DNA of 43,663 bases, from the NCBI GenBank assembly GCA_030038755.1, contig JASHSK010000003.1:1-43663 (forward strand). Direction: 5' to 3'. How positions within the stretch are numbered: position 1 is the stretch's first letter; each line of letters opens with the position of its first letter. A program made the position numbers and the translations under genes. The notes under the pieces were generated by a model. The model did no database searches. It was given only the letters and a program-made list of their open reading frames with translations, and was not told the origin of the DNA. Source of the DNA: Gammaproteobacteria bacterium (lineage in GTDB: Bacteria; Pseudomonadota; Gammaproteobacteria; Steroidobacterales; Steroidobacteraceae). Positions 1 to 43,663 of this stretch are shown here, piece by piece.

Positions 1-1
1 G

Positions 2-661
2 CTGCGGCCCGATCTGATCGTGCGCCTGCCGGGCGGCAAGCAGATCGTGGTCGATGCGAAGGCGCCGCTGGCGGCCTATCTGGAGGCGACCGAGGCGGTC
101 GATGAGCAGGTGCGTGCGGCGCGACTGGCGGCGCACGCGCGCCAGGTGCGCGATCACATCAGCGCACTGGGCCGCAAGGGATACTGGGAGCAGTTCACGC
201 CGTCGCCCGAATTCGTCGTGATGTTCCTGCCAGGGGAGATGTTCTTCAGCGCAGCCCTGCAGGAAGACGCGGAATTGATCGAGTTCGGCGTGAATGAGAA
301 GGTCATTCCGGCGACCCCGACGACACTGATCGCACTGCTGCGCGCCGTGGCTTACGGCTGGCGCCAGGAGGCCCTCGCAGCCAATGCGCAGCAGGTCGCC
401 GATCTGGGCAGGGACCTGTTCACGCGCATCGGCGTGCTCGCGCGGCACTGGGGCGACGTCGGCGAACGGCTGGGCCGCGCCGTGGATGCCTACAACAAAT
501 CGGTCGTCACGCTCGAGTCGCGCGTGCTGGTGTCGGCGCGCCGCTTCCGCGAATTGAAGGCGGCGCCGGCTGATGCGCAGGAGCTGGCCGCGCAACCGGT
601 GGAGCTCGTGCCGCGCGCGCTGCAGGCCGAGGAGCTCGTGGACTCTTTGGAAGACTCCTGA
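2..661 (+). CDS. rmuC: DNA recombination protein RmuC (C-terminal part, cut by window edge)
   Basis: This is the C-terminal portion of RmuC, a nuclease-fold protein that limits recombination at inverted repeats. The frame is open to the left window edge, and the track start (GTG at 20) is only an internal valine: the reading upstream is [13 protein letters not shown]. The sequence [21 protein letters not shown] followed by [23 protein letters not shown] is typical of the RmuC catalytic core. A helical tail follows, ending in an acidic stretch. It stops 8 bases before def, so the two are probably cotranscribed. The N-terminal coiled-coil half lies outside the window. Identification is secure. 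Confidence 0.93.
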
Positions 662-669
662 GTTGCCGC

Positions 670-1206
670 ATGAGCGTACGACCGGTTTTGCGCATGGGTG
701 ATCCGCTGCTGCTGCGGGTCAGCGAGTCCGTGGAGCGGCTGGATAGCGCGCAGCTGCGCGAGCTGCTGGTGGATATGCGCGACACGATGGCGGCGCTGAA
801 CGGCGCGGGCCTGGCCGCCCCGCAGATCGGTGTGTCGTTGCGCGTGGTGATCTTCGGTACGGGTGCGCCCAACCCGCGTTATCCGGACGCAGAGGTCGTG
901 CCCCCGACGGTGCTGATCAATCCGCACCTGGAGCCGATCGGCGAGCAGCTCGAGCCGGGGTGGGAGGGCTGCCTGTCCGTGCCCGGCATGCGCGGGCTCG
1001 TGCCACGCTACCGTCAGGTGCGTTATCGCGGTGTCGACGAGCAGGGGCGCACGATCGACCGGCGTGTCGGCGGCTTTCACGCGCGGGTCGTGCAGCATGA
1101 GGTCGATCATCTCGACGGGGTGCTCTATCCAATGCGCATCACCGACATGCGCTACTTCGGTTTCAACGAGGAACTATTTCCCGATCAGCAACTGCAGGAC
1201 GACTGA
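670..1206 (+). CDS. def: Peptide deformylase
   Basis: Peptide deformylase removes the formyl group from the N-terminal methionine of new proteins. All three metal and substrate motifs are present: [10 protein letters not shown] (residues 45-54), EGCLSVP (99-105, with metal ligand C101) and QHEVDH (142-147, with ligands H143 and H147 and catalytic E144). The length of 178 residues is normal. The ATG start follows rmuC by 8 bases with only a weak ribosome binding site, which suggests coupling. No methionyl-tRNA formyltransferase gene is adjacent, unlike the common def-fmt pair, so this may be a second copy in the genome (inference). Confidence 0.95.
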
Positions 1207-1212
1207 GCCTCA

Positions 1213-1548
1213 ATGCCACCAACTTCCCAAGGGCCATCACGACCGACCCCGTCATCGCCAACCCCGTCATCGCCGACGCACGCGCAGCTGCAGCAGTCGC
1301 TCGAGCGGCTGCATGCGGCGCTCGCGACTTCGCCGGAGGTGGATGCGCGCTCGCGCGCGCTGTTGCACGCGCTACTCGACGATATCCGCCGGCTGCTGGC
1401 GGCATCCAGGCACACACCCGCGGAGCAGGCTCTCGAGAGCGCGCCTCGACGGCTGGCGGATCTGGCGGTCCAGTTCGAGGCGCGCCACCCGGCGCTGGCC
1501 GGCAGCGTGCGCCAGTTCGTCGATCTGCTCGGACGTGCCGGACTGTGA
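1213..1548 (+). CDS. DUF4404-like small helical protein
   Basis: A 111-residue protein of unknown function that resembles the DUF4404 family, from remembered family layout: LxxLHAAL, then LLHALLDDIRRLL, then LADLAVQFEARHPALAGSVRQFVDLLGRAGL at the end. It is predicted to be cytoplasmic and almost all helical, with no signal peptide. The first 25 residues are a low-complexity Pro/Ser/Thr stretch created in part by a 15-bp tandem duplication, so the original start may have been different. It follows def by 6 bases and is probably the last gene of the rmuC-def operon. Confidence 0.6.
   Translation: MPPTSQGPSRPTPSSPTPSSPTHAQLQQSLERLHAALATSPEVDARSRALLHALLDDIRRLLAASRHTPAEQALESAPRRLADLAVQFEARHPALAGSVRQFVDLLGRAGL
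1246..1274 (+). repeat. 15-bp tandem duplication inside the DUF4404-like gene
   Basis: The unit accccgtcatcgcca is present as one full copy and one copy lacking its last base, and encodes TPSSPTPSSPT near the N-terminus. The unit is a multiple of three, so the frame is kept. Confidence 0.9.
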
Positions 1549-1561
1549 ACTGATGCGCCAC

Positions 1562-1590
1562 CGCGCCAGGCGCAAGGGCCGCCTGGCGCG
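1562..1590. terminator. Bidirectional hairpin between convergent genes
   Basis: An 11-bp perfect inverted repeat, CGCGCCAGGCG and CGCCTGGCGCG, flanks a 7-base loop. It lies 14 bases after the DUF4404-like stop codon and in front of the convergent Spy-like gene end. There is no T tract, so its role as a terminator is inferred from position and stem strength. Confidence 0.55.
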
Positions 1591-1623
1591 AGCCGGCCGT
1601 TTGGGCGCGAGCCGGCCGTTTGG
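1586..1623. repeat. 19-bp perfect tandem duplication
   Basis: The unit gcgcgagccggccgtttgg occurs twice in direct succession between two convergent genes. The first copy starts in the right arm of the terminator hairpin. It is one of a series of short tandem duplications at gene ends in this window. Confidence 0.9.
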
Positions 1624-1646
1624 CGCGCGGGCACCTGGGCGGGCAG

Positions 1647-2519
1647 CTAGGCCGGCGGCCCGTCCTGTCGCCCGGCGCGCTGCTGCAGGCGCGCGCGCCG
1701 CTGCGCGAAGATCTGCGTGAGCTGGGTCTTCTGCGCCGGCGTCAGCACGTTGTACAGCGCCAGCTGTGTCTGCGTCGCGCGCTGGATGCGAGCGGCCGCG
1801 CGATCCTTCGCCGCCTGCACGGCGCGTGCATAGTTGGGATCTCCCGGGTTGCGCAGGGCGGCCAGCTCCTGGCGATTGGCCGCCGCACGAGCCGCGCGAT
1901 TGCCGGCCGCACCTCCGGCCGCACCGGCATTGGCCGCACCGCCTGCCTGGCTTTCACGCTGCTGGCGGGCGCTGGTGCGCGCGGTCATGAGGATGGTGCG
2001 CACGCGCGTTCGCTGCGCATCCGAGAGATTCAGCTGACGAAAGGCCCTGAGCAGCGGCGCGTCCAGCCGAATCGCGGCCAGGGCTGGACCACGGCCCATG
2101 CCGGGCCGCCCGAAGCGGCCGCCGGGGCCACGATTCCGACCCTCGCGCCAGCCCCGCCCGTCGCCGTCGTGCCGGCGATGCGAGCCACGGTGCCAGTCGT
2201 GGCGGCGATCGTGGCGCCAGCGCTGCGGTCCGCCACGGCCCCCGTCGAATCCGCGTCCCTGGAAGCCCCGATCAAGGCCACCGCGGCCATCGCGTGCGAA
2301 GGGACGCTGCCGGCTCCCCGGACCCTGGTTCTGGCCTGCGCTCTGGCCCTGGTCCTGCCCACCGCTCTGGCCCGTGTCCTGCGGCTGCTGCGTCGTGGGA
2401 GCGCTGCCGTCCGCAGCGTTGCCGCCGTCCTGGGCGAGCGCCCAGGTGCCGCTTGCGAGCGCTGCCACGGCGAGCGCCGCCACCCAACCCCTGATCCTTC
2501 CCGTCGGTCGCGTTGCCAT
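1647..2519 (-). CDS. Spy/LTXXQ-like periplasmic protein with low-complexity middle
   Basis: An exported 290-residue protein. Residues 1-29 form a clear signal peptide (charged start, WVAALAVAALASG core, likely cleavage after ALA). Residues 30-150 are a Gly/Arg/Gln/Asp-rich disordered region with GGRGGPQRW-type runs. The C-terminal 140 residues carry helices of the Spy/CpxP type: LNLSDAQRTRVRTIL and later LTPAQKTQLTQIFAQRRARLQQR, the latter with an LTxxQ box. Spy-family proteins act as periplasmic chaperones or metal/stress sensors; the specific role here is unknown. The ATG start has TGAGGT about 10 bases upstream. It lies 236 bases downstream of typA on the same strand. Confidence 0.7.
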   Translation of the reverse strand: MATRPTGRIRGWVAALAVAALASGTWALAQDGGNAADGSAPTTQQPQDTGQSGGQDQGQSAGQNQGPGSRQRPFARDGRGGLDRGFQGRGFDGGRGGPQRWRHDRRHDWHRGSHRRHDGDGRGWREGRNRGPGGRFGRPGMGRGPALAAIRLDAPLLRAFRQLNLSDAQRTRVRTILMTARTSARQQRESQAGGAANAGAAGGAAGNRAARAAANRQELAALRNPGDPNYARAVQAAKDRAAARIQRATQTQLALYNVLTPAQKTQLTQIFAQRRARLQQRAGRQDGPPA

Positions 2520-2654
2520 AATCAGTCGTACCTCATCGAATACTGGCCTCGTGCATGCAAACGCGGCAGCGATGCGCCGGTGGACAGCGCCGCTGTCGAT
2601 GGATGTGAACCTGGGTCAAGAAATCGGCGGTGTGCGCCAGCCACCGCTTGGCCG

Positions 2655-2745
2655 ACCCGGCCCGGGGAGGCCAGGGTCGGGCAGGTCGAGGCCGGGAAGG
2701 CCAGGGCCGGGAAGGCAGGCCCGGCCGGGAAGGGCGGGCACGGTC
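2655..2745. repeat. Degenerate G-rich tandem repeat after typA
   Basis: A run of imperfect copies of ggccgggaaggc-type units (cagggtcgggcag, gaggccgggaaggccagggccgggaaggc) lies between the end of typA and the start of the Spy-like gene. No gene is evident in it. It may terminate typA transcription or be replication-slippage sequence. Confidence 0.6.
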
Positions 2746-2755
2746 AGTGCATCGG

Positions 2756-4579
2756 TCAGGTCGGTACCGCATCCTCGCGCGCGGCCCGTCGTCGCTGCTG
2801 CGCCGAGAGATGCCGTTTGCGCAGACGAATACTCTGTGGCGTGACCTCGACCAGCTCATCCTCGGCGATGAATTCCACGGCGTACTCGAGCGTCAGCGGG
2901 ATCGGCGGCGTCAGCAGCACGTTCTCGTCCTTGCCGGCCGCGCGGATGTTGGTGAGCTTCTTGGTGCGGATGGGATTGACGACCAGATCGTTGTCGCGGC
3001 TGTGGATGCCGATGATCATGCCCTCGTAGAGCCGCTCGCCGGGGCCGACGAACAGCCGGCCGCGCTCCTGCAGCGCGAACAGCGCGTAGGCAACGGCCTC
3101 GCCATCCTCGTTGCTGACGAGCACGCCGTTGCGCCGCTCGGGAATTTCGCCCTTGACCGCGCCATAACCGTCGAAGATGTGGCTCATGAGCCCCGTTCCT
3201 CGCGTGAGCGTCATGAACTCGCCCTGAAAGCCGATGAGGCCGCGCGCCGGCACGCGATAGTCGAGCCGCGTGCGCCCGTTGCCGGCCATCGCCATGTCCG
3301 CGAGCTCGGCGCGCCGCTCACCGAGCGCCTGCATGACGGCGCCCTGGTGCGCCTCCTCGACATCCACGGTCAGTGCCTCGAACGGCTCGAGCCACTCGCC
3401 ATCGACCAGCCGGCGCAGCACCTGCGGCTTGCCCACCGCGAGCTCGTAGCCCTCGCGGCGCATATTCTCGATGAGGATCGTCAGATGCAGCTCACCGCGG
3501 CCCAGCACGCGGAACACATCGGCGTCCTCCGTGTCCTCGACGCGCAGCGCGACGTTGCCCTGCAGCTCGCGGTACAGGCGCTCGCGCAACTGGCGACTGG
3601 TGACGAATTTGCCTTCGCGTCCGGCCAGCGGGGAGGTATTGACCTGGAAGGTCATGGCGAGTGTCGGCTCATCGACGCGGATCGGCGGCAGAGCCTCGGG
3701 CTGCGCGGGGTCACACACCGTCACACCGATGTTGATCGCCTCGATGCCGGTGACCGCGACGATATCGCCGGCGGCGGCGGACTCGACCGGCGCGCGCGCG
3801 AGGCCGGTGAACGCGAGCACCTGCCCGACCTTCGCGCTGCCACGATCCTCGTCCCCATAGCGCAGCGCGACGTTGCTGCCGGGCAGGAGGGTACCGCGGC
3901 GGATGCGGCCGATGCCGATGCGCCCGACATAGGAGTTGTAATCGAGCGTGCAGATCTGCAGCTGCAGCGGCGCGTCGAGCTCGGCGGGCGGTGGCGGCAC
4001 GTACTGCAGGATCGCCTCGAACAGCGCGGTCATGTCCGGCTCGCGGCGCGTGAGATCGGTGCTGGCCCAGCCCTGCAGCGCCGAGGCGTAAATGACCGGA
4101 AAGTCGAGCTGCGCATCGCTCGCCCCGAGCCGGTCGAACAGCTCGAAGGTCTGATCGATCACCCAGCCGGCGCGCTCGCCGGGGCGATCGATCTTGTTGA
4201 CCACGACGATGGCCTTGTGGCCGAGCGCCAGCGCCTTGCGCGTCACGAAGCGCGTCTGCGGCATCGGTCCCTCGACCGCATCGACCAGCAGCAGCACGCC
4301 GTCGACCATCGACAGCACGCGCTCGACCTCCCCGCCGAAGTCGGCGTGGCCCGGCGTGTCCACGATGTTGATGCGCGTGCCGGCGTATTCGATGGCGCAG
4401 TTCTTTGCGAGGATGGTGATGCCGCGCTCGCGCTCGATGGCGTTGGAGTCCATGATGCGCTCGCCGACCTTCTCGTGGGCGGCGAACGTGCCGGACTGTT
4501 TCAGCAGGCAGTCGACCAGCGTCGTCTTGCCGTGATCGACGTGCGCGATGATGGCGATGTTGCGGATCGGGCGTTGCAT
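2756..4579 (-). CDS. typA: Ribosome-associated GTPase TypA/BipA
   Basis: A translational GTPase related to EF-G that binds the 70S ribosome and helps ribosome assembly and growth under stress. The GTPase motifs are intact: G1 AHVDHGKTT near residue 12, G3 DTPGHADF, and G4 NKID. The C-terminal half has the BipA-specific segments [29 protein letters not shown] and the end region [15 protein letters not shown]. The length of 607 residues is standard, and the start at [18 protein letters not shown] fits the family. It is transcribed away from the ABC exporter at 4930. Confidence 0.97.
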
Positions 4580-4929
4580 ATCGGGATCGGTGCCGGTGCC
4601 GCCGCCGGCGTGCGGCGTGGCGCGCCGGCTGCACAGCGCGCGTCCGCAGCGCGCCGGCGCGCTTGCAAAAGGGCAGGGAGGGTAACAGAACCGGCGCGCG
4701 GAAGCGAAACGGGGCGCTGCGGCGCGCAGCGGCGCCTTGATTCCGCCGATCGAGACCCTATGCTGACCTGATCAGTACCGTCTCCACACCACATGGGGCT
4801 TCGCGACGCGACGCGTCGTACACGGCGGGGGCGACCCGCGCGACGTACGCGCCGGGCGCCCGTGGGACGGCGGGTGTCGGCCACGGCCCCACAGCCTCGG
4901 CTGCCGGCCAGGGGGAGCTGCTGCGCAGT
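4580..4929. other. Intergenic region between divergent typA and ABC exporter
   Basis: About 350 bases without a convincing gene. It is rich in GCGC runs and holds a plausible promoter for the exporter (4737-4764). The frame of the exporter stays open upstream of its GTG but contains no ATG, GTG or TTG. The ATG ORF at 4793 is in another frame and has an Arg/Ala composition typical of chance GC-rich ORFs. Confidence 0.6.
4737..4764 (+). promoter_or_regulatory. Candidate sigma-70 promoter for the ABC exporter
   Basis: TTGATT and TATGCT are separated by 16 bases. The predicted transcript would have a leader of about 160 bases before the GTG start at 4930. Confidence 0.45.
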
Positions 4930-6711
<1,782 letters not shown>

Positions 6712-6718
6712 ATCGCTG

Positions 6719-6724
6719 TACAAT
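6719..6724 (+). promoter_or_regulatory. Candidate -10 element for the 99-residue protein gene
   Basis: TACAAT lies 38 bases upstream of the ATG at 6763, just after the exporter stop. No good -35 hexamer is seen at the expected distance. Confidence 0.3.
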
Positions 6725-6762
6725 GGGCGCAGTACTGATAGCGCTTCACGAGTGACGCCCCC

Positions 6763-7062
6763 ATGGATGAAGCTGCCGACACCTTCGATTCCGCGTTCGC
6801 CAAGGCCGTCGATCTGGGTAATCGTCTGGCGGGCAAGGACAAGGAAGCCGACCTGTGGGACATCGCCGACGGGCTGCTGGCCGGCGCCGTTCAGTATTGG
6901 CTGTATTCGCGCCAACCCTGCGGAGATGAGCGCTGCGAGGACTGCGCGCCGATCAGCACCGCGGATGCCCGCCTCGCGGAGCTCAAGCGTCTCATCGATC
7001 AGCTCGCCGCCGAGAGCGAGTACTTTCACGCGCCCACCGACTCGAACGCCGGGCGGGCGTAA
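6763..7062 (+). CDS. Small protein with a CX4CX2C cluster, function unknown
   Basis: I do not recognise this 99-residue protein. It is acidic, with helical segments AFAKAVDLGNRLAGKDKEADLWDIADGLLAGAVQYWLYSRQ and ADARLAELKRLIDQLAAESEYF flanking CGDERCEDC, which could bind a metal or form disulfides. No signal peptide or membrane segment is seen. The composition is protein-like (few Arg/Pro runs), and the reading frame sits cleanly in a gap between the exporter and the convergent gabT, which supports a real gene. The ATG start has no strong ribosome binding site. Confidence 0.65.
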   Translation: MDEAADTFDSAFAKAVDLGNRLAGKDKEADLWDIADGLLAGAVQYWLYSRQPCGDERCEDCAPISTADARLAELKRLIDQLAAESEYFHAPTDSNAGRA

Positions 7063-7090
7063 GCAGCGCCGCTCGGGTTGACGCGCTCGC

Positions 7091-7124
7091 TAGGCCCGCC
7101 CGGCGCCTAGGCCCGCCCGGCGCC
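7091..7124. repeat. 17-bp perfect tandem duplication across the gabT stop codon
   Basis: taggcccgcccggcgcc occurs twice in succession. On the minus strand each copy carries the GGGCGGGCCTA of the gabT terminus, so the stop-codon region has been copied just beyond the gene. The unit length is 3n-1. Confidence 0.9.
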
Positions 7125-8399
7125 GATGACCTCGGTGAGCGCCGCCTCGAGCCGCTCGAGGCCCTCGTGCAGCAACTCATCACTGATGGTCAGCGGGGCC
7201 AGCAACCGGATCACGTTGCCGTACAGGCCGCAGGCGAGGATCACGAGGCCATGGCGCGCGGCGGCGAGCACCAGCGCGCGGGTGGTGTCCGCGTCCGGCT
7301 GATCAGCGCGGCCGTCCTTCACCAGCTCGAACGCCAGCATCGCTCCGAGGCCGCGCACCTCTCCGATGGCGGCATGGCGTCGCTGCAGCTCGATGAGGCG
7401 CGCGCGCACGCTCTGCCCGAGCCGCTCGGCGCGCTCGAGCAGACGCTCCTCGTCGATCACCTGCAGAACGGCGAGCGCCGCGGCGCACGCCGGTGGCGAG
7501 CCGGCGAACGTGCCGCCCAGCCCGCCGGGCGGCGGCGCATCCATGATCTGCGCCTTGCCGATCACGCCCGACAGCGGCAGACCTCCGGCGATGCTCTTGG
7601 CCACGGTGATCAGGTCGGGCTCGACGCCCGCATGCTCGATCGCGAACAGTCGCCCCGTGCGTCCCATTCCGCACTGGATCTCATCGGCGATCAGCACGAT
7701 GCCATGCCGGTCGCACAGCGCGCGCAGCGCACGCAGAAACTCGCACGGCGCGACGTAGAAGCCGCCCTCGCCGATCACCGGCTCGATGATGAGCGCGGCG
7801 ATGCGCGCCGGATCCACCTCGCTCCTGAAGAGCTGCTCGATCGCCTCGAGCGACTGTGCGGCCGAGATGCCGTGGTAGCTCATCGGAAAGGGAACGTGGT
7901 AGACCTCGGGAAGCAGGGCTCCGAAGCCGCTCTTGTAGGGCTGCACCTTGCCCGTGAGCGTCATGGCCGCAAACGTGCGGCCGTGAAAGGCGCCGGTGAA
8001 GGCGATCACGCCGGAACGCCGCGTGTGGTAGCGCGCGATCTTCAGCGCATTCTCGACCGCCTCCGCCCCGGTGGAGAAAAAGATGCTCTTCTTGGGCGTC
8101 GGACCCGGTGCCAGGGCATTGAGGCGCTCGGCCAGCGCCACGTAGGACTCGTAGGGCGTGACCTGGAAGCAGGCGTGCGTGAGGTGCTCGAGCTGCGCCT
8201 GCACCGCCGCGATCACCCGCGGGTGCAGGTGCCCGGTGTTCAGCACCGAGATGCCGCTGGCGAAGTCCACGTAGCGGCGCTTCTCCACGTCCCACAGCTC
8301 CGCGTTGCGGGCGCGCTCGGCGTACACCGGCAGGGCGCTGGAGATCCCGCGGGCGACCGCCGCGCCGCGCCGGCGGTGCAATTCCTCATTGTCGGACAT
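7107..8399 (-). CDS. gabT: 4-aminobutyrate aminotransferase (class III, PLP-dependent)
   Basis: A class III pyridoxal-phosphate aminotransferase, best matched to GABA transaminase, which converts 4-aminobutyrate and 2-oxoglutarate to succinate semialdehyde and glutamate. Visible motifs are FFSTGAEAVENALKIAR (108-124), AFHGRT (137-142), LIIEPVIGEGGF, the cofactor-binding IADE (237-240) and the Schiff-base lysine in TVAKSIAGGLPLSGV (K268). The length of 430 residues is typical. No succinate semialdehyde dehydrogenase is adjacent, so another omega-amino acid could be the true substrate. It is divergent from the ferredoxin-NADP reductase gene; a TATAGT -10 may lie near 8455 on the minus strand. 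Confidence 0.88.
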   Translation of the reverse strand: MSDNEELHRRRGAAVARGISSALPVYAERARNAELWDVEKRRYVDFASGISVLNTGHLHPRVIAAVQAQLEHLTHACFQVTPYESYVALAERLNALAPGPTPKKSIFFSTGAEAVENALKIARYHTRRSGVIAFTGAFHGRTFAAMTLTGKVQPYKSGFGALLPEVYHVPFPMSYHGISAAQSLEAIEQLFRSEVDPARIAALIIEPVIGEGGFYVAPCEFLRALRALCDRHGIVLIADEIQCGMGRTGRLFAIEHAGVEPDLITVAKSIAGGLPLSGVIGKAQIMDAPPPGGLGGTFAGSPPACAAALAVLQVIDEERLLERAERLGQSVRARLIELQRRHAAIGEVRGLGAMLAFELVKDGRADQPDADTTRALVLAAARHGLVILACGLYGNVIRLLAPLTISDELLHEGLERLEAALTEVIGAGRA

Positions 8400-8494
8400 G
8401 AGCGCCCTCCGCAGCCGCCGGGGCGCACCATGCGGCCGGACGGTCGATGCCGGCGACTATAAGCCAACCTCATAAGCTCAAAACCCGGATTTGT

Positions 8495-8523
8495 TTGCCG
8501 GGGGGGAGCCGCGTCGCTAGAAT
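8495..8523 (+). promoter_or_regulatory. Candidate sigma-70 promoter for the ferredoxin-NADP reductase
   Basis: TTGCCG and TAGAAT are separated by 17 bases that include a G run. Transcription would start near 8530, about 30 bases before the TTG start codon. Confidence 0.5.
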
Positions 8524-8559
8524 CGCGCGCCGCAACGAGCAAGACCGTGAGACAGCGCC

Positions 8560-9675
8560 TTGAATGACCAGGTAAACTCGGGCCCGAACGGCCCCGCCGC
8601 CGCAGCGGGGAGCAGCGAGCATGCGGGCATCGGCGCCAACGGGACGGCCATCCATACCGAGGTCGTGGTCATCGGAGCCGGGCCCGCGGGTCTGTTCCAG
8701 GTGTTCGAGCTGGGCCTGCTCGGCATCAAATCGCACATCATCGACTCGCTGCCGCAGCCCGGCGGGCAGTGCACCGAGCTCTACCCCGACAAGCCGATCT
8801 ACGACATCCCGGCACTACCGGTGTGCGGAGCGCGCGAGCTGATCGATCGGCTGATGCAGCAGATCCGGCCCTTCGGAGCCGAATTTCACCTCGGCGAGGA
8901 AGCCGTGCAGCTCGAGCGGCGCGAGGACGGGCGCTTTCGCCTGGTGACCAGCGCCGGCACCGTGTTCGACACGGGCGCCGTAGTGGTCGCCGCGGGGGTG
9001 GGCTCGTTCCAGCCGCGCCGTCTGGGGCTCGAGGACGCCGCGCAGTTCGAGGGCACGCAGATTCACTACCGCGTCAAGAGTGCCGCCGATTTCCACGGCC
9101 GCAAGCTGGTGATCTTCGGCGGCGGGGATTCGGCGCTCGACTGGACGCTCGATCTGGCGCCCAAGGCCTCCAGCATCGCGCTGGTGCACCGACGGCCGGA
9201 TTTTCGCGGCGCGCCTGCGACCGCCGAGCGCGTGCGTGCGCTCGTGGCCGAGGGTCGGCTGCGCTTCATCGAGGGGCTCGCGCACGCGCTGCAGGCCGAG
9301 GCGGGCGCCCTGAAGGGAGTTCAGGTGAAGGCGGCCGGCGGGGAGCTGCAGCTGCTGGATGCCGAGCATCTGCTGGTATTTTTCGGGCTCGCGCCCAAGC
9401 TCGGCCCGATCGCAGAGTGGGGTCTCGATCTCGACAGGAAGGCGATCCGGGTCGATACGGAAAAATTCCAGAGCAACATCCCCGGTGTGTTCGCGATCGG
9501 CGACATCAACACGTACCCCGGCAAGAAGAAGCTCATCCTTTCGTCGTTCCATGAGGCCGCGCTCGCGGCGTTTGCGATCCAGCATCATCTGTATCCGGCG
9601 AAGAAACAGTTCCTGCAGTACACCACCACCAGCCCGGCGATGCAGAAGCGTCTGGGCGTGACCGTGACAGCCTGA
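8560..9675 (+). CDS. Ferredoxin-NADP(+) reductase, thioredoxin-reductase-like type
   Basis: A flavoprotein that passes electrons between NADPH and ferredoxin or flavodoxin. It has the FAD-binding motif VVVIGAGPAGLFQVFELGLLG (35-55), PQPGGQCTELYPDKPIYDIP, the NADPH-binding FGGGDSALDW and the C-terminal FAD motif VFAIGDINTYPGKKKLI. The CxxC of true thioredoxin reductases is absent, which fits the FNR2 group. The start is TTG at 8560; no other start lies before the Rossmann motif except an internal GTG. This gives about 33 extra Gly/Ala-rich residues at the N-terminus. It may donate electrons to the [2Fe-2S] ferredoxin at 41881 (inference). Confidence 0.88.
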   Translation: MNDQVNSGPNGPAAAAGSSEHAGIGANGTAIHTEVVVIGAGPAGLFQVFELGLLGIKSHIIDSLPQPGGQCTELYPDKPIYDIPALPVCGARELIDRLMQQIRPFGAEFHLGEEAVQLERREDGRFRLVTSAGTVFDTGAVVVAAGVGSFQPRRLGLEDAAQFEGTQIHYRVKSAADFHGRKLVIFGGGDSALDWTLDLAPKASSIALVHRRPDFRGAPATAERVRALVAEGRLRFIEGLAHALQAEAGALKGVQVKAAGGELQLLDAEHLLVFFGLAPKLGPIAEWGLDLDRKAIRVDTEKFQSNIPGVFAIGDINTYPGKKKLILSSFHEAALAAFAIQHHLYPAKKQFLQYTTTSPAMQKRLGVTVTA

Positions 9676-9688
9676 GGAAACGCGGCCG

Positions 9689-10543
9689 ATGGATGCGCGG
9701 CTCGCCGAGCTGCTGCGGTTGCTGGAGCTGGAGCGGCTGGAGAACGATCTGTTCCGCGGCGCCAGCCGCGATATCGGAGCCCCGCAGGTATTCGGCGGCC
9801 AGGTGCTTGGCCAGGCGCTGCGCGCGGCCTACGCGACGGTTCAGTCCGCGCAGCAGGCGCACTCGCTGCATGCCTACTTCCTCAAGCGCGGCGACTTCGA
9901 CGCGCCGATCGTCTACTTCGTGGACCGCAGCCGCGACGGACACAGCTTCTCCAACCGGCGTGTGACCGCGATCCAGCACGGTCAGCAGATCTTCCACATG
10001 GCCGCATCGTTTCAGCTGCCGCAACCGGGCGTCGAGCATCAGTTGCCGATGCCGCAGGTTCCGGCCCCCGAGGCGCTCGCGGGCACCGCGCTGCCGACGG
10101 CCGCCGAGCTCGAGGCTATGCCCGAGAAGATGCGCGAATACTACCGGCGCGAGCGGCCATTCGAGTTCCGGTGGGTTCCCGAGCTTGCCGCCGCGGCGGA
10201 ACCGGTGACGAGCCAGCAGGTATGGGTGCGCGCCGTCGACCGTCTGCCGCCGGACGATGCCCTGCACCGCTGCCTGCTCGCCTATGCCTCGGATTTCCAC
10301 CTGCTGCGCACCGCCACGCGGCCGCACGCGGCGCTGTTCAGCAGCGGCCGGCGCTTTCTGGCGAGCATCGATCATGCCATGTGGTTTCACTGGCCGGTGC
10401 GCGTCGATGAATGGTTTCTGTACGCCACGGACAGCCCGAGCGCCTCGGGCTCGCGCGGCTTTGCACGCGGAAGCATCTTCGCGCGCGATGGGCGCCTGGT
10501 GGCGAGCACCGCGCAGGAAGGGCTGATGCGCGTCTCGCCCTAG
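9689..10543 (+). CDS. tesB: Acyl-CoA thioesterase II
   Basis: A double-hotdog thioesterase that hydrolyses medium- and long-chain acyl-CoA. The sequence follows TesB closely: RGASRDIGAPQVFGGQVLGQALRAA, HSLHAYFLKRGDFDAPIVYFVDRSRDGHSFSNRRVTAIQHG in the first hotdog domain, and LHRCLLAYASDFHLL, SIDHAMWFHWPVRVDEWFLY in the second. The length of 284 residues is usual. The ATG has GAGGAAA upstream and follows the reductase gene by 13 bases, so the two are likely cotranscribed. It converges with the FAD oxidase gene across a repeat array. Confidence 0.94.
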   Translation: MDARLAELLRLLELERLENDLFRGASRDIGAPQVFGGQVLGQALRAAYATVQSAQQAHSLHAYFLKRGDFDAPIVYFVDRSRDGHSFSNRRVTAIQHGQQIFHMAASFQLPQPGVEHQLPMPQVPAPEALAGTALPTAAELEAMPEKMREYYRRERPFEFRWVPELAAAAEPVTSQQVWVRAVDRLPPDDALHRCLLAYASDFHLLRTATRPHAALFSSGRRFLASIDHAMWFHWPVRVDEWFLYATDSPSASGSRGFARGSIFARDGRLVASTAQEGLMRVSP

Positions 10544-10554
10544 CCGCGGCCACC

Positions 10555-10637
10555 TGCAGCAGCCGCCGCAGCAGCCACTGCAGCAGCCACCCGCAGCAGC
10601 CGCCCGCGGCAGCCGCCCGCAGCAGCCCCCGGCAGCG
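10555..10637. repeat. CAG/CCG-rich tandem array between convergent genes
   Basis: Imperfect copies of a 12-15 bp unit of the form gcagcagccRcc (tgcagcagccgcc, actgcagcagccaccc, gcagcagccgcccgc, ggcagccgcccgc) fill the 99-base gap between tesB and the convergent FAD oxidase gene. Confidence 0.85.
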
Positions 10638-10642
10638 GTCCG

Positions 10643-12085
10643 CTACAGCAGCTTGCCGGGATTCATGATCCCGTTGGGATCGAGCGCGCGCTTGATGGCG
10701 CGCATCGCGGCCAGCGTCGCGGGCGGAGCGTAGCGCGCGAGCTCTTCGCGCTTGCTGCGGCCGATGCCGTGCTCGGCGCTGATGCTGCCGTCGAAGCGCA
10801 CGACCAGGTCGTGGATCGCGCGGCGCACCTGTGGCTCGAGCGCGAGGAATGCTGCCGCCGCGGCGTCGGCGGCCGCGGCGCCGGGAGCCGCAGCTTCGCA
10901 CAGCAGGTTGAAGTGCAGATTGCCGTCGCCGGCGTGGCCGTAGCACACCAGTCGGCTGGCGGGGACGTGCTCGGCGACCCAGCTGGCCGCCTCGGCGATG
11001 AATTGCGGCAACCTCGCCACCGGCACGCTGATGTCGTGGCGGATGTTCGCACCGGCCAGGCGCTGTGCCTCGGGCACCGTCTCGCGCAGCCGCCAGAACG
11101 CCGCGCGCACGCGCTCGCTGGTGGCGAGCGCAGCGTCGCGCACCAGAGCGCGTTCCGACCCCTGCGCGAGTGCTTCCTGCAGCAGCTCGGCGAGCGGCTC
11201 ATCGCCCGAAGAGGTCAGCTCGCACAGTACATACCAGGGATGGGCGCTGCCCAGCGGATCGGTCACGCCGGGGATGTGCCGCACGGTCAGCTCCACGGCG
11301 ATGCGTGGCAGCAGCTCGAAGGCGCTGAGGCGCTCGCCGCCGGCGGAGCGCAGCAGCCCGAGCAGTGCCACGGCGTCTGCGGGCGCCGCGATGGCAACGA
11401 AGGCCGTGGCGCTCGCGCGCGGCTGCGGCCAGAGCTTCAGCGTCGCCGCGGTGATCACGCCGAGCGTGCCCTCCGAGCCGATCAGCAGTGATTTGAGGTC
11501 GTAGCCGGTGTTGTCCTTGCGCAGCGAGCGCAACGCGTGCAGCTCGCTGCCATCGCCGAGCACCGCCTCGATGCCGAGCACCAGCTCACGCGCCATCCCA
11601 TAGCGCAGTACGTGCACACCGCCGGCGTTGGTCGCCAGGTTGCCGCCGATCTGGCAGCTGCCCTCGGACCCGAGGCTCAGCGGGAACAATCGCCCGGCCG
11701 CGCCCGCCGCTTGCTGCACTTGCGCCAGCACGCAGCCGGCCTCCGCGGTCATGGAGAAGTCATCCGCCTCGACATGGCGCACCCGGTTCATGCGGCGCAT
11801 GAGCATCAGCAGCTGCCGTCCCGACTCGTCGGGGGTCGCCCCCCCGCAATAGCCGGTATTACCCCCCTGCGGCACCAGGCCGATGCGGTGCTGATTGCAC
11901 CAGCGCACGATCGCGGCGACCTGTTCGAAGTTGCGCGGCAGCACGACGGCGAGCGCGCGACCGTGATAGCGGGCGTGGTGATCCACCAGCACCGGGGCGG
12001 TTGCGGACGCGTCGGTCAGCAGCCCCTGCGGGCCGAGCAGCGCGCGCAGCTCCTGCTGCAGCCCCGCGTCGCTCACGGCGCTCAC
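10643..12085 (-). CDS. FAD-linked oxidase, GlcD / D-2-hydroxyglutarate dehydrogenase type
   Basis: A flavin oxidoreductase of the VAO/PCMH fold. The FAD-binding part shows VVLPRNFEQVAAIVRWCNQH, PQGGNTGYCGGATP, and LGSEGSCQIGGNLATNAGGVHVLRYG; the C-terminal cap carries CYGHAGDGNLHFNLL and SAEHGIGRSKREEL, characteristic of D-lactate and D-2-hydroxyglutarate dehydrogenases. The length of 480 residues is typical. The start is GTG at 12085, and it overlaps the cfa stop codon as GTGA, so translation is probably coupled to cfa. That arrangement raises the option that it acts on lipids or on a by-product of lipid modification; by sequence alone a 2-hydroxyacid substrate is the first guess. Confidence 0.85.
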   Translation of the reverse strand: MSAVSDAGLQQELRALLGPQGLLTDASATAPVLVDHHARYHGRALAVVLPRNFEQVAAIVRWCNQHRIGLVPQGGNTGYCGGATPDESGRQLLMLMRRMNRVRHVEADDFSMTAEAGCVLAQVQQAAGAAGRLFPLSLGSEGSCQIGGNLATNAGGVHVLRYGMARELVLGIEAVLGDGSELHALRSLRKDNTGYDLKSLLIGSEGTLGVITAATLKLWPQPRASATAFVAIAAPADAVALLGLLRSAGGERLSAFELLPRIAVELTVRHIPGVTDPLGSAHPWYVLCELTSSGDEPLAELLQEALAQGSERALVRDAALATSERVRAAFWRLRETVPEAQRLAGANIRHDISVPVARLPQFIAEAASWVAEHVPASRLVCYGHAGDGNLHFNLLCEAAAPGAAAADAAAAAFLALEPQVRRAIHDLVVRFDGSISAEHGIGRSKREELARYAPPATLAAMRAIKRALDPNGIMNPGKLL

Positions 12086-13389
12086 ACGGTGGCGATCGGT
12101 GCGCGGCGGCAGGCCGGTTTGGTCAGCAGCATCTGCACGTCTCCGAGCTGCCGCTCAGCGAAGCCGCCCTCGCAATAGCACAGGTAGAACTCCCACTGGC
12201 GCACGAAGCTGTCCGGATAGCCCAACCGGCGCACTTCCGGCAGATGCGCGAAGAAGTTATGCCGCCAGCTCGAGAGCGTACGCGCGTAATGCGGCCCGAT
12301 GTCTTCCAGGTGAAACAGCTTCAGATCGCTGGCCTTGCAGATCGCCCGCAGCAACGCCGTGACCGAGGGGATGAAGCTTCCCGGGAAAATGAAACGCTGG
12401 ATGTAGTCGACGCTGCGCAGCGCCTCGGCGTACAGCTGATCCTGGATCGTGATCGCCTGCAGCAGCATCGCGCCGTGCGGCGCGAGCAGACGGCTGCACT
12501 GGCGGAAGAATGCCGGCAGATAGTCTGCTCCCACCGCCTCGATCATCTCGATCGACACGAGCTTGTCGTAGCGGCCGGTCAGGGCACGGTAATCCTCGAG
12601 CAGCAGCGTCACCTGCCCGGAGAGCCCGGCGGCGGCGATCAGCTCGCGGGTGTACTCGAACTGCGCGCGCGAAATCGTGGTGGTCGTGACGCGGCAGCCG
12701 TAGTGACGCGCCGCGTGCAGCGCCAGACCTCCCCAGCCGGTGCCGATCTCCAGCAGATGATCGCCCGGACCGAGCGCGAGCTTGCGGCAGGCGGCGTCGA
12801 ATTTGGCGCGCGACGCTTCCGCCAGCGTCGACTGCTCGCTCTGAAAGATGCCGCAGGAGTACGCCATGGTTTCATCGAGCATCAGCCGATACAGGTCGTT
12901 GCCGATGTCGTAGTGCGCGGCGATGTTGCGCGCGCTGCCGCGCAGGGTATTGCGGCGCAGCCAGTGCGCCGTGCGCCGCACCGGGGCGCTGGCGCGTGCC
13001 CAGCCGCGGTCCATGCGCGTGAGCGCGGCGCGATTGATCACCATGATGCGCACCAGCGCCGTCAGATCGTCGCAGCGCCAGTACCCGTGGATGTACGCCT
13101 CACCGGCTCCGACACTGCCGCCGAAGGCGGCCGCGATATAGAAGCGCGCGTCCAGGACGTGCACGGTCACGGACAGCGCACAGCGCTCCGTGCTGCGGCC
13201 GAAGCGATGCTCGGTGCTGCCGTCGATCAGCCGCAGCTGGCCGTGCGCCAGGCCCGCGAGCGCGCGCAGCAGGGCGCGGCGAGCGAGCAGGCCGCGCACA
13301 CCGGGCGCTGTGCTCGCCCGCCGTGGCGGCGCAGCGCTGCCGGCGTCGGCACCGCCCGGCCCGGCGACGGGGACAATGCTCGGCTTCAT
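12082..13389 (-). CDS. cfa: Cyclopropane-fatty-acyl-phospholipid synthase
   Basis: A SAM-dependent enzyme that adds a methylene or methyl group to the double bond of unsaturated acyl chains in membrane phospholipids. It has the conserved ARFYIAAAFGGSVGAGEAYIHGYW, the ISAHYDIGNDLY-like segment NIAAHYDIGNDLYRLMLDETMAYSCGIF, the SAM motif LLEIGTGWGGLALHAA, EMIEAVGADYLPAFF and IQRFIFPGSFIPS. The track ORF begins 114 residues early inside the desaturase gene; the start MKPSIVPV at 13389 gives 435 residues and is preferred. It lies 23 bases after the desaturase gene and shares a GTGA overlap with the FAD oxidase gene. Confidence 0.93.
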   Translation of the reverse strand: MKPSIVPVAGPGGADAGSAAPPRRASTAPGVRGLLARRALLRALAGLAHGQLRLIDGSTEHRFGRSTERCALSVTVHVLDARFYIAAAFGGSVGAGEAYIHGYWRCDDLTALVRIMVINRAALTRMDRGWARASAPVRRTAHWLRRNTLRGSARNIAAHYDIGNDLYRLMLDETMAYSCGIFQSEQSTLAEASRAKFDAACRKLALGPGDHLLEIGTGWGGLALHAARHYGCRVTTTTISRAQFEYTRELIAAAGLSGQVTLLLEDYRALTGRYDKLVSIEMIEAVGADYLPAFFRQCSRLLAPHGAMLLQAITIQDQLYAEALRSVDYIQRFIFPGSFIPSVTALLRAICKASDLKLFHLEDIGPHYARTLSSWRHNFFAHLPEVRRLGYPDSFVRQWEFYLCYCEGGFAERQLGDVQMLLTKPACRRAPIATV

Positions 13390-13412
13390 GGGCCTTACGC
13401 GCCCGCGGCCCG

Positions 13413-14411
13413 TCAGCGGATCCGGCGCAGCGGATTTTCCCGTACGGTGGCCGGCACGGGCTTGAGGTCCCAGATCAACCCCAGCCACGACATCACCTTC
13501 AGCAGATAGTAGGTGACGTCGTACTCCCACCAGTAGAAGCCCTGGCGTGCCGCGTTCGGGTAGTAGTGATGATTGTTGTGCCAGCCCTCGCCGAGCGTGA
13601 GCAGCGCGAGCAGCCAGTTGTTGCGGCTGGTGTCGCCGGTGCGGTAGCGCTGGCGGCCGAACAGATGCGAGAGTGAGTTGATCGTGTAGGTGGCGTGCCA
13701 GCAGAGCACCGTCGAGATGAAGAAGCCCCACACGAGCATCTGAACGCCGCTGGTTCTGAGGGACGGCGCGGTGTGCTCGAGCAGCAGGCCGAGCAGCAGC
13801 ATGCCGGCGGCCAGCACCAGCGGCACCAGGATGTCGAAGCGATCGAGCCAGCGCAGCTCGGGGAACTTCAGCAGGTCGCGCACGAAGCGCAGGTCCGGTG
13901 TGAATCCCTTGATCGACAGGAACCAGCCCATGTGGGCGCGCCAGAACCCGTGCTGCACCGGGGAGTGCAGGTCGGTCTGCTTATCGGAGTTGGCGTGGTG
14001 ATAGCGATGATGGGCGGCCCACCAGACCGGTCCGCGCTGTACCGCCGAGGCTCCCAGCAGGCCGAAGATGAACTGCCCGACCCGCGAGGTCTTGAAGGAG
14101 CGGTGCGAAAAATACCGGTGGTAGAAGCCCGTGATGGCGAACATGCGCACCAGGTACGCCACTGCCGCGACGATCAGCGCGATCGGGCTCACCCCGACCC
14201 AGATGGCTCCGAGGCAGGCGACATGCATCAGCACGAAGGGCAGGATGCGCGCCCAGTCGATGCGATCGGGCAGCGTGTCGCGCGCCGCCTGCACATACTC
14301 GCAGCTGGTGTCGAACCAACGCAGCAGCGTTCGGGCGGCCGAGCGCAGCAGACGGGTAGGGCTGATAGACGTGCCGGACGTAGCGCGCGCCGATTGAGCC
14401 GATGCTGGCAT
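13413..14411 (-). CDS. Membrane acyl-CoA (delta-9 type) fatty acid desaturase
   Basis: A di-iron membrane desaturase that introduces a double bond into saturated acyl chains. The three histidine boxes are complete: HRYFSH (98-103), HHRYHH (134-139) and HNNHH in GEGWHNNHHYYPNAARQGFYWWEYD. Hydrophobic segments occur at about 57-95 and 192-212 and near 225-245. The length of 332 residues fits bacterial DesC/DesA3-like enzymes. TGAGGGATTC precedes the ATG. It is the first gene of the operon with cfa and the FAD oxidase gene, so its unsaturated product is probably the substrate for Cfa. Confidence 0.92.
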   Translation of the reverse strand: MPASAQSARATSGTSISPTRLLRSAARTLLRWFDTSCEYVQAARDTLPDRIDWARILPFVLMHVACLGAIWVGVSPIALIVAAVAYLVRMFAITGFYHRYFSHRSFKTSRVGQFIFGLLGASAVQRGPVWWAAHHRYHHANSDKQTDLHSPVQHGFWRAHMGWFLSIKGFTPDLRFVRDLLKFPELRWLDRFDILVPLVLAAGMLLLGLLLEHTAPSLRTSGVQMLVWGFFISTVLCWHATYTINSLSHLFGRQRYRTGDTSRNNWLLALLTLGEGWHNNHHYYPNAARQGFYWWEYDVTYYLLKVMSWLGLIWDLKPVPATVRENPLRRIR

Positions 14412-14704
14412 GAATCCCTCAGTTTGTGCGCCAACGACGTCGCAGGAGCACCCGCGGCGCGAGACCGTTGCCGACGACTGGATATTGTATCCGAGTTACC
14501 GGCGCACGCGGTGAGCCCGGAGCGTCCGCTCGCGCACCGGCGGCGCCGGTTCGCCCGCCTGCGTCGCCAGCTCGCCCGCCTGCGTCGCCAGCTCGCCCGC
14601 CGGCGGCGCCGGTTCGCCCGTCTGCAGTGGCGGTTCGCCCGTCTGCGTCGCCGGCTCGCCTGCCCAATCGGGCCGTCGTGCTCAAGGCTGTGCCTGCGGC
14701 GTGC
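14412..14704. other. Intergenic region between htpX and the desaturase gene
   Basis: About 290 bases. It holds a six-copy 21-bp repeat array (14536-14661) and a possible minus-strand -10 element TACAAT near 14484-14489. An 88-codon minus-strand ORF (14685 to 14419) runs through the array and would encode Gly/Ala/Arg heptads such as GGRAGDA. Because 21 is a multiple of three, open frames through the array are expected by chance. Confidence 0.6.
14536..14661. repeat. Six tandem copies of a 21-bp unit
   Basis: Units begin at 14536, 14557, 14578, 14599, 14620 and 14641. Copies 2 and 3 are identical (gcctgcgtcgccagctcgccc), and the others differ at a few positions. Each ends in tcgccc or tcgcct. 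Confidence 0.92.
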
Positions 14705-15583
14705 TCAAAACGCTGCCGCCTGAAGTGCCGCGATGCGCTGTTCCAGTGGGGGGTGGCTCATGAGCAGCCGCGCCCACCCGCTGCCCTCCCCGCCGGAGAT
14801 GCCGAAGGCGTTCATCTGCGCCGGCAACGGTTCATCACGCGCCGCCCGCAGCCGCTCGAGCGCGGCGATCATGCGCTCGCGAGCGGTCAGGCGCGCACCG
14901 CCCGCATCGGCGCGAAATTCCCGCCAGCGCGAAAATCCCATGACCAGCATGCTCGCCAGGATGCCGAGCACGATCTGCGTGACCCAGACCGTGGCCAGGT
15001 AGCCGATGCCACGGCCGGCGTTATCGCGCAGGATCGAGCGATCCACGATGTTACCGACGATGCGGGACAGGAAGATGACGAAGGTATTGACGACTCCCTG
15101 GATCAGCGCCAGCGTCACCATGTCGCCGTTGACCACGTGGGTCATCTCGTGGCCGAGCACCGCCTCGATCTCGGATGCGTTCATGGTCTCGAACAGCCCG
15201 CTGCTGACCGCGACGAGCGCATGGTCGCGGTGCGCACCGGTTGCGAAGGCGTTGGGCTGGGGGGAAGGGAAGACGCCGACCTCGGGCATGCCCACACCGG
15301 CCTTCTGCGCCAGGGACTGGACGGTCTCGAGCAGCCACTGCTCACGGGTCGAACGCGGCTGGCTGATGATCTGCACGCCCAGGCTGCGTACCGCCATCCA
15401 CTTGGAAATTGCCAGGGAAATCAGCGAGCCGCCGACTCCGATGACGGCCGCGAACACCAGCAGCGCGCCCAGAGTGCTGCCGCGCTGCGAGAGCCACGCA
15501 TCCAGGCCCGTCACACGCGCGACGATGCTGATCATCAGCAGAACGGCAAGGTTCGTCAGGATGAACAGCAGGATGCGTTTCAT
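14705..15583 (-). CDS. htpX: Membrane zinc metalloprotease HtpX
   Basis: An inner-membrane M48 protease that helps degrade damaged membrane proteins under envelope stress. It has two N-terminal membrane segments (ILLFILTNLAVLLMISIVARV and LGALLVFAAVIGVGGSLISLAIS), the PNAFATG motif (110-116) and the zinc site HEMTHVVNGDMVT (HEMTH at 145-149). Two further hydrophobic stretches follow, then FRADAGGARL carrying the third ligand region. The length of 292 residues matches the E. coli enzyme. It lies 36 bases downstream of the DUF6763-like gene on the same strand. Confidence 0.96.
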   Translation of the reverse strand: MKRILLFILTNLAVLLMISIVARVTGLDAWLSQRGSTLGALLVFAAVIGVGGSLISLAISKWMAVRSLGVQIISQPRSTREQWLLETVQSLAQKAGVGMPEVGVFPSPQPNAFATGAHRDHALVAVSSGLFETMNASEIEAVLGHEMTHVVNGDMVTLALIQGVVNTFVIFLSRIVGNIVDRSILRDNAGRGIGYLATVWVTQIVLGILASMLVMGFSRWREFRADAGGARLTARERMIAALERLRAARDEPLPAQMNAFGISGGEGSGWARLLMSHPPLEQRIAALQAAAF

Positions 15584-15619
15584 GGCTCTGACCGGACAGA
15601 CGACCGGTCAGGCGAGGAG

Positions 15620-15973
<354 letters not shown>

Positions 15974-16076
15974 GGGATTACATCCTTCGAAGTAGGCCGA
16001 TGGGTGAGGCGCACAGGGACGCCCCGGATATTAGGGCGCCAAAAGCTGGCAGGCAATCGCCGCGTCGCAGTTGACC

Positions 16077-16082
16077 TACAAT
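16077..16082 (+). promoter_or_regulatory. Candidate -10 element for proB
   Basis: TACAAT lies only 10 bases before the proB ATG at 16093, and no ribosome binding site is seen. A transcript from here would be leaderless or nearly so. The -35 region is weak. Confidence 0.35.
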
Positions 16083-16092
16083 AGCGACGTTT

Positions 16093-17352
16093 ATGATAGA
16101 AGAGCACGGGTCTGGCCGTCCCTCCACTCCGCTGTCGGCGGCGCGCCGTATCGTCGTGAAGGTAGGCTCGGCGCTGCTGGTAGACGCCGGGACGGGACGA
16201 CTCAACCGCGCGTGGCTGAAGACATTGATCGCAGACCTGCTGCGGCTGCGCCGCCGAGGCCAGCAGGTGATCCTGGTGTCCTCCGGCGCGGTGGCGCTCG
16301 GGCGCCGCCAGCTCGGTCTGGCGGCCGGGACGCTGCGCCTGGAGGAGAGCCAGGCGGCGGCGGCGGTCGGCCAGATCCGGTTGGCGCATGCCTACAAGGA
16401 GCTGCTCGAGGCGACCGGCGTCACGGTCGCCCAGGTCCTGCTGACGCTGGAGGACAGCGAGCAGCGCACCCGCTATCTCAACGCTCGCGCCACTCTCGAG
16501 GCGCTGCTGCGCCTGCAGGCGCTACCGGTCATCAACGAGAACGACACCGTGGCCACCGCGGAGCTGCGCTACGGGGACAACGACCGGCTGGCGGCGCGCG
16601 TGGCGCAGATGGCGAGCGCCGATTGCCTGGTACTGCTCTCGGATGTGGATGGCCTGTACACCTCCGATCCCAACCGCCACCCTGACGCCCGCTTCATCGA
16701 ACGGGTCCTGCGCATCACCCCCGAGATCGAGGCGATGGCCGGGCGCCCGAGCTCCACGGTCGGCTCGGGAGGCATGGCCACCAAGATCGCCGCGGCGCGC
16801 ATCGCGGTGAATGCGGGCTGTCATATGTGCATCGCCTCCGGGCATCATCGCCATCCGATTCGCCGCATCGAGCGCGTGGCGCGCTGCACATGGTTCATCC
16901 CCGCGGCAACGCCGCTCGCCGCGCGCAAGCAGTGGATCGCCGGCACGTTACGGCCCGCCGGGGCCATGCATATCGACGCGGGGGCGTTGCGCGCTCTGCG
17001 CAGCGGCAAGAGTCTGCTGCCGGCCGGCGTGACCGCGACCCTGGGCCGCTTCGAGAGCGGCGATACCGTCAGCGTGCTCAGCGCCGATGGTGCCGAGGTG
17101 GCGCGCGGCATCAGCGCCTATTCGGACAGCGACGCCGCGCGCATCATCGGGCGCCAGAGCAGCGAGATCGAAGCGGTGCTTGGATTTCGCGGCCGCGAGG
17201 AGTTGATTCACCGGGACGATCTGGTGATCCTGCACCTGGGCTACGACGCACAGGGTCGCGCGTCGCCGGCATCGCAGTTCGACCGGGACGGGATGGAAGA
17301 GCCGGCGGATGGGCCGGGGCTGTCGGGATTTTCTCTGAAGGTGCAGCCATGA
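16093..17352 (+). CDS. proB: Glutamate 5-kinase
   Basis: Catalyses the first step of proline synthesis, phosphorylating glutamate to glutamyl 5-phosphate. The amino acid kinase domain shows [74 protein letters not shown] and [22 protein letters not shown] domain follows ([33 protein letters not shown] to HRDDLVIL). At 419 residues it is about 50 longer than the E. coli enzyme, with extra residues at both ends; the C-terminal tail ends in FSLKVQP, inside a duplicated junction with proA. Confidence 0.95.
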
Positions 17353-17367
17353 AGGTGCAGCCATGAA
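17337..17367 (+). repeat. 14-bp tandem duplication of the proB-proA stop-start junction
   Basis: gaaggtgcagccat occurs twice and is followed by gaa. Each copy ends at an ATGA. The proB stop (17350-17352) overlaps an ATG at 17349 that opens a five-residue ORF, MKVQP, whose TGA (17364-17366) overlaps the proA ATG at 17363. The duplication therefore inserts a mini-ORF into what was a simple ATGA overlap. Confidence 0.9.
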
Positions 17368-18673
17368 CCGGATCGCCGAGGCGACCGAGGCCTCACGGCT
17401 CGTCGAGCGGGCGGAAGACGTGGTGCTGCTGATGCAGCGCCTCGGGCGTGCTGCCGTGACGGCGGCGGCCGAGCTCGCGCTGGCGGATACCGCCAGCAAG
17501 AATTGCGCCTTGAGCGAAGCGGCCGCCGCCATTCGGCGCCGCAGCGGCGAGATCCTCGCCGCGAACGCCGAGGACATGAGCGCGGCCAGGGACCGGGCTG
17601 TGCCGGCGGCCCTGCTCGATCGGCTGGCGCTGGATGAGCGCCGTGTGGCCGCGATGGCGCGAGGGGTGGAGGAGGTGGCGGCACTGCCCGATCCCGTGGG
17701 CACGGTGATCGCGCAGTGGACGAGGCCCAACGGGCTGCGCATAGAGCGGGTACGCGTGCCGCTCGGGGTCATCGGCATCATCTACGAGAGCCGTCCGAAC
17801 GTGACCGCCGACGCCGGTGCGCTGTGTCTGAAGTCCGGCAATGCCGCGATCCTGCGCGGCGGGTCGGAGAGCGTGCGCTCCAGTGCGGCCATCCATCACT
17901 GCCTGGTCGAGGGACTGCTCGCCGCGCACCTGCCGGCCGCCGCGATCCAGCAGGTGCCGACCTCCGACCGGGCGGCGGTCGGGCAGATGCTCGGCGGCAT
18001 GCAGGAATATCTGGACGTGCTGGTCCCGCGGGGCGGCAGGAGCCTCGTCGAGCGCGTGCAGCGCGAGGCGCGTGTGCCGGTCATCGGTCACCTGGAGGGC
18101 AACTGCCACGTGTACGTCGACCGCGACGCGGATCTGGCGATGGCTCGCGCGGTCACGCTCAATGCCAAGATGCGTCGCACGGGCATCTGCGGGGCGGCCG
18201 AAACGCTGCTGGTGGACCGCGGCTGTCCGAGCGGTTATCTCGGCGCGCTGATCGACGCCCTGATCGCTGCCGGCTGCGCCGTGCGCGGCGACGCTGCCGC
18301 GCAAACCGCCGATGCGCGGGTCACGGCCGCGACCGAGGTGGACTGGCTCACCGAATATCTGGACGCAATCATCGCGGTGCGCGTGGTGGACGGCGTGGAT
18401 GAGGCCATCGCGCACATCGCACGCTATGGCTCGGCGCATACCGAAGCCATCGTCACCGCGAACGCAGCCACCGCAGAGCGCTTCCTGGCGCGCGTCGACA
18501 GCGCCATCGTGCTCCACAACGCCTCCACGCAGTTCGCCGACGGCGGGGAGTTCGGGATGGGTGCCGAGATCGGCATCTCCACCGACCGCTTTCATGCGCG
18601 CGGACCGGTCGGGGTCGAGCAGCTGACCAGCTACAAATACGTGGTGCGCGGCAGCGGTCAGGTGCGCCCGTAA
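17363..18673 (+). CDS. proA: Gamma-glutamyl phosphate reductase
   Basis: Second enzyme of proline synthesis; reduces glutamyl 5-phosphate with NADPH to glutamate semialdehyde. It shows [70 protein letters not shown], the catalytic cysteine region [13 protein letters not shown] and the end motif [43 protein letters not shown]. The length of 436 residues is near standard. It is translationally linked to proB through a duplicated ATGA junction. Its last 16 bases overlap the end of the convergent moaE gene. Confidence 0.97.
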
Positions 18674-19218
18674 CCGTGGGTGTGCGCATGCGCGTGCGGC
18701 GCGTGCGCATGCGACTCCGCGTGTGCAGGAGCCTGCGCGTGCTCGTGGGGTTCCACGTGCGTCTGGGGATGGGCATGCGCCGCGGCCGCGGCGCAGTGCT
18801 CGCAGTTGACCCAGCCGGAGTCGCCGTCCTCGTAGTGCTCTTTTTTCCAGATAGGCACGCGGTGCTTGACCTCATCGATGATGTAGCGGCACGCATCGAA
18901 GCACTCGCCGCGATGCACGGCGCTCACGCCTACCCAGACGGCGATCTCGCCAATGGCCAGCGGTCCGACGCGGTGTGCACACAGTGCGTGACTGATCCCG
19001 AAGCGCTGCCGGGCCTCGGCGAGGATACGTTCTCCCTCGCGACAGGCGAGCGGCGCGAAGGCTTCATATTCGAGCCGCTGCACGCGACGACCATCGTTGC
19101 GATCGCGGACCCAGCCCTCGAAGGCCACGTAGCCCCCGCAGCCCGGCGCCTGCAGCGCGGCCCGCAGCTGCTCGATCGGCAGCGCGTGCTCGTACAGGCT
19201 GAATGACAGCTCGCTCAC
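18658..19218 (-). CDS. moaE: Molybdopterin synthase catalytic subunit MoaE with His-rich tail
   Basis: The large subunit of molybdopterin synthase, which inserts sulfur from the MoaD thiocarboxylate into precursor Z (cPMP). Residues 1-136 are a normal Moa[74 protein letters not shown], with the active-site lysines in EVKH and IWKKE. Residues 137-186 are an added tail with CEHC (139-142) and 13 histidines in 141-181, often as HAH, which looks metal-binding. The start is GTG, with GAGGAGGTCC just upstream. It follows the mobA-moaD fusion by 24 bases and is the last gene of the Moco block. Confidence 0.93.
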
Positions 19219-19242
19219 GGGACCTCCTCGCCCACGCGCGCC

Positions 19243-20192
<950 letters not shown>

Positions 20193-20196
<4 letters not shown>

Positions 20197-20861
20197 GCGC
20201 GCGCCTCGCGCGCGCTAGCCGAGCGCGACGCTGCGGCACCCACCCGGCGGCGCCCACCGCTTTTCGACAGCAACCGCACCGCCTCGATGCGAATGTCGTG
20301 GGAGAGCGCCTTGCACATGTCGTAAATCGTCAGGGCCGCCAATGTGGCCCCGGTCAGCGCCTCCATCTCGACGCCGGTCTTGTGGTGGACCTCGACGCGA
20401 CAGCGCACGCGAATGAGCGCCGCACGGGGAGCTGCCTTGCCTGCCTTGCGGTCGTGTGCGCGCGCGCTGCCGGACGGACCAGGCTCGAAGTCGATGCTCA
20501 CCTGGCAGTGCTCGAGCGCGAGCGGATGGCAGAAGGGGATGAGCTCCGCCGTGCGCTTGGCGGCCATCACTCCCGCCAGGATCGCGGTATCGAATACCGG
20601 ACCCTTGCGCGTGCGATGGCCGCTGCTGCGCAGGGCGTCGGCCACGGCCGCCGGCAGCCGAACGCGTGCCTCGGCCTCGGCAATGCGGTGGGTGACGGCC
20701 TTGGCGCCGACGTCGACCATGGTGGGGCGGTTGCTGGCATCCAGATGTGAGAGGCCGGGTGCACCGCCGTCGTCGGGCGCGCCACCGTTGCCGGGTGCAC
20801 GACCGCTGCCGCGTGCGCCACCGTCGCCGCTCGCGTGACCGTTGTGCCGCCGGGCCATCAT
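20193..20861 (-). CDS. moaC: Cyclic pyranopterin monophosphate synthase MoaC
   Basis: With MoaA it converts GTP to cyclic pyranopterin monophosphate, the first Moco intermediate. The MoaC core is clear: [58 protein letters not shown], and [35 protein letters not shown]. The track ORF starts 60 codons early inside moaA; ATG 20861 overlaps the moaA stop as ATGA and is preferred, giving 222 residues. This leaves about 45 extra Gly/Asp/Ala-rich N-terminal residues made of 18-bp repeats and about 20 extra C-terminal residues, so the core is normal but both ends are extended. Confidence 0.93.
20755..20845. repeat. Degenerate 18-bp tandem repeat in the moaC 5' end
   Basis: Imperfect copies of gcgccaccgttgccgggt (for example gcgccaccgtcgccgctc) encode the [25 protein letters not shown] extension of MoaC. 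The unit is in frame. Confidence 0.75.
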
Positions 20862-21943
20862 CCACCCAGATAGTTCATTTCGACGTGCTGTACGCCGCGC
20901 GCCCGCAGCTCGTCGCGCAGCTCGCTGTAGCGATCCATGCGCCGCTCCCAGACGGCGCGGATCAGCGCACTGAGCTCCGCGTCGCTGGCACCCGCGCGCA
21001 GCGGGCCGCGCAGATCCACGCCCGTGGCGGCGAACAAACACGTGTGCAGCTTGCCGTCCGAGCTCAGGCGCGCGCGCGAGCAGTCTCCACAGAACGGCTG
21101 CGTGACCGAGGAGATGAAGCCCACCTCTCCGGCGCCGTCCTGGAAGGCGTAACGGCGTGCAACCTCGCCGCGGTAGGCCGGCTCCAGCGGCGTGAGCGGC
21201 CAGCGTGCGTGCACGCGCTCGTACAGCTCGTGCGAGGGCACGACGCGCTCGCGGTTCCAGTCGTTGCGGTTGCCCACGTCCATGTATTCGATGAAGCGCA
21301 CGATCGCGCCGCTGCCGCGAAAGTGCTCGAGCAGATCCAGGGCGCTGTGATCGTTCAGGCCGCGCTGCACGACCGCATTGATCTTGATCGGGGAGAGCCC
21401 CGCGTGGCGCGCGGCCTCGATTCCGGCGAGCACCTCGTCGAGCTGTGCGAAGCCGCCGGCCATGACGGCGAACACCTCCGGGTCCAGGCTGTCGAGGCTC
21501 ACCGTGACGCGCTTGAGGCCCGCGGCGCGCAGCGCGGCGGCGTGCTGGGCGAGCAGCACGCCGTTGGTCGTCAGGGCGATGTCTTCGATGCCTGGAAGGC
21601 CGCTGAGGTCGCCGATCAGGTCGGGCAGCCCGGCGCGCACCAGCGGCTCTCCCCCGGTGATGCGCAGCTTGACCACGCCCAGCGGTACGAACGCGCGCGT
21701 CAGGCGCACCAGCTCCTCGAAGCTCAGGCGTTCGCCCGAGCGCAGGAAGCGATACTGCTCGTGGTAGCGCTCGCGCGGCATGCAGTATGGGCAGCGGAAG
21801 TTGCAGCGGTCCGTGACGGACAGGCGCAGATCGCGCAGCGGCCGATTCAGCCGATCCGTCGGTGGGCGCGGGCGCGGCGGCAGCGGATGCACCCGTGCGC
21901 CGCCGCCCTTGGCTCCCATACCGGTCTGACCCTTCTGATCCAT
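20858..21943 (-). CDS. moaA: GTP 3',8-cyclase MoaA (radical SAM)
   Basis: A radical-SAM enzyme that rearranges GTP in the first step of Moco synthesis. The N-terminal cluster motif is [12 protein letters not shown] (C47, C51, C54), followed by [11 protein letters not shown] and LTTNGVLL. The C-terminal cluster segment is [21 protein letters not shown], and the protein ends in the family-typical Gly-Gly (NYLGG). The length of 361 residues includes about 25 extra at the N-terminus. It starts 25 bases after the moeA stop, and its own stop overlaps moaC. Confidence 0.97.
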
Positions 21944-21968
21944 GTCGTAAGGCTACCAGCGCCGGGCG

Positions 21969-23168
21969 TCACCAGCGAAAAAACCGCGCAACGTGACCTT
22001 TGGGCAGCTCGGCGGGCCCGGAGGGCAGCTCCACGAAGCCGTCGGTATGGGCCAGGGCGGCGAAGTCACCGGAATCGTTCGTCGGGCAGGGGGTCGCCCA
22101 GGGGCGCGCCCAATCATCGAAGGCGATGCGCACCGGCATGAAGCCGGTCAGTGCCGGCTTCCACGCCAGCGGGGCGGCCAGTGCAACCCGCTCGGGCGCC
22201 GCCTCGGGCATGCCCATCGCCGCGTACAGCGCCGGCACGACGTAGCGGATCAGGCACACCAGGGTCGAGACCGGGTTGCCGGGCAGCGCAAACGCCGCAC
22301 GGCCCTCCGCCGAGGTCCCGAACCACATGGGGCGTCCCGGACGCTGCGCGACGCCGTGGAAAATGCAATGCACGCCCAGCTCCTCGAGCACCTTGGGGAC
22401 GAGGTCGAAGCGCCCCATGGACACCCCGCCCGACAGAATCAGCACCTCGTGCGTGGTCAGATGCAGCCGAAGCCGCTCATGCAGTACGGCGACCTTGTCG
22501 GGCAGGTGATCATCGGCCACGCGCTGGAAGCCGCGCTGGCGCAGCGCGGCCGTGACGCCATACGCGTTGGAGCGGCGGATTTGATGCGGCGCAATAGGAT
22601 CTCCGGGCTCCACCAGCTCGTTGCCCGTGGACACCACCATCAGAGCGGGCTGGCTGCTGACCCGCACGCGCGCCATCCCCGCGGAGGCGGCGACCGCCAC
22701 TTCCGGCGCATGCAGCACGCTGCCGGCCGGCAGCAGCAGCGCCCCCTGAGTGCGGTCGCTGGCCCGGCGACTGACGTACGTCCAGGGTATCGCGCGCACC
22801 GCGGCGGCGAGCGTCACGTGGCCGTCGGCGCTGTGGATCTGCTCGACCGGGATGACCACGTCACAGCCGCCCGGCAGCACCGCCCCGGTCATGACCTCGA
22901 TGCAATGTTCGGGCGATGAGAGCGTCAGCGGCGGATCGCCCGCAGCCTGGGTGCCCTGCAGCCGGAAGCGCCGCTGTCCGTTCCCCGTGGCGCTCGAGGC
23001 GAGCGCGATGCCATCCATCATCACCCGATCGAAGGGCGGCTGGTCGCGTTCGGCATAGATATTCTCGCGCAGCACCGCTCCCCCGCACTGGCCCAGAGGG
23101 AGCGACTCGATGGGCAGGCAGGCCAGGTGAGAGCCAATGAGCTTCTCTGCGGCCGGGGGGTCGAGCAT
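21969..23168 (-). CDS. moeA: Molybdopterin molybdotransferase MoeA
   Basis: Inserts molybdate into adenylated molybdopterin. Recognisable segments are RDQPPFDRVMMDGIAL (substrate loop), IEVMTGAVLPGGCDVVIPVEQ, VVSTGNELVEPGDPIAPHQIRRSNAYGVTAAL, LILSGGVSMGRFDLVPKVLEELGVHCIFHGVAQRPGRPMWFG and FALPGNPVSTLVCLIRYVVPAL. The track ORF begins 141 codons early; MLDPPAAEKLIGSHLACLP at 23168 is the natural start and gives 399 residues. It begins 26 bases after the sigma-factor stop. A TAGAAT box 8 bases before the ATG could give it a separate, leaderless transcript. Confidence 0.95.
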   Translation of the reverse strand: MLDPPAAEKLIGSHLACLPIESLPLGQCGGAVLRENIYAERDQPPFDRVMMDGIALASSATGNGQRRFRLQGTQAAGDPPLTLSSPEHCIEVMTGAVLPGGCDVVIPVEQIHSADGHVTLAAAVRAIPWTYVSRRASDRTQGALLLPAGSVLHAPEVAVAASAGMARVRVSSQPALMVVSTGNELVEPGDPIAPHQIRRSNAYGVTAALRQRGFQRVADDHLPDKVAVLHERLRLHLTTHEVLILSGGVSMGRFDLVPKVLEELGVHCIFHGVAQRPGRPMWFGTSAEGRAAFALPGNPVSTLVCLIRYVVPALYAAMGMPEAAPERVALAAPLAWKPALTGFMPVRIAFDDWARPWATPCPTNDSGDFAALAHTDGFVELPSGPAELPKGHVARFFRW

Positions 23169-23176
23169 GCCCCGGC

Positions 23177-23182
23177 ATTCTA
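23177..23182 (-). promoter_or_regulatory. Possible -10 element before moeA
   Basis: TAGAAT on the minus strand lies 8 bases before the moeA ATG, with no clear -35 partner. If active, moeA would be nearly leaderless and not wholly dependent on the sigma-factor transcript. Confidence 0.3.
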
Positions 23183-23194
23183 TCGCGTGGCCGC

Positions 23195-23770
23195 TCAGTG
23201 TCGCTGGCGCGAGGCGCGCAGGGCGCTCAGGCGCTCGCGCGCCCGATAGATGCGCATCTCCACGGCCTTGGCATTGAGTCCGAGCAGCTCGGCGGCCTGC
23301 TGGTGCGACAGGCCTTCCAGCGCGGTGAGCAGCAGCGGTTCCTTCAGTGAGCGGGGCAGGACGGCGATCGAGCGCTCGAGCTGCTCGATCTCCTGCTCGG
23401 TGGCGACCGAGCTTTCCGGCCCGGCGGCGGGGTCGGACAGCTCGAGCCCCTCGCTTTCTTCGCCCGTCAGACGCGCAAACACGCGTCGCACGCTCTCGCG
23501 CCGCGCGCGGTCGCGGCACTTGTTGAGCGCGATGCGGCGCAGCCAGACATCGAACGGACGCGCCGGCTGGTAGCGCGAGAGGGCAAGCCATGCGGAAAAA
23601 AAGGTGTCCTGCAGCACATCGTAGGCATCATCGGCATTGCCAACGTAGCGCCGCACGAAGCGGTAAGCCCACTGCTTGTGGCGACCCATCAGCTGCGCGA
23701 AGGCGGCATCGTCACCATCCAACGCACGTTTGACCAGGGTCGCATCCTCATCCCCCCCGGTGTCGGTCAA
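23195..23770 (-). CDS. ECF sigma factor, CnrH-like position
   Basis: A 191-residue extracytoplasmic-function sigma factor. Region 2 covers about residues 15-90 (FAQLMGRHKQWAYRFVRRYVGNADDAYDVLQDTFFSAWLALSRYQ, then WLRRIALNKCRDRARR). Region 4 covers about 135-188 (LPRSLKEPLLLTALEGLSHQQAAELLGLNAKAVEMRIYRARERLSALR). The start is TTG at 23770, overlapping the stop of the sensor gene as TTGA, so it should be translated only after the sensor. The order small membrane protein, LTXXQ sensor, sigma factor matches the cnrYXH cobalt/nickel system of Cupriavidus. The moeA ATG follows 26 bases later. Confidence 0.9.
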   Translation of the reverse strand: MTDTGGDEDATLVKRALDGDDAAFAQLMGRHKQWAYRFVRRYVGNADDAYDVLQDTFFSAWLALSRYQPARPFDVWLRRIALNKCRDRARRESVRRVFARLTGEESEGLELSDPAAGPESSVATEQEIEQLERSIAVLPRSLKEPLLLTALEGLSHQQAAELLGLNAKAVEMRIYRARERLSALRASRQRH

Positions 23771-24228
23771 CGCGTATCCGTCATCAATGCCGCGACGACT
23801 TTCTGATCGAAGATGGCCTGCTGCGGCGGCGTCAGCACGGCGCGTAAACTGAGCACGTATAGCACAGTCTGTCTCTGCAGCTCCCCCACCTGCGACTCCA
23901 GATCGTCGATGGATTTTTCGACGGCCGGACCGAAGCCCATCTCCTCGGCGAGGGCGTTGCTCAGCTCGACATTGGCTTCCGCGATGTGCGCGCGCAGCAC
24001 CGTGCGCGTATGCGCGTAGCGCTGATCGATGGCGTTGATCTGCTGCTTCTGCTGAGCACTGAGGCCCGTCAGACCACGGCGTGACAGCTCATCGACCGCG
24101 GCTCGCAGCGGCTGCGCCGGAGGGTAGAGACTGGCATCCAGGCGGTTGACGCCGACCCACACTCCCACAAAGCCCGCAACACCCGCCAACAGAATCGTCA
24201 GGATGAGCTGGCGTTGAAAGACCGTCAC
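23767..24228 (-). CDS. Membrane-anchored periplasmic metal sensor, CnrX-like
   Basis: A 153-residue protein with one N-terminal membrane anchor (residues 7-28, LILTILLAGVAGFVGVWVGVNR) and a periplasmic helical-hairpin domain. Features are LSAQQKQQINAIDQRYAHTRTVLRAHIAEANVELSNALAEE (57-96, with H73 and H81) and LRAVLTPPQQAIFDQKVVAALM (129-149) with an LTxxQ-type box. CnrX-type sensors bind metal in this domain and release the sigma factor through the small anti-sigma protein. The metal cannot be predicted here: the His spacing differs from my recollection of the CnrX nickel/cobalt site. The GTG start overlaps the upstream gene as GTGA. Confidence 0.8.
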   Translation of the reverse strand: MTVFQRQLILTILLAGVAGFVGVWVGVNRLDASLYPPAQPLRAAVDELSRRGLTGLSAQQKQQINAIDQRYAHTRTVLRAHIAEANVELSNALAEEMGFGPAVEKSIDDLESQVGELQRQTVLYVLSLRAVLTPPQQAIFDQKVVAALMTDTR

Positions 24229-24476
24229 GGACCGCTCGCGAGCAGGCTCGAGGGCGCCAGCAGCGCATCGTCGCCCAGCACGACGGCTTCGCTCGCCCCA
24301 AGATTTTCGCGGTGCTGAGCGCTGGCGACGCCGACGCCGAGGCCGACGATCAGAGCGCAGGCGGTGACCACGGCCCCCACCGGCAACGCACTGCGACTAT
24401 TCGCGCGCTGCCGATGAGCCCGGATCCGCCCCAGCACATCCTGCTCGAGTCTCTCCAGTGAAGCTTGGCTGGACAT
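24225..24476 (-). CDS. Small single-span membrane protein, probable anti-sigma factor (CnrY-like)
   Basis: An 83-residue protein: a basic cytoplasmic part (1-30, LERLEQDVLGRIRAHRQRANSR), one membrane segment (31-53, LPVGAVVTACALIVGLGVGVAS) and a short periplasmic tail. Size, topology and position ahead of a CnrX-like sensor and an ECF sigma factor match CnrY, a membrane-bound anti-sigma factor; sequence similarity alone would not show this. The start MSSQASLERL at 24476 is chosen over the track start (GTG 24509) because it follows GGAGG and lies about 50 bases after a good promoter. Confidence 0.65.
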   Translation of the reverse strand: MSSQASLERLEQDVLGRIRAHRQRANSRSALPVGAVVTACALIVGLGVGVASAQHRENLGASEAVVLGDDALLAPSSLLASGP

Positions 24477-24532
24477 TTGCCGATGATGCCTCCGCTCCGC
24501 CGGCACCACGGCCGGTGTACGGCGGCTGCAAA

Positions 24533-24561
24533 ATCATAGAAACGGGCCGGGATGCGATCAA
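24533..24561 (-). promoter_or_regulatory. Promoter of the sigma-factor/Moco block
   Basis: On the minus strand TTGATC and TATGAT are separated by exactly 17 bases, a good sigma-70-type match. The -10 element ends about 56 bases before the ATG of the anti-sigma gene. The sigma factor's own target sequence is not evident. Confidence 0.6.
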
Positions 24562-24846
24562 GCGCCGACGCGCGACATCCCAGGCGATGGTGCCGGGCAA
24601 TGTTGCCAGCGCGCCGCAGGACCGTCCCTCGCCCGCCGCCCTTCCTTAAGACGATACGCAGCAGGGCGCGCAAGCCCTCGCCGCAGCGGCGGTTCTCAGG
24701 CCTGGTGGCGCCCCGTCACACGCCGGCCCCGGGTCGCCCGGCCCCGGGTCGCCCGGCCCCGATGTCGGGCGGCCCCGATGTCGGGCGGCCCGGGAGCGAC
24801 TATCGGATGCGGGGGCCGTGCGTTCGTGCGAGCATGCAGCCCCGAC
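24562..24846. other. Intergenic region between the sigma-factor block and tRNA-Arg
   Basis: About 285 bases with no credible gene. Apart from the hairpin repeats at 24722-24790 I see no conserved element. The proline/arginine-rich plus-strand ORFs here are composition artefacts. Confidence 0.5.
24722..24790. repeat. Tandem hairpin-forming repeats
   Basis: Two copies of ccccgggtcgcccgg are followed by two copies of ccccgatgtcgggcgg. Each unit is itself a small inverted repeat (CCGGG-TCG-CCCGG; CCCGA-TG-TCGGG), so the RNA would form a row of four short stem-loops. Confidence 0.85.
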
Positions 24847-24923
24847 GCGCCCGTAGCTCAGCTGGATAGAGCATCAGGCTTCGAACCTGAGGGTCGGGGG
24901 TTCGAATCCCTCCGGGCGCGCCA
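24847..24923 (+). tRNA. tRNA-Arg (anticodon TCG)
   Basis: A complete 77-base tRNA with encoded CCA. The acceptor stem is GCGCCCG with CGGGCGC, the D arm is GCTC-AGCTGGATA-GAGC, the anticodon stem is TCAGG with CCTGA around loop CTTCGAA, and the T arm is GGGGG-TTCGAAT-CCCTC, with one non-Watson-Crick or wobble pair possible at its base. Loop positions 34-36 read TCG, decoding CGA and related arginine codons. No bona fide terminator or mobile element is seen at its 3' end. Confidence 0.97.
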
Positions 24924-25212
24924 CGCACCCGCGGAGCGTATATTGCGCCGCATCAATTCAGGCGGCTGCGGCTGATCGACGCCGCTGCACCCCGCGGCAC
25001 CCGTCCGCATCCCCTCCCAGGGGCCCGCAGCGTTGCCATTTCGCAGCATCCGTGACGGGACCGTTGTAGGACGAACACCGACGGAAAATTTTGCATGCTC
25101 CGACGACGGCATCGGTCGGGGCCGCTGCAGGCGAACGGCAGCGGTTGTTACAAACGAGCAAAGACCTATTTCCGATCGTCACCCCGGGGGATCGACAAGG
25201 CAGGAGACGGGA

Positions 25213-26184
25213 ATGACTGATATGTCAAATTGGATGGTCGGCCGCTCCGCTGCAATTGAGACGGTGCGCGACCTGATCGTCAAGGTCGCGCCGACCGACG
25301 CGACCGTGCTGATCTCCGGGGAGAGCGGCTCCGGCAAGGAGCTGGTGGCTCAGGCGATCCACGCACGCAGTCTGCGCAGTTCCGGGCCGTTCCTGGGAAT
25401 CAACTGCGGCGCTTTGCCGCCCACGCTGATCGAGTCGGAGCTGTTCGGCTTCGAGCGCGGCAGTTTCACCGGCGCCGCGCGCAGCCACGCCGGCATGGTG
25501 GAGCGCGCCTCGGGCGGCACGCTGTTTCTGGATGAAGTGACGGAGATGAGCGCCGACATGCAGACGCGACTGCTGCGCTTCCTGGAGACTCAGCGCTTCT
25601 TTCGCGTCGGCGGCTCGCAGGAGATTCGTACCGACGTGCGCGTGATCGCGGCGAGCAATCGCTCGCCCGTGCAGGCCGTGCGCGATGGCTCGCTGCGTGA
25701 GGATCTGCTCTACCGCCTGGCCGTGTTTCCAATCAATCTTGCGCCGCTGCGCGAGCGCGGCGAAGACGTGTTGTTACTGGCCGAACATTTTCTCGTCGAG
25801 CTGAATGCGCGTCACGGCACGCACAAGCTGTTCGGCGCGGGGGCCCTGCAGACGCTGCGCGAGTATCACTGGCCGGGAAACGTACGCGAGCTGAAGAACG
25901 CGATCGAGCGCGCCTTCATCGTCTGCGAGAGCGAACTGGAGCTGCAGCCGATGCACATTCACGCGCCCGACGGCGCGCACAGCGCGATGCATGACAGCGA
26001 AGGCGGCATCCGCGTGCCGATTGGTTCTTCGCTCGCGCAGGCGGAACGCTGGCTCATCGAAGCGACACTGGCACACTGGGCCGGCAACAAGAATCGCGCC
26101 GCCAAGACGCTGGGCTGTAGTCTCAAAACGCTGTATAACAAGCTGGCGATGTACGAGCGTCAGGGGATGGAAGCGCACGCATGA
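25213..26184 (+). CDS. Sigma-54-dependent activator without receiver domain
   Basis: A 323-residue bacterial enhancer-binding protein that would remodel sigma-54 RNA polymerase. The AAA+ domain starts almost at the N-terminus: Walker A GESGSGKE (36-43), sigma-54 loop GSFTGA (83-88, a variant of GAFTGA), Walker B GTLFLDE (102-108), sensor I ASNR and sensor II WPGNVRELKNAIERA. A Fis-type helix-turn-helix ends the protein (NKNRAAKTLGCSLKTLYNKLAMY). No receiver or GAF domain precedes the AAA+ part, so, as in PspF, control must come from a partner or expression level. ATG 25213 has AGGAGA upstream and is preferred to the track start. Confidence 0.92.
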   Translation: MTDMSNWMVGRSAAIETVRDLIVKVAPTDATVLISGESGSGKELVAQAIHARSLRSSGPFLGINCGALPPTLIESELFGFERGSFTGAARSHAGMVERASGGTLFLDEVTEMSADMQTRLLRFLETQRFFRVGGSQEIRTDVRVIAASNRSPVQAVRDGSLREDLLYRLAVFPINLAPLRERGEDVLLLAEHFLVELNARHGTHKLFGAGALQTLREYHWPGNVRELKNAIERAFIVCESELELQPMHIHAPDGAHSAMHDSEGGIRVPIGSSLAQAERWLIEATLAHWAGNKNRAAKTLGCSLKTLYNKLAMYERQGMEAHA

Positions 26185-26245
26185 GGCAATCGCGCGTAGC
26201 CGCGTGGCAAAAGCGCAGACAACGTTCGGGGAAAGGCGGTGGCAG

Positions 26246-26878
26246 ATGGCGAAGATACTCATAGCGGACGATCATGCGATGGTGCGCGCGGGATTGAGAC
26301 AGTTCCTCGAGGAGGACCGCAGCATCACGGAGATCGGCGAGGCGGCATCCGGAAATGAGACGCTCGATCAGCTGCGCTCGGGCAGCTGGGATCTGGTGCT
26401 GCTCGACATCAACATGCCCGATCGCAGCGGGCTGGACATCCTGCGCTACATCCGGGCGAGTTACCCGGACACCAAGGTGCTGGTGCTCAGCGGTTTTCCG
26501 GAGCGCCAATATGCCATCAATGTGCTGAAAGCCGGCGCCGGAGGCTATCTGCCGAAGGAGTGCGCGCCCGAGGAGCTGCTGAAGGCGACGCGCGCCGTGC
26601 TGCAGGGGCGTCGCTACGTCAGCGCCAACCTCGCCGAGCTGCTGCTGTCGGACCTCGACGGCGACAGCGACCAGCCGTTGCATCGGCGGCTGTCCGAGCG
26701 TGAGTTCCAGATCTTCTGCAAGCTGGCGGCCGGGCGCGCGGTCTCCTCCATCGCCGACGAGTTGTGCCTGTCGGTGAAGACCGTGAGCACATACCGGACG
26801 CGCATTCTGGAGAAGATGAGCCTGGCGACCAACGCCGACATCACGACCTACGCGCTACGCAATGGCATCATCCAGTAG
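26246..26878 (+). CDS. NarL/FixJ-type response regulator
   Basis: A 210-residue two-domain regulator. The receiver has acidic pair D8-D9, phospho-acceptor D54 (VLLDINMPDRSG) and the conserved lysine in YLPKE. The output domain is a LuxR-type helix-turn-helix: LSEREFQIFCKLAAGRAVSSIADELCLSVKTVSTYRTRILEKM. The start MAKILIADDHAMVRAGL at 26246 is preceded by a weak GGCGGTGGC; the track ORF begins too early, inside the sigma-54 activator gene. It follows that gene by 61 bases and probably shares its transcript. The HisKA_3-type kinase at 27447-28916 is a likely partner by class. Confidence 0.94.
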   Translation: MAKILIADDHAMVRAGLRQFLEEDRSITEIGEAASGNETLDQLRSGSWDLVLLDINMPDRSGLDILRYIRASYPDTKVLVLSGFPERQYAINVLKAGAGGYLPKECAPEELLKATRAVLQGRRYVSANLAELLLSDLDGDSDQPLHRRLSEREFQIFCKLAAGRAVSSIADELCLSVKTVSTYRTRILEKMSLATNADITTYALRNGIIQ

Positions 26879-26962
26879 CGCCGTCGCTGTAGGCACTCTC
26901 CGATCGTACGGCCCTGTGGGGGGGACTTTACTCCGGGCCAGGGGTGGGGCCACGCTGCGGCC

Positions 26963-27445
26963 ATGAGTGCGTGGCCTGAGATCGATCCGATGAGTTCTCG
27001 CAACCTGTCCGTGCTGCTGGTGGAAGACTCGCGAGTGCTTGCCGAGCGGCTGCGCGAGACGCTGCTGAGCGTGCCCGGCGTGCAGCTGGCGGGCACGGTG
27101 GACAGCGAGACGGAAGCCATTGCGGCCCTGCAGCGCCACCCGGTCGACGTGTTGCTGCTGGACCTGCACCTGCGGCAGGGCACCGGCTTCGGCGTACTGC
27201 GTTCCATTGCCGGCGAGCAGGCCCGCAGGCTGGTCGTGATAGTGCTGACCAACTACGACCTCGCCGAATACCGGCGCGCCGCGGCGGCACTCGGGGCGCG
27301 TTATTTCCTCGACAAGCTGCGCGACTTCGATCGCCTGCCGGCGCTGCTGCAGCAGATTGGCTCCGAGGTCGGCGAGCCGCCCGCCTCGGCGCCGCCGAGT
27401 ACCGCCAGCGCCGCCGGGAGCAACCACCCGGCGGGTCACCGCTGA
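26963..27445 (+). CDS. Stand-alone receiver-domain protein
   Basis: A 160-residue protein with one CheY-like receiver (residues 15-135) and a disordered Pro/Ala/Ser tail. Receiver residues are E21-D22, phospho-acceptor D67 (LLLDLHLRQGTGFG), T96 (VLTNYD) and K118 (FLDKLRDF). There is no output domain, so it probably acts by protein contact or phosphate exchange. Two starts are possible, ATG 26963 and ATG 26990; the second gives SSRNLSVLLVEDSR directly. It ends one base before the stop of the convergent histidine kinase gene. Confidence 0.88.
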   Translation: MSAWPEIDPMSSRNLSVLLVEDSRVLAERLRETLLSVPGVQLAGTVDSETEAIAALQRHPVDVLLLDLHLRQGTGFGVLRSIAGEQARRLVVIVLTNYDLAEYRRAAAALGARYFLDKLRDFDRLPALLQQIGSEVGEPPASAPPSTASAAGSNHPAGHR

Positions 27446-27446
27446 T

Positions 27447-28916
27447 TCAAGAGCCCGCCGCGCCCTGTGTGCGCGCCCGCAGGTCGGACTCCGCGATCGA
27501 TGCGGGCGTCGCCTGCTGTGCAGCCGGCGACCGCACGATGCGCGCCAGCGGCAGTCGTGCCTGTACGCGGGTTCCTCCATGGGGAGCGCTGTCGATGTCG
27601 AGAGTGCCGCCGCAGCTACGCACGCGGTGCCGCATGATCGCCAGGCCGTGAGAGCCGGCAGCCTCGCGCCGCTCGGCTTCGATGCCGGTACCGTTATCCT
27701 CGATCAGCACGGTTATATCCTGGCCCTGCAGCGCGATCTGCAGCCGTACGTGCGTCGCGTGGGCGTGCCGCACGATGTTGGTCAGCGTCTCCTGCACCAG
27801 GCGGAAGATCGCAATCGACGCCTCCTCCGTGAGCTGCGGCTCGTGCTCGGGGTAGATCTCCGTGTACTGCAGTCCGGCGCGACTGCAGCACTCATGCGCG
27901 ACCCAGCGCACCGCCGGCAGCAGTCCCATATTGTCCAGCAGGGTCGGTCGCAGGTTCTCCACGACGCGCCGTTTGAAGTCCACGCCGTCGTCGAGCGCCT
28001 TGAGCACGCGCGCCCAGCGCGCTTCGATCTCGGGTGCCGGCGCCGCCCAGCGCTTGTGCAGCCAGGAGACGTCCATCTTCACGGCGATCAGCAGTCCGCC
28101 GAGCTCGTCGTGCAACTCGCGCGCCAGTGTCGCCTTCTCTCTCTCCGACAGCTGCTGCAGGTGGCTCGAGAGTGCCGACAGCTCGGCCGTGCGCCGCCGC
28201 ACGCGTCGCTCGAGTTCCTCGTTCTCACGCGCCAGCAGCGCGGTCTGCTCGGCGCGTCGCCGCACCTGGCGGGCCAGCAGCGTTGCGGCGACGATCAGCA
28301 GTGCCATGTTCAGCGCGGCGACCACGTACATCAGCACGCGCGACAGCGTGCGCAGGCGCAGCGCACCGGCGAGCTGCGCTTCCACCAGCGCGTGCTCGGC
28401 GTTGCCCAGGGCGGCGGCCTGATCGTTGATGCTGCTCATCGTCGGTTTGCCGAGATCGGCGCGGATCAGCGCCATCGCCTGCTCGGGTCCGCCGCTGTCA
28501 TACAGCGCGAGCGAAGCCTGCAGGGCCCCCAGCTCGGTGTTCGCGAGGGTCTGCAGCTGCGCGATCGCCGAGACTTGCGCGCGCGCGAGCAGCGCGGCGT
28601 CGCGCCGGCCGAGGGCTGCGAGCGCCGCGAGCGCGGGTGAGATGCGCGCGCGCGCCGCCTGATACAGCGTCAGCTGGCGCGTATCGCGCGTGAGCAGAAA
28701 GGCGCGTTGCGCAGCCTCCGCGGCGCTCAGGTCGTGCAGCACGCTTGCCACCAGGATCTGCCGCTCCTGCGAGCGATCGATGCGAGCGCTGATGCGGTTC
28801 TGTCCGTTCTGCGCGATCTCGGCGATTGCCACCAGCGCCAGCAGCAGCGCGAACGCGAGCGCGAGCGCGACGGCGCGCACGGCGGGAAAGCGCGGTGCTG
28901 GAAGGGTTCGAAGCAT
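27447..28916 (-). CDS. Membrane histidine kinase, CHASE3 sensor with HisKA_3 core
   Basis: A 489-residue sensor kinase. Membrane segments at about 14-33 and 193-216 enclose a helical periplasmic sensor that resembles CHASE3 (LSAAEAAQRAFLLTRDTRQLTLYQAA). A coiled-coil linker (LARENEELERRVRRRTAELSALSSHLQQLSEREK) leads to the NarX/DegS-type phosphoacceptor ARELHDELGGLLIAVKMDVSWL with H269, then the ATPase motifs QETLTNIVRHAHA and IEDNGTGIEAERREAAGSHGLAIMRHRVRSCGGTLDIDS. Kinases of this type usually pair with NarL-type regulators such as the one at 26246. It is transcribed from the opposite strand. Confidence 0.92.
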   Translation of the reverse strand: MLRTLPAPRFPAVRAVALALAFALLLALVAIAEIAQNGQNRISARIDRSQERQILVASVLHDLSAAEAAQRAFLLTRDTRQLTLYQAARARISPALAALAALGRRDAALLARAQVSAIAQLQTLANTELGALQASLALYDSGGPEQAMALIRADLGKPTMSSINDQAAALGNAEHALVEAQLAGALRLRTLSRVLMYVVAALNMALLIVAATLLARQVRRRAEQTALLARENEELERRVRRRTAELSALSSHLQQLSEREKATLARELHDELGGLLIAVKMDVSWLHKRWAAPAPEIEARWARVLKALDDGVDFKRRVVENLRPTLLDNMGLLPAVRWVAHECCSRAGLQYTEIYPEHEPQLTEEASIAIFRLVQETLTNIVRHAHATHVRLQIALQGQDITVLIEDNGTGIEAERREAAGSHGLAIMRHRVRSCGGTLDIDSAPHGGTRVQARLPLARIVRSPAAQQATPASIAESDLRARTQGAAGS

Positions 28917-29258
28917 GGAAGCGTCGCTGTGAGCTGGATCCTACAGCGCTTGCCGCGCGGTGCCGACAATATAGCCCATGGCACAGTGCGATGCTCAAGC
29001 GACTTCCGGCCAAAGATCACCCACCGCTGCAGGGACGGAAGCTCTTGCGGGCGCGCTGCAACCCGCAATGGCGGGCGCGATCGACGAGGTGCCACGCATG
29101 GTTCATTACGCCGCCGACGCGCGCGCACCGCCCGCTTTCCCGTCAGCCAGGCAGTACGCCACCAAACGCCCGGCGCGCGCGCTGCGAGCCGTGCAGGGCG
29201 GGGCGCCGGCGACGACATGATCCGTCGAAGTCGCAATGCAATCAGGAGACAGCCCATC
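28917..29258. other. Intergenic region between histidine kinase and YqjD-like gene
   Basis: About 340 bases. It contains a candidate promoter for the kinase (28968-28998). An 80-codon plus-strand ORF (28978-29220) has no ribosome binding site and no recognisable features; I do not call it. No clear promoter for the YqjD-like gene stands out. Confidence 0.5.
28968..28998 (-). promoter_or_regulatory. Candidate promoter of the histidine kinase gene
   Basis: On the minus strand TTGAGC and TATATT are separated by 19 bases, about 50 bases before the kinase ATG. The spacing is longer than ideal. Confidence 0.35.
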
Positions 29259-29651
29259 ATGAACGCTACCGCCAGTGACGCCGCCGAACATGCCGCACGC
29301 GTCAGCCGCGAGGCCGCCTCGGAGTTTCGTAAGCGCAGCGCCGAGACAGGCGGCTTCCTGGCCGAGGAGCTGCGTGCCTTCATGGCCGATGTGGAGGAGC
29401 TGGTGAGGAAGGTGGCCGATATCTCGGATGCGGAAGTCGCGCGCGTGCGCGTCAAGGTGGCGAATGCGCTCACCGACATGCGGCGTGTCGCCGGCGACAC
29501 CACCGAGAGTCTGCGCGAGCGTGCCCGCGTTGCCGTTGATGCGACCGATGAGTACGTGCGCGAACGCCCGTGGACCTCCATCGGGATCGCGGCCGCGCTC
29601 GGGCTGCTGATCGGTGTGGGCGTGTCGGCGGCCTCGCGCGGCCGCGGCTGA
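29259..29651 (+). CDS. YqjD/ElaB-like (DUF883) membrane-anchored helical protein
   Basis: A 130-residue protein of the ElaB/YgaM/YqjD type. E. coli members are anchored in the inner membrane by the C-terminus and bind ribosomes in stationary phase. Residues 1-100 are amphipathic helix (FLAEELRAFMADVEELVRKVADISDAEVARVRVKVANAL). The end has the family motif VRERPWTSIGIAAALGLLIGVGVSAASRGRG, a membrane segment with a glycine-rich face. ATG 29259 has AGGAGA upstream; the longer track ORF is not credible. It is the first gene of a three-gene operon with YqjE- and YqjK-like genes. Confidence 0.88.
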   Translation: MNATASDAAEHAARVSREAASEFRKRSAETGGFLAEELRAFMADVEELVRKVADISDAEVARVRVKVANALTDMRRVAGDTTESLRERARVAVDATDEYVRERPWTSIGIAAALGLLIGVGVSAASRGRG

Positions 29652-29676
29652 GTACGACGCGCAACGGAACTGCGCC

Positions 29677-30105
29677 TTGCTGTCCACCTTCGAGCTGCTG
29701 CCCAAGCTCGCTCAGGCGCTCCTGAGACACCTCATTGCCTATGGCGAGCTGGCGTACGAGGAGGCCCGCGAGGCACTCGCGCGCGCGCGGCGGCAGATCG
29801 TGGGGATCGCCGTGGCGCTGCTGGCCGGCATGATGGCGCTGGGGCTCGGTTGCCTGTGGGTCATCGCGGCGACGTGGAATGGACCGGACCGTCTGTGGGC
29901 CGTGGGGGGGTTGTGCATCGGCTTTCTGCTGATCGCAATCAGTGGCGGCGCCTACGCCGTCGGCGGACGCTCGCGCGGGACAGCGTTCGAGCAACTGCGC
30001 GCCGAGTGGCGCGCGGACCTGCGGGAGATCGCCAGGCTCGACCCGACGCTGGTCGGCGAGCCTGGTTCCGCCATGGTGGGAGGGCAGCGTGCCGCGCGCG
30101 AGTGA
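29677..30105 (+). CDS. YqjE-like (phage-holin-fold) membrane protein
   Basis: A 142-residue protein of the YqjE/DUF1469 type, often labelled phage holin superfamily III although no phage genes are near. An N-terminal amphipathic helix (LIAYGELAYEEAREALARARRQ) is followed by two membrane segments (IVGIAVALLAGMMALGLGCLWVIAA and LWAVGGLCIGFLLIAISGGAYAV) and a helical tail. The TTG at 29677 is the likely start because it opens at LLSTFELLPKL; the longer track ORF overlaps the previous gene. It lies 25 bases after the YqjD-like gene, matching the yqjD-yqjE order of enterobacteria. Confidence 0.8.
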   Translation: MLSTFELLPKLAQALLRHLIAYGELAYEEAREALARARRQIVGIAVALLAGMMALGLGCLWVIAATWNGPDRLWAVGGLCIGFLLIAISGGAYAVGGRSRGTAFEQLRAEWRADLREIARLDPTLVGEPGSAMVGGQRAARE

Positions 30106-30421
30106 GCAGCGCGATCAGCGCCACGCGCGCCTGCGGGGGCGGATTGCGCTGTCGCGCGCGGAGCTGTTCGCGCTGGCACACACCGTGAACGGCGATCAGG
30201 CCGGGCCGGACACGGCCGCGGCCGAAGAGCAGCGCGCGAGTTTTCCGCACAGCCACACCATGCGAGTGCTGCTCGGCCGGCCGGGTCAGCTGCTGCTCGC
30301 AGGCGCGGCGGTGGCAATGGCGCTGCTGCGACCGCAGCTGCTGTGGCGCGCGATGCGCTTCACGCCGATGCTGCGGCCGCTGTTGTTGCGTTACCTGCTG
30401 CCGCTGCTCGGAGGGCACTGA
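30089..30421 (+). CDS. YqjK-like small protein
   Basis: A 110-residue basic protein in the position of YqjK in the yqjD-yqjE-yqjK cassette. The N-terminal half is charged (RDQRHARLRGRIALSRAELFALAHTVN), and the C-terminal half has a hydrophobic segment (GQLLLAGAAVAMALLRPQLLWRAMRFTPMLRPLLLRYLLPLL). The GTG at 30089 is preceded by GGGAGGG and overlaps the YqjE-like gene by 17 bases, which supports this start. Assignment rests on position and general layout more than on strong sequence similarity. Confidence 0.6.
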   Translation: MPRASEQRDQRHARLRGRIALSRAELFALAHTVNGDQAGPDTAAAEEQRASFPHSHTMRVLLGRPGQLLLAGAAVAMALLRPQLLWRAMRFTPMLRPLLLRYLLPLLGGH

Positions 30422-30608
30422 TCAGGAAAAGCGAACGCGGGCCGCGCCGGCCGGGACGCCGAACGGACGCATCAACAGACGCATCCATTCGTCAGCAACA
30501 TCGCCGAGGCGATGAGATCGGGCGAGCAGCGCTGCAACCGGCGCGGCTGAAATCGGCTCACCGCGGGGCGCCATCGCCGGGTCACCCCGGGTGCGCTATC
30601 ATCCGCAG

Positions 30609-30865
30609 CAGGGGGTGGGATCGGCTCCGGCCGACGCCCGCTGCATACCTCGAACCGCGAGCCACCGCGACTGCAGGGAGGTTGTGGCCGCCGCCGATGG
30701 GTGAGCACCCGTCGGGACTTGAACACACGTTGCCCATTTTCCGAAATCCACCTGAACGGATCGCTTGCGACTGCGGCCTCATCGTTAGGCCGACGGCACG
30801 CTGCCGGCAATAGCGCCCACCTCACCCCCCCGCGGTGCGCGCCGAATGTCGGCAGCGTTTTTTTT
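30609..30865 (+). ncRNA. Candidate structured RNA, possibly 6S-like
   Basis: A TATCAT box (30597-30602) would start transcription near 30609. The 5' GGGGGUGGG (30611-30619) can pair with CCCACC-UCA-CCC (30816-30827), closing a long rod. Inside are CUGCA/UGCAG around CUCG-AACCG-CGAG (30641-30676), a 10-bp hairpin CCGAUGGGUGAGCACCCGUCGG and CGGCCU-CAUCGUU-AGGCCG. If transcription starts further upstream, GCGCUAU (30594-30600) with AUAGCGC (30810-30816) and CCGCAGC with GCUGCCGG give an alternative closing stem. The rod shape, GAGCA-containing hairpin and size recall 6S RNA, but I cannot confirm it. RNase P RNA, tmRNA and SRP RNA signatures are absent. Confidence 0.42.
30838..30865 (+). terminator. 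Intrinsic terminator with T8 tract
   Basis: The stem CGC-GCCGA / UCGGC-A-GCG (8 bp with one bulged A, loop AUG) is followed at once by eight T. It is the clearest intrinsic terminator noticed in the window. It ends any plus-strand transcript from the region before it. Confidence 0.85.
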
Positions 30866-30891
30866 GGCCGCGCGGGCGCCGTCGCCGTGAA

Positions 30892-30900
30892 TGCTAAGAT
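30892..30900 (+). promoter_or_regulatory. Extended -10 promoter of the ModF-like gene
   Basis: TGC-TAAGAT is an extended -10 element 27 bases after the T8 terminator and 34 bases before the ATG at 30935. No clear -35 is needed for this promoter type. Confidence 0.45.
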
Positions 30901-30934
30901 GCGACCTTCCGATCGACTCTCCGATTGACGCAAG

Positions 30935-32527
30935 ATGCGCAGATCGCCGTCCCTGCGCGTGCGCCCACGAGCGCCCGTGCCTGCGCGGGCACTCGCGCGC
31001 GCGCGTCCACTCGCGCGCTCGCGGTCGCATGAGCCTTACGTGCGGGTGGACCTGGTCGGGGTCGGCCTGACGCTCGGCGAGCGGCGCATCCTGCGCGACA
31101 TTGATTGGAGCGTGCGGCCGGGCCAGCGTTGGGTGCTGATGGGCGCCAACGGCGCCGGCAAGACACTGCTGCTCAAGCTGCTGGCCGGGGATATCTGGCC
31201 GACACCCCGGCAGGGGCGACGCTGCTATCAATGGCGTGGAGAACGGTTCGATCAACCCTACGGCGTCCGGCAGGAGATCATCTACATAGGAGCCGAGCGG
31301 CAGGACCGCTACGAGCACTATCGCTGGAACTACCGCGTAGAGACGGTGGTCGGCACCGGACTGCATCGAACCGATATCGCGCTCGATGTCCTCACGACAC
31401 GAGAGCGTCGGCGCGTCGCAGCCCTCTTGAAGCGGCTGCGACTGCAGGAGCTGGCGCGCCGTCGATTTCTCACGCTGTCATACGGGGAGCGACGGCTGGT
31501 ACTGCTGGCCCGTGCGCTGGCCGCCGCGCCCGGGCTGCTGCTGCTCGATGAGCTGTTCAACGGGCTGGATGAGCGCAATCGCGAGCGCGCGTTGTACTGT
31601 CTGCGCAGCCTCAGCCGTGCGGCGCTGCCCTGGGTTCTGACCACTCATCGGGGCGAGGAGATCCCCGGGTTCGCGACTCATTGTGCGCAGTTGCGTGCGG
31701 GACGGCTGCGCCGCAGCCGCCTGCCGCAGGTGCGCGCGGCCGCGCGCGAGCCTGCTGCTGGAGCCGAACGGCCGCCGAGCGCAGCGGTGTTCGAGTCAGG
31801 GGTCGCTGCGCCGCCGCTCGTGCGCCTGCGCAACGTGACCGTGTGGCGCCAGGGCGTCGTGGCATTGCGCGGCGTGTCTCTCGAGCTGCACCGTGGCGAC
31901 TGCTGGGTCGTCCACGGTCCCAATGGGAGCGGCAAGTCCAGCCTCATCCAGGCCGTGTACGGCGATCTGAGCGCGGCGCGCGGCGGAGCGATCGAGCGCG
32001 CCGGCGTGGGCCGCGGCGTGCCGCTCGCACAGTTCCGGCGTCGGGTCGGCCTCGTCGCTCCGGAGCTGCAGGCATTGCATGCCACCTACCTGCGCGTGGA
32101 TGAGGTCGTGGCCTCGGGCCTGACCGCCAGCATCGCGACGGGCGGCACGCGGACGGCGCGCAGCCGCCGTGTATCACGTGTCCTGCGGCGTGTGGGCGCC
32201 GCGGGGCTCGCGGCTCGAGCGCTGCGCACTCTTTCCTACGGACAGCTGCGGCGTGTGCTGTTCGCACGCGCCCTGGTGGGCGAGCCTGATATCCTGCTGC
32301 TCGACGAGCCGTACGCGGGTCTCGATGGCTCGGTGCGCACCCAGCTGCGCGCCCTGGTCGAGAGCACCGCACGATCCGGGGTGAGCGTGGTGATGGCAAC
32401 TCATCATAGGGACGAATGGCCCGCGGGGGCCACACACGAGCTGCAGCTCGAGCGCGGGCGCGTGCTGTACGGGGGCGAGGTTCGCCGGCGCGGCGCGGTG
32501 CGCACGCGCGCGGGGCGCCGCGCATGA
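30935..32527 (+). CDS. ModF-like protein with two ABC ATPase domains
   Basis: A 530-residue soluble protein with tandem ABC ATPases and no membrane domain. Domain 1 has Walker A GANGAGKT, signature LSYGERR and Walker B LLLLDELFNGLD. Domain 2 has Walker A GPNGSGKSS, signature LSYGQLRR and Walker B ILLLDEPYAGLD, then an H-loop ATHHRDEW. This layout and the LSYG signatures match ModF/PhrA, linked to molybdenum metabolism in E. coli though its exact role is unclear. Domain 1 has ELFNG in place of the usual EPxxG. The first 38 residues are Arg/Pro/Ala-rich, so a later start (GTG near 31039) is possible. The stop overlaps an ATG as ATGA inside a 26-bp repeat. Confidence 0.8.
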   Translation: MRRSPSLRVRPRAPVPARALARARPLARSRSHEPYVRVDLVGVGLTLGERRILRDIDWSVRPGQRWVLMGANGAGKTLLLKLLAGDIWPTPRQGRRCYQWRGERFDQPYGVRQEIIYIGAERQDRYEHYRWNYRVETVVGTGLHRTDIALDVLTTRERRRVAALLKRLRLQELARRRFLTLSYGERRLVLLARALAAAPGLLLLDELFNGLDERNRERALYCLRSLSRAALPWVLTTHRGEEIPGFATHCAQLRAGRLRRSRLPQVRAAAREPAAGAERPPSAAVFESGVAAPPLVRLRNVTVWRQGVVALRGVSLELHRGDCWVVHGPNGSGKSSLIQAVYGDLSAARGGAIERAGVGRGVPLAQFRRRVGLVAPELQALHATYLRVDEVVASGLTASIATGGTRTARSRRVSRVLRRVGAAGLAARALRTLSYGQLRRVLFARALVGEPDILLLDEPYAGLDGSVRTQLRALVESTARSGVSVVMATHHRDEWPAGATHELQLERGRVLYGGEVRRRGAVRTRAGRRA

Positions 32528-32553
32528 GTACGCGTGCGGGGCCAGGCGCATGA
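32524..32553 (+). CDS. Mini-ORF 1 in the ATGA relay (MSTRAGPGA)
   Basis: Nine codons and a TGA stop between the ModF-like gene and the next gene. Its ATG overlaps the ModF-like stop, and its TGA overlaps the next ATG. No function is claimed for the peptide; its likely meaning is to pass terminating ribosomes on. Confidence 0.35.
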   Translation: MSTRAGPGA

Positions 32554-32579
32554 GTGTGCGCGCGGGGCCGGGCGCATGA
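32550..32579 (+). CDS. Mini-ORF 2 in the ATGA relay (MSVRAGPGA)
   Basis: Second nine-codon ORF of the relay, with a TGA overlapping the ATG at 32576 of the beta-lactamase-like gene. It was produced by duplication of the same 26-bp unit. Confidence 0.35.
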   Translation: MSVRAGPGA

Positions 32580-33523
32580 GCACGCGCGCGGGGATGATCC
32601 TCGGCGGCCTGATCGTGCTGGCCGCGCTGGCGACGGGCGGCTGGGCATGGCATCACCACCGGGCGCATCAGGCGGCGCTGCGCGTGCTCGTGCAGGGTGG
32701 GGACGGTGGCGGACTGCCCATCGCCGAGCCCCGTGATGAACATTTCGATGCCGCGGGGCTGGCGCGCGCCGCGGCTGATCCGGCGGCGGCGGGGCTGCAG
32801 GCATTCGTCGTGATGCGGCATGGACACGTGGTGTTCGCCCGCTACGCTGACGGCTTCTCTGCCGATCGCATGATCGACCCCGGTGGGTTCGCGCCCGTGC
32901 TCGTGGCGCTGGCGGCCGGGGTGGCCGTTCGTGACGGGACCCTGGCGACGCTCGCGCCCGCGCGCTTCGACCCGGCGCAGCTGCGTGCGGGGATCGAGCG
33001 AGGTACGCACCGCAGCTACGTGAGCTACCTGTCGCGAGTGTTGTGGCGACGGCTGAATGCCGCGCCTGCCTGGATCCTGCTGCCTTCGACGGACGCGGTG
33101 CCGCCGGTCGACTGCTGCTTCGAGGCGCGCCTGCAGGACTGGCTGCGCATCGGTGGCCTGCTGGTCAACGACGGCAGTTTCGAGGACACGCAGGTGATCC
33201 CCCGGGGCTGGGTCGCGCAGATGCGCAAGCCGGTCAGCGCCGATGAGCTCGAGGGCATGGGTGTGCAGCTGCCTTCGCACGCGCCGACGGCCCGATCGTT
33301 CGATGCCGCGGACCTGATCCTTCTGCGCGGTGACGGACACTGGCGGCTGTGGCTGGTCCCCAGCCTGAAGCTGGTGGTGCTGTTCGGTGCACGCGCCGAT
33401 GCCGGCGACAGCGCTTCGGGCTGGGACGAGACGCGCTTGCCGAACCTCGTCATCGAGGCACTCACCGACCGCCCGCCGGCGCAGGCGGGGTCGCTCATGC
33501 AGCAGCTCGTGCACGGTCACTGA
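32576..33523 (+). CDS. Membrane-anchored beta-lactamase-family pseudo-enzyme
   Basis: A 315-residue protein with an N-terminal membrane anchor (MILGGLIVLAALATGGWAW). The periplasmic part aligns by eye with class C beta-lactamase-like serine hydrolases: GLQAFVVMRHGHVVFARYADGF, then FEARLQDWLRIGGLLVNDGSFEDTQVIPRGWVAQM, then HWRLWLVPSLKLVVLFGARAD. Where active members have the SxxK nucleophile motif this protein reads DPGGFAPVLVALAAG, with no Ser or Lys, so hydrolysis is unlikely. It may bind a peptidoglycan- or ester-like ligand (inference). ATG 32576 is the fourth copy of the 26-bp repeat and overlaps the preceding mini-ORF. Confidence 0.62.
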   Translation: MSTRAGMILGGLIVLAALATGGWAWHHHRAHQAALRVLVQGGDGGGLPIAEPRDEHFDAAGLARAAADPAAAGLQAFVVMRHGHVVFARYADGFSADRMIDPGGFAPVLVALAAGVAVRDGTLATLAPARFDPAQLRAGIERGTHRSYVSYLSRVLWRRLNAAPAWILLPSTDAVPPVDCCFEARLQDWLRIGGLLVNDGSFEDTQVIPRGWVAQMRKPVSADELEGMGVQLPSHAPTARSFDAADLILLRGDGHWRLWLVPSLKLVVLFGARADAGDSASGWDETRLPNLVIEALTDRPPAQAGSLMQQLVHGH

Positions 33524-33538
33524 CGTAGGAGGCGTAAG

Positions 33539-34756
33539 CTGAAAGCGCTGCGATCGCTGTGCATCGTCGTCGTCATCGACGTGCTCGGCTTCGGGATACT
33601 CATCCCACTGATTCCCTACATGGCCGCGCGCTTCGGAGCCTCTCCGTCGCTGAACACGGCGGTGCTCGGTACCTACTCGCTGTGCCAGCTGCTGGCCGCT
33701 CCGCTGTGGGGGCGCCTGTCCGATCGCTATGGACGTCGACCGATCCTCATATCGAGCATGTCCGGCGCCTTCGTCTCCTACGTCATCCTCGCTTTCGCGC
33801 ACACGCTCACCGTGCTGTTCATCGCACGGGCCCTGGCCGGCTTCATGGCGGGCAATCTCTCGGCGGCCATGGCCTACGCCTCGGATATCAGCAGCGCGCG
33901 CGATCGAGCCAGGACCATGGGCATGGTCGGCGCTTCGATCGGCATCGGCTTCATGCTGGGTCCCGCGATCGGCGGGGCGCTGTCCGGCGAGCACATCCAG
34001 AGCGCCAACTTCATGCGTCCGGCCCTGCTGTCGGCCTCGCTGAGCGTCGTGGCGATGATGCTCGTGGCGTTCATGCTGCCCGAGAGTCACACGGCGGAGC
34101 AGCGCCGGGCGTCGGCCGCCGAGCCGCGTACGCACGGCTGGCGGCTGCTGCGCACGCTGCCCGGACTGCGATTGGTGGCACTGGCGACGCTGCTGGTCAC
34201 GTTCTCGCAATCCACGCTCGAATCGATCTTCGCGATCTGGGCCATGAACCGCTATCACGTTGGGCCGCTGACCATCGGCATGACGCTGTTCGTGCTGGCG
34301 ATCGTGGCCGTGGGCGTGCAGGGCGGGTTGGTGCGGCGGCTGGCGCCGCGCTACGCAGAGCAGCGACTGGCAATGGCCGGCATCGTGTGCTACGTGGTGG
34401 GACTGGGCACAGTCGCGTATGGCGGTGCGTTGGGTGTGGTCATCGTCGGCCTGGTCTTCTGTGGGCTGGGGTCGGGTCTGTTCAGTCCAAGCGGCGCGGC
34501 CCTGGCCTCGCACCAGGCGCAGGCGGGCAATCGGGGCGCGGTCATGGGTGTCTACCAGGCCGGTACTTCCACGGCGCGCGTGATCGCGCCGTTCGTATCC
34601 GGTCCGGTGTACATGCTGCTCGGGCCGGGCTTTCCCTACCTGCTGGCGTGCGTGGTCACGCTGCAGGCGCTGTGGTGCGTCCTCGGGATCGGGCCTCTGC
34701 CGGCCGTGCAGGCGGCCACCCCCGACATGCGGCGCGAGCGCAGGGACCTTCGCTAG
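33539..34756 (+). CDS. MFS transporter, TetA-like, with probable CTG start
   Basis: A major facilitator transporter with about 12 membrane segments. Typical features are IDVLGFGILIPLIPYMAARFG in helix 1, LWGRLSDRYGRRPILI (loop 2-3 motif), FIARALAGFMAGNLSAAMAYASD, MGMVGASIGIGFMLGPAIGGAL and, in the second half, CGLGSGLFSPSGAALASHQA. The substrate is unknown; drugs or other small molecules are exported by relatives. The track start GTG 33581 would cut helix 1. The frame upstream to the previous TGA has no ATG, GTG or TTG, but CTG 33539 stands six bases after a perfect AGGAGG, so CTG is taken as the start (405 residues). Confidence 0.85.
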   Translation: MKALRSLCIVVVIDVLGFGILIPLIPYMAARFGASPSLNTAVLGTYSLCQLLAAPLWGRLSDRYGRRPILISSMSGAFVSYVILAFAHTLTVLFIARALAGFMAGNLSAAMAYASDISSARDRARTMGMVGASIGIGFMLGPAIGGALSGEHIQSANFMRPALLSASLSVVAMMLVAFMLPESHTAEQRRASAAEPRTHGWRLLRTLPGLRLVALATLLVTFSQSTLESIFAIWAMNRYHVGPLTIGMTLFVLAIVAVGVQGGLVRRLAPRYAEQRLAMAGIVCYVVGLGTVAYGGALGVVIVGLVFCGLGSGLFSPSGAALASHQAQAGNRGAVMGVYQAGTSTARVIAPFVSGPVYMLLGPGFPYLLACVVTLQALWCVLGIGPLPAVQAATPDMRRERRDLR

Positions 34757-34812
34757 GGTACCTGCTGCGTGCCAGTCGTGCGGCTGGATGGAACGTGCTG
34801 GGAGTACTCGAG

Positions 34813-35355
34813 ATGAACAACCCGATGCACAGTGGCATCTACTCGCTGGGCGAGCGGCGGCTGGTCACGGCCGGCGACGACTACTACATCGCCCCCGGTG
34901 CGCAGGTCATCGGCTCGGTCACCCTCGGGGCAGGAGCAAGCCTGTGGTTCAACTGCGTGGTGCGCGCCGATGACGAAATCATCGAGATCGGTGCCGGCAG
35001 CAACGTGCAGGACGGCGCCGTGCTGCACGCCGATCCCGGCGCGCCCACGCGCATCGGGCGCGACGCGACCGTGGGACACATGGCGCTGGTGCACAGCTGC
35101 CACATAGGCGATGAGTCGTTGATCGGCAACGGCGCCATTGTTCTCGACCGTGTTCGCATCGGCCGGCATTGCATCGTGGCTGCCGGCGCGCTCGTACCGC
35201 CCGATCGCGAGATCCCCGACGGCTCGGTGCTGATGGGCACGCCGGCGCAGCTGGTCCGGACGGTGACTGCCGCGGATCTGCAGATGATCCGCGACGCCGC
35301 CGCACACTACCGCGCGCGCATCGCGCATTATCGCGCGCACCTGCGGGCGCGCTAG
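34813..35355 (+). CDS. Gamma-carbonic-anhydrase-like hexapeptide-repeat protein
   Basis: A 180-residue left-handed beta-helix protein of the YrdA/PaaY/gamma-CA group. Hexapeptide repeats run through IAPGAQVIGSVTLGAGASLWFNCVVRADDEIIEIGAGSNVQDGAVLHADPG, followed by VGHMALVHSCHIGDESLIGNGAIVLDRVRIGRHCIVAAGALVPPDREIPDGSVLMGTPAQLVR. Histidines in VLHAD, VGHM and VHSC sit where family members bind zinc or another metal. Many such proteins lack measurable carbonic anhydrase activity, so the reaction is open. ATG 34813 (MNNPMHSGIYSLGERR) is preceded by GGGAG. It follows the MFS gene by 56 bases. Confidence 0.88.
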   Translation: MNNPMHSGIYSLGERRLVTAGDDYYIAPGAQVIGSVTLGAGASLWFNCVVRADDEIIEIGAGSNVQDGAVLHADPGAPTRIGRDATVGHMALVHSCHIGDESLIGNGAIVLDRVRIGRHCIVAAGALVPPDREIPDGSVLMGTPAQLVRTVTAADLQMIRDAAAHYRARIAHYRAHLRAR

Positions 35356-35410
35356 CGCCTGTCACCGGCTCGTCACTGATATCTCACCGGATCGTGACGT
35401 CAGCGCGCGT

Positions 35411-35427
35411 ATGCTCGCTGCGAGCAT
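35411..35427. promoter_or_regulatory. 17-bp palindrome upstream of the redox genes
   Basis: ATGCTCGC-T-GCGAGCAT is a perfect 8-bp inverted repeat with one central base. It overlaps a possible -10 TATGCT (35410-35415) ahead of the cytochrome gene, which is where a repressor operator would sit. No regulator gene is adjacent. Confidence 0.4.
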
Positions 35428-35560
35428 CGCTTGCGCCCGGGAAGCAACCATCCGCGAGTCAGGAAGAGTGTTCAGACGGGTTTTATGGGAATCTCGCAGG
35501 CAATCCGCGCGTGGCTCACCCGACCGGGCGAGGCGGGTCTTCGGGGGCGGTCAGCCGCTG

Positions 35561-35989
35561 GTGCGCGCGCTCACGCTGGGCCCGATGATAGGGCTGTGCT
35601 GCCAGCTGTGGGTTCCCGGAGCGCTCTCGCAGGCGGCTACGCCGGCGAGCGGTGCGGCGGTGCCGCGGATTCTGCCGCGACCGACCAACCTGCAGGTGCT
35701 GCCGAAGGACATTTCGCCGGTGCAGCTGCGGCAGGTGATGACCGGGTTTCGCGATGGGCTGGGGGTTACCTGCGGCTACTGCCATGCCGAGGACCCGCGG
35801 ACCCAGAGGCTCGATTTCGCATCGGACCAAAAGCCGGCCAAGCAGACCACCAGGCTCATGATCCGCATGCTCAACGACATCAACGACCGGTATCTGCGCG
35901 GGCTCGGAGATCCGCGCTACTCGACGCCGGTCACGTGCGGTACCTGCCACCAGGGCGAATCGACTCCGCCGCCGTTCGAGCCGAGGTAA
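35561..35989 (+). CDS. Exported c-type cytochrome with two CXXCH motifs
   Basis: A small exported cytochrome resembling the photosynthetic-reaction-centre cytochrome c-like family found in many non-photosynthetic bacteria. The mature part reads NLQVLPKDISPVQLRQVMTGFRDGLGVTCGYCHAED (CGYCH at 71-75), then RLDFASDQKPAKQTTRLMIRMLNDINDRYL and VTCGTCHQGE (CGTCH at 126-130). Starts are uncertain: GTG 35561 gives a compact signal peptide (MRALTLGPMIGLCCQLWVPGALSQA) and is chosen; GTG 35468 and the track start 35411 would add 31 and 50 residues. It heads a run of exported redox proteins, 14 bases before the next gene. Confidence 0.75.
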   Translation: MRALTLGPMIGLCCQLWVPGALSQAATPASGAAVPRILPRPTNLQVLPKDISPVQLRQVMTGFRDGLGVTCGYCHAEDPRTQRLDFASDQKPAKQTTRLMIRMLNDINDRYLRGLGDPRYSTPVTCGTCHQGESTPPPFEPR

Positions 35990-36003
35990 CGTCACGCGCT
36001 CCG

Positions 36004-36516
36004 GTGCGGCGTGCCCGCTGCAGCCTGCTGTTGCTCGCTGCCGCCGGGCCGGCGCTCGGTCAGGCTCTGCTGCTGGGTGCCGGCAACGCGCCGGCAGAAG
36101 TCGTGGCCTGGAAGACCGACCTGCAGCCGCTCCGCGGTGCCCCCGAGGTCGGGCGCTTCACGTTGAGCGTGACGGGCACGCTGCGCGACGGCTGGCACAT
36201 CTACTCGCTGAAGCAGCTGCCGCTGGGGCCGATACCGCTACGCGTCGTGATCGATGCGAATCCGCTCGCCACGGCCGACGGAGCGGTCGTCGAATCGACG
36301 CCGACCACGATTTACGATGCGCGCTTCGGTCTCGACACGCATTTCTATTCACATTCGTTCGAGCTGCGGGTGCCCGTGCGCCTGGCATCACATGTGCCCG
36401 GCACGCAGCGGCTCATTCCGGTCAGCGTGCGCTTCCAGGCCTGCAGCGGCGAGATCTGCGAGCCGCCGAGGACGGTACATCTATCCGTCCCGGTCCAACC
36501 GGCAGCCAGGGGATGA
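36004..36516 (+). CDS. Exported DsbD-alpha-domain-like protein
   Basis: A 170-residue exported protein. GTG 36004 gives a signal peptide MRRARCSLLLLAAAGPALGQA. The mature part is a beta-rich domain like the N-terminal domain of DsbD: LSVTGTLRDGWHIYSLKQLPLGPIPLRVVI, then IPVSVRFQACSGEICEPPRTVHLSVPV. The pair in ACSGEIC matches the redox cysteines of that domain, with one residue less between them than I recall for DsbD. The membrane and thioredoxin domains of DsbD are absent, so it is a free-standing electron acceptor or chaperone domain. Its stop overlaps the next start as ATGA. Confidence 0.7.
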   Translation: MRRARCSLLLLAAAGPALGQALLLGAGNAPAEVVAWKTDLQPLRGAPEVGRFTLSVTGTLRDGWHIYSLKQLPLGPIPLRVVIDANPLATADGAVVESTPTTIYDARFGLDTHFYSHSFELRVPVRLASHVPGTQRLIPVSVRFQACSGEICEPPRTVHLSVPVQPAARG

Positions 36517-37937
36517 CGATGCCGCGGCGGTGGATGGCGCTGGCAGCGAGTCTCGGACTCGCCGGGGCTGCCGCGCTGCCGCTGCGTGCGCAGATAGCGG
36601 TGCAGAACCAGGGCTACCTGCCTTACAGCGACGCCCCGATCAATTACCGCTCGGAGAAGCTGAGTGATCCGGTGGCTCTGCTGCAGGAGCGTCTCGATCG
36701 GGGACAGGTGAGTCTCAGCTACGACGCGGACCATGGCTATCTGCGCTCGGTGCTGAAGCTGCTGAACATACCGGTGGACTCGCAGACCCTGGTGTTCTCC
36801 AAGACCAGCTTTCAATACCCCAGGATCTCGCCCGAGCATCCGCGCGCCCTCTACTACAACGACGACGTATACGTCGGCTCGGTGCACACCGGCAAGGCGA
36901 TCGAGGTGGTGTCCTTCGATCCGATGCAAGGCGCCATCTTCTATCTGCTCGACGAGCACCGGGTGGAAAAGCCGGTCTTCCAGCGCGCCGAGCTGGATTG
37001 CACCCAGTGTCATATCGCCGGCGGGACCCGCGGCATCCCCGGCGTCCTGCTGCGTTCGGTCTACCCCTCGACCGACGGGAATCTGCTGCCCGGCGCCCCC
37101 TCGTTCATCACCGATCAGCAAAGCCCCTGGGCGCAGCGCTGGGGCGGATGGTACGTCTCCGGCTCGCTGGCAGCGGCTTCGATGGGCAATGCCGCGGTCG
37201 CCGATGCGCCCGGGGCAGGATCGCTGGCGCAGGCGGATAGCGCGCCGGCGAAGCTTCAGGCGCTGGGCCAGCGCTTCGACGGCGCCGCGTACCTTGCACC
37301 CGGCAGCGATCAGGTTGCATTGATGGTGCTCGCGCACCAGACACAGATGCACAACCTGATCACTCTGACCAATTACAGGACGCGGCTCGCGCTCTACGCG
37401 CTGGCGCAGCGTTCGGACACGGGCCGACCGACCGGCGCCGTGCCGCCCCTCGATGCGCTGCCGCCGGCGACGCAGCGCCAGATCGAGCGCCCCGCCGAGC
37501 AGCTGCTGCGTTACCTGCTGTTCAGCAATGAGACGCCACTCGGCGGTCTTGATGCGCGAGCGATCATTGCCGCCTCGCCGTTCGCGCGCGAATTTGCAGA
37601 GCGTGGTCCGCGTGACTCCCAGGGGCGCTCACTGCGCGACTTCGATCTGAGCAAGCGCCTGTTCCGCTACCCCTGCAGCTACCTCATCTATTCGTCGGAC
37701 TTCGACGCCCTGCCGGAGCCCGCCAAGGGATACGTCTATCACCGCCTGCTGCAGGTGCTGAGCGGCCAGGACCCAAGCACGGATTTTTCGGGGCTGTCCA
37801 CGGCGGATCGTCAGGCAATTCTGTCGATCCTGCTGCAGACCAAGGCCGGCCTCCCGCAGGAATGGCTCGACTATGCGCGCGCGCACCGCCTGAGCGTGAC
37901 GGCATCGCCGCCATCGCTGGCGCGGCGCGGCCCCTGA
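36513..37937 (+). CDS. Exported protein with one CXXCH haem motif, function unknown
   Basis: I do not recognise a named family. The 474-residue protein has a signal peptide (MTMPRRWMALAASLGLAGAAALPLRAQ) and one haem-binding type motif, CTQCH (163-167). Notable segments are SLSYDADHGYLRSVLKLLNIPVDSQTLVFSKTSFQYPRISPEHPRALYYNDDVYVG and VALMVLAHQTQMHNLITLTNYRTRLAL, which look conserved, and RYPCSYLIYSSDFDALPEPAKGYVYHRLLQVL. The layout suggests a periplasmic monohaem protein working with the neighbouring cytochrome. ATG 36513 overlaps the previous stop; ATG 36519 is an alternative. Confidence 0.72.
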   Translation: MTMPRRWMALAASLGLAGAAALPLRAQIAVQNQGYLPYSDAPINYRSEKLSDPVALLQERLDRGQVSLSYDADHGYLRSVLKLLNIPVDSQTLVFSKTSFQYPRISPEHPRALYYNDDVYVGSVHTGKAIEVVSFDPMQGAIFYLLDEHRVEKPVFQRAELDCTQCHIAGGTRGIPGVLLRSVYPSTDGNLLPGAPSFITDQQSPWAQRWGGWYVSGSLAAASMGNAAVADAPGAGSLAQADSAPAKLQALGQRFDGAAYLAPGSDQVALMVLAHQTQMHNLITLTNYRTRLALYALAQRSDTGRPTGAVPPLDALPPATQRQIERPAEQLLRYLLFSNETPLGGLDARAIIAASPFAREFAERGPRDSQGRSLRDFDLSKRLFRYPCSYLIYSSDFDALPEPAKGYVYHRLLQVLSGQDPSTDFSGLSTADRQAILSILLQTKAGLPQEWLDYARAHRLSVTASPPSLARRGP

Positions 37938-37956
37938 CCGTTACGTCATGAGCACC

Positions 37957-37969
37957 CGGTTACGAACCG
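37957..37969. promoter_or_regulatory. Short inverted repeat before the TlpA-like gene
   Basis: CGGTT-ACG-AACCG is a perfect 5-bp inverted repeat about 13 bases before the ATG at 37983. It could be a weak operator or an RNA hairpin; evidence is limited to symmetry and position. Confidence 0.25.
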
Positions 37970-37982
37970 TCACACGAGGACA

Positions 37983-39389
37983 ATGGAAATGAAGACTCCT
38001 TGGAGGGCCGCGCTGGCCGCGGCCATCGTTTTGGGCAGCAGCGCGGCCCTGGCGGGAGGAACATCCCCCGGGGACGCCGCTGTGGACGGACGCTGGGACG
38101 CCGCGCTGACGCGCAACGGTGCCCGGATCCCCTTCCGGCTCGACATCGTGGGATCCGGCCCGACGCTGAAGGGCATCCTGTACGACGGCTTCGAGCCTTA
38201 TGACGGCACGACCAGCGCGTCCTTTCAGGATGGCAAGCTGGTGCTCAACATCGAGCATTATCTCACTACGATTGCCGCTACTTTGCAGGACGGCAGGCTC
38301 ACGGGCAGCGTGGTCACGCAGAACCGCGGCAGCAGCGGCGAGTACGGCTTCGAAGCCACGCGGCATGTCGACTCCCTCTCCGCCGCGGTGAGCGCCCCAT
38401 CGATCGAGGGTTCCTGGGTCATTCCGCTCGACACCCCGTCCTCCAAGGGCGAGAAGGCGTTTCGCTTCATCGTCCGTCAGCACGGCGCGGAGGTCGCGGC
38501 GGCCATTCTGCGCGTCGACGGCGACACCGGGTCGTACAGCGGCAGCTACCGCGACGGCAAGTGGGTCCTCAGCCATTTCGATGGCTCGCGTCCCGGCGTC
38601 ATCGTCGTGACTCCCAAGCCCGACGGGACTCTCGAGATCCAACAGCACGTGGACCGGCCGGGTACGCAGACCGCCCAGACTGGAGCGGGTGGGGCCGGCG
38701 CGCAGGCCGGCGGCGACCAGACCTACTCCGAGGACGTGACGCCCGACGGCCGCTATGCCCCGGTGCTGACCGCCTATCGAGCCGACGTGGCGCTGGCGAA
38801 GGGACTACCGCAGCCGGATAACTACCTGACGCATACCACGGCACGCGATCCGAACGAGATCTTCAAATTCAACTTCCCGGATGCGGATGGCAAGCTGGTC
38901 TCCAACGAAGATCCGCGCTTCAAGGGCAAGGTGGTGCTGGCCATCGTCACCGGTACGTGGTGCCCCAACTGCCACGACGAAGCCCAGTACCTGGTGCAGC
39001 TCGACCGCAAATACCGCAGCCGCGGCCTCGCGATCGTCGCGCTGGACTTCGAAGAGCCCGAGCAGCAGGGGAGCCTCGAGCGCGAGCGGGCCTTCGTCAG
39101 GCAGTACGGAGTCAAATATACCTACCTGATCGCCGGAGCACCGTCCGAGATGTGGGAAAAGGTGCCGCAGTTGCAAAACCTCAACACTTGGCCGGCTACG
39201 ATCTTCATCGGCCGTGACGGCAAGGTGAAGGCCGTGCACGCCGGCTTTGCGTCTCCCGCCAGCGGCGAGTTCTATACCCAGCTCAAACAGGAGTTCACCA
39301 GCCGCATCGAGCAGCTGCTGGCCGAAAAGGCGCCGGCGGAACACGTCGCTACCGCCGCGCCCGCGGCCCACCTCCAGCCCGGGGTCTGA
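37983..39389 (+). CDS. Exported TlpA/ResA-like thioredoxin with long N-terminal domain
   Basis: A 468-residue exported protein. Residues 1-25 are a signal peptide (AALAAAIVLGSSAALAGG). Residues 30-230 form a beta-rich domain in two similar halves (RWDAALTRNGARIPFRLDI and SWVIPLDTPSSKGEKAFRFIVRQHG). Residues 280-450 are a TlpA-like thioredoxin: FNFPDADGKLVSNEDPRFKGKVVLAIVTGTWCPNCHDEAQYLVQL, with active-site WCPNC at 326-330 and cis-proline region NTWPATIFIGRDGKV. The active site followed by His also reads CXXCH, but context favours thioredoxin. Such proteins reduce apocytochrome c or other periplasmic disulfides, which fits the neighbouring CXXCH proteins. Confidence 0.85.
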   Translation: MEMKTPWRAALAAAIVLGSSAALAGGTSPGDAAVDGRWDAALTRNGARIPFRLDIVGSGPTLKGILYDGFEPYDGTTSASFQDGKLVLNIEHYLTTIAATLQDGRLTGSVVTQNRGSSGEYGFEATRHVDSLSAAVSAPSIEGSWVIPLDTPSSKGEKAFRFIVRQHGAEVAAAILRVDGDTGSYSGSYRDGKWVLSHFDGSRPGVIVVTPKPDGTLEIQQHVDRPGTQTAQTGAGGAGAQAGGDQTYSEDVTPDGRYAPVLTAYRADVALAKGLPQPDNYLTHTTARDPNEIFKFNFPDADGKLVSNEDPRFKGKVVLAIVTGTWCPNCHDEAQYLVQLDRKYRSRGLAIVALDFEEPEQQGSLERERAFVRQYGVKYTYLIAGAPSEMWEKVPQLQNLNTWPATIFIGRDGKVKAVHAGFASPASGEFYTQLKQEFTSRIEQLLAEKAPAEHVATAAPAAHLQPGV

Positions 39390-39411
39390 ACGGCTCCGAT
39401 CGCGCCGGTGG

Positions 39412-39443
39412 CAGCGGACCGCCCCGCCTGCGGCGGTCCGCTG
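39412..39443. terminator. Strong hairpin between convergent genes
   Basis: A 12-bp perfect inverted repeat, CAGCGGACCGCC and GGCGGTCCGCTG, flanks an 8-base loop between the TlpA-like gene and the convergent trypsin-like gene. There is no T tract; terminator function is inferred for both directions. Confidence 0.6.
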
Positions 39444-39527
39444 ACGGGCGGCGCATCGGGACATCGATCGTCGCCGGCAGAGAGCTGCAGGCCCAGGTCC
39501 GCTCGCTGGACCGGCGGGAACTTCAGG

Positions 39528-40502
39528 TCAGTGCTGCAGCGGCTTCTTCAGAAAGTCGTCGCGGTTGCCCGAGCGCACGTTGACGTGCACTGACTGACGA
39601 CCGCGCGTGAGCGTCAGGGGTACCTGGGCTCCGGCGACGCCGGCGCTCCAGACGGCGCGGAACAGCTGCGGCAGGGAGCGCACCGGTTGTCCGGCGACCT
39701 CCGCGATCACATCGCCCAGCCGCAGCCCCGCACGATGCGCGGGTCCGCCGCGCATCAGGTCGGCGACCATCACGCGATCGGCCTGCTCGGCGGTATACAC
39801 ACCCAGCCACGGGCGCGGCTGGCGTCGGGGTTGACCGAGCTGAATCATGTCCTCGAGCACCGGCTCGAGCAGGTCCACCGGTACGAACATATTGGCATCG
39901 AAGTTTTCGTCGGCGAGCGCCTCCTGCACGAACAGCGAACCGACGCCGAGCAGCAGCCCGTCGGTTCCCACCAGCGCCGTGCCTCCCCACTGCGGGTGCG
40001 GCGGAGCGGTGAACAGCGCATCGTCGAGCAGGTATTCCCAGTAGCCGGCGAACTCGCGCCGCGCAATCAGTCGTGCCTCCAGGGAATGGCGCGCCCCGCC
40101 GTGACCGATGACCAGCACCCGGTCGCCGATCCCGAGGGTGGTGGCCGAGCCGCGCTCCAGCGCCGGCATGTCGAGCGATCCGAGCGGCTGTACCAGACCG
40201 AAGCCGCTCACCTGGTCATAGGCCAGGGGATGGGCCGGCACGACCCGGCCGTCGTATGCGGTCAGCCAGATCGATTCCGCTTCCGTGATCAGATAACCGA
40301 TCGTGAGCACCACCTTGCGCTCGGCGCTGCGGATCACCACGCCGGAGCCCAGCCGCTCGGTGCCGAGGAAGGCGGCGGTGTAGCCGTCGTCGCTGGCTTC
40401 CACGTGCAGCTGCACGAGCGAGCGATAGACGGCCTCGAGATCGAACTCGAGGCCTTCGCGGCGTGGCCGCAGGGCCGCGGGCAGTTGCCACTCTTGGGTC
40501 AT
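39528..40502 (-). CDS. Trypsin-fold/PDZ protein lacking the catalytic triad
   Basis: A 324-residue relative of DegP/DegS-type proteases without a signal peptide. The trypsin-like part is recognisable from GSGVVIRSAERKVVLTIGYLITEAESIWL, AYDQVSGFGLVQPLGSLDMPALERGSA and TAPPHPQWGGTALVGTDGLLLGVGSL. Where proteases have the catalytic His (TNxHV) this reads TIGYL; the Asp site reads DQVSGFGLV; and GNSGGP is replaced by QWGGTA, so no nucleophilic Ser remains. A PDZ domain follows (about 225-315, WLGVYTAEQADRVMVADLMRGGPAHRAGLRLGDVIAEVAGQPV). It is probably a binding or scaffold protein in the cytoplasm. Confidence 0.82.
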   Translation of the reverse strand: MTQEWQLPAALRPRREGLEFDLEAVYRSLVQLHVEASDDGYTAAFLGTERLGSGVVIRSAERKVVLTIGYLITEAESIWLTAYDGRVVPAHPLAYDQVSGFGLVQPLGSLDMPALERGSATTLGIGDRVLVIGHGGARHSLEARLIARREFAGYWEYLLDDALFTAPPHPQWGGTALVGTDGLLLGVGSLFVQEALADENFDANMFVPVDLLEPVLEDMIQLGQPRRQPRPWLGVYTAEQADRVMVADLMRGGPAHRAGLRLGDVIAEVAGQPVRSLPQLFRAVWSAGVAGAQVPLTLTRGRQSVHVNVRSGNRDDFLKKPLQH

Positions 40503-40603
40503 ATCAGGGCATCAGGAGCCGATCAGAGCATAGCGCGGGCGGTGCGGCCTCGCGAGCTGAACCCCGGCCGTCGTCGCGACGCCCATTATCCCGACGGGTT
40601 CCT

Positions 40604-41488
40604 CTAGGGCTCTGCGGTCGTCGCGAACGCGATCACGGCCTGTCCGATGATGCTGACCGACTGCAGCGAGCCGCCGCTCACGTCGAGCGCCACGGTCACG
40701 CGGCCGGGTCGGTCCATATGGTGGCCCTGCGCCCCGCTGAACTGCAGGCCATCGAGCAGCCGCTGCTGCAGCAGGTAGGCGCCCAGCAGGGCGTGTGCGT
40801 TGCCGCTCACCGGATCTTCCGGAATGCCCAGAGCCGGGCAGAACATGCGTGCCTCGGTGTGTACTGCGGGGATGGCGGGCCGCAGTGTGAACAGAAATAT
40901 CCCCGGTGCCCCGAGCGAGCGCGACAGCTCGGAGAGTCGCGGGCCATCCGGCCGCACGCGCGCGAGCGTGGCGCCGTCGCCGACACCCAGCAGCAGCCGT
41001 GTGCCGCTGACCCCGGCCAGCATCGGCGGACAGCGCGCATCCAGATCCGCCGCCGTCAGCGCCAGCGCCTCGAGTACCGCCGCGAGGGCGTGCTCCTGCG
41101 GCGCTCCGAGCAGTCGCGGTGCTGCCTGGTACAGCGCGACGCGCGGCGCAGTACCTCCCGCGAGGACCTCCACGCGTATGCTGCCCCCGGAGTGTTTCTG
41201 GCGCGGCCGTCGCGGCTCGCCGAGCGCCTCCAGTACCGCATGTACCGCGAGGGTCGCGTGACCGATGAACGGCGCCTCGCCATGCGGCGTGAGGAAGCGC
41301 ACGCGCACGTCGTGGTCGGCGCCGTCGGGTGGCAGCACGAACGCGCAGTCGGCCGCCCCGAGCTCGCGGGCGATCGCGCGCATCCGCGGGGGTGACAATG
41401 CGTCGGCGTCGAGCACCACCCCGGCGGGATTGCCGGCGAACCGCTGCGCCGTGAAGGCATCGACCTGAAACACTCGCACACTGTGCAT
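40604..41488 (-). CDS. PhzF-family isomerase-like protein
   Basis: A 294-residue protein of the PhzF/YddE family (diaminopimelate epimerase fold). Markers are VFQVDAFTAQRFAGNPAGVVLDADAL, ARELGAADCAFVLPP, VRFLTPHGEAPFIGHATLAVHAVLEALG and, near the end, MFCPALGIPEDPVSGNAHALLGAYL and GHHMDRPGRVTVAL. Only a few members have known reactions (phenazine synthesis); no phenazine genes are near, so the substrate is unknown. The track ORF begins 114 codons early; MHSVRVFQVDAF at 41488 is preceded by AGGGGA and by a TACAAT box (41506-41511, minus strand). Confidence 0.9.
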   Translation of the reverse strand: MHSVRVFQVDAFTAQRFAGNPAGVVLDADALSPPRMRAIARELGAADCAFVLPPDGADHDVRVRFLTPHGEAPFIGHATLAVHAVLEALGEPRRPRQKHSGGSIRVEVLAGGTAPRVALYQAAPRLLGAPQEHALAAVLEALALTAADLDARCPPMLAGVSGTRLLLGVGDGATLARVRPDGPRLSELSRSLGAPGIFLFTLRPAIPAVHTEARMFCPALGIPEDPVSGNAHALLGAYLLQQRLLDGLQFSGAQGHHMDRPGRVTVALDVSGGSLQSVSIIGQAVIAFATTAEP

Positions 41489-41581
41489 GGGCGTCCCCTG
41501 ACGCGATTGTACGATGGGAGCGGGGCGCGGGCGCGCGGTCCGCTTGCCAGCTTCGCCGCTTTGCTCGATAGTGCTGCGGCC

Positions 41582-41827
41582 ATGGATGTCGGTGTCGATC
41601 TGAGCTTCTATCCCCTGCAGGCCGAGTTCCTCGCGCCGATCCGGGCGCTGATCGAGCGTCTCAACGCCGAGAAGCGCGTGCGTGTCGTCACCAACAGCAT
41701 GAGCACGCAGCTGTACGGCGAATACGACGAAGTGATGCAGATCCTCGCGCGCGAGCTGCGCGGGGCCCTGGGCGCGAGCCACCGCTCGGTGGTGGTCCTG
41801 AAGCTCGTGGGGCCGCTGGAGGGCTAG
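41582..41827 (+). CDS. Thiamine-binding (YkoF/MTH1187)-like small protein
   Basis: An 81-residue protein, MDVGVDLSFYPLQAEFLAPIRALIERLNAEKRVRVVTNSMSTQLYGEYDEVMQILARELRGAL, with the beta-alpha-beta pattern of the YkoF and MTH1187 thiamine-binding superfamily. NSMSTQLYGEYDEVM is the segment I find most telling. The longer track ORF starts inside the intergenic region with Arg/Ala-rich sequence and is rejected in favour of ATG 41582. No thiamine genes are adjacent, so the ligand is uncertain. It lies 53 bases before the ferredoxin gene. Confidence 0.65.
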   Translation: MDVGVDLSFYPLQAEFLAPIRALIERLNAEKRVRVVTNSMSTQLYGEYDEVMQILARELRGALGASHRSVVVLKLVGPLEG

Positions 41828-41880
41828 CATCCGGGCGGCGGGGCCGGCAAACTAGCGCGCCTTTGGGGCAAGGAGTCGCC

Positions 41881-42195
41881 ATGCCGACTTTGCGGGTGAT
41901 CGATCGCGATGGTGTCGAACGCGAGCTGAACGCGCCGAGCGGCGTGTCGCTGATGGAGCCGCTGCGCGATATGGATGACGGCGTCGGCGCGATCTGCGGC
42001 GGCATGTGTTCGTGTGCGACCTGCCACGTCTATGTGGATCCGGAATGGGTGGACCGGCTGCCGGCACCGATGTCCGACGAGGGCGACATGCTGGGCGATC
42101 TGCGCTCGCGCCGTGACAACTCGCGCCTGTCCTGCCAGATCATGCTCGATGAGTCGCTCGGCGGACTGAAGGTGCAGATCGCTCCCGAGGAATGA
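41881..42195 (+). CDS. [2Fe-2S] ferredoxin, putidaredoxin/adrenodoxin type
   Basis: A 104-residue electron carrier of the type that serves P450s, Fe-S assembly or Rieske oxygenases. The cluster ligands are C39, C45 and C48 in AICGGMCSCATCHVYV and C85 in RLSCQI. An additional cysteine, C43, sits within the cluster loop where relatives usually have Ser or Ala. The length is standard. ATG 41881 has AAGGAG upstream; the track start 18 bases earlier lacks a site. The ferredoxin-NADP reductase at 8560 could be its redox partner (inference). Confidence 0.93.
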   Translation: MPTLRVIDRDGVERELNAPSGVSLMEPLRDMDDGVGAICGGMCSCATCHVYVDPEWVDRLPAPMSDEGDMLGDLRSRRDNSRLSCQIMLDESLGGLKVQIAPEE

Positions 42196-42220
42196 GCCGG
42201 AGCTGTCCGGGGCGGTGACA

Positions 42221-42637
42221 ATGGATTGGGTCTACGTGTTGCTCCTGGTGGCGGCGGCGGTGGCTGCGCTGCGTGTGGCGGTCATCTGGCGGCGCGCGCG
42301 CACCAGCAAGGAGGAAGACTGGGACGCGCGCATGGTGCGCGATCTGCGCGCCAGCGGTGCGAACGCCTTCACTCCCTATGAGGTGGATTTCTTTTTCACC
42401 TTGCCCAACGAGCAGGCCTGCAGCTCCATGCGCAAGACCCTGGAGCTCGAGGGTTTTGCGACCGACGCACGCGTGCAGACCGATCTGCCCGACGGTGACG
42501 GTTTCTCGCTGCACGCGAGCAAGCGTCTGCGCGTCACGGCCGACGGCATGCACGAGTATTCGCAGCGCTTCCACGAGCTGGCGGGGCAGCTGGGCGGTCA
42601 CTACGACGGCTGGACCACCGATCCCAAGCGCGTTTGA
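42221..42637 (+). CDS. RraB-domain-like protein with N-terminal membrane segment
   Basis: A 138-residue protein. Residues 3-24 are a membrane anchor (WVYVLLLVAAAVAALRVAVIW). The rest resembles the RraB ribonuclease E inhibitor domain: DARMVRDLRASGANAFTPYEVDFFFTLPNEQACSSMRKTLELEGFATDARVQTD, then HEYSQRFHELAGQLGGHYDGWTTDP. E. coli RraB is soluble, so the membrane anchor is unusual and could place it near membrane-bound RNase E, or the domain may have another role. ATG 42221 is preferred to GTG 42215. It is 25 bases after the ferredoxin gene. Confidence 0.7.
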   Translation: MDWVYVLLLVAAAVAALRVAVIWRRARTSKEEDWDARMVRDLRASGANAFTPYEVDFFFTLPNEQACSSMRKTLELEGFATDARVQTDLPDGDGFSLHASKRLRVTADGMHEYSQRFHELAGQLGGHYDGWTTDPKRV

Positions 42638-42709
42638 GGCGGGCGGCGGGCGTCTTTGGCGCGCGTCCGCGCCACGGCCGGCGACGCTGCGGCGCGCAGA
42701 CAGGCCGCC

Positions 42710-42755
42710 GTCGGCGTGCGCCGCCGGATGCGCCGCCGGGTGAGCCGCCGGGTGC

Positions 42756-42757
<2 letters not shown>
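42710..42757. repeat. Tandem GCCGCCGG repeat at the end of gpmA
   Basis: Imperfect copies of gcgccgccggatgc / gccgccgggtgagc / gccgccgggtgctc lie directly beyond the gpmA stop codon, between it and the convergent RraB-like gene. Confidence 0.75.
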
Positions 42758-43508
<751 letters not shown>

Positions 43509-43550
43509 GCAGTGCCCTCCTGCGGCGGCGGCCGCGCATGGGATGGAGCG

Positions 43551-43663
43551 TTATAGCAGACCCGCGAGGTCGAGGGAGCGGCTGCCGGCCAGTTCCTCGA
43601 GCGCTTCGAGCGCGACGATCAGCGCCGGCACGTCGACCGCAGGCAGCGCGCGCAGCTCGCTGA
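43551..43663 (-). CDS. C-terminal end of an unidentified gene (cut by window edge)
   Basis: A minus-strand frame is open from the window edge to a TAA at 43551-43553 and reads SELRALPAVDVPALIVALEALEELAGSRSLDLAGLL at its end. The Leu/Ala-rich helix pattern is protein-like, but 37 codons are too few to identify it. It may share a transcript with gpmA, which starts 42 bases further on. Confidence 0.45.
   Translation of the reverse strand, partial: SELRALPAVDVPALIVALEALEELAGSRSLDLAGLL

Follow-up and report, generated by a model that had tools for sequence, protein, structure and literature searches.

A predicted cytochrome family paired with an unusual thioredoxin in several phyla of soil bacteria

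Introduction

Four consecutive genes for predicted exported redox proteins, one of which resembles no described family, raise the question of whether the four act together and, if so, on what. The genes (g1 to g4) lie in a 43,663-nt stretch of DNA that we call the window, meaning the whole stretch under study and not the cassette alone. The initial annotation proposed that they form a periplasmic relay that matures the third protein, g3. No paper on the g1–g4 cassette was found in the literature searches that we tried. We examined the proteins, their relatives and their genomic neighborhoods.

Results

The four genes lie in line on one strand, as initially annotated (Table 1). The ATG of g3 overlaps the stop codon of g2, and the two reading frames overlap. 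Each protein begins with a signal-peptide-like hydrophobic stretch, beyond which we found no second hydrophobic segment or lipobox in any of them. The start of g1 needed revision. The original choice, the ATG at 35411, probably lies ahead of the true start, and a GTG at 35561, just ahead of the signal peptide, is more likely. A PADLOC search for a defence system gave no match, and neither did a search for plasmid carriage.

Table 1. Positions and predicted properties of the cassette genes in the window
Feature	Position	Strand	Description
g1	35561..35989	+	Small di-haem c-type cytochrome, two CXXCH motifs, 'c_type_nonphoto' family, predicted export
g2	36004..36516 (start approximate)	+	Stand-alone DsbD N-terminal (alpha)-like domain with a CxxxxC pair, lacking a transmembrane part
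g3	36513..37937	+	474 residues, predicted exported mono-CXXCH protein, undescribed family
g3 haem-binding motif CTQCH (predicted)	36999..37013	+	Residues 163-167
g4	37983..39389	+	Two N-terminal beta domains and a ResA/TlpA-like thioredoxin domain, WCPNCHDE

Profile searches place g1 and g2 in known families, in agreement with the initial view of a two-CXXCH cytochrome followed by a free DsbD-alpha-like domain. g1 scored 108 bits against the NCBIfam profile NF033196 (c_type_nonphoto; cut-off 70) and matched Pfam CytoC_RC at E=1.8e-9. Both of its CXXCH motifs are invariant among six aligned sequences, and only its genomic context is unusual for this family. g2 scored 42.1 bits against PF11412 (DsbD_N; curated cut-off 25). 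Across 20 aligned sequences, its Cys152 and Cys157 (numbered from 35989) never vary, nor do Q150 and P160. At ~170 aa and with a single N-terminal hydrophobic stretch, g2 lacks the transmembrane and C-terminal thioredoxin domains of a full DsbD. A profile comparison with the PDB returned nDsbD at E=0.68, which is only suggestive.

g3 had been described as a monohaem-type protein of no recognized family, and this description stands. It carries one CXXCH and has no Pfam, NCBIfam or PDB-sequence match. A predicted model (mean pLDDT 77, pTM 0.80) matched no PDB fold at E<=0.001, and at that pLDDT the comparison is only a moderate test of the fold. Residues C163, C166, H167 and H275 are invariant in the alignment of all 67 homologues. 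The conserved CXXCH, together with the signal-like N-terminus of g3, is as expected for a c-type cytochrome. No methionine is invariant among the 67, so H275 is the natural candidate for the distal ligand. A third cysteine, C388, is absent from five members that are paired with g4. The CXXCH is therefore the sole constant thiol pair of g3, and because it holds the only invariant cysteines, any action of g4 on g3 must take place there. On the same grounds we rejected the idea that g4 acts on a disulfide at some other place in g3. As judged from these motifs, g3 represents an undescribed family of predicted cytochromes.

The initial annotation of g4 as a TlpA-like thioredoxin with an extra domain was borne out, with the extra part resolving in the predicted model into two beta domains (residues ~35-223). 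The thioredoxin domain (residues ~290-425) is TlpA/ResA-like. In the model it matches ResA and DsbE structures in the PDB, and its closest matches, ResA and CcmG/DsbE, share with it CxxCxxE and a cis-Pro loop. g4 thus has the thioredoxin fold with CxxC and cis-Pro that characterizes ResA/CcmG proteins. The motif WCPNCHDE is unchanged in all 43 aligned sequences, and its glutamate aligns with that of the ResA CxxCxxE. Scores against the NCBIfam ResA subfamily (52.6 bits; cut-off 170) and the TlpA equivalog (39.6 bits; cut-off 230) fall below membership. By these measures g4 is a variant of the ResA/TlpA reductases that fails their cut-offs.

The active site of g4, CPNCH (38961-38975, residues 327-331), is itself a CXXCH haem-type motif. 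Every g3-linked copy and most relatives retain its histidine, and distant relatives have CPNCN or CPNCA. These variants are compatible with a thiol site, and we ranked a haem-carrying thioredoxin low. Two loci carry two g4 copies each, in tandem in L008 (9446-12213) and apart in L005 (1445-2827 and 9433-10833).

The best Pfam match of g4 is the Redoxin/AhpC-TSA profile. Cytochrome and thioredoxin genes occur as neighbors in envelope stress sets. Both points would fit a general periplasmic set for oxidative stress and thiol repair, in which g4 and g2 repair oxidized proteins, g3 and g1 pass on surplus electrons, and the pairing reflects co-regulation only. We consider this explanation unlikely. 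The identified flanking genes include no recurrent peroxidase, catalase or Msr gene, and the clade-wide pairing of single origin and the parallel divergence described below exceed what a loose stress set would lead one to expect.

We searched for relatives of g3 in 84,980 genomes and found it in 44 loci from Alpha- and Gammaproteobacteria, Acidobacteriota and Planctomycetes. Gene calls at these loci were mechanical and made in this analysis. Of the 43 loci that could be judged, 40 have g4 next to g3, in one case upstream and separated from it by g2. The pattern-based retrieval favors close relatives of the window g3, so we also sought g3 in whole genomes. It was present in 10/147 genomes of the window's order (at ~40% identity, the window itself excepted), in 1/399 genomes of its phylum (the window itself) and in 12/199 Acidobacteriota genomes.

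A tree of all sets together, including the window (67 rows), confined the g4 pairing to one g3 clade of 41 (SH-aLRT 97). This clade contains the window, Alpha- and Gammaproteobacteria, Acidobacteriota and one Planctomycete. g4 adjoins g3 in 40 of the 41 rows, and the remaining row is a contig end. Among the 26 rows outside the clade, none has a same-strand g4 within 2.5 kb of g3. The sister row to the clade (L130) has its g4 on the other strand at a distance of ~2 kb, which perhaps preserves an earlier state of the pairing. Because all paired rows fall in one clade, the pairing looks like the product of a single origin, with no loss observed. The g3–g4 adjacency is far beyond chance. Distances among g3 and g4 proteins correlate at r=0.89, a value reached in 0/2000 permutations; this indicates joint inheritance rather than physical contact, since shared ancestry alone yields such a correlation. 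In the Acidobacteriota sample, g3 and g4 co-occur in six genomes against 1.3 expected (hypergeometric P = 0.0006, relatedness not corrected). Several g3-bearing Acidobacteriota genomes (among them G624, G730, G734 and G738) gave no g4 match, and g4-like proteins occur also in genomes without g3.

The Planctomycete Aquisphaera insulae (genome G149) has three g3 copies (L121, L130 and L032), of which one is paired with g4, one has a divergent g4 ~2 kb away and one has none.

The window g3 is 59–70% identical to homologues from Alphaproteobacteria and Granulicella and ~40% identical to those of its own order. In a careful tree it groups with Alphaproteobacteria (100/99), within a larger group that also contains Granulicella and Bryocella (97/91). 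This position, far from the window's own order, indicates horizontal transfer. Acidobacteriota are the most diverse holders. On the sequence comparisons, g3 and g4 are a real transferable two-gene module to which g2 and g1 are optional additions.

The initial annotation would be refuted if the genes were not found together elsewhere, and it withstood that test to different degrees. Co-occurrence was strong for g3 with g4, moderate for g2 and weak for g1. A same-strand g2 was found no more than 5 kb away in 19 loci and the window (about half of the clade). It precedes g3 in the Alphaproteobacteria, and in several Acidobacteriota it comes after g4. g1 is found in six loci and the window. The frequent absence of g1 and of g2 from relatives is what one would expect if four unrelated exported redox genes had become neighbors by accident. 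Such an accident is highly improbable. It is contradicted for g3 and g4 by their adjacency throughout the clade, across three phyla, and g1, where present, always stands directly before g2. In sphingomonads and some Acidobacteriota, g4 is followed by other small cytochromes, with a class I cytochrome c in L006, L007, L013, L015 and L019; L006 has a cytochrome c' as well. These neighborhoods suggest that the electron partner may be a small cytochrome c whose type differs between lineages.

In 12 loci a gene for a TonB-dependent or Oar-type receptor precedes g3 on the same strand, no more than four genes away, and in several of them it is the immediate neighbor. This arrangement points to another explanation, in which a substrate crosses the outer membrane by such a receptor and g3 is the haem enzyme that acts on it. 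g4 would serve the same pathway without acting on g3: its beta domains would bind the substrate or a surface partner, its thioredoxin domain would reduce a third protein or an oxidized product, and g1 or another cytochrome c would take the electrons. The g3 family exists without g4, and the two large conserved beta domains of g4 would be superfluous for a plain CcmG role. In L107 (2998-8538), a g4 relative, in whose thioredoxin domain no WCxxC was found, stands beside an Oar-type receptor without g3. Against this explanation, such receptors are numerous in Acidobacteriota, none is annotated beside the window cassette (in a partial survey) or in about half of the loci, and we found neither a substrate nor an enzymatic fold for g3. 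We regard it as a serious possibility that falls short of an even chance.

In three loci (L037:11245-14662, L046:11240-14787 and L020:5771-7092), g3-g4-g2 occurs in runs that also include an uncharacterized protein (cluster 3), DUF6152 and as many as four DUF6644 membrane proteins in tandem. The order-level relatives of g3 that lack g4 (L109, L110 and L114) are also near cluster 3 or DUF6152. The window's own genome has 20 DUF6152 matches, 19 of them above the cut-off (e.g., G000:C44:7053-8593, L122-L124). At other loci the signal peptide of DUF6152 seems to end right before 'HHSFAAEFD', so the mature protein may begin with His, as in copper histidine-brace proteins. A literature search found no paper on DUF6152.

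Discussion

We favor a model in which a thiol branch serves a haem branch, with g3 and g4 as the core module, g2 and g1 as accessories, and g4 reducing the CXXCH of g3 (and g1). We assign this model a probability of about 0.38. The two-gene core would have arisen once and then spread between phyla. g3 would be a periplasmic c-type haem oxidoreductase whose haem sits at the CXXCH, probably with H275 supplying the second ligand. Its partner in electron exchange would be a small cytochrome c, namely g1 in the window and different cytochromes elsewhere. g4 would act as a thiol reductase of the ResA/CcmG type. Its electrons would come from g2, and those of g2 from the DsbD of the genome. The likeliest thiol target of g4 is the CXXCH of g3 (and g1), either ahead of haem attachment or once more when oxidation has damaged the site.

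The initial annotation noted that no DsbD transmembrane carrier is present, which is true of the cassette and not of the genome. One DsbD is encoded elsewhere, split across two contigs that have 197 identical end bases in common. nDsbD is the direct electron donor to CcmG (PMC3884852), a pairing to which g2 and g4 correspond. The cassette would thus need no membrane carrier of its own for a relay from DsbD through g2 and g4 to a CXXCH, and we consider such a relay plausible. The idea that such a relay matures g3 fared less evenly. The thiol chemistry is sensible by the nDsbD–CcmG precedent (PMC3884852), whereas all 26 homologues outside the clade keep the same CXXCH without a same-strand g4 beside g3, some of them in genomes that gave no g4 relative, so g4 is not generally needed for haem attachment in the g3 family. 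The genome also already has Ccm, including two Cytochrom_C_asm (CcmC/CcmF-type) genes, and about half of the clade has no g2 nearby. We counted both points against maturation.

We compared the cassette to known systems. Like the thioreduction branch of System I (nDsbD to CcmG to CcmH/apocytochrome, PMC3884852), it combines CXXCH proteins with a domain similar to nDsbD and a thioredoxin of the CcmG/ResA type. It differs in that g2 stands alone without the membrane and C-terminal domains of DsbD, g4 carries two additional beta domains, CcmH, CcmF and CcmE are missing from the cassette, and the set is tied to one particular cytochrome clade. ResA of Bacillus System II (PDB 4nmu, 1st9) has the thioredoxin fold, CxxCxxE active site and cis-Pro loop in common with g4. 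Unlike ResA, g4 scores below the NCBIfam cut-off, has a CPNC motif and a ~250-residue N-terminal extension, and lacks ResB/ResC/CcdA neighbors. TlpA and ScoI of Bradyrhizobium (PDB 1jfu, 4txv) share the periplasmic thioredoxin reductase fold, but g4 is below the TlpA cut-off and no CuA oxidase subunit or Sco is among the cassette genes.

A bolder proposal is that g3 founds a new class of periplasmic mono-haem enzymes, with a new fold and a His-ligated c-haem, and forms a dedicated unit with a substrate-binding g4 that couples haem to thiol chemistry on a compound imported via outer-membrane receptors. We think this improbable.

The analysis defines an unclassified family of predicted exported cytochromes with an invariant haem site and a near-obligate pairing with an unusual thioredoxin, which has moved between phyla of soil bacteria. 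Cultured carriers in Granulicella, Novosphingobium, Sphingomonas and Terriglobus make the cassette testable. If confirmed, the cassette would provide either an example of thiol-redox partners reserved for one cytochrome and separate from the general Ccm/System II machinery or a new kind of periplasmic haem enzyme.
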